Source of the DNA: an uncultured Anaeromyxobacter sp.
GTDB taxonomy: Bacteria; Myxococcota; Myxococcia; Myxococcales; Anaeromyxobacteraceae
Assembly (NCBI GenBank): GCA_903874275.1
Contig: CAIQRS010000237.1
Span: 1-59,936, forward strand
Direction: 5' to 3'
DNA: 59,936 nucleotides
The notes under the pieces were generated by a model. The model ran no database searches, was not told the origin of the DNA, and saw nothing but the letters and a program-made list of their open reading frames with translations. Positions 1-59,936 of this stretch are shown here, one piece after another. Within the stretch, counting starts at the first letter, position 1, and each line of letters starts with the position of its first letter. Both the position numbers and the translations under genes were made by a program.

Positions 1-86
1 CCCAGGCCGGCCTCCACGACGGCGGAGGCCTCGGCGAAGGCGCCTTCGAGGTCGGCTCGGCGGGAGAGGGCGGAGACCCAGCGCAT
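1..86 (-). CDS. N-terminal fragment, FIST-domain-like protein (runs off left edge)
   Basis: Only the first 28 codons are present. The ATG is at 86-84 and the gene continues beyond position 1. The peptide starts MRWVSALSRR and goes on to an Ala/Glu-rich helix (ADLEGAFAEASAVVEAGL). This opening resembles FIST N-domain sensory proteins, which begin with a short 'RWASALS' strand and then a helix that pairs input sensing with signalling. The resemblance rests on a very short stretch, so the family call is tentative. The 87 bases between it and the next gene stop hold nothing I can recognise. Confidence 0.4.
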   Translation of the reverse strand, partial: MRWVSALSRRADLEGAFAEASAVVEAGL

Positions 87-173
87 GGCCGGGGATCGTT
101 ATCGCCGGCCCCGCCTCTCCGCACGCCGGATGACGCGCCGATCGCGACGGCGTGCGCCGGGGCCGTGCGCGGG

Positions 174-983
174 CTAGACAGGACGGGTGGGCGGCAGCCG
201 GAGATCCTCGAGGGTCTCGGCGAGGGGCACGTCGCGCACCAGCGTGGCGAGCCGCCGGTAGAGCAGGGCGGCCTCGCGTCCGGAGGCCAGGACGGAGGCC
301 TTCTGCGCGGCGCCGCGGATCCCCGGCGGCCAGAGCGCCGGGTCGCCCGGTATTGACTCCAGGTGAATATGGCGCGCCAGGAGCGCCGCCGCGGTCCTCT
401 CGCCGAAGCCCGGCATGCCCGGGATCCCGTCGGCCGCGTCCCCCACCAGCGCCAGGAGGTCGGGGATGCTCTCCGGCCCGACGCCGCGCCGCGCCCGCAG
501 GGCCTCCTCGTCGATCTCGCGCCCGCGGATCCGGTCCACCTGCACCACCCGGCTGCCGGAGATGCACTGGCCCAGGTCCTTGTCGGGCGTGAGGATGCGG
601 ACCTGGTCCACCTGGTCGCGGAAGCGGAAGGCGGCCGTGGCCAGGGCGTCGTCGGCCTCGAACTCCCGCATCGACCAGACCGTCACCCCGAGCGCGCGGA
701 CGGCATCCTCGACGCCGTCGAACTGGGCGAGGAGCTCGGGGGGAACGCCCTCCTCGGTCTTGTAGCCGTCGAAGAGGTCGTTGCGGAAGGAGCGGACGGG
801 GTTGTCGAAGGCCACCGCGACGTGGGTGACCGCCTCGCCCGGGTCGCGGAGGAGCGCGCGCAGCGAGTCCACCAGCCCCAGCGTTGCCTTGACGTCCCGC
901 CCCTCGTCCGAGAGCCGCGCGGGACGCTTCGAGAAGTGGGCCCGGAAGAGCTCGAACGTTCCATCCACGAGGTGCAGGCGCAT
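174..983 (-). CDS. 5'-3' exonuclease / flap-endonuclease domain protein
   Basis: A 269-residue stand-alone protein matching the N-terminal 5'-nuclease domain of DNA polymerase I and T5-type flap endonucleases. These enzymes remove RNA primers and displaced 5' flaps with two metal ions. Acidic metal ligands are visible in order: D7 (LVDGTF), D60 (VAFDN), the E109-A-D-D cluster, D134 and D136 (TPDKDLGQ), and D182/D185 in VGDAADGIPG. The last motif opens the helix-three-turn-helix DNA clamp (GIPGMPGFGERTAAALL). The basic arch RSFRNDLFDGYK follows D60. There is no polymerase domain, so it is an Xni-like or paralogous nuclease. It lies on the same strand just downstream of two WYL regulators, with 15 bases between, which suggests a DNA-repair unit. 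Confidence 0.9.
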   Translation of the reverse strand: MRLHLVDGTFELFRAHFSKRPARLSDEGRDVKATLGLVDSLRALLRDPGEAVTHVAVAFDNPVRSFRNDLFDGYKTEEGVPPELLAQFDGVEDAVRALGVTVWSMREFEADDALATAAFRFRDQVDQVRILTPDKDLGQCISGSRVVQVDRIRGREIDEEALRARRGVGPESIPDLLALVGDAADGIPGMPGFGERTAAALLARHIHLESIPGDPALWPPGIRGAAQKASVLASGREAALLYRRLATLVRDVPLAETLEDLRLPPTRPV

Positions 984-998
984 GGCGCGGCCGCCTCG

Positions 999-1964
999 CT
1001 ACCCGGAGTAGAGGGCGGAGAGCTCCGCGACGCGCGCGCGGAGCAGTTCCCGGACGTCGGGTGGCCCGGCCACCTCGGCCTGCCCGCCGTAGCCGAGCAC
1101 CCAGCCGAGGAGGTAGTTCCCGGGCGCGAGCCGGGCCTTCACGGTCACCGAGCCGTCGGGGTTCTGCGTGGAGCGCTCCGGCCACTGCTCCAGCGCGAGC
1201 GCGCCCCCCTCGCCGGAGAACCGCACCGAGACGTCCCGCTCGCCCCCCGACTGGAAGTAGAGGTGGCGGGCCCGGAACCGGTCGAGCGGGGGCCCCTTGT
1301 GATCCCCGAAGAAGCGCGTGCCCGGGGCGATCGACGCGATCCGATCGAGCCGGTAGAGGTGCTCCTCGCGCTTCACCACGTTCCAGGCGGCCAGGTACCA
1401 GTGGCCGTCCCCGTGGAAGACGGCCCGCGGCTCGAGCGTGCGCCGGGCCACCGTCCCGGAGGCCTCGGCGCGGTAGTCCACCGCGATCTCCAGCCGCCCC
1501 TCGATGGCCCGGGAGAGCGCGTCGGCCCACTCGCCGGGAGGATCGACCGGGTAGTCCATGGCCCGGGCCAGGGCCTCGACGGTCCTGCGGAAGGGCTCCG
1601 GGACGGCCCCCTTGAGCTTCCGCGCGGCGCTGGCCACCGCCTTGCCGGCGTTCTTCTCGAAGGGGCGGATCGCGGCCAGGAGCGCGGCCCCCTCGCGCAG
1701 CGAGAGCGGGGGCGGCGTGGAAAGGTGCAGGGCCCGGTCGGCGAAGACGCGCCCGTCCTCGATGGAGACGAGGAGCACGGTGTCCGGCAGGGAAGGGCCG
1801 AACTCCATCTGGCCCAGCGCGCCGACGATCTGCTCGATCTCCTTCACGCTCCTGGCGCCGGTGACGCGGACGGCCTTCTCGAGCGGGAGCCCCTTCGTTC
1901 CTGCGCGCCAGGCCTCGGGCACGAGGAGCAGCATCTTGCGGACCTGTCCGACCGGGCTCGTCAC
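999..1964 (-). CDS. WYL-domain transcriptional regulator, second of a coupled pair (PafC-like)
   Basis: A 321-residue regulator with an N-terminal winged-helix-like region (MTSPVGQVRKMLLLVP), a middle linker region and a WYL domain. The signature HWYLAAW is literally present, followed by EEHLYRLDRI. A C-terminal WCX-like extension holds the LLGWVLGYG motif. WYL domains bind nucleic-acid or nucleotide ligands and control DNA-damage and phage-defence genes. The start is the GTG at 1964, which overlaps the stop of the upstream WYL gene (GTGA), so the two are translationally coupled. The tandem, dissimilar pair resembles actinobacterial PafB/PafC, which act as a heterodimeric activator of the DNA-damage response. 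That function is inferred here from architecture and from the adjacent exonuclease. Confidence 0.85.
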   Translation of the reverse strand: MTSPVGQVRKMLLLVPEAWRAGTKGLPLEKAVRVTGARSVKEIEQIVGALGQMEFGPSLPDTVLLVSIEDGRVFADRALHLSTPPPLSLREGAALLAAIRPFEKNAGKAVASAARKLKGAVPEPFRRTVEALARAMDYPVDPPGEWADALSRAIEGRLEIAVDYRAEASGTVARRTLEPRAVFHGDGHWYLAAWNVVKREEHLYRLDRIASIAPGTRFFGDHKGPPLDRFRARHLYFQSGGERDVSVRFSGEGGALALEQWPERSTQNPDGSVTVKARLAPGNYLLGWVLGYGGQAEVAGPPDVRELLRARVAELSALYSG

Positions 1965-2983
1965 GGGGCGGGATCCTTCCCCAGCCGCTCCGAGAGGGAA
2001 GCCAGGATGGCGCGCGCCATCGCGCGCCCCTCGGCCGGCTCGAGCAGCTCGGCCTCCGGCCCCCAGGCCAGCGCCTGGCGCACCAGTCCGCGCAGGTTGC
2101 GGACCTCGAGCCGGGCCAGGCGCGCGCCGTCGGGCGCGCGGGTGAGCGTGGCGCGGGGGAGCAGCTTCGGGGCCAGCGTCGAGAGCGAGCCGCGGAAGCG
2201 CACCAGCGCGGTGCGCGGCGCGTGCTCGAAGTACTCCCAGGTCTCCTGGCGCGACCAGGCACGGATGTCGAAGTCGGCCGGGACGGCGAAGTCGGGGCCC
2301 CGGGGCGTGGCCGGGGCGATCGTCATGGACCGGACCCGGTCGAGGTAGAACATCCGCAGGCCGCCACGCAGGTGGCAGTGCCCCACGAAGATCCAGTGGC
2401 CGCGGCGCCAGGCGTACCCGAGGACGTCCACGAGCCGCTCGGTGATCGACCCGTCGGTCTTGCGGTAGGCGAGCGAGAGCCGCTTCCGCCGCTCCACCAC
2501 GTCGGCGAGGAGGGCGAGCCACCTGCCGGGCTCGGCGGGCGGGGTCGCGCCCCAGTCGGCCTCGAGGAGCGCGGCCCGCGGAGGGAGCCCCTTCGCCCCC
2601 ACGGCGAGCTTTCGGAGCGCCGTCTCCAGATCCGCGGCGAGCGGGTGGTCGTCGGTGCGCAGCGCGGCCTGGCCAGCGGTCCAGAGCACCGCCGCCTCGT
2701 CCGGGGAGAACTCCAGCTTCGGAAGCGTGCAGGAGCTCGTGTCGAGGAGGTAGGCGCCCTCCTTGCCCTCGTTCTCCTCGAAGATGAGCGGGATGCCGAG
2801 CCGGTGGAGGTCGTTCTTGTCGCGGGTCCACTTCTTCTCCCGCGCGGCGGGGCTGCCCACGTACTCGCCGGGGAAGGCCTCGTAGATCTCCTCGCGGGTC
2901 ACCGGCGCGTTGCGCGCCACGAGCCAGGTCGCGAGCCCGAGGAGCCGCGCTTCCGCCGCCGATGTCCGCCGCGCCGAGGCCAA
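1961..2983 (-). CDS. WYL-domain transcriptional regulator, first of a coupled pair (PafB-like)
   Basis: About 340 residues. An N-terminal winged helix (EARLLGLATWLVARNAPVTR, then EIYEAFPGEY and a conserved WTRDKNDLHRLGIPL recognition region) precedes a WYL domain. The WYL tripeptide itself is degenerate (HWIFVGHCHLR followed by FYLDRVRSM). No ATG or GTG exists at the 5' end. The TTG at 2983 is the best in-frame start, with an upstream CTG at 3004 as the alternative, and neither has a strong ribosome site. Its stop overlaps the start of the second WYL gene. The winged-helix part matches the WYL regulators that sense DNA damage or second messengers, but the target genes are not evident. Confidence 0.8.
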   Translation of the reverse strand: MASARRTSAAEARLLGLATWLVARNAPVTREEIYEAFPGEYVGSPAAREKKWTRDKNDLHRLGIPLIFEENEGKEGAYLLDTSSCTLPKLEFSPDEAAVLWTAGQAALRTDDHPLAADLETALRKLAVGAKGLPPRAALLEADWGATPPAEPGRWLALLADVVERRKRLSLAYRKTDGSITERLVDVLGYAWRRGHWIFVGHCHLRGGLRMFYLDRVRSMTIAPATPRGPDFAVPADFDIRAWSRQETWEYFEHAPRTALVRFRGSLSTLAPKLLPRATLTRAPDGARLARLEVRNLRGLVRQALAWGPEAELLEPAEGRAMARAILASLSERLGKDPAP

Positions 2984-3045
2984 GAGACGGGGAGTGTAGC
3001 CCAGGGACCTGGGGCCGGCGAGTCCGGTGGGGCCGGTGGTCCGGT

Positions 3046-3729
3046 TCAGCCGACCAGCTCGAGGGAGACCACGCCGACCTGCTCGAGCAGGTCGGTGCCG
3101 ACGATGGCCTGCACCCCGAGGAGCCGCATGGCCATCCAGACCGACACCGGGGGCTCGGCGAAGCCCACGGCGACCCCGCGCCCGCGGAAGAGCGCCGGCA
3201 CGACCCGAAGGGGCACCTGGAAGTCCCCCCCGCCGTGGAAGAAGTCGCGCGCCCACCCGGACACCGGGAAGCCCTCGGTGTGGCGCGTGGCCAGGTAGGA
3301 GATGGGAGCACCCGTGTCGAGGAGGGCCGGGGCGCGGGTGCCCCCGACCACGAGGTCCTCGATCAGGAAGCGGGTCCGCGTGGAGCAGCACGCCGTGCCC
3401 TCCCGCGGCGAGGCCGGGGTGATGCGCACCGTCCGGTACGGGAAGTCGAGAAGGAGCTCGTTGCCCCAGAGCAGGTCGGTGCCGAGGAGGACGTCCAGGT
3501 CGAAGTCCGGGGCGACCCCCGGGAGCTTCCGGATGTGCTCCGCGGCGGTCTCCACGGTGAAGCCCAGGAGGCCGGACGCGATGGGGTGATCGCCGCCGGG
3601 GAGCTGGATGCGATCCCCGCGCCCGAAGCTGGCGGGCGAACCGGTGTCCACCAGGACGCGGCGACCGTCGATGGCTGCGACGACGTGGCCGGCGACGAGG
3701 TCGAACGGAGCGAGGAGAGACGCGGGCAC
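3046..3729 (-). CDS. Double-domain retropepsin-like aspartyl protease
   Basis: A 227-residue protein with two copies of the retropepsin half-site. The first has VDTGSPASF with D28 and LLGTDLLWG at 81-89. The second has LDTGAPISYL with D138 and IVGTDLLEQ at 209-217. In retroviral-type proteases each subunit supplies one D-T/S-G, and pepsins carry two in one chain. Here both DTG motifs and both hydrophobic-GTD flap-side motifs are intact, so the chain could form a complete active site on its own. There is no signal peptide or membrane segment, so it is probably cytoplasmic. The start is the GTG at 3729. The natural substrate is unknown. A non-proteolytic role cannot be excluded. Confidence 0.7.
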   Translation of the reverse strand: MPASLLAPFDLVAGHVVAAIDGRRVLVDTGSPASFGRGDRIQLPGGDHPIASGLLGFTVETAAEHIRKLPGVAPDFDLDVLLGTDLLWGNELLLDFPYRTVRITPASPREGTACCSTRTRFLIEDLVVGGTRAPALLDTGAPISYLATRHTEGFPVSGWARDFFHGGGDFQVPLRVVPALFRGRGVAVGFAEPPVSVWMAMRLLGVQAIVGTDLLEQVGVVSLELVG

Positions 3730-3800
3730 TCATGGAGAAAGACGACCGGGGGCGCCGGATGTGACACCCCGCCGCTGGTGCGTCCGGCTCGAGCGTCGCT

Positions 3801-3983
3801 TCAGGCCGAGGGCTGCTGCGGCACGGCATGGTCGAGCCGGTCGGCCTCGGTGACCCCGGCCGTCCAGGCGTCGGCCTGCACCTTGTGCCAGATGGGAAGC
3901 TGGACCCCGTCGACGGCCACGTACCAGCGCCCGTCCTGCATCCAGATCCGGAGCTCGTGCCCGCCAACCTTGAACGTCGTCAT
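3801..3983 (-). CDS. Small conserved-looking protein of unknown function (60 aa)
   Basis: A 60-residue protein with a compact beta-rich core (TTFKVGGHELRIWMQDGRWYVAVDG, split as strand-turn-strand) and a Trp-rich middle, ending in a short polar tail. Its ATG at 3983 overlaps the stop of the preceding small gene by four bases (ATGA), which supports both reading frames being real and coupled. No signal peptide, metal motif or known domain is apparent. I do not recognise the family. Confidence 0.6.
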   Translation of the reverse strand: MTTFKVGGHELRIWMQDGRWYVAVDGVQLPIWHKVQADAWTAGVTEADRLDHAVPQQPSA

Positions 3984-4171
3984 GGCGTGCTGACCTCCAC
4001 CATGACCCGCCGCCCGAGGTCGTCCACCTGGGCGAGCAGGGCGCGGATCTCCGCGCAGTGTGCGGTCCGGATGCGGGCGGCGCGCATGAGGGCGCCCCGG
4101 ACGTCGGAGAGGCTGGCGTCGAGCGCCATCAGGTGGGTGAGACGCATGTCGATGACCGGCTCGTCGCGCAT
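3980..4171 (-). CDS. Small helical protein of unknown function (63 aa)
   Basis: A 63-residue, mainly helical protein (MRLTHLMALDASLSDVRG and ALMRAARIRTAHCAEIRALL regions). It is translationally coupled by an ATGA overlap to the 60-residue gene after it. A single Cys and no recognisable motif are present. It is divergent from the ATPase gene at 4220, so the 48-base gap must hold both start signals. Function is unknown. Confidence 0.55.
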   Translation of the reverse strand: MRDEPVIDMRLTHLMALDASLSDVRGALMRAARIRTAHCAEIRALLAQVDDLGRRVMVEVSTP

Positions 4172-4219
4172 CGGCGGAGCATACGCCTTCTGCTATGAAA
4201 GGGGTCCCCCGGAGGAAAC

Positions 4220-5125
4220 TTGCCCCTGGATTCAGAGTTGATCGAGCAGATTCGTCGTGTCCTGACCGCAGTCGAGCAGATCCTGCCCCGCCCCGTTCCG
4301 GACACCGACTGGACCGTCCACCACGCCGCGGCCTGGCGGCGGCGTCCGCTGGCCGGCTGGCTCGAGCCGCTCGCCTCCCAGGGCGGGCCCGGTCTCGAGG
4401 ACCTCCTCGGCATCGAGGAGCAGAAGGCGGTGGTGGTGCAGAACGTGCGGCAGTTCCTGGCCGGGCTGCCCGCCAACAACGTGCTGCTCTGGGGGGTGCG
4501 CGGAACCGGGAAGTCGTCGCTGGTCCGGGCGCTGCTCGCCGCGCACGCGCGGGACGGCCTGCGCCTCGTGCAGGTGGACAAGGACGACCTGGTGATGCTG
4601 CACGACATCGTGGACGGCCTGCGCGACCAGCCCTACCGCTTCATCCTGTTCGCGGACGACGTCTCCTTCGAGCCCGGCGAATCGAGCTACAAGGCGCTGA
4701 AGAGCGCCCTCGACGGCTCGGTCTACGCAGTGCCCGAGAACGTGCTCATCCACGTGACCTCCAACCGGCGCCACCTCCTGCCCGAGTTCGAGACCGACAA
4801 CCGCGGCGCGCTCCTCGTGAACGACGAGATCCACCACGGCGAGGCCATCGAGGAGAAGATCTCCCTCTCCGGCCGCTTCGGGCTCTGGGTGGGGTTCCAC
4901 TCCTTCAGCACCGAGCAGTACCTGGCGGTGGTGCGGCAGTGGATCGACCGGTCGTGCGCGGCGCGCGGCACCTCGCTGCCGTGGGACGAGCGGGCCCGCG
5001 CCGCCGCCGTCGCCTGGACCCACAAGAAGGGGGACGCCAGCGGCCGGATCGCCTGGCAGTTCGCCGCCCACTGGGTGGGGAGCGAGCTGCTGGCCGGCGG
5101 TCACTCCATCTCGAAGGCCAGGTAG
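4220..5125 (+). CDS. DUF815-family AAA ATPase
   Basis: A 301-residue P-loop ATPase of the DUF815 group (predicted AAA+ superfamily). Walker A is GVRGTGKS at about 92-99. A Walker-B-like FILFADDVSFE follows at about 140-150, with the family signatures SSYKALKSALDGS, VTSNRRHLLPE and EKISLSGRFGLWVGF. The start is a TTG at 4220, chosen because GGAGGA at 4211-4216 sits directly upstream and the family N-terminus begins here. Members are loosely linked to stress or protein-remodelling roles, but no substrate is established. The 3' end overlaps the convergent htrA-type gene by 25 bases. Confidence 0.85.
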   Translation: MPLDSELIEQIRRVLTAVEQILPRPVPDTDWTVHHAAAWRRRPLAGWLEPLASQGGPGLEDLLGIEEQKAVVVQNVRQFLAGLPANNVLLWGVRGTGKSSLVRALLAAHARDGLRLVQVDKDDLVMLHDIVDGLRDQPYRFILFADDVSFEPGESSYKALKSALDGSVYAVPENVLIHVTSNRRHLLPEFETDNRGALLVNDEIHHGEAIEEKISLSGRFGLWVGFHSFSTEQYLAVVRQWIDRSCAARGTSLPWDERARAAAVAWTHKKGDASGRIAWQFAAHWVGSELLAGGHSISKAR

Positions 5126-6549
5126 GTGAGACGCCCCTGACGTTCGACCTGCAGGACCACCGGGTCGCCGGCCTTCACGGCCAGCACGGCCTGGCGCAGC
5201 CCCTCCACCGACTCGACCGGGTTCCCGTTCATGGCGTGGATGACGTCGCCGGGCTGGAGCCCGGTCCCCCGGGAGCCCCCCTCGGCGGTCCGGGCCGCCA
5301 CCACCACGCCGTAGCCGATGCGCAGCGGCGGGATGATGCCGCGGAGCTTCTCGCTCACGTCCACGCCCAGGATCCCCAGGCGGGGAACGAGCCCCCGGTC
5401 CGGGTTGGCCAGGTCGGCCAGCAGGTCGGTGGGCTGCTTGGCCTCCGGGGCGTTCACGGTAAGTGATATGGGCTGGTCCCCGCGGATCAGGCCGAGGGCC
5501 ACCGGCTCCCCCACCTGGTGGAGGAAGAGGGCCCCGGTCAGCGCCGGAAGGCTGTCCACCGGGAGCCCGTCGAAGGTGTCGATGACGTCGCCGGGGCGGA
5601 CGCCGGCCGCCGCCGCAGCCGAGCCGGGGGAGACGTCGGCGACCACCACGCCCCAGTCGCGCGACAGGCCCAGGCCGGTGGCCAGCGTGGGCGTCACCGC
5701 CTGGGCGGTGATCCCCGCCTCGATCCGGCGCACGTGGCCGTACTTCCGGAGGTTGTCGTAGGCGAACCGGACCATGGGGGCGGGGATGGCGAACCCCAGC
5801 CCCTGGCTGCCTCCCGACTGGCTGACGATGAACGTGTTGATTCCCACCAGCACCCCGTCGGCGTTCACCAGCGGCCCGCCGCTGTTGCCCAGGTTGATGG
5901 GCGCGTCGGTCTGGATGAGGAGCATCGGGGTGGGCAGCGGCGCCAGCACGTCGAGCTGGCGCGCCGAGGAGGAGACGACACCCATGGTGACGGTGCTGGC
6001 GAGCCCCTGCGGGCTGCCGATGGCGAAGACCATCTCGCCCTGCCGGACCTTGGCGGAGGGGTCGATCGCCAGGGTGGGCAGCCCGGTCGCGTCGATGCGG
6101 AGCAGGGCCAGGTCGATGCTGGCCTGGGTCCCCACCACGCGCGCCTCGTAGATCCGCTGGCGCCCCCCCTTGGTCGGGGCCTTCTCCCCGTCCGGGGGCG
6201 CGGGCAGGACCACCTGGATGCGCTGGGCGCCGTGGATGACGTGCTCGTTCGTGAGCACGTATCCGGCCGGGTCCACGATGACGCCCGAGCCGATGGTGCG
6301 CTGCCGCGAGACCACCGGCCCCTCCCCGGCGCCGGCGTCGCCGGCAGGGCCGTAGCCGGTGACCCGGATCTGGACCACCGCGGGCGAGACCCGGGCCACG
6401 AGCCGGGTCACCGCGGCGTTGAGCTCGGCCAGGATCGGCGAGGGGGCGGCTCCCTTCCCGGTCTGGGCCCGGGAGGGACCGGCCAGGGACAGGAGCGCGA
6501 GGGCCACGACGGCGCGGCGGGCGAGAATCGATCGGTCGGGACGATGCAT
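5101..6549 (-). CDS. HtrA/DegP-type periplasmic serine protease with two PDZ domains
   Basis: 482 residues. A signal peptide (ALALLSLAGPSRAQ) precedes a trypsin-like domain with the full triad: H103 in TNEHVIH, D146 in IDLALL and S223 in GNSGGPL. Two PDZ domains follow at roughly 290-370 and 395-482 (GVVVADVSPGSAAAAAG and GVVVAARTAEGG). HtrA proteases degrade or hold misfolded envelope proteins, with PDZ domains reading C-termini. The start is the ATG at 6549, preceded by GGAGG ten bases upstream. The longer frame to 6579 would translate the ribosome site. It is divergent from the MFS gene with only 41 bases between start codons. Confidence 0.92.
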   Translation of the reverse strand: MHRPDRSILARRAVVALALLSLAGPSRAQTGKGAAPSPILAELNAAVTRLVARVSPAVVQIRVTGYGPAGDAGAGEGPVVSRQRTIGSGVIVDPAGYVLTNEHVIHGAQRIQVVLPAPPDGEKAPTKGGRQRIYEARVVGTQASIDLALLRIDATGLPTLAIDPSAKVRQGEMVFAIGSPQGLASTVTMGVVSSSARQLDVLAPLPTPMLLIQTDAPINLGNSGGPLVNADGVLVGINTFIVSQSGGSQGLGFAIPAPMVRFAYDNLRKYGHVRRIEAGITAQAVTPTLATGLGLSRDWGVVVADVSPGSAAAAAGVRPGDVIDTFDGLPVDSLPALTGALFLHQVGEPVALGLIRGDQPISLTVNAPEAKQPTDLLADLANPDRGLVPRLGILGVDVSEKLRGIIPPLRIGYGVVVAARTAEGGSRGTGLQPGDVIHAMNGNPVESVEGLRQAVLAVKAGDPVVLQVERQGRLTYLAFEME

Positions 6550-6590
6550 CGGGGAAATCCTCCGGCACATGCCTAACATGGGGAGGCGCC

Positions 6591-7760
6591 ATGTCCTCCC
6601 CCCGCAAGCTGCTCGGATTCGAGTTCGCGAGCCTCTGCCTGGTCGCCTTCCTGGCCATCGCGAACGGGACGGCCTACTACGACCTCTTCGGCCACCTGGC
6701 GTCGCTGGGCGTGCCGGCGGAGCTGCGCGGCCTCGTCGTCGGCGCCTACCCGCTCGTCGCCATGGTCCTCTACCTCCTGGCGAGCCCGTTCCTCACCGCC
6801 CGCCGGGCGCCCGGGGCCATGCTGGCCGGCATCGCCATCCTGGTCGCTGGGGGAGTCTCCTTCCTCGTCGTCCGGTCGTTCTGGGGGCTCTTCCTCCTGC
6901 GGGCCGCCTGCGGAGCCGGAGGATTCCTCCTCGGCTCCGGGGCCATGGCGCTGCTCGTCACGGTGATCCCTCCCGACCGGAGCGGCGAGGCCTTCGGCAT
7001 CTACTCGGTGGCGATCCTGGCCGCCTACGGCGTGGTCCCGGCTGCGATGGACGCCGCGGTCCCGCGCCTCATGGGCGTGACCCAGGCCTACGCGCTGGCC
7101 GGGCTCGCCCTCCTGCCCGCGGTGGGGCTGGTCTTCGCGCTCCGCCGGCGCATCCGCCCGCCCACGGTGGGCGCGGACGGGGAGCCGCACCTGCCGTCCT
7201 TCAGGGACGTCCGGGAGACCCTCGGGAGCGCCCGCCTCCGGCTGGTTCTCGCGCTCGGCGTCGCCTACTTCGCGAACTGGAGCAGCCTCTACTACCTGTT
7301 CAAGGGGTTCGCGACCGAGCGGGGGCTCGGAAACGTGGGTGCCTTCTTCTCGGTGCTCACCGCGGTGATGATCGGGATCCGGCTGCTGGGCGGGCGCCTC
7401 TTCGACCGCTTCGACAAGGCCCGGCTGGCCGCCTTCTCCTTCGGGATGATCGGGCTGGGCCACCTGGCGCTCGCGACCCTGCCCATCGGGGCGGCGCCGC
7501 TCCTGGGCGCATTCTTCGGGCTCGGACTCGGGGCCGGCTACCCGGCGCTGAACGGGCTCGTCTTCGAGCTGTCCGAGCCGCGCTTCCGGCCGCTCAACGC
7601 CAATCTCATGATGTTCGCCGTGCAGCTCGGGTCGTTCCTGGGGCCCGCGGTGGGCGGAGCGCTGGTGGCGCGCGCCGGATACCCCGGCTACTTCGGGGGC
7701 AGCATCGTTCTCGGCCTGGGATCGGCGGCCGCGGCCTGGACCGTGCGGGCCAGGCGCTAG
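6591..7760 (+). CDS. Major facilitator superfamily transporter
   Basis: A 389-residue polytopic membrane protein with about twelve hydrophobic helices. A central basic loop (ALRRRIRPPTVGADGE) separates the two halves. Typical MFS signatures are the LAGLALL/AYGVVPAAM region and the GGRLFDRFDKARL loop between helices 8 and 9, which is a motif-A-like D-R-F-D/K-A-R-L. It probably exports or imports a small solute by proton coupling. The substrate is not readable from sequence. The 3' end meets the convergent lipoprotein gene, with the two stop codons overlapping. Confidence 0.88.
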   Translation: MSSPRKLLGFEFASLCLVAFLAIANGTAYYDLFGHLASLGVPAELRGLVVGAYPLVAMVLYLLASPFLTARRAPGAMLAGIAILVAGGVSFLVVRSFWGLFLLRAACGAGGFLLGSGAMALLVTVIPPDRSGEAFGIYSVAILAAYGVVPAAMDAAVPRLMGVTQAYALAGLALLPAVGLVFALRRRIRPPTVGADGEPHLPSFRDVRETLGSARLRLVLALGVAYFANWSSLYYLFKGFATERGLGNVGAFFSVLTAVMIGIRLLGGRLFDRFDKARLAAFSFGMIGLGHLALATLPIGAAPLLGAFFGLGLGAGYPALNGLVFELSEPRFRPLNANLMMFAVQLGSFLGPAVGGALVARAGYPGYFGGSIVLGLGSAAAAWTVRARR

Positions 7761-8551
7761 CGGCCGTGGCCGCCCCGGCCACAGGTGAACCGTCCGCGCA
7801 GGTCGGCGCAGGCGACGATGCAGACGGCGGCGCTCCCCGCCGTCGGGGCGACGCAGGTACCCGACACCGCCTCGTGGCGGCGCCCCAGCGTGCACGTCGC
7901 ACCCGCCGCGAGGCCGGCGCAGGCCGCCTCGCCGTGCGGGAGGAGGTCCTTCTGCGGAGCGCAGGCGAGAGGGCCGGTGCTGGCCGGCCCCAGGCTGCAG
8001 ATGCCAGAGGCGGCGCCCATCCCGCCGCGTCCCGGCATGGCGCAGGCGGCGCCGGCGGCGAGGGTGGCGCAGGCGTCGATGGCGCCCTGGGGCGGGACGT
8101 GGACGCGGCCGCAGACGAGGGTCGCTCCGTCACGGGCCGTCAGGCAGAGGCCGTCGCGGGTGTTTCCGAAGGGCTCGGCGACCTGGCAGGTGGCGCCGGC
8201 AGTCTTGCCGGTGCAGGCGTCCACGAGCTCCTGGGGGGGAGCAGGCGGGTTCGGGGCGCACGCCACGCTGGCGCCGTCGATGGTCGTGCGGCAGGTTCCG
8301 GCCACGGCCGGGGCGCCCGACGGCGGGAGGAGCTCGCAGGCGTCGCCGGCGGCCTTGGCCGTGCACGCGGCGATCTGCGCATCAGCCGGCGCGCAGAGGA
8401 GGGTTCCGGAGGCTGCGGTGCTCGCCTCCAGGGCGGTGGAGAGGGCGCTCGCGCCGTCCTGGGTGGAGGAGCCGCCGCAGGCGGTGAGGGCGGTGGCGAC
8501 GGCGAGGATCGATGCCAGGAGGAAGGGATTCCGGACGCGGATGGAGGTCAT
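7757..8551 (-). CDS. Lipoprotein with four cysteine-rich tandem repeats
   Basis: A 264-residue exported protein. The signal peptide ends in lipobox LTAC with the lipidated Cys at 25. The mature part holds four imperfect repeats, each with four regularly spaced cysteines: C63/C72/C87/C98, C113/C122/C136/C147, C161/C170/C185/C197 and C211/C220/C233/C244. Each repeat follows the pattern 'AC-x5-AG-x2-C ... G-x-C ... C'. Such four-Cys units are most simply read as small disulfide-bonded modules on the cell surface. A short Gly/Arg tail (CGRGGHGR) ends the protein. The function is unknown. Similar repeat lipoproteins are common in myxobacteria. Confidence 0.75.
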   Translation of the reverse strand: MTSIRVRNPFLLASILAVATALTACGGSSTQDGASALSTALEASTAASGTLLCAPADAQIAACTAKAAGDACELLPPSGAPAVAGTCRTTIDGASVACAPNPPAPPQELVDACTGKTAGATCQVAEPFGNTRDGLCLTARDGATLVCGRVHVPPQGAIDACATLAAGAACAMPGRGGMGAASGICSLGPASTGPLACAPQKDLLPHGEAACAGLAAGATCTLGRRHEAVSGTCVAPTAGSAAVCIVACADLRGRFTCGRGGHGR

Positions 8552-8635
8552 GGATGCTTCAACACGCGCCGACGAAAAAGGATGCGCTCCTGCACCCGAT
8601 TGGAGCGTGGGGGTCGGGCCGGGTAGGCTAAGGAC

Positions 8636-9823
8636 TTGGAATCGCTCCTCACCCCCTCGTCGGAGAGCGCGCGCCGACTCGAGATCCTCCGGGCCGGGCT
8701 CGCCGGGCAGCGACTCGACGGGGCGCTGCTCCTCCAGGCCGTGGACGTCCTCTGGGTCTCCGGCACCCGCCAGAACGCCGCGCTCTGGGTGCCGGTCGAG
8801 GGGGAACCGCTGCTGCTCGTGCGCAAGAGCCTCGAGCGGGCCCGCGCCGAGAGTCCGCTCCCCCGGGTGGTCCCGTTCCCCGCCTCCAGGGACCTGGGCG
8901 GCGTCCTGGGGCCCTCGCGCCGCCTCGGCCTCACCCTCGACACCGTGCCGGTGGCGGTCCAGCAGTTCTGGACGCGCGCGCTGCCCGGCGTGGAGTGGAG
9001 CGACGTCTCGGGGCTGGTGCGTCAGTCAAGGAGCGTGAAGTCACCCTGGGAGCTCGAACGGATGCGCGAGACGGCCCGCCTCCTCTCCGGCGTCTTCCGC
9101 GAGGTGCCCTCCTTCCTGCGCCCGGGGATGCGCGAGGTGGACCTGGCGGCCGAGATCGAGGTGCGCATGCGCCGGGCCGGGAACGAGGGGAGCCCGAGGG
9201 TCCGGGGCTTCAACCAGGAGTTCTTCATGGGGCTCGCCATCGCGGGCGGGGCCGCGACCGCGGCGAGCTACTTCGACGGGCCGGTCACCGGCCGTGGCCT
9301 CTCGCCCTCCTCGCCCGTGGGTGCCTCGCTCGACGTCATCGGACGGGACGTGCCGGTGCTGCTCGACTACACGGCCATCCAGGGCGGGTACGTCACCGAC
9401 ATGAGCCGCATCGCGGTGTGCGGCAGGCTGGCCCCGGAGATCGAGCGGGCCTTCCGGGTCGCCCGCGACATCCAGGAGGAGCTCGCCTCGGCGCTCTCCC
9501 CCGGCGCCGTTCCCAGCCAGCTCTTCGCCGTCGCGCAACGGAGGGCCGACGAGGCCGGGCTGGGCGACCGCTTCATGGGTCCGCCCGGGGCGCAGGCGCG
9601 CTTCGTCGGCCACGGGATCGGGCTGGAGCTCGACGAGCTCCCGGTGCTCGCCCCGGGGTTCGACGCCCCCATGCTCCTCGGCCAGACCGTCGCCATCGAG
9701 CCCAAGTTCGTCTTCCCCGGGAAGGGTGCGGTGGGGATCGAGAACACATGGGCCGTGGGGGAACGGGGCGGGGAGCGCCTCACCGCCCTTCCCGACGACC
9801 TGATCGTGGTGAACGCGGCGTAG
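8636..9823 (+). CDS. M24-family metallopeptidase (Xaa-Pro aminopeptidase-like)
   Basis: 395 residues with a creatinase-type N-terminal domain (about 10-130) and a pita-bread catalytic domain. All five dinuclear metal ligands are present: D244 (LLDYTA), D255 (YVTDMSR), H326 (VGHGIGLELDE), E355 (AIEPKF) and E369 (GIENTW). The family removes N-terminal residues ahead of proline or cleaves dipeptides in the cytoplasm. The start is a TTG at 8636, after a weak AAGGA. The sequence TAGGCTAAG just before it may be a promoter element, but that is speculative. The gene converges on the hemerythrin pair. Confidence 0.9.
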   Translation: MESLLTPSSESARRLEILRAGLAGQRLDGALLLQAVDVLWVSGTRQNAALWVPVEGEPLLLVRKSLERARAESPLPRVVPFPASRDLGGVLGPSRRLGLTLDTVPVAVQQFWTRALPGVEWSDVSGLVRQSRSVKSPWELERMRETARLLSGVFREVPSFLRPGMREVDLAAEIEVRMRRAGNEGSPRVRGFNQEFFMGLAIAGGAATAASYFDGPVTGRGLSPSSPVGASLDVIGRDVPVLLDYTAIQGGYVTDMSRIAVCGRLAPEIERAFRVARDIQEELASALSPGAVPSQLFAVAQRRADEAGLGDRFMGPPGAQARFVGHGIGLELDELPVLAPGFDAPMLLGQTVAIEPKFVFPGKGAVGIENTWAVGERGGERLTALPDDLIVVNAA

Positions 9824-9847
9824 CCCCACGCCGACCCGGGAAGCGGA

Positions 9848-10324
9848 TCAGCCCGGCTCGACCGGCTGGGTTGCCGACGTACGCCCCCGGACGAACCGGG
9901 CCATCTCGGCGTCCGCGCCCATCACGTGTTCCGAGAGCCACGCCTCCATCCAGCGCCCCAGCTCGAAGAGCAGCACCGTCTGCGACCGCGTCTCCGCGTG
10001 GGCCGCCTTGCGCCGGCCCAGCTGGGCCGCGAAGCCCAGGTGGAGCGACCGGTGGGCCTCGAGCCGTGGGTAGCCCAGGTCGCGCATGATGCGCTCCTCG
10101 GTGGCGAAGTGCTCCACGGCGTAGCGCTCCAGGTAGGCCAGCGCGTCGTCGGCCTTCTGGAGGTCCCCGGTCCGGGCCGCTCCCTCCAGCGCCGTGACCT
10201 GGAGGAGCAGCTCGCGGTGCTGCATGTCCACCTCGCGGATCCCGGTGGAGAGGTCGGGGCGCCAGAGCGCGTTGAACCCCTGGGGGGAGGCCGGGCGGGC
10301 CTCCTCCGACTCCGCCGTATGCAC
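9848..10324 (-). CDS. Bacteriohemerythrin (tandem copy 1)
   Basis: A 158-residue single-domain hemerythrin. The di-iron ligands are visible: H in VDMQHREL, H and E in EHFATEE, the two His of EAHRSLH, and the final H/D pair in EHVMGADAEM. These proteins bind O2 reversibly for storage, delivery or sensing in microaerobic cells. The GTG at 10324 is the longest start. Its ribosome site is weak, so the first 15 residues are uncertain. It is a clear duplicate of the next gene (shared WRPDL-TGIRE, LAYLERY-EHFATEER and GADAEMARFVRGR). Confidence 0.9.
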   Translation of the reverse strand: MHTAESEEARPASPQGFNALWRPDLSTGIREVDMQHRELLLQVTALEGAARTGDLQKADDALAYLERYAVEHFATEERIMRDLGYPRLEAHRSLHLGFAAQLGRRKAAHAETRSQTVLLFELGRWMEAWLSEHVMGADAEMARFVRGRTSATQPVEPG

Positions 10325-10489
10325 GAAGAGGCTCTCGAGGAGGTCCGCGTTCGCGGGGGGGGAAGGGATCAGGGGGGGCAGGTCGTCGCCTGGGGGTGTG
10401 GTGAACCCTCAGTGTCGGACGAAAGCTGCAAGGCGTCCAAGGATCGGTCCCGTCCAGATGGGTCGAGAGCCCCTTCCGGGCGCGCCCCG

Positions 10490-10984
10490 TCAGGGACCGT
10501 CGGGGCGGCAACCGGCCGTCGTCCCGGCCCCGCTGACCCGGCCCCGGACGAATCTCGCCATCTCGGCGTCCGCCCCGAGAAGGTGCTCCTCGAGCCACCG
10601 CTCCATCCAGCGCCCCAGGTCGGTGAGGAGGGAGCCCCTGGACCGGCTCGTCGCGTACTCTCCCTTGCGCCGTGCCAGCTCGGTCGCGAAGGAGAGGTGG
10701 AGGGACCAGTGGGCGTCGAGATCGGGGTAGCCGGCCCCCCACATGACGCGCTCCTCGGTGGCGAAGTGCTCGGCGGTGTAGCGCTCCAGGTAGGCGAGGA
10801 CTCCCTCGGCCAGGCCCAGGTTTCCGGTGCGCGCCGCCTCGTGGAGCGCGGAGACGTTGGCGAGGAGCTCCTCGTGCTGCAGGTCGATCTCGCGGATGCC
10901 GGTGGCCAGGTCGGGGCGCCAGAAGAGCGTACCCATACCCCGGGTGACGTCGATGCGGGGCGCTGCGGAATGGGCGAAATTCAT
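10490..10984 (-). CDS. Bacteriohemerythrin (tandem copy 2)
   Basis: 164 residues starting at the ATG at 10984. The di-iron ligand set is complete: DLQHEEL, EHFATEER, DAHWSLH and EHLLGADAEM. It is a tandem paralogue of the gene at 9848-10324, separated by 165 bases that show no other gene. The C-terminal tail (SGAGTTAGCRPDGP) carries one extra Cys. The 138-base gap to the divergent antiporter gene probably holds its promoter. Role as for the first copy: O2 binding in a microaerophilic or facultative lifestyle. Confidence 0.9.
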   Translation of the reverse strand: MNFAHSAAPRIDVTRGMGTLFWRPDLATGIREIDLQHEELLANVSALHEAARTGNLGLAEGVLAYLERYTAEHFATEERVMWGAGYPDLDAHWSLHLSFATELARRKGEYATSRSRGSLLTDLGRWMERWLEEHLLGADAEMARFVRGRVSGAGTTAGCRPDGP

Positions 10985-11122
10985 GGCGGACCCCCGTGCG
11001 TTCGGGACGGCTCCAGTGTGGGCCCCGGTGGATCGGGTTTCAAGGACTCGATCGGGCGGGACGCAAGTATGAGAATCGACTAAAGGTGTAACTTCCCCAC
11101 ATCGAGGAAGGCCCGGACGAGC

Positions 11123-12373
11123 ATGACGAAGACCAACCCCGCCTGGACCCTGGCCGTTCCCGCGGCCGCGGTGACCGTCCTGGCCCTGGCGGTCGTTCTC
11201 CCCCATCCGGCCGTGCGCGCTCTTGCCGCAGGCGTGCTGATGCTCGCGGTCTTCGCCGCCGTCCACCACGCCGAGGTCATCGCCCACCGGATCGGCGAGC
11301 CCTTCGGCACGCTGGTGCTGGCCGTCGCCGTCACCGTCATCGAGGTGGCGCTCATCGCCTCGCTCATGCTGGCGGCCGGGGCCGACAAGCCCGAGCTGGC
11401 CCGCGACACGGTGCTCGCCGCAGTCATGATCGCCGCCAACGGGATCGTCGGCCTGTGCCTGCTGGCCGGCGGGGTCCGGCACCACGAGCAGGGGTTCCAG
11501 GTGCGCGGGGCAAGCGCCGCCCTGGCCGTCCTAAGTGCACTCTCGGTGATGACGCTGGTGCTGCCCAACCACCTGGTCGCCACCCCCGGCCCCACCCTGG
11601 CCCGCTCACAGCTGGTCTTCGAGGGGGTGGTCTCGCTGGTGCTCTACCTGACCTTCGTCTTCGTGCAGACCGTCCGCCACCGCGACTACTTCCTGATCGA
11701 GGGGACGGCGGGCGAGGACGGCCACGCGCCGCCGCCCTCGACGCGTGCTGCGCTGGCCAGCCTGGGCCTGCTTCTGGTGTCGCTGGTCTCGGTGGTGGGG
11801 CTCGCCAAGGTGCTCTCGCCGGACATCGAGCGGGCCGTGGCCGCGGCTGGCGCGCCGCTGGCGGTGGTGGGCATCGTCATCTCCATGGTGGTCCTGCTTC
11901 CGGAGTCGGTGGCGGCGCTCCGGGCGGCCCGCAAGGACCAGCTGCAGAACAGCCTCAACCTGGCGCTGGGATCCGCGCTGGCCTCGATCGGGCTCACCAT
12001 CCCGGCCATCGCCGCCGTGTCGATCGGGGCCGGAAAGCCCATCGAGCTTGGGATCTCGGCCAGGGACACGGTCCTGCTCGCGCTCACGCTGCTGGTGAGC
12101 GTCATCACGCTGGGGACCGGGCGCACCACGGTGCTGCAGGGGCGGGTTGCTAGCTGGGCGGCAGGTCCAGGCAGTAGTCGTGCGCCTCGAGCGCGGCCCG
12201 GTCCATCTTGCCGGCCTGCAACCGGCGGACGACCTCCTCGCGGGAAAGGTCGAAGATGGCCTCGAGGATCTGCCCGTGCAGGGCCGGCTTCGCCTGCCCG
12301 ACCACGAAGAGCACGCGGGCGCTGTGCTGGACGTAGCGGGGGGAGAGCAACTGGCGCCGCAGCAGGTCCATGA
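11123..12373 (+). CDS. chaA: ChaA-type Ca2+(Na+)/H+ antiporter with an aberrant C-terminus
   Basis: This is a CaCA-superfamily antiporter. The alpha-repeat signatures are clear: FAAVHHAEVIAHRIGEPFGT with VIEVALIASLM in the first half, and GIVISMVVLLPESVAALRAA with QNSLNLALGSALASIGLTIP in the second. Homology appears to continue to about residue 340 (TLGTGRTTVLQG). ChaA normally ends soon after in one more hydrophobic helix. Here the frame continues with Arg/Pro/Gly-rich sequence that is simply the antisense of the malate synthase gene, overlapping it by 224 bases. The last membrane helix therefore seems lost by a deletion or frameshift near 12140-12150. Activity is uncertain. Confidence 0.8.
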   Translation: MTKTNPAWTLAVPAAAVTVLALAVVLPHPAVRALAAGVLMLAVFAAVHHAEVIAHRIGEPFGTLVLAVAVTVIEVALIASLMLAAGADKPELARDTVLAAVMIAANGIVGLCLLAGGVRHHEQGFQVRGASAALAVLSALSVMTLVLPNHLVATPGPTLARSQLVFEGVVSLVLYLTFVFVQTVRHRDYFLIEGTAGEDGHAPPPSTRAALASLGLLLVSLVSVVGLAKVLSPDIERAVAAAGAPLAVVGIVISMVVLLPESVAALRAARKDQLQNSLNLALGSALASIGLTIPAIAAVSIGAGKPIELGISARDTVLLALTLLVSVITLGTGRTTVLQGRVASWAAGPGSSRAPRARPGPSCRPATGGRPPRGKGRRWPRGSARAGPASPARPRRARGRCAGRSGGRATGAAAGP

Positions 12374-14453
12374 TCACCGGGGCCTTGCTGCGGTCGAAGC
12401 GGCCCGGCGCGCCGCTCCGGTCCTGCTCGGCGAAGAAGGCCGCCGTCCACTCGTCGTGGTAGGCGAAGACCTTGTCGAAGAGGGCCCGGTCGAGGCGGGC
12501 TCCGGCCTTGACCGGCTCGGCCGGCTTGCCGAGCACCACGCCGTCCCCGGTGAGCTCCTGCCGGAGCAGCCGCCCGTCCTTCGTGACCGGCGCCTGGTGG
12601 TGGGCCAGCGACCAGAGCCAGGACACGTAGATGCGGTAGGTGGCCAGGTCGTTCATGAAGCGCAGCTTCAGCTCGTAGTCGTCGATGGCGGCGGCGAAGT
12701 TGCCGTTCAGGATCTGGAAGCCGTAGTTGGCCGCCATGTAGAGCGAGTGCTGGACGTGCTCGATGGTCACGTCGCCCGTCGGCACCTGGTAGATGGCGTC
12801 CCAGAGCGCCGGCGAGAGCAGCTTCTCCGGCGCGTCGATCGACTCGCGGGGGATCACCACCGGTGTGACCTTGCCTGCGGCGTCCAGGACGCCGCGCGAC
12901 TGGAGCAGCTCCCGCTCGGCGGGGGAGAGTCCGCTCGACGCGGTGGGGACGGCGCGCCCGGCCGTCTCGACGGTCTCGAGCGGCCGGTCCACCATGGACT
13001 GCAGATCGGCGAGCTTGGCCTGCAGCGGGCCGTTGCCGGCGGCCACGTACTCGACCTCGGGGCTCGCCACCCAGCTCTGCCGGTAGGCGTCGTAGAGCCG
13101 CCCCGTCACCTTGCCGTCGAGGATCTCGGCGAGGGTGGGGCGCGCGCCGGCCGGGAGCGACGCGTCGGGGACGAAGGTGAGGCCGAGGAGCCGCTCGCGC
13201 AGCTTGTCCACCACCATGGCGCGGAGCGCCAGCGGGTTGTAGCGGGCCCGGCCGTAGGGATCGCCCTTCTGGTAGATCATGACGGCCGCCATGCCGCCGA
13301 TGGGCGAGGCGTTGGTGAGCGCGCCGTCCTTCATGCCCGCCATGGTCATGAGCAGCGCGTTGTAGCGCTGGTAGGCGATCATGTTGGGCGTGGCCATCCC
13401 CACCGACTGGGGATCGGGGAAGATGCCCTTCGGGTCGTCCTTCCACATCTCGATGAGGCTGCCCAGGTAGTCCCAGCGCCCCACGTTGGTGCCGAGCAGG
13501 CGGCGCCGGAACGTCCAGGCGATGGCCGGCAGGTAGCGGCCGGCCATGCCCTCCTCGTAGAGCATCTTGGTCTTGATGGTGCCGGTGGGGACGCCGACGA
13601 GCTCCTCGATCCGGGAGAGGAGCCGCTCGACGATGAGCGCCTCCCGAGGCGTCTGCATCTTGGGGATGTAGAAGTAGGTGCCGCTGCCGGCGCGCCTCAG
13701 CGCGTCGAAGTTGTTGAGCACCCAGAGCACGGTGATGACCACCAGGCCCGGCGCCGGCTTGCCGTCCACGGTGACGTGGTCGTAGCGCAGGTGGATGCTG
13801 GGCGGGCGGGCCAGCCGCGTGGGCCACTGCGCCGGGGGCCGGTCGATCGTGTAGGCGCGGGTCTTCCCCTTCTTCACCACCTCGTACGGCTTCGTGTCCC
13901 ACTTGCCCGCGAAGATCTCCCTGGCGTTCTGCATGGCGGCGAAGACGCCCACCGGCTCGCTGGCCGGGGCGCTCTCCGGGTGGAAGTGGGGCGGCGAGGC
14001 ATCCTCGAAGTCCGGCATGTTCATGGGCGCAGGGCTGTTGAGCGCATTCATCGCCATGTCGAGCGGGGCCCACGGGCCGGTCAGCTCCAGGCCGGCGATC
14101 TTCCCCGGGTGAACGTGGTCGGGGATGGCCACCTGGTCGTTCATCCGCCACCGCCACGGGGTCTCGCGGCCGAGGAAGTTGTCCACGAGCCCCTGCACGA
14201 CCTGTCGGTACGTCCAGGGCTTCCCGGAGATCGGGTCCTCGAAGCTCTCGTCCCAGGAGGGCCAGGCGTACTTCCCGGCCACGGGCGCGGGCGCCGCCAG
14301 GATGGCCCGGCGCGCGGCCAGCGCCTCCGCGATGGCCGGGTCGATCTCCCGGGAGAGGAGGGTGATGGTCTCGTCCACGTCGAGGACGCGCCCGTTGACG
14401 GTCTGCTTGCCGAAGATCGAGGGGAACTGCTGGAGGACGTCGGCGCGGATCAT
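12150..14453 (-). CDS. aceB: Malate synthase, large form
   Basis: A 767-residue malate synthase that condenses glyoxylate with acetyl-CoA to malate, the second step of the glyoxylate bypass. Family landmarks are YIPKMQTPREAL, the GTIKTKMLYEE strand, GTNVGRWDYLGS and GALTNASPIGGMAAVM, which matches the 'AIGGMAA' segment of malate synthase A. A long C-terminal helical region follows. The length is well above the 530 residues of the A form. The start at ATG 14453 has AAAGGAG eight bases upstream. It lies 14 bases downstream of the isocitrate lyase gene and is surely co-transcribed. Its 3' end overlaps the convergent chaA frame. Confidence 0.9.
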   Translation of the reverse strand: MIRADVLQQFPSIFGKQTVNGRVLDVDETITLLSREIDPAIAEALAARRAILAAPAPVAGKYAWPSWDESFEDPISGKPWTYRQVVQGLVDNFLGRETPWRWRMNDQVAIPDHVHPGKIAGLELTGPWAPLDMAMNALNSPAPMNMPDFEDASPPHFHPESAPASEPVGVFAAMQNAREIFAGKWDTKPYEVVKKGKTRAYTIDRPPAQWPTRLARPPSIHLRYDHVTVDGKPAPGLVVITVLWVLNNFDALRRAGSGTYFYIPKMQTPREALIVERLLSRIEELVGVPTGTIKTKMLYEEGMAGRYLPAIAWTFRRRLLGTNVGRWDYLGSLIEMWKDDPKGIFPDPQSVGMATPNMIAYQRYNALLMTMAGMKDGALTNASPIGGMAAVMIYQKGDPYGRARYNPLALRAMVVDKLRERLLGLTFVPDASLPAGARPTLAEILDGKVTGRLYDAYRQSWVASPEVEYVAAGNGPLQAKLADLQSMVDRPLETVETAGRAVPTASSGLSPAERELLQSRGVLDAAGKVTPVVIPRESIDAPEKLLSPALWDAIYQVPTGDVTIEHVQHSLYMAANYGFQILNGNFAAAIDDYELKLRFMNDLATYRIYVSWLWSLAHHQAPVTKDGRLLRQELTGDGVVLGKPAEPVKAGARLDRALFDKVFAYHDEWTAAFFAEQDRSGAPGRFDRSKAPVIMDLLRRQLLSPRYVQHSARVLFVVGQAKPALHGQILEAIFDLSREEVVRRLQAGKMDRAALEAHDYCLDLPPS

Positions 14454-14467
14454 GGGGTGGGCTCCTT

Positions 14468-16714
14468 TCAGGCGGAGATGAGCGCGAGGAGCGCCGCCCT
14501 GTCGGCGGAGAGCAGCTCCTTGACCCGGTCCTGCGACACGTCGGCGACGATGATCTCGCCGACCTCCTCGTTCACCAGGCCGAAGATCCCCTGGCGCTTC
14601 ATGCCCTCGGCCTGGCGCTGGTTGTCCTCGGTCGGGGTCACGTAGTGCACCGAGTAGATCTTGTAGCGGTGCACCAGGAAGAGCTGGAGCAGCGTCATGA
14701 GCCGCTTCTTGCGGAGTGCCAGGTCGAAGTTGTTCTGGTCGCGCACCGAGAGGATGTTGCGCCCCTTGCGGTCCTGGATGACGGCGAAGACCACGTTGGC
14801 CCGGACCTTGCCGTCGGGGCCGAGCAGCGCCAGCTCGAGCAGGTCGGAGCCGGCGCTGCGGGGCTTCAGCGACACCTTGAGCTTCTCGGCGACGGCGTGC
14901 TGCTTGCGCCAGGCGTCCACCCAGTCCTCCAGGACCTTGGGCGGGACCTCGGTCTGCACCAGGTGCTGGTGCTGGGTGGAGCCCTGCCCCATGGCCTTGG
15001 TGGTGGAGGTGCGGCCGGAGATGGACATGAGGCCGGCGTCGGCGCGCGGTCCGCCCACCAGCGTCTGCGGGGTGCGGTACCCCGACTCGAGGAGCCGGAA
15101 CTTCCGCTGCAGCCGGGCCAGCGCCAGCATGCCGTCCTGGCGCAGCGCGGTGGCGAACTCCTCCGAGGCCAGCCCGTCGATCTGGTGTCCACCGTAGGTG
15201 ATGAAGTTGAAGACGAACCCCATCTTCCCGAGCTCGATGGGGAAGGCGCGCATCTGCTCGTCGTTCATCCCGGTGGTGTCCCAGTTGAAGGACGGGGAGA
15301 GGTTGTAGGCCATCATCTTGTCGGGGAAGACGGCGTGGATGGCGTCGGCGAACTTCCTGGCGTCGTGCAGGTCGGCGGTCTTGGTCTCCATCCAGAGGAT
15401 GTCGGCGAAGGGGGCCGCCGCCAGCGACTTGGCGATGGCGTAGTCGATGCCGCCGCGCACCTGGTAGTAGCCGTCCGGCGTCTTGGAGTGCTCGCAGTCC
15501 CAGGTGATGTTGACCCCGATCTGGCGGGCCTTCTCGCGGGCCTTGAAGAACGGCATGCTCCCGGCGTAGGCCAGCCACTGCTCCTTGGTCATGGAGGGCG
15601 GGTCGCCCTCGTTGTGCCGGAAGGCGATGACGTTGCCCACCGCCTCGGCGTAGGTGCAGATGCCGGCCTCCTGCTGCCAGGCGTCCACGAACTTGTCGAA
15701 GACCTTGTCGAGCGCGGCGTCCACGGTGATCTTCCCGGCCTTGCACTCGGCGGCGGCGGCCTCCACGGCCTTCGCGAAGCCGTTCCTGTCCAGCCAGGCG
15801 TCGGCGGCGGCGTACTCCTCGTCGCAGACCGCGTAGAGCAGGTGGCCGGAGAGCTCCTCGATGCCGGCCCGGTGGAACTGCCGGAGCATGGCCAGGAAGG
15901 CCGCCTTGAAGGTGGGGATGGAGACGTTCACCGCGCCCAGGATGAAGGGCTGATCCCGGTCGTCGCTGCGCCCGTCGAGGAGGGTGGCCGACTCGGCGTC
16001 GGTGCGGGCCACGATGATGCCCGCCACGCCCATGATGTCGAGCTGGAATCGGGCCGCGGAGAGCCGCTTCACCTGCTCGTCCTCCGAGACCAGCACCTTT
16101 CCGCCCTGGTGGCCGCACTTCTTCACGCCGGGCTTCTGGTCCTCGATGTGGTAGCCGGGGACGCCCACCTCGACGAAGCGGCGGATGAGGTTGCGCACGT
16201 GGGCGTCGCCGCCGTGGCCGGTGTCGGCGTCGGCGATGATGAAGGGGCGGAAGTCCACCTCCGGCGTGGCCCGGCGCTGCTCCTCGCTCATGCGGGCGCG
16301 GGCGAAGGCCTGGTTTCGGTCGGCGGTGAGGAGCGCGCGGACGATGGGCGCCGCCTCGTCGGGCACCTGGGAGAGCGGGTAGCTCGCCAGGTCGGGGCCC
16401 GGGTCCTCCTGGTCGGAACCCTTGGCCGAGGTGGCCCAGCCGCCCAGGTAGATCCCCTCGATCCCCATCCGCTTCATGGCCACGGCCTGGCCGGGCGAGT
16501 AGGGGCCGAAGGTGGTGATGGACTTTCGCTCCGAGAAGAGCTGGCGCAGCCTCGAGTGGAAGGCGTCGGCGGCCGCTCGGGCCACTGCGTAGTCGGGGCG
16601 GATGGTCCCGCGTTGCTCGGCCACCTCGCGCGCGGTGTGGACCCGCTTCAGCCCCGCGAAGCGGGGGCTCGCGAACCAGTCACGAAGATCGGCAACTTCC
16701 TTCTCGAAGTCCAT
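14468..16714 (-). CDS. aceA: Isocitrate lyase, long (ICL2-like) form
   Basis: A 748-residue isocitrate lyase, splitting isocitrate to glyoxylate and succinate. The catalytic KKCGH is at 198-202 (C200), with HIEDQK just before, ADADTGHGG at about 161-169, and NLSPSFNW further on. Ordinary bacterial enzymes have about 430 residues. This one carries inserted and C-terminal regions like mycobacterial ICL2, where the C-terminal domain is an acetyl-CoA-responsive regulator, so a similar role is plausible. The ATG at 16714 follows GGAG. It is the first gene of an operon with malate synthase and is preceded by paired GTAAA direct repeats. Confidence 0.92.
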
Positions 16715-16731
16715 GGGCTCTCCTCGGTGGA

Positions 16732-16746
16732 GTAAAGGTTGTAAGG
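16732..16746. promoter_or_regulatory. Direct-repeat operator candidate, downstream copy (glyoxylate operon)
   Basis: GTAAA-n4-GTAAG, two half-sites with a 9-bp period. It lies 18 bases from the aceA start and downstream of the proposed start of transcription. A second copy with the same half-site and spacing lies at 16820-16835. A protein bound here would block transcription. The binding protein is unknown. Confidence 0.4.
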
Positions 16747-16780
16747 GGAGGGAGGCATCCTGTCCCGTCCTCGAAAGGGG

Positions 16781-16786
16781 CTTATA
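16781..16786 (-). promoter_or_regulatory. Possible -10 box of the aceA-aceB promoter
   Basis: TATAAG on the minus strand in an AT-rich island (CTTATAGAAAAGG on the plus strand) that stands out in this GC-rich DNA. No good -35 hexamer lies 16-18 bases upstream, which would fit an activator-dependent promoter. The upstream GTAAA repeat would sit near -54. Confidence 0.35.
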
Positions 16787-16819
16787 GAAAAGGATCCAGC
16801 ACCGCCTACCCGGTGAAAA

Positions 16820-16835
16820 GTAAACGCTGTAAAGG
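16820..16835. promoter_or_regulatory. Direct-repeat operator candidate, upstream copy (glyoxylate operon)
   Basis: GTAAA-n4-GTAAA, a perfect direct repeat with a 9-bp period, 88 bases from the similar element at 16732-16746. It lies between the divergent aceA and haem-binding genes and could serve either promoter. Confidence 0.4.
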
Positions 16836-16914
16836 TCCGGCCGTCCTGGGATTCGCACCCCTCCCCCCCCCCGGGGGACTCGCGCACCGCCAGGTCCTGT
16901 GATTGCCTCGGGGG

Positions 16915-17325
16915 ATGAAATGGTCCCGGATCTTCGTCGCCCTCGTGGTGGCGCTCTTCGCCATCCAGCTCATCCCGGTCGCCCGGACGAACCCGCCCGT
17001 GGTCTCGGCGGTCCCCGCGCCGGTGGAGGTGGCGAGCATCCTCAAGCGCGCATGCAACGACTGTCACTCGCACGAGACGGTCTGGCCGCTGCAGGCCTAC
17101 GTGGCCCCGCTCTCCTGGTACGTCGCGCACGACGTGAAGGAAGGGAGGGAGGAGTTCAACCTCTCCGCCTGGGGACCGAAGCAGGCGGAGCGCGCCCGCA
17201 AGGAGCTCGCCAAGGAGATCGAGAAGGGGGCGATGCCGCCCTCCCTCTACGTCGTCGCCCACCCCGGCGCGAAGCTCAGCGCCGCCGACAAGGCGCTGCT
17301 CGCGGCCTGGGCGCGGGGGCTGTAG
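16915..17325 (+). CDS. Haem-binding-domain cytochrome c-like protein
   Basis: 136 residues. A single N-terminal membrane anchor or signal ([17 protein letters not shown]) is followed by a c-type haem motif CNDCH and the Haem_bd-family pattern [23 protein letters not shown] with ...FNLSAW. The protein is expected to face the periplasm with one covalent haem, and its partner is unknown. ATG 16915 is preferred over the upstream TTG at 16903. The gene is divergent from aceA and converges on the next gene with four bases between stops. Confidence 0.85.
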
Positions 17326-17329
17326 CGGG

Positions 17330-17788
17330 TCAACTGCGGTCGGAGGAGCCCGGGGCCTGTCCCTGGGCGGCGACCTTCCAGACCGGCTTGCCCTTGGGAT
17401 CGCGGAACACGACGGTGTCCGAGCCGCGGGTCACCGCCTGGGCGATGAGGCCGTACTTCTCGCCGTAGGTGAACTTCGACCCCTTGACCGACACTTGGTC
17501 GCCGGCGGCGAACCGGGTCTTCTGCCCGTCCACGTAGGAGTCCGGCCCCAGCTGGACCGAGACCTGCTGCTCCCCCACCTTGATCACGAGCCGGACCGCC
17601 TTGGGCCCCTTGCCGGTGTCCACGCGCTGCTCGCCCAGGACCGTCCCCGCGATCGTGACGACGGTGGCCGGGTCGAACTTCGCCTTGGCGGCCTTCTTCC
17701 CCGAGGTGGCCGTCGATTCGGCCTGGACGGCGGCGGGGGCGAGCACGGCGAGCACGGCGAGCAGCAGGACGAGGGAGAGGGTTCGCAT
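17330..17788 (-). CDS. Secreted OB-fold-like protein of unknown function
   Basis: 152 residues with a clean signal peptide (LSLVLLLAVLAVLAPAAVQA). The mature protein begins with a Lys/Ala linker. It continues with a beta-rich region (VVTIAGTVLGEQRVD, VRLVIKVGEQQVSVQLGP, GDQVSVKGSKFTYG, LIAQAVTRGSDTVVFRDPKG) with the look of a small OB fold of the kind found in periplasmic metal- or nucleic-acid-binding proteins. GGAGG precedes the ATG at 17788. It lies downstream of, and on the same strand as, the metal-type two-component genes. A ligand cannot be assigned. Confidence 0.6.
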   Translation of the reverse strand: MRTLSLVLLLAVLAVLAPAAVQAESTATSGKKAAKAKFDPATVVTIAGTVLGEQRVDTGKGPKAVRLVIKVGEQQVSVQLGPDSYVDGQKTRFAAGDQVSVKGSKFTYGEKYGLIAQAVTRGSDTVVFRDPKGKPVWKVAAQGQAPGSSDRS

Positions 17789-17880
17789 CGGGGATCCTCC
17801 AGGCGACTTCGGGTCGATTTGCCGATCTAGACGGGATCGGGCCAGAGTGCAACCCTTTGGGGGAGATCCTGTCCCCGGCG

Positions 17881-19274
<1,394 letters not shown>

Positions 19275-19278
<4 letters not shown>

Positions 19279-20723
19279 GTGGCCTCCCCGGCCGCGCCGC
19301 GGGGAAGACGGAGCGTGAACCTCGCCCCACCGCCCGGCACGGACTCCCCGGTGACGTCGCCACCGTGGGCGCGGGCGATGGCCCGGGAGACCGCGAGCCC
19401 GAGCCCGGTTCCCCGCTCCTTGGTGGAGAAGAAGGGTTCGAAGATGCGGTCCCGGGCGGCCTCGGCGATCCCCGCGCCGGTGTCCTCCACCTCGACCCGG
19501 ACCTGGTCCCCCGCCTCGACCACGCGCACGGTGACCCTGCCGCCCGGCCCGGCCGCCTCGGCGCCGTTGCGCACCAGGTTGGCGAGCACCTGGCGGAGCT
19601 TGGCCGGGACTCCGGGTGCGGTGCCGGCGCCCTCGACCCGGATGGCGGCCGCCCGGAGGTCGGTGGCCTCGAGGAGCCGCCCCACCACCTCGTCGCAGAT
19701 CTCGCGTAGATCGACCCGGTCGCGCCCGGCCGGGAGCGGGCGCGAGAGGTCGAGCATTCCCTGCACGATGTCGCGGGCGCGGACGGCCTCGTCCTCCACG
19801 ATCTTGAGCTCGTCCCTGAGCGGCCCCTCGGCCTTCTTCTGGAGCAGGCGGGCGTAGCCCAGGATCACCGCCAGTGGATTGTTGATCTCGTGGGCCACCC
19901 CGGCGGCGAGCCGCCCGATGCCGGCCAGCTTCTCGCTCTGCACCAGCCGGTCCTGGTGCTCGGTGAGCGAGGCGGTCATGGCGTTGAACTGCCGGGCCAG
20001 CGTGCCGAACTCGTCGGGCGTGTCCACGTCGATGCGGGTGTCGAGCCGGCCGGCCGCCAGCCGCGCCGCCCCCTCCTGGAGCCGCGCGATGGGGCGGGCG
20101 ATGGAACGGCCGATGTAGAGGCTCACCGCCCCGCCGAGCAGGGGCGCGCCGAGGAGAAGGGCCAGGATCCAGCCGCGGGTGCGGCGCTCCACCGCCTCGA
20201 CCTCGGCGCGGGCGGCGGCGATGGAGCCCTCCGAGCGGGCCACCAGGGTCTCGGCCAGGTCCTGGATGCGGGTCACCACCATCTGGGCGCGGTCGTGCTC
20301 CCTCTGCACGAAGGAGCGGTCGCCCCGGACCACGGCAGGGACGATCCCCTCCCGGAAGATGACGTCGAGCTCGGCGCTGGCCCGCTCGATGTCGTCCACC
20401 GCGGCGAGGGCCTCCGGGGCGGTGGAGCCCCGGCGCAGCTGGCGGGTCAGCTCGAGCACGCGCCGCTGGGCCTCGGAGTAGAAGCCCAGGTGGCTCTCGT
20501 CCCCGATGATGATGGTGTGGGCCTGGTGGGCGTACTGGTCGCGCACCGCGCTCGCGAGCTGGAGCGCCACCCGCACGTCCTCCTCGGCCACCTTCATCTG
20601 GTCCACGGCGTGCTGGGTCTCCCGGAGCCCCGAAAGCGCGATGAAGGAAGCCAGGCCGAAGATGGCCACCATCGCCCCGAACCCGAGGAGGAGCCTGCGC
20701 GACGTGCCGGACCAGCTGGTCAT
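19275..20723 (-). CDS. Membrane sensor histidine kinase
   Basis: 482 residues. Membrane helix 1 is at about 11-32, followed by a roughly 150-residue helical periplasmic sensor domain and membrane helix 2 at about 184-205. HAMP follows (RSIARPIARLQEGAARLAAGR), then HisKA with H278 in AAGVAHEINNP, and HATPase with NLVRNGAEAA, DTGAGI and GTGLGLAVS. The periplasmic part is a four-helix-like bundle with His/Met-poor sequence, so no direct metal site is visible. It is coupled to the NtrC-type regulator downstream. Transcription is divergent from the copper/silver efflux genes with about 160 bases between. Confidence 0.9.
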
Positions 20724-20882
20724 GGAACCGTAACCCCCAAGGTCACACTGTAATCCGGTTGGTGACGAAAAGTCCCGCCCACCGGACCCGATTCCTGGCC
20801 AACCTGCCGGATTCAGGGGGCCCAGGAACGAGGAGGGGACCGGCCAGCCACGGCATGCTTGCTGCTCTCGTGCCGGGTATCC

Positions 20883-22265
20883 ATGCTCGCCATCCTCGCC
20901 TCCCTCGCCCTGGCGGCCGCTCCGCCGGCCCCCCGGCCCCTCGCCGCCGATCCGGACATCGCGGCCCTGGTCGCGGAGTCGCTCTCCAACAGCCCCGAGG
21001 TCTCCCGCGCCGACGCGACCGCCCGGGCCGAGCTCGCCCGCGTGCCCCAGATTTCGTCGCTCCCCGATCCCACCCTGACGCTGGGCATCCAGAACGACGG
21101 CTTCCGGTCGATCCAGATCGGGACGATGGAGACCTCGTACTGGCAGGTGATGCTGACCCAGCCGGTTCCCTGGCCCGGCAAGCTCTCGGCGCGCGAGGCC
21201 ACGGTGCGCGCCCAGGCGGGCGTCGCAGGCGGAGAGACGGCGCGGCTCCGGCTCGCCACCACAGCGGAGGTGGAGCGGGCCTACGTGGAGCTGCTCGTGG
21301 CCCGTGGGCAGCTCGCGCTGCTCGCCAAGCTGGAGGTGCTCTGGTCCGAGGCCGAGGCCATGGCCCGGACCCGCTACGAGGTCGGCCAGGGGGCCCAGTC
21401 CGACCTCCTGCGCGCCCAGCTCGAGCGAACGCGGCTCAAGCAGCGGCGCGTCGCGCTCGAGGGGGAGGAGCGCACCGGTCTGCAGGCCCTGAACCGGCTG
21501 CGAGTCCATCCGCTGGAGGAGCCCGTGCCCACGCCGCGCCCCCTGGCGGCATTCGCCGACCCGGTGCTCCGGACCGCGGAGGAGGCGGTGGCCGACGCAG
21601 AGCGGCGCAGCCCCGACCTGGCCGTCGCGGCGCTGGCCGTGGTGGCCGCCGACCGGCGCGTGGACTCCGCGAGGAGGGACTGGTTCCCCGACCTCGCCGT
21701 CACCGCCGGCGTGATGCCGCGCGGCCAGATCGAGCCCATGTGGACCGTGCAGCTGGGGATCACGCTCCCGGTCTGGGGCGCGACCAAGCAGGCCCGCGGC
21801 GTGGAGGAGAGCCAGGCCCGCCGCGAGGCCGACCTGCGTGGCGAGGACGCGGTCCGCCAGCTGGTCCGGCTGCGCGCCCGGGAGCGCCAGACCTTGACGG
21901 TGGCCGCGCTCCGGACCCTCGAGATCTACCGGGGCGGGATCCTGGTGCAGTCGGACGCCGCGGTCCGCTCCACGCTGGCCCAGTACCAGGTGGGGAAGGT
22001 GACCTTCCCGTCGGTGCTGGAGGTGCTGCGCGGACTGGTCGTGGACGAGGGCGGCTACCTGGAGGCGCTGGCGGCGGCCCAGAAGCTCGCCATCGCCGAC
22101 CGCGAGGTGAGCCTGGCCCCGCCCGACGGGCTCACGGGCGGTGGCTCCGGCGGGTCGATGCCGGGCGTCGCCGCGGTCGCCGCCGGCGGACGGGCCGGCG
22201 GATCCGGGAGCGCACCCCAGCCCGCAGCGGTGCCTGCCGCCACCGGCATGCCCTCCGGAATGTGA
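20883..22265 (+). CDS. cusC: TolC-like outer membrane efflux protein (CusC/CzcC type)
   Basis: 460 residues from ATG 20883, which begins a signal peptide (LAILASLALAAAPPAP). A TTG at 20859 would add eight residues. The sequence is that of an outer membrane factor: two repeats of long amphipathic helices with SLSNSPEVSRADA and ISSLPDPTLTLGIQ, and the second-half ARRDWFPDLAVTAGV. It would form the trimeric exit duct of a tripartite efflux pump. It is the first gene of an operon with the adaptor 18 bases on and the pump after that. The C-terminal tail is Gly/Ala-rich and probably disordered. Confidence 0.88.
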   Translation: MLAILASLALAAAPPAPRPLAADPDIAALVAESLSNSPEVSRADATARAELARVPQISSLPDPTLTLGIQNDGFRSIQIGTMETSYWQVMLTQPVPWPGKLSAREATVRAQAGVAGGETARLRLATTAEVERAYVELLVARGQLALLAKLEVLWSEAEAMARTRYEVGQGAQSDLLRAQLERTRLKQRRVALEGEERTGLQALNRLRVHPLEEPVPTPRPLAAFADPVLRTAEEAVADAERRSPDLAVAALAVVAADRRVDSARRDWFPDLAVTAGVMPRGQIEPMWTVQLGITLPVWGATKQARGVEESQARREADLRGEDAVRQLVRLRARERQTLTVAALRTLEIYRGGILVQSDAAVRSTLAQYQVGKVTFPSVLEVLRGLVVDEGGYLEALAAAQKLAIADREVSLAPPDGLTGGGSGGSMPGVAAVAAGGRAGGSGSAPQPAAVPAATGMPSGM

Positions 22266-22283
22266 CTTCGAGGAGAATTGACG

Positions 22284-23588
22284 ATGAGTGACGTGAACGC
22301 ACCCGCCCCCTCCCGCCGCTTCGGTGCCGGGGCCCTCCTCCTGGTCCTGGCCCTGGGCGTCGCAGCGGGCGCCGGGGCCGCCTGGCTCCTCACGCGCCCC
22401 GCGCCGGGCGGGGAGGGGGCGACGGCGAAGGCCGAGGCGAGAACCGTCTACACCTGCCCCATGCATCCCACCATCGTCTCCGACCACCCCGGAGACTGCC
22501 CCATCTGCGGCATGGCGCTCGTGAAGGCCGGCGCGCAGGAGGCCGGCGGGCACGCCCACGGCGGGGCCGCCACCGCGGAGGGGCTGGCCACGGTGTCCAT
22601 CGACCCGCAGCGGCAGCAGCTCATCGGGCTGCGCACCACCGAGGTGAGCCGCGGCCCGGTGGGGGAGAGCTGGCGGACGGTGGGCAAGGTGGCGGTGGAC
22701 GAGACCAACGTGCACCACGTGAACATCAAGGTGGGCGGCTTCGTGGACACCGTCTACGTCGACTACGTCGGCAAGCCGGTGCGCCGCGGCGAGCGGCTCT
22801 TCTCCATCTACAGCCCCGACCTGCTCTCCGTGCAGCAGGAGTACCTGCTCGCCCTGCGCACCCGGAAGGCGCTCGCCGAGGGGGGAGTGGCGACAGGTGC
22901 CGGCGACGACCTGGTCGAGGCGGCGCGGGAGCGGCTGCGCCTCTGGGACGTCCCCGAGGCGGAGGTGGAGCGGCTCGAGAAGACCGGAAAGCCGGTGAAG
23001 AACCTCACCATGTACGCGCCCATGAGCGGCGTGGTGACGAAGAAGGACATCGTCATGGGGCACCGGCTCAACGAGGGGGACATGCCCTACGAGATCACCG
23101 ACCTGTCGCGGGTCTGGGTGCTGGCCGACGCCTACGAGACCGACCTGGGGCGCATCCGCATGGGCATGCCGGCCACCCTCTCCCTGCAGGCCTTCCCCGA
23201 CCAGACGTTCAAGGGGCGGGTCATCTTCGTCGATCCCATGCTCGACCCGAAGACCCGCACCGCCAAGGTCCGGCTCGAGTTCCCCAATCCCCGCGCCGAG
23301 CTCAAGCCGGAGATGTTCGGCGAGGTCACGCTGCGCACCGCGGCCCGGGACGGCCTGCGGATCCCCGCCGACGCGCTCATCGACTCGGGCACCAGGAAGG
23401 TGGTCTTCGTGGCGCTCGGCGAGGGCAAGTTCCAGCCCCGCGAGGTCGAGGTCGGCCCGGTCACCGGGGACCAGGTGGAGGTCCTCTCCGGCCTGGAGGA
23501 GGGGGAGAAGGTGGTCACCCGGGCCAACTTCCTGGTGGACTCGGAGTCGCGGTTGCGGGCCTCGCTGGCGGCGATGGGGGGGAAGTAG
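22284..23588 (+). CDS. cusB: Periplasmic adaptor of metal efflux pump with N-terminal heavy-metal-binding domain (CusB type)
   Basis: 434 residues. One membrane anchor is at about 15-38, then a heavy-metal-binding module at 55-80 (YTCPMHPTIVSD, GDCPICGMALV) with the Cys-Pro-Met-His signature seen in Cu/Ag efflux proteins. A barrel-sandwich/hairpin/beta-barrel adaptor follows. GGFVDTVYVDYVGKPVRRGE and VLADAYETDLGRIRMG are typical of CusB. ATG 22284 is chosen over the TTG at 22278 because AGGAGA lies at 22271-22276. It links the inner membrane pump to the outer duct and hands metal to the pump. The gap to the pump gene is two bases. Confidence 0.92.
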   Translation: MSDVNAPAPSRRFGAGALLLVLALGVAAGAGAAWLLTRPAPGGEGATAKAEARTVYTCPMHPTIVSDHPGDCPICGMALVKAGAQEAGGHAHGGAATAEGLATVSIDPQRQQLIGLRTTEVSRGPVGESWRTVGKVAVDETNVHHVNIKVGGFVDTVYVDYVGKPVRRGERLFSIYSPDLLSVQQEYLLALRTRKALAEGGVATGAGDDLVEAARERLRLWDVPEAEVERLEKTGKPVKNLTMYAPMSGVVTKKDIVMGHRLNEGDMPYEITDLSRVWVLADAYETDLGRIRMGMPATLSLQAFPDQTFKGRVIFVDPMLDPKTRTAKVRLEFPNPRAELKPEMFGEVTLRTAARDGLRIPADALIDSGTRKVVFVALGEGKFQPREVEVGPVTGDQVEVLSGLEEGEKVVTRANFLVDSESRLRASLAAMGGK

Positions 23589-23590
23589 CG

Positions 23591-26500
23591 ATGATCCGGC
23601 GGATCATCCGATTCTCCGCGGAGAACCGGTTCCTGGTCATCGCCGGGACCCTGGTGCTGCTGGCGTTCAGCGTCTACACGATGCGCCACATCCCGCTCGA
23701 CGCGCTGCCCGACCTCTCCGACACCCAGGTCATCGTCTACTCCCGCTGGGACCGGAGCCCGGACATCATCGAGGACCAGGTCACCTACCCCATCACCACG
23801 GCGCTCCTCGGTGCACCCAAGGTGAAGGCGATCCGCGGCTTCTCCGACTTTGGATATAGCTACGTCTACGTCATCTTCGAGGACGGCACCGACCCCTACT
23901 GGGCCCGCACCCGCGTCCTGGAGTACCTCTCCAAGATCACCGGCCAGCTCCCGGCCGGCGTGAAGACCGAGCTGGGGCCCGACGCCAGCAGCGTGGGCTG
24001 GGTCTTCCAGTACGCGCTGGTGGACCGGACCGGCACCCAGAGCTCCGACGAGCTGCGCTCCTACCAGGACTGGTTCCTGCGCTACGCGGTGCAGTCGGTG
24101 CCCGGGGTGGCGGAGGTGGCCACGGTGGGCGGGCAGGTTCGCCAGTACCAGATCACCGTGAACCCCACCCAGCTGGCCGCCTACAAGCTCCCGCTCGAGG
24201 CGGTGATCACCGCGGTGCGCAAGGGGAACAACGACGTGGGCGGGCGGCTCGTCGAGCTCTCCGGCCGCGAGTACATGGTGCGCGGCCGCGGCTACGTGAA
24301 GTCGATCGCCGACCTGGAGAAGATCGTGCTCCGGTCGGAGGGCGGCACGCCCATCCAGGTGAAGGACGTCGCCAAGGTGGCCCTCGGACCGGAGATCCGC
24401 CGGGGCGTGGCCGACATGGACGGGCAGGGCGACGTGGTGGGCGGCATCGTGGTGATGCGCCAGGGCGAGAACGCGCTGGGCGTGATCGAGCGGGTGAAGG
24501 CCAAGCTCGAGGAGCTGCGCCCCTCGCTGCCGGCCGGAGTGGAGGTGGTCACCACCTACGATCGCTCCGAGCTCATCGCCCAGGCCATCGGCACGGTGCG
24601 ATCGAAGCTCGTCGAGGAGATCGTGATCGTGTCGATCGTGATCCTGATCTTCCTCTGGCACATCCCGTCGGCCATCGTGCCCATCGTCACCATCCCGGTC
24701 TCGGTCGCCCTGGCCTTCATCCCCATGTACGCCATGGGCATGGGGGCGAATCTCATGTCGCTGGCCGGCATCGCCATCTCCATCGGCGTGCTGGTGGACG
24801 GCGCCATCGTCGAGGTGGAGAACGCCTACAACAAGATCCACCACTGGCAGAAGGACGGATCGAAGGGGAGCTTCCACCAGGTCCGGCTCGAGGCGCTCCT
24901 CGAGGTGGGGCCGGCGGTCTTCTTCTCGCTGCTGGTGATCGCGGTCGCCTTCATGCCGGTCTTCACGCTGATCGACCAGGAGGGGCGGCTCTTCCGGCCG
25001 CTGGCCATCTCCAAGAACCTGGCCATGGCCATCGCCGCGGTCCTGGCCATCACCCTCGACCCGGCCATGCGCATGCTCTTCGCGCGGATCGAGCCGTACC
25101 GGTTCAGGCCGAAGGCGCTCGCCTGGCTGGCCACGCAGGCCCTGGTGGGCACGTACCACTCCGAGGAGCGCCACCCCATCAGCCGCGTGCTCCACCGCCT
25201 GTACGAGGGGCCGTGCCGCTTCGTGCTGCGCCACCCGCGGGCCGTCATCGCGGCGAGCCTGGTGCTCGTGGCCGCCACCGTGCCGGTCTACCTGAAGCTC
25301 GGCTCCGAGTTCATGCCGCCCCTCGACGAGGGCACCATCCTCTACATGCCGTCGGCGGTGCAGCCGGGGATGTCGGTCGCCGAGGCCCAGGCCGCGCTGC
25401 AGATCCAGGACAAGATCCTGCGCACCTTCCCGGAGGTGAAGAGCGTCTTCGGCAAGGCCGGCCGCGCCAGCACCTCCACCGACCCGGCCCCCTTCTCGAT
25501 GATGGAGACGACGATCGTCCTCAAGCCCGAGGCGGAGTGGCGGGAGAAGCCGCGCTGGTACTCCTCGTGGGCGCCGGAGTGGGCCAAGTCACCGCTCCGC
25601 TCCTTCTGGCGCGACCGGATCACCTCCGAGGGGCTGAAGGGAGAGATGGACGCCGCGCTCCAGTTGCCCGGGATCTCCAACGCCTGGACCATGCCCATCA
25701 AGGGGCGGCTCGACATGCTCTCCACCGGCATCCGCACGCCCATTGGGATCAAGGTGTCGGGGGCGAAGCTCCCGGAGATCGAGCGCATCGCGCTGGAGAC
25801 CGAGGCCGCGCTGCGCAAGCTGCCCGACACACGCAGCGTCTTCGCCGAACGGGTGGCCGGCGGCTACTTCCTCGACTTCGTCCTGAAGCGCGACCAGCTG
25901 GCCCGTTACGGCCTCTCGATCGACGACGCCAACATGATGGTGATGACCGCCGTGGGCGGAGACGAGCAGGGGGTCACCGTGGAGGGGCGCGAGCGCTACT
26001 CCATCAACGTCCGCTACGCCCGCGACTACCGCGAAGACCTCGACGCGCTGAAGCGGGTGCTCCTGCCCTTGCCGCGGGGCGGGCAGATCCCCATGCAGGA
26101 GATCGCCGACGTGCTGCTCGTCTCCGGGCCGTCGATGATCCGCAACGAGAACGGGATGCTGGCCGGCTACGTCTACGTGGACTTCGACACGTCCAGGATC
26201 GACATCGGCAGCTACGTGGACGAGGCCAAGAGGGCGGTGGCGGCGGCGGTGAAGGTCCCGACCGGCTACTCCCTCTCCTGGAGCGGTCAGTACGAGAACA
26301 TGCTGCGGGTGCGGGAGCGGCTCAAGCTCGTGCTCCCCATCACCATCCTCCTCATCTTCGGCCTGCTCTACATGAACACCCGTTCGGCCATCAAGGCCGG
26401 CATCGTCATGCTGGCCGTGCCCTTCTCGGCCATCGGCGCGGTCTGGCTCATGTGGGCGCTCGGCTACAACGTGTCCATCGCGGCGTGGGTCGGGATGATC

Positions 26501-26875
26501 GCGCTCATGGGGCTCGACGCCGAGACCGGTGTGTTCATGCTGCTCTTCCTCGACCTGTCCCTCGAGGACCGGGCCAGGCGCGGCAGGCTCCGGACCCGAG
26601 GCGACCTCGTCGAGGCCATCGTCCACGGCGCGGTGAAGCGGATCCGTCCCAAGGCCATGACCGTCGCGGCCGCCTTCATGGGACTGCTCCCCATCATGTG
26701 GTCCACCGGCACCGGCGCCGACGTGATGAAGCGCATCGCCGCGCCCATGGTGGGCGGGCTGGTGACCTCGTTCGCGCTCGAGCTGCTGGTCTACCCGGCG
26801 GTGTACCTGCTCTGGAAGGGGAAGGGGCTGCCCCCCGGCGAGCCGACGCCGGAGGGCGATCCCGTCGCCGCCTGA
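23591..26875 (+). CDS. cusA: Heavy-metal RND efflux pump (CusA type)
   Basis: A 1094-residue inner membrane RND proton antiporter. Twelve transmembrane helices enclose two large periplasmic loops. The HME-family signature DFGYSYVYVIFEDGTDPYWAR is present. The helix-4 proton relay reads GVLVDGAIVEVENA. Met-containing sites expected of copper/silver pumps occur in PFSMMETT and RLDMLSTGIRTPIGIKVSG, and the latter matches the CusA copper-binding region. This favours Cu(I)/Ag(I) over zinc/cobalt/cadmium. It is the last gene of the operon, followed by a convergent-gene hairpin. Confidence 0.93.
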   Translation: MIRRIIRFSAENRFLVIAGTLVLLAFSVYTMRHIPLDALPDLSDTQVIVYSRWDRSPDIIEDQVTYPITTALLGAPKVKAIRGFSDFGYSYVYVIFEDGTDPYWARTRVLEYLSKITGQLPAGVKTELGPDASSVGWVFQYALVDRTGTQSSDELRSYQDWFLRYAVQSVPGVAEVATVGGQVRQYQITVNPTQLAAYKLPLEAVITAVRKGNNDVGGRLVELSGREYMVRGRGYVKSIADLEKIVLRSEGGTPIQVKDVAKVALGPEIRRGVADMDGQGDVVGGIVVMRQGENALGVIERVKAKLEELRPSLPAGVEVVTTYDRSELIAQAIGTVRSKLVEEIVIVSIVILIFLWHIPSAIVPIVTIPVSVALAFIPMYAMGMGANLMSLAGIAISIGVLVDGAIVEVENAYNKIHHWQKDGSKGSFHQVRLEALLEVGPAVFFSLLVIAVAFMPVFTLIDQEGRLFRPLAISKNLAMAIAAVLAITLDPAMRMLFARIEPYRFRPKALAWLATQALVGTYHSEERHPISRVLHRLYEGPCRFVLRHPRAVIAASLVLVAATVPVYLKLGSEFMPPLDEGTILYMPSAVQPGMSVAEAQAALQIQDKILRTFPEVKSVFGKAGRASTSTDPAPFSMMETTIVLKPEAEWREKPRWYSSWAPEWAKSPLRSFWRDRITSEGLKGEMDAALQLPGISNAWTMPIKGRLDMLSTGIRTPIGIKVSGAKLPEIERIALETEAALRKLPDTRSVFAERVAGGYFLDFVLKRDQLARYGLSIDDANMMVMTAVGGDEQGVTVEGRERYSINVRYARDYREDLDALKRVLLPLPRGGQIPMQEIADVLLVSGPSMIRNENGMLAGYVYVDFDTSRIDIGSYVDEAKRAVAAAVKVPTGYSLSWSGQYENMLRVRERLKLVLPITILLIFGLLYMNTRSAIKAGIVMLAVPFSAIGAVWLMWALGYNVSIAAWVGMIALMGLDAETGVFMLLFLDLSLEDRARRGRLRTRGDLVEAIVHGAVKRIRPKAMTVAAAFMGLLPIMWSTGTGADVMKRIAAPMVGGLVTSFALELLVYPAVYLLWKGKGLPPGEPTPEGDPVAA

Positions 26876-26887
26876 CGGCGGGCGGCG
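26866..26887. terminator. Bidirectional hairpin between convergent cusA and nucleotidase genes
   Basis: A perfect 7-bp stem CGCCGCC / GGCGGCG with an 8-base loop spans the cusA stop codon and the 15-base gap to the convergent gene. There is no T-run on either side, so termination would be weak or factor-assisted. Confidence 0.4.
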
Positions 26888-26890
26888 CTC

Positions 26891-28735
26891 TCAGGGCAGC
26901 CGGGTGATCCGGCCGGCGGCGGGCGCGGAGATCTGGGCTCCGGGCTGGGCCTTCACGTGGTCGATGAGCGCGTCGAGATCGACGGCCCCGCCCACGAGAT
27001 CGACGCCCCCCAGGAGGACGCGGAAGTTGTCGCCACCGGTGGCGAGGAAGCTGTTCACCACCACCCGGTAGCTCGCCGCCGGGTCGAGCGGTGCGCCGCC
27101 CACGACGACGTCCGACACCTTCGATCCAGCGGGCGCGGACGCGCTCCAGGAATAGGTGATGCCCGACACCTGCAGGATCCGCGGGCTCGTCTGCCCCACC
27201 CACTGCTGCTCGAGGAGGGTCTTCACCTGGGCGCCGGTGAGGGTCATCGCCACCAGGCTGTTCCCGAAGGGCTGGATGGTGAAGAGCTCTCCCCAGGTGA
27301 TGGGGCCGGCGTCGAGGTCGGCGCGGACGCCTCCCGGGTTCATGAAGGCGGCCTGGGCGCCGGGGACGTCGGCCCGCTGGGCGTCGGCGATGAGGCTCCC
27401 GAGCGCGTGCTCGCCGGCCGGGCTGGCCGTGCGGGTGAGCGCGTCGAGGGCGGTCCCCACCTGCAAGTTCACCAGCGGCGCCACCCGGTCCGAGGCGGCC
27501 GTCACCAGTGCGGCCACGGCGGGGTCGGGGGCGAGGCCGGGACCGGCGTCGCCCCAGGTGGTCGGGACGACGGCGCTCTTCGAGACCACGTCCCGGGTGC
27601 GACGGTCCAGCTCGAGGTCGATCTGCGCGTAGGCGGTGCTGGCCGAGAAGGCCTGGGTCACCAGGATCTCCTTGCCGCTCGCGGTGCGGAGGAGCGCGTT
27701 CGTGAACGAGTGGCGGTGGCCGGAGACGACCACGTCCACGTCGTCATCGAGGCGCGTCACCACCGACTGGATGTCGGCCATGTCGGAGGCCGCCCCGGGC
27801 ACCGGCCCGGTGGCGCCGCCGAAGCTCGGCGACTGGAAGCCGCCCTTGTGGATGACCACCACGAAGGCGTGGATTCCGCGCCGCTTCAGCCGGGAGACGA
27901 TCGCGTTGGCGGTGTCGGCCTCGTCGAGGAAGGCCAGGCCGGCCACGCCGGTGGGGGTCACGATGGTCGGGGTCTCCTTCAACACCAGGCCGATGAAGGC
28001 GACCGGCACGCCGTCGACCCGCTTGACGAGGTAGGGCGGCAGGACCGGACGGCCGGTGGCCAGGTCGATCACGTTGGCGGCGAGCGTCGGGTAGCGGGCC
28101 CCGCGCCAGGAGCTCTCCAGGAACGGTCCGGTGGGGTGGTTCCCGCCCCGGAGCAGCCGCTGCAGCTCACCGATCCCCTCGTCGAACTCGTGGTTGCCGG
28201 TGACGCCGAGCACGTTGCACCGGGGGGCGAGCCATTCCTCGAAGCGATCGTCCAGGTCCTCGTCGTCCTCCCCGCCGAACCCTCCGCGTTCCTCGGATTC
28301 CAGATATCGGCAGTGGCGGTTGGCGAGCAGGTTCAGGAAGGTGATGGCCGGCTCGTCCTGCAGGAGGGCCGAATTCGCTGGCGACGCGCCGACGTGATCC
28401 CCGGCGTGGACGATGAACGTGCGCTCCTCCATCCCGGCCTGTGCGGCGCGGAGGTAGGAGGCGAGGACGGCGGCCCCGCCCGCCGGGCGGGCGCCGACGG
28501 CGCGCGCCGAGAGCTGGCCGTGGAAGTCGTTGAAGCCGAGGATGCGCACCTTCACCCGGGCGGGCGAGAGGACGTCCGGGCTCCGCCACTCCACCTTCTC
28601 GGCGGCGTGGGCCCGAAGCTCGTGGTCGTCGTGGCCATCGTGGTCCTCATGCCCGCACTGGGCGAGGGCGCTGCCGGGTGGAATGGCGAGGAGTCCTGCG
28701 GCGACGAGGGTGGGGAAGATCGGGATCCGGTTCAC
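26891..28735 (-). CDS. Periplasmic 5'-nucleotidase / UshA-like metallophosphoesterase
   Basis: 614 residues with a signal peptide (PTLVAAGLLAIPPGSALA). The calcineurin-like phosphoesterase domain shows ILGFNDFHGQL at about 66-76, HAGDHVGAS, GVTGNHEFDEG and SGHRHSF for two metal ions. The C-terminal 5'-nucleotidase domain supplies NPGGVRADL, TIQPFGNSLV and NSFLATGGDNF for base binding. Just after the signal peptide is a His/Asp-rich stretch (GHEDHDGHDDHE) that could bind metal. The GTG at 28735 is favoured by GGAGG and because it begins the signal peptide. The enzyme probably salvages extracellular nucleotides. Confidence 0.88.
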   Translation of the reverse strand: MNRIPIFPTLVAAGLLAIPPGSALAQCGHEDHDGHDDHELRAHAAEKVEWRSPDVLSPARVKVRILGFNDFHGQLSARAVGARPAGGAAVLASYLRAAQAGMEERTFIVHAGDHVGASPANSALLQDEPAITFLNLLANRHCRYLESEERGGFGGEDDEDLDDRFEEWLAPRCNVLGVTGNHEFDEGIGELQRLLRGGNHPTGPFLESSWRGARYPTLAANVIDLATGRPVLPPYLVKRVDGVPVAFIGLVLKETPTIVTPTGVAGLAFLDEADTANAIVSRLKRRGIHAFVVVIHKGGFQSPSFGGATGPVPGAASDMADIQSVVTRLDDDVDVVVSGHRHSFTNALLRTASGKEILVTQAFSASTAYAQIDLELDRRTRDVVSKSAVVPTTWGDAGPGLAPDPAVAALVTAASDRVAPLVNLQVGTALDALTRTASPAGEHALGSLIADAQRADVPGAQAAFMNPGGVRADLDAGPITWGELFTIQPFGNSLVAMTLTGAQVKTLLEQQWVGQTSPRILQVSGITYSWSASAPAGSKVSDVVVGGAPLDPAASYRVVVNSFLATGGDNFRVLLGGVDLVGGAVDLDALIDHVKAQPGAQISAPAAGRITRLP

Positions 28736-28922
28736 GTGAGCTACCTCCGTGGAAGGGTCGACTGCTCCCCACGGTGATGCCGATGCCCGTCGATCCCCGC
28801 CGTGCCGGATCGGTTGCGAATCGCGACCGGAAACGTCACCTGGACCCGTGCGCGGCGTCCACGGATGAATCCTTCGCGGAGCCCCGGGCTCCCACCGGGA
28901 CACCTCACATCCCGGAGCCCCC

Positions 28923-29144
28923 TTGACCATCGAACGCTACGTCCGCCTCTTCGCCGGTTCCTTCGTCCTCCTGTCGCTCGCCCTGGGCGCGCCCGGAAGC
29001 CCCGTCCTCGTGAGCACGCACTGGCTGTGGTTCACGGCCTTCGTGGGAGCAAATCTATTGCAGAGCTCCTTGACCGGGTTCTGCCCGCTGGTGAACATCC
29101 TCCAGGCGGTCGGGGTGAAGCGCGCCGCGGAGGTCGACCCCTGA
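28923..29144 (+). CDS. DUF2892-family small inner membrane protein
   Basis: 73 residues starting at a TTG (28923) preceded by GGAGC. It shows two hydrophobic segments (LFAGSFVLLSLALG and HWLWFTAFVGANLLQSSL) and the family end motif TGFCPLVNILQAVGV. The family includes the membrane part of YgaP, next to a rhodanese, and the Cys in GFCP is usual. No sulfurtransferase lies beside it here. The 187 bases upstream, shared with the divergent nucleotidase gene, must hold its promoter. Role unknown. Confidence 0.8.
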   Translation: MTIERYVRLFAGSFVLLSLALGAPGSPVLVSTHWLWFTAFVGANLLQSSLTGFCPLVNILQAVGVKRAAEVDP

Positions 29145-29145
29145 C

Positions 29146-29170
29146 GGCGCCCGAGGGGCAGGCGGGCGCC
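29146..29170. terminator. Bidirectional hairpin between convergent DUF2892 and mltF genes
   Basis: A perfect 8-bp stem GGCGCCCG / CGGGCGCC with a 9-base loop fills the 31-base gap between two convergent stop codons. There is no T-tract, but the position and strength favour a transcription end for both genes. Confidence 0.5.
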
Positions 29171-29175
29171 CGTGC

Positions 29176-30606
29176 TCAGCGCTTCGCCTTCTGCGCGAGG
29201 TGCTCGTTGGCCAGCCGGTAGGCGACGTAGTACCGCACGATGTTCTCCACGTATCGGGGCGTCTCCTGCCCGATCTCCCGGTAGGCCTCCAGCTCCACGT
29301 TGCCGAACCAGACGTCGGGGTCGAGGCCGCGCGCCTTCGCCTTGCGCCGCAGACCGGCGATCCGGGCCGGGCCGGCATTGTAGGCGGCCAGCGCGAAGTG
29401 GACGCGGTCCTCCAGCTGGATGCCTGGCTCCTGGAAATGGTCGCGCCGCAAGAGCGCCAGGTAGGCGGCGCCCGCGAGTGCGTTCTGCTGGAGCGGGAAG
29501 ACGTCGGGGAAGCCCAGCCACTTCCCGGTGGCGGGCTGAACTTGCAGGAGGCCCACGGCCCCGGCGGGGCTCCGCGCCTCCGGGTCGAGCCGCGACTCCT
29601 GGAATCCCAGCGCGGCGAGCAGCAGCCAGTCGAAGCCGTGCCGGGAAGCCGCCTCCCGGAGGGCCTTCTCCACCGAGAGCCGCCGGTCGTCGTAGACGGG
29701 CGCGAGCGCGTTGCGGAGCCGGCCCGGGTCGCGCGTGTAGCGCCGGATCGACTCGGCCACGTCCCGGTCGGCCCGGTTGCGGCGGCGGCGAGCCAGGTCG
29801 TCGAGCGCGGCCTTCAGCTCCGGGCTGTCCTTGCGGACGGCCCACGCGAAGGCGCCGTCTCCGCGCAGCCGCACGTCCGCCTCCACGCGGAGCGCCGGGA
29901 GAGCCTTCGCCCAGAGCGCGGCGAGGAAGTCGTCGGCCACCGTGTGCTCGAACATCCCGGCCGCGACCATCTGGAGCATTCCCTCCCAGGACTCGCCGGA
30001 GATCTCCACCACCTCCACCGGCGCGAGCCCCTGCGCCACCAGCTCGCCGGACAGCTTGCGAATCCCCTCGACGGTGCTCGAGCCCGCGGCGACGTGCACC
30101 AGCTTGCCGGCCAGGTCGGCCGGGGTCCGTACCGGGGCCGCCTTCCGGTTGCTCACCAGCACCTGCGAGACGCCCTTCACGTAGGGTTCGGAGAAGTCCA
30201 CGAGGGAGGAACGCGACCCGGTGACGGTGAGGAGCGCGGCGGCCACGTCTCCGCGACCGGCGGCGAGATCGGGGAGCAGCCGGTCGAACGGCGTCGGGAC
30301 GTAGACGACCCGGAGCGGGGATTCCCCCTTGGGACGCGTGGCCCGGAGCCGCGTCTCCAGATCCGACATCGCGTCCACCTCGATCCCCCGCGGACGGCCC
30401 TGCTGCAGGTAGAAGGCCGTCGGCCCGTAGGTCACCAGGACACGAAGGGTTCCGCGCTTCCGGATCTCGGGCAGGTCGCCGAAGGCCGGTTCCTGGGCCG
30501 CCTCGACGAGGGAGGAGCCGAGGTGCCCCCTGGGGGAGAGGGGAGGAGCGGAGGCGGGAGGGGCCTGGACCAGCAGTGACCCGATCGCGAACGCCACGGC
30601 GAGCAT
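29176..30606 (-). CDS. mltF: MltF-like membrane-bound lytic murein transglycosylase
   Basis: 476 residues. An N-terminal hydrophobic export signal is followed by a solute-binding-protein-type domain at about 50-270 (GTLRVLVTYGPTAFYLQQG, VDFSEPYVKGVSQVLVS). A C-terminal goose-lysozyme-type transglycosylase domain shows catalytic E337 in GFQESRLDPEARSPAGAVGLLQVQP and LAAYNAGPARI. MltF cleaves peptidoglycan to 1,6-anhydro products at the outer membrane, and the N-terminal domain senses muropeptides. No lipobox is evident in this start, so anchoring may differ. It is followed closely by the aquaporin gene on the same strand. Confidence 0.88.
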   Translation of the reverse strand: MLAVAFAIGSLLVQAPPASAPPLSPRGHLGSSLVEAAQEPAFGDLPEIRKRGTLRVLVTYGPTAFYLQQGRPRGIEVDAMSDLETRLRATRPKGESPLRVVYVPTPFDRLLPDLAAGRGDVAAALLTVTGSRSSLVDFSEPYVKGVSQVLVSNRKAAPVRTPADLAGKLVHVAAGSSTVEGIRKLSGELVAQGLAPVEVVEISGESWEGMLQMVAAGMFEHTVADDFLAALWAKALPALRVEADVRLRGDGAFAWAVRKDSPELKAALDDLARRRRNRADRDVAESIRRYTRDPGRLRNALAPVYDDRRLSVEKALREAASRHGFDWLLLAALGFQESRLDPEARSPAGAVGLLQVQPATGKWLGFPDVFPLQQNALAGAAYLALLRRDHFQEPGIQLEDRVHFALAAYNAGPARIAGLRRKAKARGLDPDVWFGNVELEAYREIGQETPRYVENIVRYYVAYRLANEHLAQKAKR

Positions 30607-30635
30607 CCCGGCAGGCTACTACGATCCCCGGGAGA

Positions 30636-31367
30636 CTACTTGTCGCCGGAGACCTGGGCGCCGTGACCACCGAGCCACGAGTACAGGAAGCCGGCGATGA
30701 GCGCTCCGATGATCGGCGCCACCCAGAAGAGCCAGAGTTGCTCGAGGGCCCACGATCCCGCGATCAGGGCAGGGGCGGTGCTCCGGGCCGGGTTCACCGA
30801 GGTGTTCGTCACCGGGATGCTCATGAGGTGGATGAGGGTCAGCCCGAGACCGATGGCGATGGGGGCGAAGCCCTTGGGCGCGCGGCCGTCGGTCGCCCCG
30901 AGGATGATGAGCAGGAACATCATGGTCATCACGACCTCGGCGACGAGGGCCGAGACCATCGAATAGCCGCCCGGCGAGTGGGCGCCGTAGCCGTTCGCCG
31001 CGAGCATGCGCGGGGCGTCGAACCAGCCGGGCTTCCCGCTGGCGATGAGGTAGAGGATCGCGCCGCCGGCGATGGCGCCGAGAACCTGGGCGACGATGTA
31101 CGGGAAGAGCTCGGAGGCCGGGAACCGCTTGCCGGCCCACAGCCCGATCGAGACGGCCGGGTTCAGGTGGCAGCCGGAGATGTGGCCGATGGCGTAGGCC
31201 ATCGTGAGGACGGTCAGGCCGAAGGCCAGGGACACCCCCACGAAGCCGATTCCCATTCCGGGGAACGCGGCCGCCAGGACGGCGCTGCCGCAGCCGCCGA
31301 GGACGAGCCAGGACGTACCGATGAACTCCGCCGCGAGCTTCCTGGAGAGGGGCATGGACCGTCCCAT
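30636..31367 (-). CDS. aqpZ: Aquaporin Z-type water channel
   Basis: A 243-residue MIP channel very close to enteric AqpZ. Both NPA boxes are present ([11 protein letters not shown] at about 69-71 and [11 protein letters not shown] at 192-194). The narrow water-selectivity residues F49, H180, T189 and R195 align with F43/H174/T183/R189 of E. coli, so it should pass water and exclude glycerol. ATG 31367 is chosen because GGAG lies nine bases upstream. The internal ATG at 31355 is the alternative. It is the second gene in a same-strand run with the aldo/keto reductase upstream. Confidence 0.95.
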
Positions 31368-31388
31368 AGCGGCCGCTCCGGCTCCGCG

Positions 31389-32324
31389 TCAATGACCCGT
31401 CAGGGCCCGCTCCACCCGCTCGACCACGGACGCCTCCAGCACCACGCCCGAGGCACGTGCGTTCTCCTCGACCTGCTCCGGTCGCGTCGCCCCGATGATG
31501 GCCGACGAGACCTCCGGGCGGCGCAGCACCCAGGCGATGGCGAGCTGGGAGAGGGTGAGCCCGATCTCGGCGGCGATGGGGCGGAGCCGCTGCACCCCGG
31601 CGAGGGTGGCGGGGTCGAGGCGGCGCTGGATGAACTGGCCCATCCCGGGGCTCGCGGCGCGGGAGCCTTCGGGCACGGGCTGACCGGGCAGGTACTTCCC
31701 GGCGAGGATGCCCTGGGCGAGCGGACTCCAGACGATCTGGCCGATGCCCTCGCGGGCGCAGAGGGGGAAGACCTCGGCCTCCGGCTCGCGCCAGAGCAGG
31801 GAATACTGCGGCTGGCTCGAGACGAAGCGCTCCCCCGCGAGCGCGAGCGCGTCCCGGACCTGGCCGGCGGTCCACTCCGAGAAGCCGATGTACCGGGCCT
31901 TGCCCCCACGCACCGCACGGGTGAGCGCGGCCATCGTCTCCTCGAGCGGCGTGTGCGGATCGAAGCGGTGGCACTGGTAGAGGTCGACGTGATCGGTGCG
32001 CAGCCGTCCGAGCGAGGCGTCGAGCTGCTTCTCGATCTGCGCCGCGGACAGGCCGCGGTCGCCCGACGGCATGGGGAAGAAGAGCTTGGTGGCCAGGACG
32101 TAGCTCGCCCGCGGCCGGCCGGAGAGCACCTCCCCGAGGAAGGACTCCGCCGCCCCTCCGGAGTAGACGTTGGCCGTGTCGACGAAGTTGACGCCGACGT
32201 CGAAGGCCCGCTGGACGCAGGCCTCGGCCTGCTCGCGGGAGACCCCGCCACCGTAGGTCAACCACGACCCGAGGCTCACCTCGGACACCTGCAGGTCGCT
32301 CCGGCCGAGCTTGCGGTACCTCAT
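31389..32324 (-). CDS. Aldo/keto reductase, Kv-beta/voltage-channel-subunit-like
   Basis: 311 residues forming an (alpha/beta)8 NADPH-dependent oxidoreductase. The catalytic tetrad is readable: D49 and Y54 (VDTANVYSGG), K80 (LATKLFF) and H119 (DLYQCHRFD). The C-terminal NADPH clamp is GATRPEQVEENA. The opening MRYRKLGRSDLQVSEVSLGSW and the KYLPGQPVPEGSRA loop place it with the potassium-channel-beta-like subgroup of general aldehyde reductases. The physiological substrate is unknown. Twenty bases separate it from the acyl-CoA-binding protein gene upstream. Confidence 0.92.
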   Translation of the reverse strand: MRYRKLGRSDLQVSEVSLGSWLTYGGGVSREQAEACVQRAFDVGVNFVDTANVYSGGAAESFLGEVLSGRPRASYVLATKLFFPMPSGDRGLSAAQIEKQLDASLGRLRTDHVDLYQCHRFDPHTPLEETMAALTRAVRGGKARYIGFSEWTAGQVRDALALAGERFVSSQPQYSLLWREPEAEVFPLCAREGIGQIVWSPLAQGILAGKYLPGQPVPEGSRAASPGMGQFIQRRLDPATLAGVQRLRPIAAEIGLTLSQLAIAWVLRRPEVSSAIIGATRPEQVEENARASGVVLEASVVERVERALTGH

Positions 32325-32344
32325 CGGCGGATCCCCCCGGCCGC

Positions 32345-32617
32345 TCAGCCGAGCTTCTTCACGAGCTCGGCCACCAGCGCCACGTACCGCGTCCGCGCCT
32401 CGGCCTGGGCCACGCCCTTGCGGGAGGTCCAGGCGTCGAACTTGGCCCGGCCCTTGGGGTCGAGCATCCCGGGCCGGCTCCCCTTCGCGTCCCCGTCGGT
32501 GGCCTGCTTGTAGAGGCCGTAGAGGTCGAGCAGCTCGGCGTTGGAGGGGCGCCTGGAGAGCTTCTTGACGCGCTCCTGGGCATCCTGGAAGGCATCCGGG
32601 GTGGGCATGCCCTCCAT
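32345..32617 (-). CDS. Acyl-CoA-binding protein
   Basis: A 90-residue four-helix ACBP that binds long-chain acyl-CoA thioesters in the cytoplasm. Diagnostic residues are DLYGLYKQATDGD and the basic KGRAKFDAWTSRKG segment. The Lys and Tyr residues that hold the CoA phosphate are conserved. ACBPs are common in eukaryotes and patchy in bacteria, including myxobacteria. ATG 32617 is nine bases from the end of the gas vesicle operon on the same strand, so read-through is possible. A second in-frame ATG at 32608 is the alternative start. Confidence 0.9.
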   Translation of the reverse strand: MEGMPTPDAFQDAQERVKKLSRRPSNAELLDLYGLYKQATDGDAKGSRPGMLDPKGRAKFDAWTSRKGVAQAEARTRYVALVAELVKKLG

Positions 32618-32626
32618 CCTACCCCC

Positions 32627-32962
32627 TCAGAGGAGCCGCTCGTAGAGGCTGCGTGCCTGCCGCATCTTCCCCTCGCGCTCGTACTGCTCGCAGATGTCCA
32701 TGATCCGCTCGTGGGCCAGGAGGGCCTCCGCCGTCCCGTCGTGGGATTCCACGAGCTCGAAGTACATCTCCATGGCCTGGTGCGGCGCGCCGCTGCGGCG
32801 ATAGCCGTCGGCCATCCGGAGCAGGCGGGCCAGCACGGGCGAGGAAGGCTCCACCGCCGGCGGCGGCGCCTGCGGAGTCACCCTGACCTCCACCACGGTG
32901 ACCTCCTCCTCTTCCCGGGCGATCTCCCGCTGCAGCTCGACCTCCTCGCGAAGGGTGCTCAT
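32627..32962 (-). CDS. TPR-like protein, last gene of the gas vesicle operon
   Basis: 111 residues. An acidic N-terminal helix (LREEVELQREIAREEEEVTVV) leads to a Pro-rich linker (TPQAPPPAVEPSS). Paired helices follow that read as one and a half tetratricopeptide units (LLRMADGYRRSGAPHQAMEMYFELV; ICEQYEREGKMRQARSLYERLL). It matches no Gvp family I know. ATG 32962 overlaps the stop of the GvpJ-type gene (ATGA) and has an AGGAGG site, so it is part of the operon. It may be an assembly adaptor. Confidence 0.65.
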   Translation of the reverse strand: MSTLREEVELQREIAREEEEVTVVEVRVTPQAPPPAVEPSSPVLARLLRMADGYRRSGAPHQAMEMYFELVESHDGTAEALLAHERIMDICEQYEREGKMRQARSLYERLL

Positions 32963-33315
32963 GGCTCCCTCCTGCTGACCGGAACGGCGAGGAACGCCGA
33001 ACCCGAGGCGGCCGGCATCGGGGCGTGCTCCAGCTGCGCGATGCGCTGGCGGAGCTCGTGGATCTCCTTGGTCTGGTCGGTCATGGCCTTGGAGCTGAAG
33101 TCGGGGTTGCGGATCCACCAGTCCATTCCCATCTCCTTCGCCTTGTCGACCGAGGCGATCATGAGCCGGATCTGGATGGTGAGCAGCTCGATGTCCACGA
33201 GCTTCACCTTGATGTCCCCGGCGATGACGATCCCCTTGTCGAGGACCCGCTCCAGGATGTCGGCCAGGTTCGACGTGTTGGTCGAATGGGCCAGGCGCGT
33301 GCGTTGCTGTTCCAT
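32959..33315 (-). CDS. gvpJ: GvpA-family gas vesicle protein, GvpJ-like paralogue
   Basis: 118 residues. The GvpA core (NLADILERVLDKGIVIAGDI, KLVDIELLTIQIRLMIASVD) has the coil-helix-beta-beta-helix order of the shell protein. An extended C-terminal half (EMGMDWWIRNPDFSS, then a coiled-coil MTDQTKEIHELRQRIAQLEH) separates J/M/S paralogues from GvpA itself. Such paralogues are minor components needed to nucleate the cone tips. It overlaps both neighbours (TGATG with gvpK, ATGA with the TPR-like gene). GvpS or GvpM is the alternative name. Confidence 0.88.
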   Translation of the reverse strand: MEQQRTRLAHSTNTSNLADILERVLDKGIVIAGDIKVKLVDIELLTIQIRLMIASVDKAKEMGMDWWIRNPDFSSKAMTDQTKEIHELRQRIAQLEHAPMPAASGSAFLAVPVSRREP

Positions 33316-33692
33316 CAGCTTCTCCCCTGCGGACCGCGGTCGTCGAAGAGATTTCCGAGCGGTCCGAGGTCGATGTCGAGGCTCTCGATCTTGAAGTGTT
33401 CCTTCAGCTTCTCCATCTGCTCCTCCAGCTTCATGAGCGTCGTGCCGAGACGCTCCACCTCGTCGGGGGAGAGGCTGCCGCCCTCCACGCGCCGGATGGC
33501 CTGCTTCTCGAGCAGGCGGCGGAGCAGCTCCACGACCGAGAGGACGAGCTGGGTGAGCCCCTGCTCGACCTTCTCCGGGTCGAGGGCGATGCGCTTCGGG
33601 AGCTGCTGCGGCGGCCGGGGAGCCTCGGCCTCGTCGGCGAAGGCTTCCAGGTCCTCGGGGCTACCGCGGATCTCTCCGTGGTGGATGGTCAT
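33315..33692 (-). CDS. gvpK: Gas vesicle protein GvpK
   Basis: 125 residues with the GvpK signature: LDPEKVEQGLTQLVLSVVELLRRLLEKQAIRR, then GSLSPDEVERLGTTLMKLEEQMEKLKEHF (each read as a long helix). The family is essential for gas vesicle formation in several hosts, and its exact role in assembly is unsettled. An N-terminal 30-residue acidic/proline extension precedes the core. The ATG at 33692 overlaps the upstream GvpA-family gene by four bases. Confidence 0.92.
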   Translation of the reverse strand: MTIHHGEIRGSPEDLEAFADEAEAPRPPQQLPKRIALDPEKVEQGLTQLVLSVVELLRRLLEKQAIRRVEGGSLSPDEVERLGTTLMKLEEQMEKLKEHFKIESLDIDLGPLGNLFDDRGPQGRS

Positions 33693-33928
33693 GGTCGGGT
33701 CTCCGCGGGCTTCCAGTTGCGCATGGTCTCCACCGAGGTGACGACGAGGTTCAGCCCGACGTACAGGAGATCGACGCCGGCCACGGAGATGACGATGTCC
33801 CCCGCGACCACGGCCCCCTTGTTGAGGACCCGGTCGAGCGTCTCGCAGAGGCTGACCCTGCGCTGGCTTGCCAGCGACGCGACGCGGGGACGGGAGGCCG
33901 CGCGATGGACGAGGTCAGGCTGCGCCAC
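33689..33928 (-). CDS. GvpA-family gas vesicle protein (GvpM/S-like paralogue)
   Basis: 79 residues with a GvpA-type core (SLCETLDRVLNKGAVVAGDI, VAGVDLLYVGLNLVVTSVETM) after a 25-residue basic leader. The second beta strand ends in a hydrophobic YVGLNLVV rather than the canonical VEARVVIAS, so it is a minor paralogue and not the main shell protein. The GTG at 33928 is preceded by GGAAAGG and overlaps the gvpG end by 14 bases. Which of GvpJ/M/S it corresponds to cannot be fixed from sequence alone. Confidence 0.82.
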   Translation of the reverse strand: MAQPDLVHRAASRPRVASLASQRRVSLCETLDRVLNKGAVVAGDIVISVAGVDLLYVGLNLVVTSVETMRNWKPAETRP

Positions 33929-34157
33929 GCTTCCCCTTTCCCTTCCGGTGCCGGTCGATCTCGTCGAGCCGTTCCACCAGCTCGGCCTCGCGCTCGGCGA
34001 AGGCCTCCTCGGTGATGGCGCCCTCCTCGAGCTGCCGGTAGGTGGCCATCAGCTCGGCCTTGACGGCGTCCTCGTCGTACATCTCGGCCTCGGCACGATC
34101 GGCCACCTCCCGGAAGATCCGGAAGAGTCCCCGCATCGGTGACGAGATGATGCCCAA
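33915..34157 (-). CDS. gvpG: Gas vesicle protein GvpG
   Basis: 80 residues, beginning LGIISSPMRGLFRIF and continuing with the conserved ADRAEAEMYDEDAVKAELM and GAITEEAFAEREAELVERLDEI helices. This is the GvpG pattern of a hydrophobic N-terminus followed by acidic helices. The TTG at 34157 is taken as the start because GAGGGG lies just upstream and homologues begin with this 'xGxI' segment. The internal ATG at 34136 would remove it. GvpG is an accessory assembly protein that works with GvpF/L. It lies eight bases after gvpF. Confidence 0.9.
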   Translation of the reverse strand: MGIISSPMRGLFRIFREVADRAEAEMYDEDAVKAELMATYRQLEEGAITEEAFAEREAELVERLDEIDRHRKGKGKRGAA

Positions 34158-34165
34158 GGGTCCCC

Positions 34166-34936
34166 TCAGTTCTCCGCGTCGAGGCCGAGGTCCAGGTCCA
34201 CGAAGTGGAAGGGCGCCCAGGGGCCGCTGTAGTCGAACACGTACTCGGCCGGGAAGGCCCCGGCCACCTGGTAGACCCGCTCCTCGAAGGCCTTCTGGGC
34301 GTCCCGGTCCACCAGGAAGGCCAGGTCCATCACCATCTTCTCGCCCTTGGGCGCGTTGACCTTGGCCTCGCGCACGCTCTGCTGGAACATCTCCAGGACC
34401 CGGTCGGTCTGCTCGTCCCGCTCCCGGTTCAGGCGGTCCTCGAAGAGCTTGCCCAGCTCCATCTTCTCGTTCGCCGACGGGGCGGTGGAACGTCCGAAGA
34501 TCTGGTCGCGGAGCGCAGCCAGCTCCGGATCGACGCCGACGATGTAGTCGTAGATGCTGTCGACGTCCCACTTCACCTTGAGACCCATCTCGACGGCGCC
34601 GGTCACCCGCTCGAGCTGGGCGGTGATGGCCGCGCGGTGGCGCCGCAGGGTCTTCCGGATCTCCTCGTCGCTCCGGGCCACGTGGCCGAAGGTCATGGGG
34701 ATGACCGTGGTGGCCCGCATGACCTCCTTCAGGACCTGGTTGTGCGGCTCCAGGTTCTTGCGGAGCGGGAGCAGGCGCTCGCGGGGCGAGAAGTCGCTCA
34801 CCACGGCGCCCATGGAGTCCACCAGCACCGTGTGCACGCGTCCCCGGCTTCCATCGTGCTCCAGGCCGATGGCGCCGAACTCGACGTCCTCCTTCGCCCG
34901 GATGAGTCCGTACAGGTAGCGCCCAGTCGTCGCCAT
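34166..34936 (-). CDS. gvpF: Gas vesicle protein GvpF/GvpL
   Basis: 256 residues in two domains. The N-terminal region (RYLYGLIRA, GAVVSDFSPRERLLPLRKNLEPHNQVL, TTVIPMTFGHVARS) and the C-terminal region ending FDYSGPWAPFHFVDLDL are hallmarks of GvpF/L, which sit on the gas-facing side and bind GvpA during assembly. AAGGAGGGG precedes the ATG at 34936. It is the only F/L copy in the gvpA operon. Two more lie in the upstream operon. Confidence 0.93.
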   Translation of the reverse strand: MATTGRYLYGLIRAKEDVEFGAIGLEHDGSRGRVHTVLVDSMGAVVSDFSPRERLLPLRKNLEPHNQVLKEVMRATTVIPMTFGHVARSDEEIRKTLRRHRAAITAQLERVTGAVEMGLKVKWDVDSIYDYIVGVDPELAALRDQIFGRSTAPSANEKMELGKLFEDRLNRERDEQTDRVLEMFQQSVREAKVNAPKGEKMVMDLAFLVDRDAQKAFEERVYQVAGAFPAEYVFDYSGPWAPFHFVDLDLGLDAEN

Positions 34937-34950
34937 TTGCGTCCCCTCCT

Positions 34951-35253
34951 TCAGCCGTAGCGGATGGTCCGTCGGGCCCGGGCAGGGGCCGGGAGCTCCT
35001 CGACCGCCTCCACGGAGAAGACGCCGAGGTCCTTCTGGTGCCGTGCGATGAGCGCGTCGACCTCGCGCAGCCGCTCCAGCAGCGTGCTCATGCGGGCGCG
35101 CGCCGACTCCAGTTCCCGCATCTTGCGGGTCCGTTCCAGCTCGAGCGACGCGATCTGGAAGGCCTTCACGTGCCGGTCCTTCGAGTGGACGCCGCTGCCG
35201 CGCACCGCGGCCAGGGTCCGGGTTCCAGAGACGCTCTTCACGCGGATGGGCAT
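34951..35253 (-). CDS. Coiled-coil protein of the gas vesicle operon (possibly GvpV-like)
   Basis: 100 residues. A basic N-terminus (PIRVKSVSGTRTLAAVRGSGVH) is followed by a long central coiled coil (ASLELERTRKMRELESARARMSTLLERLREVDALI, taken in heptads). A short tail ends in RRTIRYG. Position between gvpN and gvpF, with gaps of 2 and 14 bases, makes it an operon member. Small coiled-coil proteins called GvpV occur in other clusters, but I cannot confirm the match from sequence alone. Confidence 0.6.
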   Translation of the reverse strand: MPIRVKSVSGTRTLAAVRGSGVHSKDRHVKAFQIASLELERTRKMRELESARARMSTLLERLREVDALIARHQKDLGVFSVEAVEELPAPARARRTIRYG

Positions 35254-35255
35254 GG

Positions 35256-36281
35256 TCAGGCCTCCTCGGCCACCGACTGGCCGATGACGGGAACGGGACG
35301 GGCCTTCTGCTCCGGGCGGGGACGCCTGGCGTGGCGCGCCACCACGTCGTCCACGGTGGTGCGCACCGAGCCGTCGCCGTCGCGGATCACCTTCGCCGAG
35401 AGGGATCCGAGCACGTCCCGGCAGACGTCGCCGAAGACCGGGTCGCCGGCCCGGGCGTGCGCCTTCTCCTGGACCGTGACGCGGGAGATCATGATGCAGG
35501 CGCGCAGGCTCGGTCCCTGCTTGGTGAGGCCGAGGGTCCTGAGTTCCCGCACGATGTCCACGATCACCTCCGCCTCGGCAAGCGGGATCCCCGACTTGCT
35601 CCGGGTGATCTGCACCTCGGTCTCCCGGTCGAAGTGGTTCACCAGGATGGTGATGAGGCGATCGTTGAGCGCATCCTGCGTCCGGTGGACGCCCGCGTAC
35701 TCCTCGGGGTTGGAGGTCAGGATGGCCCGGAACTCGGGGTGCACCTCGATGAAGCCGTCCCCATGGGGGCGGCGCTTGGGGATGGAGAGGATCCGCTCCT
35801 CCAGCACCGAGAGGAGGGCGTTGTTGGCCTCGGCGCGCGAGCGGGTGAACTCGTCGTAGACCAGCGTGTCGCCGTTCCTGCACGCCACGGTGAGCCGGTT
35901 GTCGGCCCAGAGGGTGCTCATGTTCTCCTCGGTCTTGACGACCGAGTGGATGAAGTTGTCCACCACCCGGCTCTTCTTGTAGCCGAAGTCGCCGCCCACC
36001 AGGTCGCTGGACCCGAACTCGTCGTCGCCGTGCATGAGAGCGACCGGTCGCCCGCGGAGCGCCGCCACGTGGAGCGCCAGCGTGGTCTTCCCCGTCCCGG
36101 CCGGCCCGGAGAAGTGCACCGGGTAGCCGGCCCGGAGGTATCCGAGCGCGCGTTGCGCCACGGCCCTGACCTGCGGCGTCTCGACGAACTGGGCGGCGGC
36201 CTCGACCCCGATCGTGCTGTGCGGCAGGGGGGCCATGCCGCCCGCCTGCTCCTGCGCTGCCCCGAAAACCTTGCCAGCCAT
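35256..36281 (-). CDS. gvpN: Gas vesicle AAA+ ATPase GvpN
   Basis: 341 residues, a MoxR-type AAA+ protein. Walker A is GPAGTGKT at 59-66, and the Walker-B region is GDTLVYDEFTRSR. Sensor-1-like AILTSNPEEYAG and the family signature DDEFGSSDLVGG with FGYKKSRVVDNFIHSV are present. GvpN is needed for normal gas vesicle growth, helping GvpA incorporation or shell strengthening. A 30-residue N-terminal lead and an Arg/Pro-rich C-terminal tail flank the core. The gap to the next gene is two bases. Confidence 0.95.
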   Translation of the reverse strand: MAGKVFGAAQEQAGGMAPLPHSTIGVEAAAQFVETPQVRAVAQRALGYLRAGYPVHFSGPAGTGKTTLALHVAALRGRPVALMHGDDEFGSSDLVGGDFGYKKSRVVDNFIHSVVKTEENMSTLWADNRLTVACRNGDTLVYDEFTRSRAEANNALLSVLEERILSIPKRRPHGDGFIEVHPEFRAILTSNPEEYAGVHRTQDALNDRLITILVNHFDRETEVQITRSKSGIPLAEAEVIVDIVRELRTLGLTKQGPSLRACIMISRVTVQEKAHARAGDPVFGDVCRDVLGSLSAKVIRDGDGSVRTTVDDVVARHARRPRPEQKARPVPVIGQSVAEEA

Positions 36282-36308
36282 CGTTCGCTCCTTGTCGGCG
36301 AGGCGAGC

Positions 36309-36336
36309 CAGGGCGCGTGCGGATGCACGCTCCCTG
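36309..36336. other. Strong hairpin between the gvpC-position gene and gvpN
   Basis: A 12-bp inverted repeat with one mismatch (CAGGGCGCGTGC / GCACGCTCCCTG) around a GGAT tetraloop, inside the 80-base gap before gvpN. No T-run follows on the minus strand. Likely roles are partial transcript termination or blocking of 3'-exonucleases, giving less message for gvpN and later genes. Confidence 0.55.
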
Positions 36337-36361
36337 ACCGCTCGCTACGAGATGCTCTTCC

Positions 36362-36790
36362 TCAATGCTTCCTCGAATGCGCGGGACGACGGGTCTGCAC
36401 CGCCCGCGGCCGGCTGGCGGCCGGGGTCTGGACCGCCCGCGGCCCGCTGGCGGCCGGGGCCTGGCGAGGCCGAGACTTCCGGAATGCGGCGCTGGCGGCG
36501 TGGATGTCCGACGCCAGCGTCTCCCGGGTGAGCTCGGCCCGGTCGAGCAGCGCCCGGACCGCGGAACGCAGCTCGCTCGCGAACACCTTGCGGGCGTCGG
36601 CCTCCTCGGCCGCCCGCTCACGGCGCTCCTCCTGGAGCTTGCCGAGCATGGCGGCCGTCTCGGCGCGAATGCCCTCCGTGAACTCGTTGCAGCTCTTGAT
36701 GCTGGCCGCGCAGTTCTGGAAGCTCGCCGCGATCTCGTTGCCGAGGGCCAGCATGGCCTCCGGGGTGAAGCTGGTGAACTGGGTCTTCAT
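36362..36790 (-). CDS. Coiled-coil protein in the gvpC position (candidate shell-binding protein)
   Basis: 142 residues from ATG 36790, which has GAGG nine bases upstream. A longer start at 36829 would translate that ribosome site. The N-terminus MKTQFTSFTPEAMLALGNEI is phasin-like. Continuous helix follows (SIKSCNEFTEGIRAETAAML, EERRERAAEEADARKVFASEL, RALLDRAELTRETLASDIHA). The tail is basic and repetitive, with the unit 'PAAS-x-PRAVQT' twice. In cyanobacteria this slot between gvpA and gvpN is gvpC, the outer strengthening protein of helical repeats. No clear GvpC repeat is visible, so equivalence is positional only. Confidence 0.6.
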   Translation of the reverse strand: MKTQFTSFTPEAMLALGNEIAASFQNCAASIKSCNEFTEGIRAETAAMLGKLQEERRERAAEEADARKVFASELRSAVRALLDRAELTRETLASDIHAASAAFRKSRPRQAPAASGPRAVQTPAASRPRAVQTRRPAHSRKH

Positions 36791-36840
36791 GGCGAGGTTC
36801 CTCGTTCCTTCCTGCTGGGTGGCGGACATGGCGACACCCC

Positions 36841-36865
36841 CCGGGCGCGCAGCGAGCGGGCCCGG
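36841..36865. other. GC-rich hairpin just downstream of gvpA
   Basis: A 10-bp stem with one mismatch (CCGGGCGCGC / GCGGGCCCGG) and a 5-base loop, 25 bases after the gvpA stop codon on the minus strand. It has no T-tract. In other gvp operons a comparable structure after gvpA yields abundant short gvpA transcripts. The same effect is inferred here. Confidence 0.55.
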
Positions 36866-36890
36866 AGAGTGGAACCAACCTCGGGCTCGC

Positions 36891-37112
36891 CTAGGCGGCG
36901 GGCGCGGCGGCGGTGGCGGTCAGGCCGATCGCCTCGGCGTACTTGAGGTAGGTCTCGACCGACGCGATCACGACGCGCGCCTCGACCGAGAGCAGCTCGA
37001 TGCCGACCAGCGAGACCTTCGCCCAGGCGTCGATCACGATGCCCTTGTCCAGGATCCGGTCCACCACTTCTGCGAGGCTCGACGAGTCCGTCGACTTCAT
37101 GACCTTCGCCAT
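36891..37112 (-). CDS. gvpA: Gas vesicle structural protein GvpA
   Basis: 73 residues, the main shell protein that polymerises into the hollow gas-filled ribs. The canonical core is complete: [41 protein letters not shown] and [13 protein letters not shown]. The C-terminus is short and Ala-rich (TATAAAPAA). ATG 37112 has GGAGG four bases upstream. The frame runs on to 37346 but that extension is promoter DNA. It is the first gene of the downstream gas vesicle operon, driven by a sigma-54-type promoter about 55 bases away and followed by a GC-rich hairpin. Confidence 0.96.
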
Positions 37113-37167
37113 AAAACCTCCAACTTCCTGTTCGAGTCGCTCGATTGCGAACTCTCCCTGGAACAAG

Positions 37168-37183
37168 AGCATCGGCCGTGCCA
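37168..37183 (-). promoter_or_regulatory. Sigma-54 (-24/-12) promoter of the gvpA operon
   Basis: On the minus strand the sequence reads TGGCAC-N5-ATGCT, against the consensus TGGCAC-N5-TTGCW. GG and GC are exactly ten bases apart, and the -24 half is perfect. Transcription would start near 37157, giving a leader of about 45 bases before gvpA. The adjacent upstream genes include an NtrC-type activator. Confidence 0.75.
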
Positions 37184-37283
37184 CGCTCCGCGCCAGCGCT
37201 CCAGGCCGCCAGGCCAGGACCGCATGCTGGATCCACAGGGGTTTCGCATCCACCGTGGCGCGGCGGAAGGAGGGACCCGATCC

Positions 37284-37301
37284 GGGAGGGAGTGGCCTCC
37301 C
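37284..37301. promoter_or_regulatory. Inverted repeat upstream of the gvpA promoter (possible activator site)
   Basis: GGGAGG-N6-CCTCCC, a perfect 6-bp dyad about 110 bases upstream of the -24 element, inside the 258-base gap between the receiver gene and gvpA. The distance suits an enhancer for an NtrC-type activator. It could instead be a weak terminator for the receiver gene. Apart from this and the promoter the gap holds nothing I recognise. Confidence 0.35.
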
Positions 37302-37370
37302 ATGCGGAGCGCCCGCCGGCCAGGGAGCCGGTTCCTGTCGGTGCACCGAGGGTCACGTGGAGGGAGGCCG

Positions 37371-37769
37371 TCATGCCGCCACCCACGCCAGGAGCGCCGC
37401 CTCGACCGAGTCGATCATCTGGGAGTTCACGAAGGGCTTGTCGAAGTAGGCGTGGAGCGCCTGGGAGCGCACCTGGTCGCGGAGCGCCACGCTGCCATAG
37501 GAGGTCATGAGGATCGCCCGGAGCCCGGGGAGGTGGATGCGGAGCCGCTCGATGAGGGCGGTGCCGCTGCCGTCGGGGAGCCGGTAGTCCACGATGGCGA
37601 CCTGGCAGTCGAACGTCGAGGCCACCCGGAGGGCCTGGGCGACGTTGAGCGCGGTCCGGACCACGTGACCTCGTTCCGAGAGGACCCGGGCCAGCACCCA
37701 GCAGAGGTTCTCCTGGTCGTCCACGACCAGGATGCGGCCGGCCAGGAGGCTCTCATTCCTCGAGTTCAA
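37371..37769 (-). CDS. Single-domain response regulator
   Basis: 132 residues, a receiver domain only (RILVVDDQENLCWVLARVL; phospho-acceptor Asp in VAIVDYRLPDG; conserved Lys in YFDKPFVN). It has no output domain, so it would act as a phosphate relay or sink, or by protein contact. The start is a TTG at 37769 with AGGAGG directly upstream, overlapping the end of the NtrC-type gene by 17 bases. It is the last gene before the gvpA promoter. Confidence 0.88.
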   Translation of the reverse strand: MNSRNESLLAGRILVVDDQENLCWVLARVLSERGHVVRTALNVAQALRVASTFDCQVAIVDYRLPDGSGTALIERLRIHLPGLRAILMTSYGSVALRDQVRSQALHAYFDKPFVNSQMIDSVEAALLAWVAA

Positions 37770-39174
37770 GGGCCTCCTCCAGTCCGTAGCGGCGGAGCTT
37801 GCTGCGAAGGGTCTTCGGATCCACTCCCAGGACCCTCGCCATCCGGGTCCGGCTCATCCTCCGGTCCTGGAGGAGCGTGGCGAGAAGGGACCGCTCCATC
37901 TTCTCCATGGCCTCCGCGCCCATTGCCTTGAGGTCGATGTGGGCGGCCCGGATTCCCATCTCGATCTGGACGTGGAGGCGGCCGTCGTCGGAGACGGGAA
38001 TGGCCTCGGGCGCCTCGGCGACCACGTGGAGCCGCACCGGTGCGGTCCGGCGCAGCTCGGGAGGGAGGTGCTCCGGCTGCACGACGTCCCTGGCCAGGAC
38101 GACCGCGCCCTTCACGACGTTCTCGAGCTCCCGCACGTTCCCGGGCCAGGTGTGGGCCTCGAGCAGCAGCAGCGCCTCCTCGGAGATCCCGGTGACCGGG
38201 ACGCCAAAGCGGGCCGCGTAGGAGGTCACGAAGTGCCGGGCGATCCGGCTGACGTCCCCCCCGCGCTCCCGCAGCGGAGGCAGGGTGACGGTGATCTCCT
38301 GGAGCCGGTAGTAGAGGTCCTGGCGGAAGCGCCCCACCCGGATGGCCTCGGTGAGGTCCACGTTGGTGGCCGAGACCACCCGGACGTCGAGGGCCACCGT
38401 GTCGCGCCCTCCCACCCGTTCCATCTTCCGGGCCTGGAGGACGCGCAGGAGCTTGGCCTGGAAGTCGAGCGGCCAGTTCCCGATCTCGTCGAGGAAGAGG
38501 GTGCCTCCCTGCGCCGCCTCGAGGTGCCCCTGCCGGGCGCTGGTGGCGCCGGTGTATGCCCCTCGCTCGTGGCCGAAGAGCTCGCTCTCGATGAGCCCCT
38601 CGGGCATCACCGAGCAGTCCACCGCCACGAAGGGACCCCTCCTGCGCTTGCTCGCGGCGTGGATGGCCCTGGCGAACAGTTCCTTGCCCGTGCCGGTCTC
38701 TCCGAGGAGCAGCACGTTGATGTCCGGGACCGCGAAGCGGAGCGCACGCTCCATCGCCTGCCGGAAGGCCGGGCTGTCGCCGAGGAGGAGCGGGGAGCCG
38801 GCGCCGTCTCCCCGCTGCATGGTCAGGAGGGCCTCGACCGTGCCGAGGAGGGTTCGGTTGTCGAAGGGCTTCACCACGAAGTCGGTCGCGCCGTGCTTCA
38901 TCGCCTCCACGGCGACCGCCACCGTCCCGTGGCCGGTGAACATGACGATCGGCATGCCCGGCGCGGCGGGGCGCATGCGGCGGAGCACCTCCATGCCGTC
39001 CATGGCGCCGAGGTGCAGGTCGAGGAGGACCAGGTCGGGCCGGCGATCGCCCAGGGCGTTCATGGCCTCGGCGCCCGAGCCGACCCACCGCGAGGTGTGA
39101 CCACGCTCGGCCAGGAGCGTTGCCACCAGCGTCCCGAGGTCGCGCTCGTCGTCGACGATCAGGATGTGCGCCAC
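37753..39174 (-). CDS. NtrC-family sigma-54 activator of the gas vesicle locus
   Basis: 473 residues. The receiver has D52 (VLLDLHLG) and a K near 102 (VVKPFD). The AAA+ domain has Walker A GETGTGKE at 158-165, and GAYTGA at 205-210 for sigma-54 contact. A C-terminal Fis-type helix-turn-helix follows (MSRTRMARVLGVDPKTLRSKLRRYG). The GTG at 39174 lies one base after the kinase stop with GGAGG upstream. It is embedded between gas vesicle genes and lies upstream of a -24/-12 promoter at gvpA. It is therefore the obvious candidate to switch on gas vesicle synthesis, and possibly its own operon. Confidence 0.93.
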   Translation of the reverse strand: MAHILIVDDERDLGTLVATLLAERGHTSRWVGSGAEAMNALGDRRPDLVLLDLHLGAMDGMEVLRRMRPAAPGMPIVMFTGHGTVAVAVEAMKHGATDFVVKPFDNRTLLGTVEALLTMQRGDGAGSPLLLGDSPAFRQAMERALRFAVPDINVLLLGETGTGKELFARAIHAASKRRRGPFVAVDCSVMPEGLIESELFGHERGAYTGATSARQGHLEAAQGGTLFLDEIGNWPLDFQAKLLRVLQARKMERVGGRDTVALDVRVVSATNVDLTEAIRVGRFRQDLYYRLQEITVTLPPLRERGGDVSRIARHFVTSYAARFGVPVTGISEEALLLLEAHTWPGNVRELENVVKGAVVLARDVVQPEHLPPELRRTAPVRLHVVAEAPEAIPVSDDGRLHVQIEMGIRAAHIDLKAMGAEAMEKMERSLLATLLQDRRMSRTRMARVLGVDPKTLRSKLRRYGLEEALELEE

Positions 39175-39175
39175 G

Positions 39176-40417
39176 TCAGCCTCCCCTCCGTCGTTCGACG
39201 GGCAGCTTCAGCGTGAACCGGACGCCGCCGTCCGTGAGGTTGTCGGCGTCGAGCTCACCGCCGTGGTCCCGCGCGATCTGGCGGGAGAGGTAGAGCCCGA
39301 GCCCCGTGCCGCCCACCTTGGTGCTGTGGAACGGCCGGAACAGGTGGGGCAGCACGTCCGGCTGGATCGAGGGGCCGTCGTTCTCGAGCTCGAGGATCAT
39401 CTCGTCGCCCAGGTCCGAGAGGCGGGTGCGGAGAGACAGCCTTCCGCCGCGACCGTCCAGCGCGTCCAGGCCGTTCATCATGAGGTTCAGCACGATCTGC
39501 TTCAGCCCCTGGGAGTCCACCCATGCGACGGGGATGCGCGGGTCGAACGAGACGTCGACGGCGACCGCGCGCCGCTCGCACTCCGAGGCGGTGAGTCGCA
39601 GGAGATCGGGGACGATCTCGTTCAGGCTGGCGCGCTCGAAGAGCGCCTTCCCGGGCGCGCCGGCATCGAGCATCCTGCGGAGGAGCCCCTGGATGCGCTC
39701 GACGTTGGAGAGCGCCGCGCTCGCGAACTCGCTGGCCTCGTCGTGCGTCCGGACCAGGCGCTCGTGGAGGTACTGGAGGCTCGAGCTGATGATGGAGAGC
39801 GGATTGCCGAGCTCGTGGGCGATGATGGCCCCGAGCTGGCCCAGGGTCGCCTGCTTCTCCGGGCCGCTGCCCGAAAGGACGCCCAGCTCGGCGACGTGCT
39901 CGACCCCCTGGGCCTGGAGGAACCACCGGGGACAGTCGGGGATGAGCAACCGGGCGCTCAGCACCGTGCCGCAGCTCTCGAGGAGCGCGCTCCGCGACAG
40001 GGCGCTCAGGCTCCCCAGCTCCCAGGCGATCAGGACGGCGTGGGGGCCCGGGGCGGACTGCACGGCGCGCGCCAGCGCGCGCACCGGCGTCCCGTCCCCT
40101 CCCTCCGGGACCGGGGCATCGACCCACGCCACCGTCCGCCTCGGCTCGTCGTCGCTCGGGCGGATCGCGGCCAGGACCGCGTCGACGGCCGCCGTCCATC
40201 CCGCCTCCGAGACCGGCCCCGCGGCTGCGGGGAAGGGACGGAAGCAGAGCCCCTGGAGCCCCCTCGGGTCGAGATCGCGCGCGACGCGGCGCGCCTTCTC
40301 GAGCCGGGCCTCCGAGCCGACGAAGCAGAGGCGCGAGCCGATGGCCTCGCACCGCCGCGAGACGGAGAGCAGGGCCAGGGCCAGTTCCCGGAATTCCTGT
40401 CCGAGGACGCAGATCAT
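39176..40417 (-). CDS. Cytoplasmic sensor histidine kinase of the gas vesicle locus
   Basis: 413 residues without membrane segments. The N-terminal ~180 residues (starting MICVLGQEFRELALALLSVS) have alternating strands and helices like a degenerate RecA/MEDS-type sensory domain, without a P-loop. HisKA follows with H201 (AIIAHELGNPLS), then HATPase (NLMMNGLDAL, GGTGLGLYLSRQIA). It sits one base upstream of the NtrC-type gene, so they form a cognate pair. The signal sensed is not readable, and a soluble sensor suggests an internal cue such as redox or energy state. Confidence 0.85.
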   Translation of the reverse strand: MICVLGQEFRELALALLSVSRRCEAIGSRLCFVGSEARLEKARRVARDLDPRGLQGLCFRPFPAAAGPVSEAGWTAAVDAVLAAIRPSDDEPRRTVAWVDAPVPEGGDGTPVRALARAVQSAPGPHAVLIAWELGSLSALSRSALLESCGTVLSARLLIPDCPRWFLQAQGVEHVAELGVLSGSGPEKQATLGQLGAIIAHELGNPLSIISSSLQYLHERLVRTHDEASEFASAALSNVERIQGLLRRMLDAGAPGKALFERASLNEIVPDLLRLTASECERRAVAVDVSFDPRIPVAWVDSQGLKQIVLNLMMNGLDALDGRGGRLSLRTRLSDLGDEMILELENDGPSIQPDVLPHLFRPFHSTKVGGTGLGLYLSRQIARDHGGELDADNLTDGGVRFTLKLPVERRRGG

Positions 40418-40424
40418 CTCTCGC

Positions 40425-42617
40425 TCAGCTCCCCCTGTTCGGGTCGCGAAGGGCGGCCGCGCGTGCGCGAACGACCTCGTCGACGGCGGTGTCGAGGTGC
40501 AGCGCGCTGATGCGGAGGCTGGCGGGGTCGCCCGGCCCTCCCTTGCGGTCGATGAACTCGCGCACGGCCAGGAGGGCTCCCCGGTCGCACGCCGTCTCGA
40601 TCTCGGCGCCCGTGAAGCCATCGGCCCGGCGCACCAGCGTCGCCACGTCCACGCCGGGGGCGAGCGGCTTGCCGGCCAGGTGCACCGCGAAGATCTGGGC
40701 GCGCCCGTCCGCGTCGGGCGTCGGCACCTCCAGGATCAGGTCGAAACGTCCGGGGCGGAGCAGCGCCGGGTCGAGGATGTCCTTCCGGTTGGTGGCCGCC
40801 ACCACCAGGACGCCCTTCAGCTCCTCCACGCCGTCCATCTCGGTGAGCAGCTGGCTGATGACCCGCTGGGAGACGTTGGAGTCCGAGCCGCCCGAGCCGC
40901 GCACCGGCGCCAGCGCGTCGATCTCGTCGAAGAAGATGATGCAGGGGGCGGCCTGGCGGGCCTTCTTGAAGACCTCGCGGATCCCCCGCTCGCTCTCGCC
41001 CACGAACTTGGAGAGGAGGGCAGGGCCCTTCACCGAGATGAAGTTCACCCCGCTCTGCGAGGCCACCGCCTTGGCGAGCAGCGTCTTGCCGGTGCCCGGG
41101 GGGCCGTGGAGGAGGATCCCCTTGGCGGGGGAGACCCCGGCGTGCTCGAGGAGCGCGGCGTGCTGCAACGGCCACTCCACGGCCTCTCGGAGCTCCCGCT
41201 TCACCGACTCGAGCCCGCCCACCTGGTCCCATCGGACGTCGGGGACCTCGACGAAGACCTCGCGAACCGCCGAGGGCTCGATCTCCGAGAGGGCCGAGAC
41301 GAAGTGGGCCATGCTGACCTGGAGGGAGGTGAGCACTTCGTAGGGGATCTCCTGGCTGGCCAGGTCGAGCTCCGGCATCACCCCGCGCAGCGTGGTCATG
41401 GCCGCCTCGCGGCACAGGGCCTCCAGGTCGGCGCCCACGAAGCCGTGGGTGATGGCGGCGAGCCGGTCCAGGTCCACGTCCTCGGTGAGCGGCATGCCGC
41501 GGGTGTGGATCTCGAGGATCCCGCGCCGCGCCCCGGCGTCGGGGATCCCGATCTCGATCTCCCGGTCGAACCTGCCGGGCCGGCGCAGGGCCGGGTCGAG
41601 CAGGTTGGGCAGGTTGGTGGCGGCGATGACGATGATCTGGCCGCGCGAGGCCAGGCCGTCCATGAGGGCGAGGAGCTGGGCCACCACCCGCTTCTCCACC
41701 TCGCCCTGCACGTTCTCGCGCTTGGGGGCGATGGCGTCGATCTCGTCGATGAAGATGATGCAGGGAGCGCTCTTGCGCGCCTGCTCGAAGATCCCGCGGA
41801 GCTTGGCCTCGCTCTCCCCGTAGAACTTGTGGATCACCTCGGGGCCGCTCACCGTGATGAAGGAGGCCTCGGTCTCGTGCGCCACGGCGCGGGCCAGCAG
41901 GGTCTTCCCGGTGCCCGGGGGGCCGTGGAGCAGCACGCCCTTGGGGGCGTCGATGCCGAGCCGCTCGAAGAGCTGGGGATGGCGCAGCGGGAGCTCGATC
42001 ATCTCGCGGACCCGCCGGATCTCCTTCTTCAGGCCGCCCACGTCCTCGTAGGAGATCCCACCCTTCTCGGCTCCCTTGCGGGCGTCGGCCTCGATGGTGA
42101 TCTGGGTCTGGGGATGGACGACGACGCACCCGGTCCGCGGCGTCGTGGCCACCACCTCGAAGTCCTGGAAGCGCGAGCCGAAGAGCGTGGCCCGCACCCT
42201 GTCCCCCACCTGGACCGGGAGCCCCTCGAGCAGCCTCCCCACGTACCGGGAGTCGGAGGCGCGATCGGGAACCCTCGCCTCCCCGACCGAGCGGAGCGCG
42301 ATCCGGGCCGCCGGGGAGTGCTCGACCCGGGCGACCGTCACGCGCCCGTCGATGGCCGCCTTGGCGTTGCCGCGGATGATCCCGTCGATCTGGACGAGCT
42401 TCTTGCCGCGGGCGTCGGCGTAGGCCGGCATGGCCTTGGCGACGGCCCCGCGCTCGCCGGAGATCGAGACGATGTCGCCCACCTCGGCGCCGATGGCGGC
42501 CAGGTCCCTCGGGTCGAGGCGGGCGATGCCCCGGCCCACGTCCTTGCCCAGCGCTTCCGTGACGCGGAAGGAGTGTGATCCGACCGTCGCTTCCCGCTTC
42601 CTCGTCTCAGCGGCCAT
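40425..42617 (-). CDS. Cdc48/p97/VAT-type two-ring AAA+ ATPase
   Basis: A 730-residue protein with the full Cdc48 layout. The N-domain has a double-psi barrel (about 10-95, [17 protein letters not shown]) and a second subdomain. D1 has Walker A GPPGTGKT at 232-239 and Walker B IIFIDE near 287-292. D2 has Walker A GPPGTGKT at 505-512 and Walker B IIFFDE near 560-565. Both rings keep arginine-finger regions ([14 protein letters not shown]). Cdc48 unfolds or extracts proteins from complexes. It lies inside the upstream gas vesicle operon, overlapping the preceding gene by 11 bases, so it may remodel vesicle proteins or a regulator, which is inference. Confidence 0.93.
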
Positions 42618-43257
42618 CGCTTCCCCGATCTTCCTGGCGCCGACGCGGGTCGGCTCCGAAGGGCAGGCTGTGGATCACGTGACGGACCTCGAACCCATCG
42701 CCGAGGAGCTCGTCCACCCGGTGCAGGAGGCCCACGAAGAGCAGGCCGGTCTCGCCTTCCAGGAGCGTGGACTCGATCCGGCCGGCCATGAAGGCGTCCC
42801 GATCCTGGAGGAGACGTTCCCCCTCGGCGCGCAGCTCGAGCGCCAGGGTGTCCGACTCCGACTCCAGGAGCCGCGAGGCCTCGACGAGCTTCTGGACGCG
42901 CCGGTACTCGGCCACGATCAGCGGCGCGCTCTCGGTCCCCATGAGCGTCGCACCGCGCGTCATCGCCTCGAGGAGGATCTGGTGGTTCCGGCTGCCCTGC
43001 CGGGCCAGGTCACGGACGATCTCGGCCTCGTGGCCGCAGACCGGGAGGCCGTCCTGGTAGAGCCGGGTTCGCCGCCAGTCGAGGGGGAGCGCGAGGAGCT
43101 TCCGGGTGATGCCTTCCCACATCGCGTCCACCGAGGAGAAGCGCCGCTCCCAGGCCATCCTTCCAAAGGCCTCCTGGTACCGCTCGCGAACCGCTCCACC
43201 GACCGACCCGAGATCGGTTTCGGAGTGGATGATGGGAATGTAGATCAGGGAGCGCAC
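42607..43257 (-). CDS. Unrecognised helical protein of the gas vesicle operon
   Basis: 216 residues starting at GTG 43257 with RSLIYIPIIHSETDLGSV, a strand then His/Glu/Asp cluster. Charged helices follow (VDAMWEGITRKLLALPLDWRRTR, and long ELRAEGERLLQDRD stretches). The end carries HVIHSLPFGAD. The motif IYIPIIH-x-E-x-D-x-GS recalls conserved hypothetical proteins, but I cannot name the family. The clustered H/E/D could be a metal or nucleotide site. It overlaps the receiver gene by 13 bases and the Cdc48 gene by 11, so it is certainly part of the operon. Confidence 0.65.
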   Translation of the reverse strand: MRSLIYIPIIHSETDLGSVGGAVRERYQEAFGRMAWERRFSSVDAMWEGITRKLLALPLDWRRTRLYQDGLPVCGHEAEIVRDLARQGSRNHQILLEAMTRGATLMGTESAPLIVAEYRRVQKLVEASRLLESESDTLALELRAEGERLLQDRDAFMAGRIESTLLEGETGLLFVGLLHRVDELLGDGFEVRHVIHSLPFGADPRRRQEDRGSDGR

Positions 43258-43667
43258 ACGGCTTCCCGCGCCGTCTTCGGGGTGCACTCGAGCGCCTCCT
43301 GGATCACCGACATCACGAAGTCGAGCGCGACGGGCTTGGCGATGTAGTCCCAGGCGCCGAGCCCCATCGCCTCGCGGGCTCCCTGGAGCGTCGCGCTTCC
43401 GGTGAGCAGGATGACGGGGGCCTTCTCGCCCAGGGACCGCAGCGCACGGAGCGTCGCCAGCCCCTCGGTGTCGCTGCTCCCCAGGTCGAGCAGGACGAGG
43501 TCCGGATCGCTCCCCGTGGCCATGTCGAGGAGCTGGCGCCCGGTGGAGGCCACGATCACGCAGTGGCCGTCGTCGCGCAGGCCGGAGTCGAGCGCCGCGC
43601 GCGCGCGCGCGTCGGTCTCGGCGACGAGGATGGTGAAGCGGCGGTGGCCAGGGGCCTGGAGGATCAC
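43245..43667 (-). CDS. Single-domain response regulator (second receiver of the locus)
   Basis: 140 residues of receiver fold (RFTILVAETDARARAALDSGL; Asp in LVLLDLGSSD; ILLTGSATL; Lys in DYIAKPVAL). The first acidic pair is ET-D rather than DD, a modest departure. No output domain. The GTG at 43667 has AAAGGAG upstream and overlaps the gvpF/L stop by GTGA. With the kinase, the NtrC-type activator and a second lone receiver, it could form a branched phosphorelay. Confidence 0.85.
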   Translation of the reverse strand: MILQAPGHRRFTILVAETDARARAALDSGLRDDGHCVIVASTGRQLLDMATGSDPDLVLLDLGSSDTEGLATLRALRSLGEKAPVILLTGSATLQGAREAMGLGAWDYIAKPVALDFVMSVIQEALECTPKTAREAVCAP

Positions 43668-44314
43668 GAGAGACTCCTTTCGAGCGGGGGCGCCCCGGAG
43701 GGCGCACGCGATGTGGCGCGGAGCGACAGGTCGCAGAAGCTGTAGGGGGCCCAGGGGCCCGTGCCGAGGACGCGCAGGCCCGTCTCGGCGCGCAGGGCGG
43801 CGACCTCCGACCAGAACGGCTCGATCCGGGAACGGGGGACGAGGTAGCAGGCCTCGAGGACGGTCGCGCCGGGAAGGCTCTTCCGCCGCTCCTGGGGTTG
43901 CACGGTCCTGGACGCCAGCGCGCGGATCCGCACGAGGGCGGACGCGAGGCTTCCCTCGATGGGCCTTCCCAGGCCAGGAATCCGGACCTTCAACCCCATC
44001 TCGACGTGGCCGGCCAGGTCCCTGAGACGGGTGGACAGCTCCTCCCGGTTCCCGGCGAGGAGCTCGAGGGCCTCCTGCTCGGATGCCACCTCGATGCCGG
44101 CGCGGAACGGGACGACGGAGGTGCACGCATCGAGCGCGTGCGCCACGATGCGGGCGTGCCGGAGCGCGGCGCGGGTCGTGGACTCCTGCCGCACCGGTCC
44201 CAGGATCGCCGCCAGGCGACCGTGGGCAACGCAGCGGGCGCCGATCGCGCGCCCCAGGGCCCCGGGCGCCTCGTCGGCCGGCACCGCCACGTGGAGGAGG
44301 AGGGGACCGATCAT
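43664..44314 (-). CDS. GvpF/GvpL family protein (second copy, short)
   Basis: 216 residues with GvpF/L features: LLLHVAVPADE, TTRAALRHARIVAHALDA, SVVPFRAGIEVASEQEAL, HVEMGLKVRI and the C-terminal GTGPWAPYSFCDLSL. It is shorter than the gvpF in the other operon. The ATG at 44314 overlaps the stop of the neighbouring F/L gene (ATGA). Multiple F/L paralogues are usual and may act at different stages of GvpA handling. Confidence 0.85.
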   Translation of the reverse strand: MIGPLLLHVAVPADEAPGALGRAIGARCVAHGRLAAILGPVRQESTTRAALRHARIVAHALDACTSVVPFRAGIEVASEQEALELLAGNREELSTRLRDLAGHVEMGLKVRIPGLGRPIEGSLASALVRIRALASRTVQPQERRKSLPGATVLEACYLVPRSRIEPFWSEVAALRAETGLRVLGTGPWAPYSFCDLSLRATSRAPSGAPPLERSLS

Positions 44315-45159
44315 CCCGGGCTCCCGACCTCGAACTCGTCCAGCGCCGCGTCCCCGTCGGCCTGCTCCGGTTCGCAGAAGGTGAACGAGGGCCACGGACC
44401 GGAGAGCGCCAGCCGGTACCCGTCGCCCTCGAGCTCGGCGGCCCACTCCTCCACGGCGGCCTGCATCGCCTGCTCTCCCTCGATGGAGACGAGCAGGGCG
44501 GCGTTCAGGATCATGGGCTCGGCGACCCCGCTGGCGGCCTCCGTCAAGACGGGACGTGCCCGGATGTCCTCGACGAGGCTGGCCATCTCATCGAAGACCG
44601 AGCATGCCACCTGCTCGGAGCGCTCGATCACCCGATCCTCGAGGAGCGCGTCCCGCCGCTTCTTGAGCATCCAGTTCATGCCCGCGCTGCCGCCCTCGGC
44701 CGGCTGCCCACCGGGCTCCCCTGCCGTGCTCTCCGCGGCGCAGGCTTCCCGGAGGCGAGCCTCGTCGCAGTAGATCTTGAGGCTCCACTCCCGGCGACCC
44801 CGGAGCCGCTCCAGGGTCTCCCGTAGCCCGTCCGCACTCCCCACGAGGAAGTCGCGCAGCGCCGCGGGGCTGCTGAAGAGGGTGCAGAGCCGGGCCGGGA
44901 CGACCGGGCCGTGTTCCATGGCGCTTTCGAGCACCGTGGTGTGCCGGCGGGCCTGGGCCGTCACCCACTCCATGTCCTGGAGGCGCGCCTCGAGCGCTGC
45001 GCCGGTGAACTCCCCGGCGGGAAGGAGGTCGGCGATCGCCATCACGTCCTGGAGCGCCACGTCCCCCGCGACGAAGCCGTCGCGGCCGGGCACGGCCTGG
45101 CCGGCTGGGACGATTCCGTAGAGGTAGACCACCGAGGACGGTGGACGGGTGGGGTCCAT
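44311..45159 (-). CDS. GvpF/GvpL family protein (third copy)
   Basis: 282 residues (ATG at 45159; a GTG at 45162 would add one residue). N-terminal VVYLYGIVPAGQ, HTTVLESAMEHGPVVPARLCTLFSS and C-terminal SGPWPSFTFCEPE are the GvpF/L hallmarks. A Gly/Glu-rich insert (ESTAGEPGGQPAEGGSAGMN) lies before the second domain. It lies 18 bases after the Hsp20-type gene in the upstream operon. Gas-face accessory protein by family. Confidence 0.87.
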   Translation of the reverse strand: MDPTRPPSSVVYLYGIVPAGQAVPGRDGFVAGDVALQDVMAIADLLPAGEFTGAALEARLQDMEWVTAQARRHTTVLESAMEHGPVVPARLCTLFSSPAALRDFLVGSADGLRETLERLRGRREWSLKIYCDEARLREACAAESTAGEPGGQPAEGGSAGMNWMLKKRRDALLEDRVIERSEQVACSVFDEMASLVEDIRARPVLTEAASGVAEPMILNAALLVSIEGEQAMQAAVEEWAAELEGDGYRLALSGPWPSFTFCEPEQADGDAALDEFEVGSPG

Positions 45160-45177
45160 CACGGCTCGCCAGATGCG

Positions 45178-45693
45178 CTAGGGGGATTTCGGAAGCTTGA
45201 GTTCGTACACGCCGTGGCGATAGGAGGACGAGGCGCCCTTCTCCTTCACCGCGGAGGGAAGCAGCAGTTCCTTCTGGTACTTCCGGTCGCCGTGCGCCGC
45301 CGAGAGGTGCAGGATGTCCCCCTTCACCTCGAAGGCGATGTCCTTCTCGGAGACGCCGGGCAGCTCCGCCACGATCAGCAGGTGGTCCGACTCGTCGAAG
45401 ACGTCCACCATCGGCTCGCGCGCCTCCTCCACGACGGGCGAGCCGTCGCGGTCGGACTTCACGTTTCCGAAGTTCTCGATGAGCGGCTTTCCGCCGCCGC
45501 CGACGCGGACGGAGAAGCCGTAGACGGCCTTCATGCCCTTCTTGTCGCTGCCGATCTCCCCGGACTTCGAGAACTCGCCGTCGCCCTTTTCGGCCAGATC
45601 CGAGAGGAGCTCGAGGAACCCGCCGAGACTCTTGAACATCCCGCCGAGCCCCGCATCTGCGGGTCCGGACCGGGTCGATCGCTTCTGGGACAT
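45178..45693 (-). CDS. gvpH: Hsp20-family gas vesicle protein GvpH
   Basis: 171 residues. The N-terminal lead holds a helix (MFKSLGGFLELLSDLAEKGDGE) and VYGFSVRVG. An alpha-crystallin domain follows: PMVDVFDESDHLLIVAELPG, DIAFEVKGDILHLSA, ELLLPSAV and the terminal YELKLPKS. GvpH proteins with this Hsp20 layout occur in gas vesicle clusters of haloarchaea and bacteria and act as chaperones for GvpA or regulators. CAGGAGG precedes the ATG at 45693. It is the first gene of the upstream operon, about 27 bases from a predicted sigma-54 start. Confidence 0.88.
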   Translation of the reverse strand: MSQKRSTRSGPADAGLGGMFKSLGGFLELLSDLAEKGDGEFSKSGEIGSDKKGMKAVYGFSVRVGGGGKPLIENFGNVKSDRDGSPVVEEAREPMVDVFDESDHLLIVAELPGVSEKDIAFEVKGDILHLSAAHGDRKYQKELLLPSAVKEKGASSSYRHGVYELKLPKSP

Positions 45694-45729
45694 GCCGCCT
45701 CCTGGAGAGTCTTTCCAGCAGAGGAATTC

Positions 45730-45745
45730 AGCAAGAACCGCGCCA
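45730..45745 (-). promoter_or_regulatory. Sigma-54 (-24/-12) promoter of the gvpH operon
   Basis: TGGCGC-N5-TTGCT on the minus strand, one mismatch from the consensus TGGCAC-N5-TTGCW, with GG and GC exactly ten bases apart. The predicted start near 45720 gives a short leader before gvpH. It would drive the operon that encodes the NtrC-type activator, which allows positive feedback. Confidence 0.75.
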
Positions 45746-45876
45746 GTAGGACGGAAAGTGAACATAAGGCTCGATCGTCGAATGACGGCCGCCGGATGGC
45801 TCGTGCGCCCGGTCCGGCCGCCGCTCCGGCCACGGAAACGCGAGGGTCGGAGCCCACCCCGCACCTGCGGCGCGCC

Positions 45877-45915
45877 GGGAGGCTCCCTGCTTGAAGTTGC
45901 TCCCCATTCGGGGAG
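45877..45915. promoter_or_regulatory. Two inverted repeats upstream of the gvpH promoter
   Basis: Within the 326-base gap 45694-46019 are two GC dyads: GGGAG-G-CTCCC at 45877-45887, and CTCCCC-ATTC-GGGGAG at 45900-45915, a perfect 6-bp stem with a 4-base loop. They lie about 135 and 165 bases upstream of the -24 element. They may be enhancer sites or the transcript end of the hemerythrin gene at 46020. Otherwise this gap shows no gene. Confidence 0.35.
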
Positions 45916-46019
45916 GTTCACATCACGTCAACAATGAGTGCCCCCGACCCGAGAGTCCTCGCGACCCGACCCCGGGGGCGCGCCCCAGCAAGGATCTGCG
46001 AGTTGCTCGAGGCCGATGC

Positions 46020-46436
46020 TCACGTCGGCGGTGGAGTGCCCCGCGCCCGGAGGTACGCGCCGATGGCGCGGTCGCTCGTGCCGATGTGCTCCCGGAGCCA
46101 GCGCACCAGGAATCCGGAGACGGCCATGAGGAGCGACGAGGAGTCCCCCTCGGACTCCCAGTGCGGTACCAGCGTGGTCAGCCTGCGCCGGAACTCGGCG
46201 TGCTCCAGCGCGTGGCTGGGCAGGCGCGGGTAGCCGGCCTCGAGCATGAGCCGCTCCTCAGCGGCGAAGTGCTCCTGGGCGTAGCGGGAGAGGAACGCGA
46301 AGAGTTCCGCGACCTCCCGGGCGGACTGGCCCGAGCGGACCGCCGCGTCGAACCGGGCCGCCTGGTCGAAGAGCGCCCTGTGCTGGGCGTCGATCTCGGG
46401 GATGTCGATGGCGAGGGCGGGATCCCAGGCGAACAT
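46020..46436 (-). CDS. Bacteriohemerythrin (third copy)
   Basis: 138 residues from ATG 46436, which has GGAG upstream. All di-iron ligands are present: DAQHRALF, EHFAAEERL, SHALEHAEF and EHIGTSDRA. It is more divergent from the two tandem copies at 9.8-11.0 kb than they are from each other. It lies divergent from a large membrane sensor kinase and upstream of the gas vesicle operon on the same strand, with 326 bases between. O2 binding or sensing is the family role. Confidence 0.9.
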   Translation of the reverse strand: MFAWDPALAIDIPEIDAQHRALFDQAARFDAAVRSGQSAREVAELFAFLSRYAQEHFAAEERLMLEAGYPRLPSHALEHAEFRRRLTTLVPHWESEGDSSSLLMAVSGFLVRWLREHIGTSDRAIGAYLRARGTPPPT

Positions 46437-46570
46437 GCGGTCACTCCAGTCCGGAAGCCTGAATCCTACCGGAGCACACAGGGAGGGCAAGCGGCGCATC
46501 GACCCGCCAGGGAGCAGGTCTCCGTCCTTTCCTCAGATGCTCGGCGGGCGCATCATGGATCCCGGCCCGC

Positions 46571-49500
46571 ATGTGCTCCCCGCCATCGAACCGTCGTGTC
46601 GTCATCTCGGTCGCGGTGGGCTACCTCGCTCTGGGGATCCTCGGCCTCACCCTGGCCATCCCGCCAGGCTATGCGAGCCCGGTCTTCCCGGCCGCCGGCC
46701 TGGCGCTCGCCTGCCTGCTTCACCTCGGCTGGCGATCCCTCCCCGGGATCTGGCTGGGCTCCGCCATCCTGAACCTGTCGCACGCGGCGCTGGGCGGGAC
46801 GCTCACCCCGGAAACGGCGGCCCTGGCGGCGCTGATCGCCACCGGCGCGAGCGCCCAGGCCGCGGCCGGCAGGGTCCTGGTGATGCGCTGGCAGGGTTCT
46901 GCCTGGAAGGAGATGGAGCGCGAGCAGGACGCCTTCTCCTTCCTGCTCCTCGGAGGCGTGCTCGCCTGCCTGGTGTCGGCCTCGGTGAGCGCCCCAGGGC
47001 TCCTCGCCGCCGGCGTCATCGACCGGGCCGAGTTCCTCTTCACCTGGTGGAACTGGTACGTCGGCGACGCCCTCGGGGTGCTGGTCTTCGCGCCGCTCAG
47101 CCTCTGCTTCCTCGGCCGGGCGGACCGGCTCTGGCTCGAACGGCGCCAGCGGATCGTCGGCCCCGTGCTGGTCGCCCTGGGGCTGGTGGTGCTGGCCTTC
47201 CAGAGCGCGGCCCGCTGGGAGGCCGACGCGGAGCGGGCCCAGTTGCACGACGACGGCGCGGCCGTCGCACGCCGCATCGGGGACCGGCTGATCACCCACC
47301 GCGAGGTGCTGGCGTCCCTCCGGAACTTCATGGAGGCCACACCCGGCGTCACCTTCGCCCAGTTCGAGCAGTTCACCCGGCTCACCCTCCGCGAGAACCG
47401 CGACATCTTCGCCCTGAGCTTCAACGACCGGCTCGACGACGCCCAGCGCCCCGGATTCGAGGAAGCCATGGGCCGGCTCTCTCCGCTCGGCGCCTACCAG
47501 ATCACCGAGCGGGACGCGGAGCGCCGTCTGGTGCGGGCCGGGACGCGGTCCGGGTACGTGGCGGTGCGCTACATCGTGCCGCTGGCCGGGAACCACCCGG
47601 CGGTGGGCTTCGACATCCTGTCCGAGCCGGTCCGGCGAACGGCCATCGAGCAGGCAGGGGCGTCGGGCGACATGGCGGTGACCGCGCCCGTCCGGCTGGT
47701 GCAGGAGCAGCGGGAGCGGGCGGGAGTGCTCGAGCTGCTGCCCGTCTCCACCGTGCCCGCGCAGGAAACCCCCGAGGTGCCCCGCATCGCCGGCTTCGCC
47801 GTGGCGGTGATCAAGCTGGACGAGATGGTCGAGATCGCAACCCAGGGGAGCGTCCCCGCGGGCCTGGCGTTCGAGCTGACGGATCCCCGGGCGCCGGACG
47901 GTCACGGCCTGCTCCACCGGTCGGCGTCCTGGGACGCGGGGGCGCGTCGCGCCGGACGGGCGGGCAGCACCTGGTCCACGCCCCTGCGCGCCGGAGATCG
48001 GGAGTGGATCCTCTCCGTCGCGATCACCGAGGGGCACCGCCAGGCGCACCGGCCCTGGGCGGCCTGGGCGGTGGGAGTGGTGGGGCTGATCTTCGCGGCG
48101 CTCTTCCAGGTGCTGATGCTGGCGACGACCGGGCGAGCGGCGATCATCGAGCGGAAGAGCGAGGCGCTGCGAGCCAGCGAGGAGCGCTACCAGCGGCTGT
48201 TCGACGAGAGCCCGCTTCCCATGTGGGTCTACGAGGCGGTCAGCCTTCGCTTCCTGATGGTGAACGACCGGGCGGTCGCGCACTACGGATGGACGCGCCC
48301 CGACTTCCTGCGCATGCGGCTGCCCGACCTCCTCCCTCCCGGCGACGGGCCGGGAGCGGTGGCCGGGCACGCCCTCCGGGAGATCCACGAGTGCCGCCAC
48401 GTCCGCAGGGACGGCTCCGCGATCGACGTCGTGGTCCGCTCCTCCCCGGCGAGTTCCGGCGAGACCGACGCGCGTCTCGAGGTGGTGCAGGACGTCACCC
48501 AGGAGCGGCTGAGCCAGGCGCGCCTGCTCCTCGCCGACAAGGTCTTCGAGAACAGCGGCTCCGCGATCGTCGTGACCGACCCGGAAGCGAGGGCCGTCTC
48601 GGTGAATCCCGCCTTCACGCGGGTGACCGGGTACGAGGCCGACGAGGTCAGGGGCAGGGACATGAAGTTCCTGAACTCCGGGCGCCATCCCCCCGAGTTC
48701 TTCCAGGCCATGTGGCGGAGCCTGCTCGAGGAGCACGGGTGGCAGGGGGAGATCTTGAACCGCCGGAAGAACGGCGAGGTCTACCTGGAGTGGCTCACCA
48801 TCAAGGCCGTGCGGAGCCCGGGAGGCTCGACCACCCACTACGTCGCCTCGTTCATCGACCTCACCGAGCGGCGAGCCCTGGAGGAGAAGCTCGCCACGGC
48901 ATCGCGGCTCGCCGCCCTGGGGACCCTGGTGGCGGGGGTCGCGCACGAGGTGAACAACCCGCTCGCCGGAGCCATGGGAGCCCAGGGAACGGCCATCGAG
49001 AGCGTGCGGGACCTCCAGGCCAGGCTGGCCGGTGCAGGGGCCGTGGCCCCGGATCGTCTCGCGGCATGGCTGCGGGAACTCCAGGAGATCCTCGGGGACG
49101 CGCAGGCCGGCACCGAGCGGATCGCCCGGATCGTGAAGGACCTGACGCTCCTCGGCCGCCGGGACGTGCAGAGGGGACGCGTCTGCCTCGCCGACGTCGT
49201 GGACGAGGCCATGCGATGGCTCCCTGCCTCGGTTCCACGAAGCGCCGCCATCGTGGTGGAGAACGACGGCCCGCCCGACGTCGAGGCCTCGGCCGGCCAG
49301 CTGGCCCAGGTCCTCATCAACCTGATCGCCAACGCCGCGAAGGCGATCCCGCCCGGCAGGTCGGGGCGCGTCATCGTCCGGCTCGGTTCCGGCGAGGAGG
49401 GCCGGGCGCGCCTCGAGGTGAGGGACAACGGGGTGGGGATGGAGCCGGAGGTGATGGGAAGGGTGTTCGACCCGTTCTTCACCACGCGAGGGGTCGGGGA

Positions 49501-49624
49501 GGGGACGGGCCTCGGACTTCCCATCTGCCACTCGATCATCACCGCGCACGGTGGAACCATCACCGTGGACAGCGTCCCGGGGGAGGGGACCACCTTCCGC
49601 ATCGAGCTGCCGGCCGCCCGGTAG
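46571..49624 (+). CDS. MASE1-PAS-PAS sensor histidine kinase
   Basis: 1017 residues. An N-terminal MASE1 membrane domain has about eight helices (VAVGYLALGILGLTLAIPPGYASPV, AAGLALACLLHLGWR). An extracytoplasmic CHASE-like region runs at about 215-490 (NFMEATPGVTFAQFEQFT). One more membrane helix near 500-520 precedes PAS 1 (RYQRLFDESPLPMWVYEA) and PAS 2 (VFENSGSAIVVTDPEARAVSVNPAF). HisKA follows with H792 (VAGVAHEVNNPL), then HATPase (NLIANAAKAI, GTGLGLPICHSII). No receiver is attached and no partner regulator is adjacent. MASE1 kinases commonly respond to small extracellular molecules or respiration. Signal unknown. Confidence 0.9.
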   Translation: MCSPPSNRRVVISVAVGYLALGILGLTLAIPPGYASPVFPAAGLALACLLHLGWRSLPGIWLGSAILNLSHAALGGTLTPETAALAALIATGASAQAAAGRVLVMRWQGSAWKEMEREQDAFSFLLLGGVLACLVSASVSAPGLLAAGVIDRAEFLFTWWNWYVGDALGVLVFAPLSLCFLGRADRLWLERRQRIVGPVLVALGLVVLAFQSAARWEADAERAQLHDDGAAVARRIGDRLITHREVLASLRNFMEATPGVTFAQFEQFTRLTLRENRDIFALSFNDRLDDAQRPGFEEAMGRLSPLGAYQITERDAERRLVRAGTRSGYVAVRYIVPLAGNHPAVGFDILSEPVRRTAIEQAGASGDMAVTAPVRLVQEQRERAGVLELLPVSTVPAQETPEVPRIAGFAVAVIKLDEMVEIATQGSVPAGLAFELTDPRAPDGHGLLHRSASWDAGARRAGRAGSTWSTPLRAGDREWILSVAITEGHRQAHRPWAAWAVGVVGLIFAALFQVLMLATTGRAAIIERKSEALRASEERYQRLFDESPLPMWVYEAVSLRFLMVNDRAVAHYGWTRPDFLRMRLPDLLPPGDGPGAVAGHALREIHECRHVRRDGSAIDVVVRSSPASSGETDARLEVVQDVTQERLSQARLLLADKVFENSGSAIVVTDPEARAVSVNPAFTRVTGYEADEVRGRDMKFLNSGRHPPEFFQAMWRSLLEEHGWQGEILNRRKNGEVYLEWLTIKAVRSPGGSTTHYVASFIDLTERRALEEKLATASRLAALGTLVAGVAHEVNNPLAGAMGAQGTAIESVRDLQARLAGAGAVAPDRLAAWLRELQEILGDAQAGTERIARIVKDLTLLGRRDVQRGRVCLADVVDEAMRWLPASVPRSAAIVVENDGPPDVEASAGQLAQVLINLIANAAKAIPPGRSGRVIVRLGSGEEGRARLEVRDNGVGMEPEVMGRVFDPFFTTRGVGEGTGLGLPICHSIITAHGGTITVDSVPGEGTTFRIELPAAR

Positions 49625-49626
49625 CC

Positions 49627-50484
49627 TCACCTCTTGATGAAGGTCCCGTCCCGGAGCTCCTGCAGGGCCAGGGCGATCTCGTCCTGGGTGTTCATGACGA
49701 AGGGGCCCCAGCGGACCGCAGGCTCCTGGAGCGGCTGCGCCGAGAGGAGCAGGAAGCGGGCCGGCCCGGCCGGGGCGCGGACGCGGACCACGTCTCCGTC
49801 GCCGAGGATGACGAGGCGCGGGGCGGGGATGGCGGCCGCCGCACCGGAAGCCTCTCCGCCCACCGCGACCTCGCCCTGGAAGACGTAGAGGAGGGCGGTG
49901 TGCCCGCGGGGAACGGGCTGCTCGAAGCTGGCTCCGGCCGGCAGCGCGACGTCGAGGTAGGTGGGGCCGGCGAAGATCTCGCGGACCGCCCCGGTGGTGC
50001 CGTCCACGTCGCCGGCGATCACGCGGACCCGCGCCCCGTCCGGCCGCGCCACCTCGGGGATGCGCGCCGACGGGACGTCCTGGTAGCGCGGAGCGGTCAT
50101 CTTGAGCTTGCGGGGCAGGTTCACCCAGACCTGGAAGCCGTCGAGCCGCCGCGGTCCGACCCGGGGCATCTCCTCGTGCAGGATGCCGCTGCCCGCGGTC
50201 ATCCACTGGACGTCGCCGGCGCCGATGACGCCCGAGTTGCCCATGCTGTCCTTGTGGGAGACGCTGCCGTCGAGCATGTAGGTGATGGTCTCGATGCCGC
50301 GGTGCGGGTGCATCGGGAAGCCGGCGATGTAGTCGGCGGCGTTCTCCGAGCCGAAGTGGTCGAAGAGGAAGAACGGATCCAGGTGATCGAGGGTCCGGGT
50401 GGCGATGCTGCGCTTGAGCCGCACCCCGGCGCCGTCGCTGGCGACCACCGGGGTGACGACCTCCTTCACTTCGCGTTCGGTCAT
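49627..50484 (-). CDS. Pirin-family cupin protein
   Basis: 285 residues with two cupin barrels. The metal-binding residues lie in FPMHPHRGIETITYML and in GSGILHEEMP (His, His, His, Glu), and the fold continues with GFQVWVNLPRKLK and the less conserved second barrel. Bacterial pirins range from quercetin dioxygenase activity to redox regulation of enzymes, so a precise role is not assignable. It converges on the sensor kinase with two bases between stops. Ten bases separate it from the esterase gene upstream on the same strand. Confidence 0.9.
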   Translation of the reverse strand: MTEREVKEVVTPVVASDGAGVRLKRSIATRTLDHLDPFFLFDHFGSENAADYIAGFPMHPHRGIETITYMLDGSVSHKDSMGNSGVIGAGDVQWMTAGSGILHEEMPRVGPRRLDGFQVWVNLPRKLKMTAPRYQDVPSARIPEVARPDGARVRVIAGDVDGTTGAVREIFAGPTYLDVALPAGASFEQPVPRGHTALLYVFQGEVAVGGEASGAAAAIPAPRLVILGDGDVVRVRAPAGPARFLLLSAQPLQEPAVRWGPFVMNTQDEIALALQELRDGTFIKR

Positions 50485-50493
50485 GACGTCCCA

Positions 50494-51579
50494 TCACGGG
50501 TAGAGCGGCGCCACGGCCTCGGCCCAGCGGCGGATCATCTCCCGCGATCCCTCGGCGTCGGGATGGAGCCCGTCGGTGAGGCGCGCCCGGTTGGCCTTGA
50601 ACCACCCGTGAAGGTCGGGACCGGGGAGCAGGCCCAGCGAGACCGTCACCTCGTCCGCCACCGCGTTGAGCCGGGCCGGGTAGTCCACCGGGCTGTCGGC
50701 CCGGAAGGGGATGCGCGCCACCACCGGGATGCGCCCGGCGGCGCGCACCTTGCGGATCACCTCGAGGAGGTCGGCCCGGAAGGCCACCGGGTCCCAGTCG
50801 TTGGAGCCGAAGGCCAGGGCGATCACCTTCGCGTCGGGGTTCAGCGCCAGGACCTCGTCGATGCGCCGCACCGCGTCGGCGTGGTGCAGGCTCCCGAAGC
50901 CGGCCCCGATCACCGCCGGGTAGAAGCCCGGGTGGAGGCGCGCGATGGTCTCCGGGAAGCTCGGCTGGTGAGACGGCGCCCGGTCGAAGACCTGGGAGGT
51001 GATGCTGTCGCCGAGGAAGACCCAGACGTCGTTGCCGCCGCGCGACAGGTCGTGCACGTCGATCTCGTCGAGGTAGAGCCCCCACTCGAAGACGTCGGGC
51101 GATAGACCCGTGACCGTCATCCTGACCCAGCGCTGGCCGGCGAAGTCCACGGCGTGGGCCCGCGACCGGACCGGGTTCCCGGCGACGGTGACGGCGGTGC
51201 GCCACTTCCCGTCGGAACCGTCGGTGGAATCGGCCGAGGTCTCGATGCGGTAGTCCACCGGCGCCCCGTATTTCCTGTCGGTGTAGTCGTGGTTGCCCGA
51301 CGAGGCCCAGGAGACCAGGATGCGGGTGAAGCGGGCTCCCACGTCGATGGCGACCCAGGAGGGCTTCGCCGGAGTGGGGCGCCCCCCGGCCCACGAGGCG
51401 CCGGTGCGGTAGACGCCGTCCACCACCACCTTGCCGCCCCCCGGGCTCGACTCGACCCGCTTCCCGCGCGAGACCAGGGGCGCGGCGACCAGCGGCCCCC
51501 CCCATCGGTCGGGCGCGGCCCGGGCATCGCCGGCCAGCAGGAGCGCGACCAGGGCCGCCGCCGTCCGGAGCCGGCTCAT
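50494..51579 (-). CDS. Secreted SGNH-family esterase with N-terminal beta-sandwich domain
   Basis: 361 residues with a signal peptide (AAALVALLLAGDARA). A discoidin-like (F5/8 type C) sugar-binding sandwich runs at about 30-175 (WVAIDVGARFTRILVSWASSG; RWVRMTVTGL). The SGNH hydrolase domain follows: catalytic S192 in FLGDSITS, GSNDWD, and Asp/His in DGLHPDAEG. These enzymes remove or transfer acetyl groups on polysaccharides. Its ATG overlaps the stop of a membrane acyltransferase gene by four bases, so both are made together. Confidence 0.85.
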   Translation of the reverse strand: MSRLRTAAALVALLLAGDARAAPDRWGGPLVAAPLVSRGKRVESSPGGGKVVVDGVYRTGASWAGGRPTPAKPSWVAIDVGARFTRILVSWASSGNHDYTDRKYGAPVDYRIETSADSTDGSDGKWRTAVTVAGNPVRSRAHAVDFAGQRWVRMTVTGLSPDVFEWGLYLDEIDVHDLSRGGNDVWVFLGDSITSQVFDRAPSHQPSFPETIARLHPGFYPAVIGAGFGSLHHADAVRRIDEVLALNPDAKVIALAFGSNDWDPVAFRADLLEVIRKVRAAGRIPVVARIPFRADSPVDYPARLNAVADEVTVSLGLLPGPDLHGWFKANRARLTDGLHPDAEGSREMIRRWAEAVAPLYP

Positions 51580-52616
51580 GCGGCTGCGCGCGCGCGCTGC
51601 GCCTTCCAGCCGTCGTAGCGCTCCGCCGCCGCCGAGGCCGCCCAGATGAGGACCGTCATGGCGAGGATGCCGGCGAGCCCCGCGTAGGTCCCGAGCTGCT
51701 TGTGGAAGGGGCGGGAGAGCACGCCGTAGGGAAGCTCGATGGAGAGGAAGTAGCCGAGCAGGCTGTGCTTCCCCATGAGCCGGAGCCAGGCCAGCCAGCG
51801 ATCGGCCGAGGCCGGGACGAGTTGCAAGAGCCCGCTCGTGGCCACCACGCCGCCGAGCCGGATGGCCACCCAGGCGGGAGAGACGCGCCAGTAGTCCTGG
51901 TGGGCGTAGAAGGTGGGGAGCCTGTCGCCGGCCCAGCCGGCGAGCGCCAGCGCCACCCCGATGCCGATCCATGTGAAGGGGCTCGACTCCTTCATGGCCA
52001 GCCGCCCCAGCGCGCTCCCCGCGAAGCAGAAGGCCGCCCAGGGGAAGAGGTAGAAGATGCCGCGCGGCCACTCCGAGTAGAGGTAGTCGAGGGCGCGGCT
52101 CGGCGGGTGCTGCCAGCCCGCCACCACCGGAGCCAGGAGGGCCACGGCGGCCGTGGCCGCCACCGCGATCACCGCGTGGAGCCGGGGCCTGACACCCACG
52201 GTGAAGAGGGCCGACAGGAGAAGCGAGACGGCGATGACGTTCAGGACGTCCACCTTCAGGATCCCGTGCCACCCGTCCGGCACCCGCCAGGCCCCGCCGG
52301 CCAGGAACCAGACCACCCGGAGCAGGTAGGCCACGCCGAGCAGCCAGAGCGCGCGCCGGATCGCTCCCAGGCACCGGACGCCCACGGGAACGCCCTTCCG
52401 CTCCTGCGCGGCGTCGCCGAGGACCTGTGACATGCCCGCCATGTAGAGGAAGGACGGTGCCGCGAAGCCGCCGATGAGGCCGAGGAGGTCGTGGACCGCG
52501 CCCGAGGCCGCGGAGTCGTGGCGCCAGGAGTCCCAGGTGTGCCACTGGAGCATGTAGAGCACGGCCAGGCCGCGCTGCCAGTCGAGCCACATCTTGCGGC
52601 GTGGGGCTTCAGCCAT
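51576..52616 (-). CDS. Membrane acyltransferase (NagX/DUF1624-like)
   Basis: 346 residues with about nine to ten membrane helices. The opening RKMWLDWQRGLAVLYMLQWH carries the conserved His of heparan-alpha-glucosaminide N-acetyltransferase-like and acyltransferase-3-like proteins. APSFLYMAGMS and LRLMGKHSLLGYFLSIE are also family-typical. Such proteins move acetyl groups from acetyl-CoA across the membrane to glycans. The tight coupling to a secreted SGNH esterase recalls two-part O-acetylation systems. The target glycan is not known. Confidence 0.8.
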   Translation of the reverse strand: MAEAPRRKMWLDWQRGLAVLYMLQWHTWDSWRHDSAASGAVHDLLGLIGGFAAPSFLYMAGMSQVLGDAAQERKGVPVGVRCLGAIRRALWLLGVAYLLRVVWFLAGGAWRVPDGWHGILKVDVLNVIAVSLLLSALFTVGVRPRLHAVIAVAATAAVALLAPVVAGWQHPPSRALDYLYSEWPRGIFYLFPWAAFCFAGSALGRLAMKESSPFTWIGIGVALALAGWAGDRLPTFYAHQDYWRVSPAWVAIRLGGVVATSGLLQLVPASADRWLAWLRLMGKHSLLGYFLSIELPYGVLSRPFHKQLGTYAGLAGILAMTVLIWAASAAAERYDGWKAQRARAAA

Positions 52617-52628
52617 GTCCGTGCCCTT

Positions 52629-53213
52629 TCACGGCTTCCAACCCCAGCCGGGGAGGTCGGCGTCGCCGGTGGCCGGGAGCTCGCGCCCCAGCCGTTCGAG
52701 GAACCTGCTCACGAAGCTGTTGGAGCTCGGGCCGCCCTCGAGCCGGTAGTCGCGGCTCCGGAACTCCTCGTTCAGCGCGTCCACGATGGCGCGGATGCGC
52801 GCCTCGGTGAGCCCTGCCTCGACGAAGGTCGCGATCGGGCGCGTGGGAAGCTCGCGGACGCCGGACTCGCCCCACCACGCCCCCGCGGCGCGGGTGAACT
52901 CGATCGCCGGGTCCTGGCAGGGGATGACGTAACCGACCACCCGGGCCCGCCCCGGAATCCAGCCCGGAACGGATTCCTTGCCGCCCTGCAGGATGAATCC
53001 GCCCGGGCCGTCGGTGAGCCGGACGAGGAGCGCCGCGTGCGCCCGCCTCTCCGGGGGATCCCCGCGGCGCGACCCGATGCTCCGGGCCGCCAGCGTGACC
53101 GAGGGGAAACCCGGCGCCGGACGGGCGGCCGGGGCGCCCCCTGCCCCCTGCGCCCTCGACGGGGCCGGAAGGGCGGCCCATGCGAGGAGCAAGGTGACGA
53201 GGACGCGGCGCAC
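52629..53213 (-). CDS. Exported protein of unknown function
   Basis: 194 residues with a signal peptide (VLVTLLLAWAALPAPSRA) and a Pro/Ala/Gly linker. The mature domain is mixed (HAALLVRLTDGPGGFILQGGKE, VVGYVIPCQDPAIEF, RAIVDALNEEFRSRDYRLEGG). One Cys occurs in the mature part. I do not recognise a family. It lies between the acyltransferase and the NapC-type cytochrome genes on the same strand, 12 bases from the acyltransferase and one base from the small membrane protein gene, so it may be co-transcribed. Confidence 0.55.
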   Translation of the reverse strand: MRRVLVTLLLAWAALPAPSRAQGAGGAPAARPAPGFPSVTLAARSIGSRRGDPPERRAHAALLVRLTDGPGGFILQGGKESVPGWIPGRARVVGYVIPCQDPAIEFTRAAGAWWGESGVRELPTRPIATFVEAGLTEARIRAIVDALNEEFRSRDYRLEGGPSSNSFVSRFLERLGRELPATGDADLPGWGWKP

Positions 53214-53214
53214 G

Positions 53215-53493
53215 CTAGGCCGGGGGCGGCCCGCTTCCCTGGGCCGGCGGAGGCGCCTCGACCGCGGCCGCCTCCTCCACGGGGATGTACATCTCCCCGC
53301 TGGACTGGAGGTCGAGGGCCACCGCGAGCAGGTAGAGCACCAGCGCGAAGATGGCGATGCCCTGGCCGATGCTCATGGCGAGGACGAGGAGCAGCGGGTG
53401 CGGGAAGACGATCGACGAGGCCATGAAGATCATGGCGACGATGGTCCCGATCACCGAGAAGAGGACCATCTTCTTTGCCATCTCGTGCTTCAT
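53215..53493 (-). CDS. Small two-helix inner membrane protein coupled to NapC-type cytochrome
   Basis: 92 residues. Two hydrophobic helices (MVLFSVIGTIVAMIFMASSIVF and LLVLAMSIGQGIAIFALVLYLLAVALDL) are followed by an acidic/Pro-rich tail (EEAAAVEAPPPAQGSGPPPA). ATG 53493 overlaps the stop of the tetrahaem cytochrome gene (ATGA). It may be a subunit that anchors or stabilises the cytochrome. I know no named family. Confidence 0.65.
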   Translation of the reverse strand: MKHEMAKKMVLFSVIGTIVAMIFMASSIVFPHPLLLVLAMSIGQGIAIFALVLYLLAVALDLQSSGEMYIPVEEAAAVEAPPPAQGSGPPPA

Positions 53494-54140
53494 CGGACGA
53501 CTCCCATCGCGGTCTTGGGCCTGCGGGAAAGCGCGAGCGGGTGGACCTCGTTGTGGCAGTCGATGCAGTTCATCTCGCCCGAGCGGATGGCCTCGGCCGA
53601 GTCGGCGTGGGTCTCCACCCACTTCTTGGCGGTCGCCGAGTGGCACTGCATGCAGGCCCCGCTCTTGAACGGCTTGTAGAGGTGGATGGGCGGGCCACCC
53701 TCGCCGTCCGGCCCGGTGCTGGCGTACTCGGTGAGGTACTTGAAGAGGTGCTTCATGCCATTCTGCTTCGTGGTGATGGCGCCGAACATCTGGTAGTCGG
53801 CGTGGCAGGTGTAGCAGCTGTTCTCGCCGAACTTGTGGTTCCTGCTGTGCATCGCCGCGAGGCTGTTCGACTTCGGATCCTCGGCGTCGCGCAGGTAGGG
53901 GCCCATCACGTGGCAGGAGCCGCAGAACGGGCGCGACAGCGTGTACTCGAAGCTGGCGATGTTGCCGGTGAGGGACACGATGAGCGGGAAGGCGCCCAGC
54001 CCCAGGAGCAGCATGGACTTGGTGCCGCGGTTCAGGTGGGGGCGGCGGATGATGTACCAGATGCCGATGAAGACGGAGAGCGCCGCGCTGGCCAGCGCGA
54101 TCGCCTTGAGGAGTTGCTCGGTGGAGTGGATGTTGAGCAC
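53490..54140 (-). CDS. NapC/NirT-family tetrahaem cytochrome c
   Basis: 216 residues. An uncleaved N-terminal membrane anchor (KAIALASAALSVFIGIWYI) is followed by a second hydrophobic segment (SMLLLGLGAFPLIVSL). Four c-type haem motifs follow: CGSCH 73-77, CYTCH 109-113, CMQCH 163-167 and CIDCH 192-196. NapC/NirT/NrfH proteins take electrons from the quinol pool and pass them to periplasmic reductases. No catalytic partner (NrfA, NapAB or NirS) is nearby, so the terminal acceptor is open. Confidence 0.9.
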   Translation of the reverse strand: MLNIHSTEQLLKAIALASAALSVFIGIWYIIRRPHLNRGTKSMLLLGLGAFPLIVSLTGNIASFEYTLSRPFCGSCHVMGPYLRDAEDPKSNSLAAMHSRNHKFGENSCYTCHADYQMFGAITTKQNGMKHLFKYLTEYASTGPDGEGGPPIHLYKPFKSGACMQCHSATAKKWVETHADSAEAIRSGEMNCIDCHNEVHPLALSRRPKTAMGVVR

Positions 54141-54155
54141 GGTCGTCCCTGTCGC

Positions 54156-54434
54156 CTACTTCACGACGACGGGGCCGGCGGTGATCTCCGGCGGCCCGGA
54201 GATGAATCCAGCGGCGTTGCCCTTCACCCACTCGGCGGCGACCCGGTCGGACTGGAGGATTCCCTCGCGGGTCTCGAACAGGCTGAGCGACGCCCACCAG
54301 CCGTCGCCCTCGTCGATGGCGATGTAGGAGATGAAGCCGGGGACCTTCCGGACGACGTTGATGAAGGAGCCGTTCACCGCGTCGTTGAACTCCTTGGGCC
54401 TGGACAGCTTGTAACGCCGGATCGTCCCGTACAT
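54156..54434 (-). CDS. Small alpha/beta-barrel protein (ABM-like)
   Basis: 92 residues with the dimeric alpha-beta barrel pattern of antibiotic-biosynthesis-monooxygenase-like proteins: YGTIRRYKLSRPKEFNDAVN, then VRKVPGFISYIAIDEGDGWWASLSLFE, then the AAEWVKGN helix. The barrel binds small hydrophobic compounds or haem in some members, but catalytic residues cannot be assigned. It lies 15 bases upstream of the tetrahaem cytochrome on the same strand, so it probably heads that operon. The 199 bases between it and the divergent ATPase hold both promoters. Confidence 0.7.
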   Translation of the reverse strand: MYGTIRRYKLSRPKEFNDAVNGSFINVVRKVPGFISYIAIDEGDGWWASLSLFETREGILQSDRVAAEWVKGNAAGFISGPPEITAGPVVVK

Positions 54435-54633
54435 GCGCTTCCTCCGAACCGGCGCGGGGCCGGCGAATGGGATGAGGTTGGAAAAGGACCGAGGCGGGAG
54501 ATTACGTCAGGGCGGCATCCGGACACCACCCTTCCGGGTACGATTTCCGCCCGGCGACATGACGTGGCGCGTCGAGCCCCGCGATGTCCGGTAAGCTCCC
54601 CGGCGAAGGACCACCACACGGAGGGGTGACGCC

Positions 54634-57366
54634 ATCGAGACGCACTGGCACGCCCTGTCTGCCGACGAGGCCCTGGCCCGGACGGCGAGCGGCCCGGAAG
54701 GGCTGACCACCGCCGAGGCGGGACGCCGGCTGGCCGCGCACGGTCCGAACCTGCTCGCCCACGCGGCCGGGGAGGGCGCCTGGCGCATCCTCTGGCGCCA
54801 GGTGGACAGCCCGCTCATCCTGGTTCTCCTGGCGGCTGCCGCGGTGGCCGCCCTGCTCGGAGAGGTCACCGACGCGGCGGTGGTGGGTGCCGTGGTGGTC
54901 GTCAACACGCTCATCGGATTCTTCCAGGAGTTCCGGGCCAGCCGCGCCATCGAGGCGCTGGCTGGCCTCGTTCCGGACGGCGCCACGGCCCTGCGCGACG
55001 GGGACCGGCGCGCCGTGCCGCTCGCCGAGCTGGTCCCCGGCGACATCGTCGCTCTCGCCTCCGGGGACAAGGTCCCGGCCGATCTCCGCCTGCTCGCCGT
55101 GAAGGGGCTGCGGGTGGAGGAGGCCGCGCTCACCGGGGAATCCACTCCCGCCGAGAAGGGCACCGCCGCGTCGCCCGAGGACGCAGAGCTCGGCGACCGT
55201 CGTTGCCTGTCCTTCGCGGGCACGCTCGTCGCGTCGGGGACCGGCATCGGGGTGGTGGTGGCCACCGGGGAGGGCACCGAGCTGGGAAAGGTCTCGGGGC
55301 TCCTGCGCCAGGCCGACGTGCTCGCGACGCCGCTCACCCGGGCGCTCGCCCAGGTGGGCAAGACCATCACCCTCGGGATCCTCGCGCTGACCGCGGTCAT
55401 GATGGCGGTCGGCACCTGGCGCAGCGTGGGGCAGGGCGTGCCGATGGGCGAGGCCCTGCGGGAGATGCTGGTCTTCTCCATCTCGCTGGCGGTCGGCGCC
55501 ATCCCGGAGGGGCTGCCCGCCATCGTCACCATCGCGCTGGCCATCGGCGTCCAGCGCATGGCGGCGCGTCACGCCATCGTCCGGAAGCTGCCGGCCGTGG
55601 AGACGCTCGGCTCCACCACGGTCATCTGCTCCGACAAGACCGGCACGCTCACCCGGAACGAGATGACGGTGCTCTCGCTCTGGACGCCCGCCGGTGCGCT
55701 CGACGTGGAGGGAAACGGCTGGGCGCCACGGGGGCGCTTCCTCTCCGGCGGCCTTCCGGTGACGCCGGATGCCGGGGCGCTCGACCTGATGGGCGCGGGG
55801 GCGCTCTGCAACGACGCCAACGTCGAGCGGGCCGGCTCCGGGTTCGCGGTGACCGGCGACCCCACCGAGGCGGCGCTGGTGGTGGCGGCGGGGAAGGCCG
55901 GCATGCAGGCCCAGGCGCTGCGGGGCGAGGCGCCGCGCCTCGACGTCCTGCCCTTCGAGTCGGAGCACCAGTTCATGGCCACGCTGCACCGGTGGCCGGA
56001 CGGGACCCGGAGACTCCTGGTGAAAGGGGCGCCCGAGGTGGTCCTGCGCCGCTGCTCGTCCCTGGCCGGTGGCGGTGCGCTCGACGCCCGCGCCGTGCTG
56101 GCCGAGGTCGAGACGATGGCGGGGCGGGGCATGCGGGTGCTGGCGATCGCGGCGCGCCCCTGGGAAGCGGCAGGCGACGCCCTTTCCCCGGCCGACCTCG
56201 AGGGCGGGCTCCGGCTGCTCGGACTGGTGGGGATGATCGACCCGCCGCGGCCCGAGGCCATCGCCGCCGTGACGGCGTGCCGCGCGGCGGGCATCCGCGT
56301 GAAGATGATCACCGGCGACCATCCGGGAACGGCCCAGGCCATCGGCCGCCAGCTCGGGCTGCTCGGCGCGGACGAGGTCGCGATCGCGGGCGCCGAGCTC
56401 TCCGCCACCAGGGACGAGGACCTGGGAGCCCTGGCCGCGCGGGGCAGCGTCTTTGCCCGGGTCTCCCCGGAGCACAAGCTCCGGCTGGTCCGCGCGCTGC
56501 AGCGGGCCGGCCAGGTGGTGGCCATGACCGGGGACGGCGTCAACGACGCACCGGCGCTCCGGCAGGCGGACATCGGCGTGGCCATGGGGATCACCGGCAC
56601 GGCGGTCTCCCGGGAGGCGGCCGACATGGTGCTCACCGACGACAACTTCGCCACCATCGTCGCGGCGGTGGAGGAGGGGAGGCGCGTCTACGACAACCTG
56701 GTCAAGGCCCTCGCCTTCGTCCTCCCCACCAACCTGGGGCTGGCGCTCATCTTCGTCTGCGCCGTCTTCGCCTTCCCGTTCGACGCGGCGACGCAGGCGC
56801 TCCTCCTTCCGATGCGCCCGACCCAGCTCCTCTGGATCAACCTCGTCGCCGCCGTGACCCTGGCCCTTCCGCTGGCCTTCGAGGGCAAGGAGCGGGACGT
56901 GATGGATCGCCCCCCCCGCCCCGCGGGGGAGCCCATCCTCTCGGGGCTGGTCCTGCGCCGGACCGCGCTCTCGGCACTGCTCATGACGGCCGGGGCGGTG
57001 GGGCTCTTCCTCTGGGAGTGGCACCGCGAGCTGGCCGCCGGGGTGGCGCCACCCCTCGCCCTCGCCGAGTCGCAGACGCTGACCGTCACCGCCGTGATCT
57101 TCTTCCAGGTGTTCTACCTGCTCGAGTCCCGCTCCTTCGACCGGTCGCTCTTCGCGAGCGGTCTTCGCGAGAACCCGGCCGTGCTGCCGGGAGTGGCGGC
57201 CCTCCTGGGATTGCAGGCGCTCTTCGTCTACGCGCCCTTCATGCACCGGGTCTTCGGGACCGCGCCCCTCGCGCTCGCCGACCTCGGCCGGGCCGCGCTG
57301 GTGGCGCTGGTGATCCTGCCGGCCATGGGGATGGAGAAGATCCTGACCCGTCGTCGTCGTCGATGA
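54634..57366 (+). CDS. P2-type cation-transporting ATPase with probable AUC start
   Basis: About 910 residues. The N-terminal THWHALSADEALARTASGPEG is the usual cation-ATPase opening. The frame has no ATG, GTG or TTG before the GTG at 54802, which would cut off this domain. The ATC at 54634 has GGAGGGG at the right distance and is the likely start. Motifs are TGES at 167-170, phosphorylated D334 in CSDKTGTLT, TGDGVND at 632-638, PEGLPA in helix 4 and NLVAAVTLALPLAFE in helix 6. That helix 6 lacks the Asp of Ca2+ pumps, so the transported ion is uncertain. Its stop overlaps the glycosyltransferase start. Confidence 0.85.
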   Translation: METHWHALSADEALARTASGPEGLTTAEAGRRLAAHGPNLLAHAAGEGAWRILWRQVDSPLILVLLAAAAVAALLGEVTDAAVVGAVVVVNTLIGFFQEFRASRAIEALAGLVPDGATALRDGDRRAVPLAELVPGDIVALASGDKVPADLRLLAVKGLRVEEAALTGESTPAEKGTAASPEDAELGDRRCLSFAGTLVASGTGIGVVVATGEGTELGKVSGLLRQADVLATPLTRALAQVGKTITLGILALTAVMMAVGTWRSVGQGVPMGEALREMLVFSISLAVGAIPEGLPAIVTIALAIGVQRMAARHAIVRKLPAVETLGSTTVICSDKTGTLTRNEMTVLSLWTPAGALDVEGNGWAPRGRFLSGGLPVTPDAGALDLMGAGALCNDANVERAGSGFAVTGDPTEAALVVAAGKAGMQAQALRGEAPRLDVLPFESEHQFMATLHRWPDGTRRLLVKGAPEVVLRRCSSLAGGGALDARAVLAEVETMAGRGMRVLAIAARPWEAAGDALSPADLEGGLRLLGLVGMIDPPRPEAIAAVTACRAAGIRVKMITGDHPGTAQAIGRQLGLLGADEVAIAGAELSATRDEDLGALAARGSVFARVSPEHKLRLVRALQRAGQVVAMTGDGVNDAPALRQADIGVAMGITGTAVSREAADMVLTDDNFATIVAAVEEGRRVYDNLVKALAFVLPTNLGLALIFVCAVFAFPFDAATQALLLPMRPTQLLWINLVAAVTLALPLAFEGKERDVMDRPPRPAGEPILSGLVLRRTALSALLMTAGAVGLFLWEWHRELAAGVAPPLALAESQTLTVTAVIFFQVFYLLESRSFDRSLFASGLRENPAVLPGVAALLGLQALFVYAPFMHRVFGTAPLALADLGRAALVALVILPAMGMEKILTRRRRR

Positions 57367-58322
57367 CCGCCTCGCGCCGACCGCTCGTCACCGCCCTCGT
57401 GGCGGCACACCAGGCCGCCTGTCACCTCGGGAGCGCGCTCTCCTCGCTGGCCGGCCAGACGCTCGACGACCTCGAGGTGATCGTGGTGGACGACGGCTCG
57501 ACCGACGGGACCTCGGCCGTGGCCGAGGAGGTCGCGCGGGCCGACCCGCGCTTCCAGGTGGTCCGGCTCGAACGGAACCGGGGGCAGGCCGCTGCGCTCA
57601 ACGTCGGCCTGGAGCGCGCCCGGGGGCGATACCTGGCGGTCCTCGACGCCGACGACGAGGCCACGCCCGGGCGGCTGGAGCTCCAGATCCCGGCGTTCGA
57701 GCGCGATCCTGGCCTGGTGCTCGTGGGCGGCGCCGTCGTCACCTTCTGCGATCGCCATGCGGTCGAGGGCAGTGTGTGGCACTACGCGACGGGCGACGCG
57801 GTGGTCCGCGCCCGGACCCTCTTCAAGTCGGAGGTCATCTCCGGAGCCATCACCTTCGACCGCGAGTGCATGGCGCGCCACCGGGTCCGGTTCGACGAGC
57901 GGCTGCGGCTCGGGGTGGACTGGGCGCTCTCGGCGGCGGCGATGCGGCTGGGCCGGGTGGGCAACGTCGAGCCGGTGGTGATGCGCTACCGCATCCACCC
58001 CGGGCAGATGACGGTGGAGATGGTGGACGACCTTGGATCCGACAGCACCCGGATCCGGAGGGAGGTCCTGGCCTGGGCCGGGGTCCACCCCACCGACGAC
58101 GAGATGCGGACCCACCTCGCCGTGAGCCCGTGCAACTACTGGCCCTTCGGCTCCCACCCGTTCTTCCGGGAGCGCGGGGGAGCCATCCGCGGGGACGCCG
58201 AGCGCTGGCTCGCGCGGCTCCTCGAGCAGGCAGGGCGCGCCGGGCGCATCCCGACCCCGGCGCTGCGGGAGTACGCGGAGGAGATCCTGGCCATGACCGA
58301 ACGTGCGCTGGCGGAGCACTAG
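57363..58322 (+). CDS. Family 2 glycosyltransferase
   Basis: 319 residues with a GT-A fold. LVTALVAAHQAACHLGSALSSL is followed by VIVVDDGSTDGT (nucleotide-binding DD at 43-44), RGQAAALNVGLERARG and the metal-binding DAD at 95-97 (LAVLDADDEAT). The acceptor half contains FDERLRLGVDWAL, with the E/D-W-x pattern of family 2. It would transfer a sugar to a surface glycan or lipid. ATG 57363 overlaps the ATPase stop (ATGA), although the two products have no obvious functional link. Confidence 0.9.
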   Translation: MTASRRPLVTALVAAHQAACHLGSALSSLAGQTLDDLEVIVVDDGSTDGTSAVAEEVARADPRFQVVRLERNRGQAAALNVGLERARGRYLAVLDADDEATPGRLELQIPAFERDPGLVLVGGAVVTFCDRHAVEGSVWHYATGDAVVRARTLFKSEVISGAITFDRECMARHRVRFDERLRLGVDWALSAAAMRLGRVGNVEPVVMRYRIHPGQMTVEMVDDLGSDSTRIRREVLAWAGVHPTDDEMRTHLAVSPCNYWPFGSHPFFRERGGAIRGDAERWLARLLEQAGRAGRIPTPALREYAEEILAMTERALAEH

Positions 58323-58408
58323 TTCGCAGCCGTCTCCGCGTGGACGATCTTCAGGATCTTCCGGGCGATCTCCTCCGGGGAGAGCACGAAGTCCACGAAA
58401 CCGGTCGG
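58319..58408 (-). pseudogene. C-terminal remnant of a CheB-type methylesterase gene
   Basis: Thirty codons on the minus strand, ending in TAG, read PTGFVDFVLSPEEIARKILK and a short tail. This is the characteristic last helix of CheB-family methylesterases ('TG-x-VDFVL-P-EEIA'). Upstream of it the frame soon degenerates and no start or catalytic domain is present. It overlaps the glycosyltransferase stop codon. The best reading is a leftover from deletion of a chemotaxis-type gene. A chance match cannot be ruled out. Confidence 0.45.
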
Positions 58409-58503
58409 CGCTCTGAGGCGGGAGCGCGCTCCTGGCCGGCTCGGTCACCGCCGCGCCGTTCCGTGGACACCCCTTCCACCCGGCGTAAGATGTCCGGGGG
58501 GCA

Positions 58504-59936
58504 ATGGAAGGTTTCCGTACGGACACGCTCTTCTCCGATTTCTTCCGTGACCTCGCCGTCGCCGGAAGGGCCCTCTCCGCCTATCCGCGACGCCACCCGG
58601 CCGTGGCCGAGGGGCTCTCGAAGGCCCACTCCACGCTCTCCGCGCTGCTCGCCGCGACCGGTCCGGTCGAGCTCGCTGCGGCGCGGGACGCCCTGTTCTG
58701 GAGCGATCGGCGTTTCACCACCCCACCCGCGGCGCAGCTCGCGAAGCTCCTGCGGCGGCGCCGGGCGGCGGGGCTCCTCCTCGACCCGGGCGCGACCGCG
58801 GAGGAGCTGGAGATCTTCCTGCGGGCGCTGGCCGTGGACGCCCGGAGCGCCCGTGACGCCGGCTCGCTCGCCGCGGAGCTGGCCGCGGCGGGGCTGGTCC
58901 GGATCCGCGTCGGTGACCTCGACTTCTCCTCCCTGTCCCTCGTCGAGGGCGACGAGGAGGCCATCGCGGCGGAGGTGGGAACCTTCGCGAGCCGGGTGGC
59001 CCGCCGGCTCCTCTCGAGCGGCAGCGTCCCGGCCGATCAGGTGGCGAGCTGGACCGCTTCGGCCAAGAGCGCCGCCGAGCTCCTCCGCGCGGTGCTCGAG
59101 GGCGGAGGCAGGGGCGGGGCCGGCGGCGCCTCGGGCCCCGGCGCCCTCGCGGCGGCGGTGCGGGCCGTGGCCGCCGAGCTCCGCGAATCGCCGGGCGAGG
59201 ACCATTCACGGCTGGTGAATGAGCTGGCGGCGGTCCTCTCCCCGCAGGCGGCGGCCGTGCTGCACCGGGCGCTCGGAGGGACGGGGACGGCGGGGAGCGG
59301 CGAGGTCATGGGAGCGGCCGCGGCGAGGGTGCTTCCGCGGCAGCTGGCTCCCATCCGGCTGGCCTTCACGACCGACGACATCGACTCCCTCCGCGAATCG
59401 GAGACCCCGGCCGCGCTGCTGGCATCCTTCCTCGACCTGCCGGAGGATCGCGCCGGTCGGGTCCTCTCCCCGGCGGCGGCCAAGGTCGGCCTCGCCCTCC
59501 GGAACCCGGACCTCGAGCGCGACCCGACCGAAAGGCTGCTCGAGCTCGCGGAGCGCGTGGACGTCTCCCCCGACTCCCTTCCGGCCATCCTGGGGCGCTT
59601 CGAGGCCGGCTACCTCCGGCTGCTCGCCGCGGGGAGGATCCGGTTGGCGACCGCCCTCGCGGAGCGGGTACAGCGCCGGAGCGCGGGGGAGGGGCCCTCC
59701 GCGGCTGCGTTCCGGGCCACCGCGGCGAGGGCGTCGGACCGCGAGGCGGTCGAGGCGCTGGTCTCCTCCCTGCCCGACCTCCCGGACGAGGCGTTCGGAG
59801 GCGTCCCCGCCCTCGTCGAGCGCATGGGCCCCTCCACGGTCCGTCACCTGCTCGACGTCCTTGCCCGCACCGAGAACCGGCTCATGCGCTTCCGTCTCCT
59901 CGACCTGCTGGCCAGGCTCGGCCCGGCGGTGGCGCG
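58504..59936 (+). CDS. N-terminal part of a large helical-repeat protein (runs off right edge)
   Basis: At least 477 residues, open to the end of the window. The frame starts at the ATG at 58504 and contains no stop. The sequence is almost entirely Ala/Leu/Glu/Arg-rich helices (FRDLAVAGRALSAYP, AEGLSKAHSTLSALLAA, LLRRRRAAGLLLDPGATAEEL) with a Gly-rich loop (GGGRGGAGGASGPGA) near residue 210. Later helices (STVRHLLDVLARTENRLMRFRL) look like HEAT-type repeats. There is no signal peptide. A scaffold role is plausible. The family is not identified. Confidence 0.65.
   Translation, partial: MEGFRTDTLFSDFFRDLAVAGRALSAYPRRHPAVAEGLSKAHSTLSALLAATGPVELAAARDALFWSDRRFTTPPAAQLAKLLRRRRAAGLLLDPGATAEELEIFLRALAVDARSARDAGSLAAELAAAGLVRIRVGDLDFSSLSLVEGDEEAIAAEVGTFASRVARRLLSSGSVPADQVASWTASAKSAAELLRAVLEGGGRGGAGGASGPGALAAAVRAVAAELRESPGEDHSRLVNELAAVLSPQAAAVLHRALGGTGTAGSGEVMGAAAARVLPRQLAPIRLAFTTDDIDSLRESETPAALLASFLDLPEDRAGRVLSPAAAKVGLALRNPDLERDPTERLLELAERVDVSPDSLPAILGRFEAGYLRLLAAGRIRLATALAERVQRRSAGEGPSAAAFRATAARASDREAVEALVSSLPDLPDEAFGGVPALVERMGPSTVRHLLDVLARTENRLMRFRLLDLLARLGPAVA

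Follow-up and report, generated by a model that had tools for sequence, protein, structure and literature searches.

A probable sigma-54 promoter upstream of gvpA in a gas vesicle cluster of an uncultured Anaeromyxobacter, with candidate tandem activator sites

The gas vesicle cluster

The window, that is, the whole stretch of 59,936 nucleotides analyzed here, comes from an uncultured Anaeromyxobacter sp. and carries a cluster of gas vesicle genes on its minus strand (Table 1). The shell protein gene gvpA is followed by a gene in the gvpC position, by gvpN and by further gvp genes that are presumed to belong to the same operon. Upstream of gvpA, and on the same strand, are the genes of a receiver-only response regulator, a sigma-54 activator, a histidine kinase, a CDC48-type ATPase, an unassigned protein, two gvpF/L proteins and gvpH. 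The CDC48-type AAA+ ATPase (40425-42617, minus strand) is also present in the clusters of Methylosinus and of genomes G165 and G098. The cluster protein encoded at 42607-43707 (minus strand), which gave no Pfam match in the frames tested, is conserved, with 72% identity in genome G015 and 52-57% in other families. Our literature search for gas vesicles together with Anaeromyxobacter found no mention.

Table 1. Genes and predicted regulatory features of the gas vesicle cluster (positions in the window)
Feature	Positions	Strand	Basis
gvpF/L, gvpG-like, gvpA2, gvpK-like and gvpA3, in line with gvpA	32959-34936	-	order kept in relatives
gvpN	35256-36281	-	TIGR02640
155-aa protein in gvpC position, without Pfam match	36362-36829	-	
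gvpA, 73-aa gas vesicle shell protein	36891-37112	-	PF00741, NF006874
Predicted gvpA mRNA 5' leader, 45 nt, inferred +1 at ~37157	37113-37157	-	spacing from GC
Predicted 5'-terminal hairpin, GAGUUCGC-AAUCGA-GCGACUC, from about +4	37134-37154	-	folding of first 30 nt
Probable sigma-54 -24/-12 promoter of gvpA, TGGCAC-GGCCG-ATGCT, TGGCACGGCCGATGCT	37168-37183	-	exact match, genome count, conservation
Third element, GCGAAACCC, partly conserved, between UAS2 and -24 box	37239-37247	-	shared by gvpA promoters
UAS2, GGGAGGCCACTCCC, candidate activator site, 119 bp upstream of GG	37288-37301	-	in 7 of 9 gvpA copies
UAS1, GGAACCGGCTCCC, second candidate activator site, about 34 bp from UAS2	37323-37335	-	matrix score
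Receiver-only response regulator, directly upstream of gvpA	37371-37769	-	PF00072
NtrC-type sigma-54 activator: receiver, AAA+ with GAYTGA, Fis-type HTH	37753-39174	-	PF00072, PF00158, PF02954
Histidine kinase, start uncertain, ORF overlaps next gene	39176-40621	-	PF00512, PF02518
gvpH-like Hsp20 protein, heads gene run including activator	45178-45693	-	NF041800; weak GvpH
Second sigma-54-like site, TGGCGCGGTTCTTGCT, upstream of gvpH	45730-45745	-	read 45745-45730

The promoter element and the leader of gvpA

The element TGGCACGGCCGATGCT occupies 37183-37168 of the minus strand (5' to 3'), with its GG at 37182-37181, its GC at 37170-37169 and 10 nt between them. The GG-N10-GC core of a sigma-54 promoter stands in its TGGCAC/TTGCW context; against TGGCAC-N5-TTGCW, the sole deviation is in the -12 box, where an A replaces the first T (ATGCT, not TTGCT). 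A first-pass annotation of this DNA had reported TGGCAC-N5-ATGCT with exact GG-N10-GC spacing and a leader of about 45 bases, and both statements hold. When the C of the -12 GC is taken as -12, the predicted start (+1) falls at ~37157, 45 nt from the gvpA start at 37112. The same annotation had placed an activator gene directly upstream, which was incorrect: the receiver-only regulator adjoins gvpA, and the sigma-54 activator lies one gene further.

The leader is predicted to begin with a hairpin. Hairpins in the leaders of L166, L167 and L168 have other sequences but start at nearly the identical place, and this agreement in position supports the predicted start. Folding of the whole leader gave no significant result for the hairpin, and the support comes from the first 30 nt and from this common position. 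Such a structure suggests an mRNA-stabilising 5' end, and the region could also be a protein-binding site. No known RNA family was found in the leader at the gathering threshold.

Chance expectation and genome counts

In the 60-kb window, three matches to TGGCRC-N6-TGCW were observed against 0.57 expected; they lie upstream of gvpA, upstream of gvpH and inside the kinase gene of the cluster. The whole draft genome (5.07 Mb) holds 15 matches to the stricter TGGCAC-N6-TGCT, fewer than the 40 of a reversed-pattern control. Two of the 15 are located 55-56 nt before the genome's two GvpA-type genes, and the count expected in two 150-nt upstream regions is about 4.5e-4 by a rough estimate. By a simple scan, only three matches (both gvpA sites and one other) have a ribosome-binding site and an ORF start close downstream.

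It could be argued that TGGCACGGCCGATGCT is a chance match, as about 0.6 such sites per window are expected randomly, and that the operon owes its transcription to a different promoter or to read-through out of the upstream gene run, whose genes lie on the same strand with no terminator found between the receiver gene and gvpA. However, no sigma-70-like site was found in the region between these two genes either, and a sigma-70 promoter for gvpA at this place was dropped on that ground. The element is kept in duplicated and distant gvpA copies despite diverged flanks and is absent where the GvpA type differs, as described below. On genome counts and conservation, we reject a chance match, which the first-pass annotation had likewise called unlikely, and we regard this whole explanation as extremely improbable.

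Conservation across gvpA copies and families

The congeneric comparison covered three genomes of one genus, the present one, G015 and G016, with nine GvpA-type copies in total. The element is found at a constant position, some 71-73 nt upstream of the start codon, in eight of the nine; seven have TGGCAC-N6-TGCT, the eighth has TGGCGC-N6-TGCT at an equal distance from the start, and the copy on C110 is the one that lost the site. Three other Myxococcota families (L139, L140 and L141), with GvpA proteins 94-97% identical, all have the element 60-72 nt upstream of the chosen start, with scores of 14-14.5 of 15 under weights that the analyst set from the general consensus. In 23 divergent myxococcotal gvpA genes the element is absent, and the scores are not clearly above those of shuffled sequence (p 0.09 or more). 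Within the phylum, the promoter accompanies one type of GvpA but not others.

Similarity among the gvpA copies is partly due to duplication, as their proteins are 93-100% identical and the leader is common to them. These same facts would fit a stronger claim, that the common sequence is only the footprint of recent duplication, without selection for a promoter. But unrelated gvpA copies have only about 30% identity over the 95 bp that precede the element, and the spacers have diverged down to about that level, yet the ten core bases are fixed in seven copies; since the motif served as the anchor of this flank comparison, the core identity is partly by construction, whereas the constant position is not. 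Together with the retention of the element in unrelated families, this makes a mere duplication footprint very improbable.

Candidate activator sites

Two inverted repeats, GGGA-N6-TCCC, are present 34-35 bp apart in seven of the nine gvpA copies; the copies on C110 and C150 are without them. Some repeats deviate by one changed base or by a 5-nt centre. From the GG, the nearer repeat begins 97, 107 or 119-120 bp upstream, and these distances increase by roughly a helical turn at a time. With a matrix built from the regular 14-mers, the irregular repeat at 37322 (UAS1), which was not part of the training set, takes third rank in the window. When the repeat and the promoter were searched together, this genome gave three places, two of which are gvpA promoters; the tandem repeat alone occurs mainly at gvpA promoters in the three gvp-bearing genomes. 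Outside the genus, the repeats are weak or rearranged. A high-scoring repeat at 55135 was also considered as an activator site; it is single and inside a long coding frame, which we read from its translation as presumably P-type ATPase-like, and it was taken as chance.

Activator sites usually lie 100-250 bp from the promoter (PMC6615313), and the repeat distances agree with this range. The conserved tandem inverted repeats supply candidate upstream activator sites; judged from their sequence they are likely enhancer sites, and we infer that they are bound by the NtrC-type activator of the cluster.

The activator, its gene neighbors and RpoN

The activator has the motifs GETGTGKE and GGTLFLDE (Walker A and B) and GAYTGA, a natural variant of the GAFTGA-type loop that has been reported as functional (PMC6615313), and qualifies as a candidate enhancer-binding protein. 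The activator-interaction and DNA-binding domains of RpoN are present in this genome at two contig ends, rpoN being split in the draft; in relatives it is an uninterrupted frame. In G165, the order is kinase, activator, receiver and gvpA, the last three being adjacent, as in the window, with the activator reversed only by contig orientation. On the Methylosinus and Methylocella plasmids, the order is activator-gvpF/L-kinase-receiver-gvpA.

This linkage of activator, receiver and gvpA in distant lineages bears on the question of what binds the repeats. The sigma-54 promoter may be real while a different protein, either another activator or a repressor, occupies the repeats and the neighboring NtrC-type gene acts elsewhere. 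Such genomes usually encode many activators, and the repeats differ in distant relatives even though the G165 activator has a similar recognition helix. Against this stand the linkage itself and the position of the tandem repeats, 97-155 bp from the promoter, which is about the usual activator-site distance cited above. We consider a different binder unlikely, and prefer binding by the activator of the cluster.

The first-pass annotation had predicted enhancer-dependent, all-or-none induction. Enhancer dependence gains support from conservation across copies and families, the tandem repeats, the co-conserved NtrC-type activator and rpoN. The all-or-none part is unsupported, because a sigma-54 promoter does not imply such induction: these promoters are silent without an activator, yet a graded response is possible.

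The gvpH-side site and the scattered gvpA copies

A second, near-perfect sigma-54-like site lies before gvpH. Its counterpart in G098 (L168), TGGCGCGGGGCTTGCT, is similarly placed and also strong, and G165 (L167) has a weaker site there that resembles its own gvpA promoter; in L036 the gvpH-side site is absent. Since the activator belongs to the gene run headed by gvpH, the sequence suggests a self-amplifying loop, and a positive loop of this kind could sharpen the response.

Elsewhere in this genome, a detached second gvpA (L129:8661-8879, i.e., G000:C238:41660-41878), whose protein is 97% identical, has the same repeats and promoter. Apart from a degenerate copy of the gene in the gvpC position it is isolated, and a kinase gene encoding helix-turn-helix and PAS domains immediately precedes it. 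Similarly, one gvpA copy in G016 is behind a PAS kinase and a receiver, and another in G015 is behind a PAS kinase. Contigs break inside gvpA at the right end of G016:C151 and the left end of G016:C56. Because some draft contigs end inside the gene, near-identical copies are probably under-counted and the copy number is uncertain. It is tempting, if tentative, to suppose that one activator runs a scattered regulon of distant gvpA copies, some behind their own PAS kinase, in addition to the gvpH loop, so that several sensory inputs would feed one flotation switch; we hold this to be possible but rather doubtful.

Comparison with known systems

Sigma-54 control of gvpA is already known in Serratia sp. 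ATCC 39006, where gvpA1 has a mapped start, a consensus sigma-54 site and dependence on GvrA and RpoN (PMC4982088, PMC11778176). Both systems have a sigma-54 site before gvpA (gvpA1 in Serratia) and a cluster-encoded NtrC-type activator near it, the need for RpoN having been shown in Serratia. The gene order is also similar (gvpA-(gvpC position)-N-V-F-G-A2-K-A3). By analogy, the present case most likely works in the same way. The second operon differs: in Serratia gvrA comes first, from a sigma-70 promoter, whereas here gvpH comes first behind the sigma-54-like site, and the activator and receiver come last. A functional gvpH-side site would put the gene run that contains the activator under sigma-54 control and close a positive loop, unlike in Serratia. 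The tandem inverted repeats and the detached gvpA copy are further differences described here.

The plasmid gvp clusters of Methylosinus C49 and Methylocella tundrae likewise have a sigma-54-dependent regulator, a kinase and a receiver, then gvpA. They differ in the gvpF/L between activator and kinase, in their weaker sigma-54-like sites and in a longer leader, and tandem GGGA-N6-TCCC repeats were not found in them. Among other plasmid records, Thiodictyon has a sigma-54-like match, but 207 nt upstream, and Spartinivicinus and Octadecabacter gave no such match. With NtrC-/NifA-type promoters, the gvpA promoter has in common the -24/-12 element, upstream tandem (here candidate) activator sites and a receiver-AAA-Fis activator; unlike in these, the target is a buoyancy organelle and the repeat differs from the TGT-N10-ACA type.

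Proposed mechanism and significance

Taken together, we propose, with a probability of roughly 0.92, that 37183-37168 is a working sigma-54 promoter, which would be opened by the neighboring NtrC-type activator via the tandem repeats. RNA polymerase with sigma-54 would sit at this site in a closed state. The activator, encoded 0.6-2 kb upstream and presumably phosphorylated via the neighboring kinase and receiver, would bind the tandem GGGA-N6-TCCC sites (37288-37335), loop over and open the promoter with ATP. Transcription would start near 37157, just ahead of the small hairpin, and cover gvpA and the following gvp genes, and the gvpA copy on C238, with the same enhancer-promoter module, would be co-induced.

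What is new here is a defined candidate enhancer, a second operon that is arranged differently, and scattered targets. The tandem GGGA-N6-TCCC repeat is a concrete, directly testable candidate for the activator-binding motif. Under this proposal, gas vesicle genes beyond those of Serratia come under sigma-54 control, in lake-dwelling relatives of Anaeromyxobacter as well as in other Myxococcota. In the lake bacterium studied here, the flotation organelle would probably be built only on a signal from the neighboring sensor-regulator pair.
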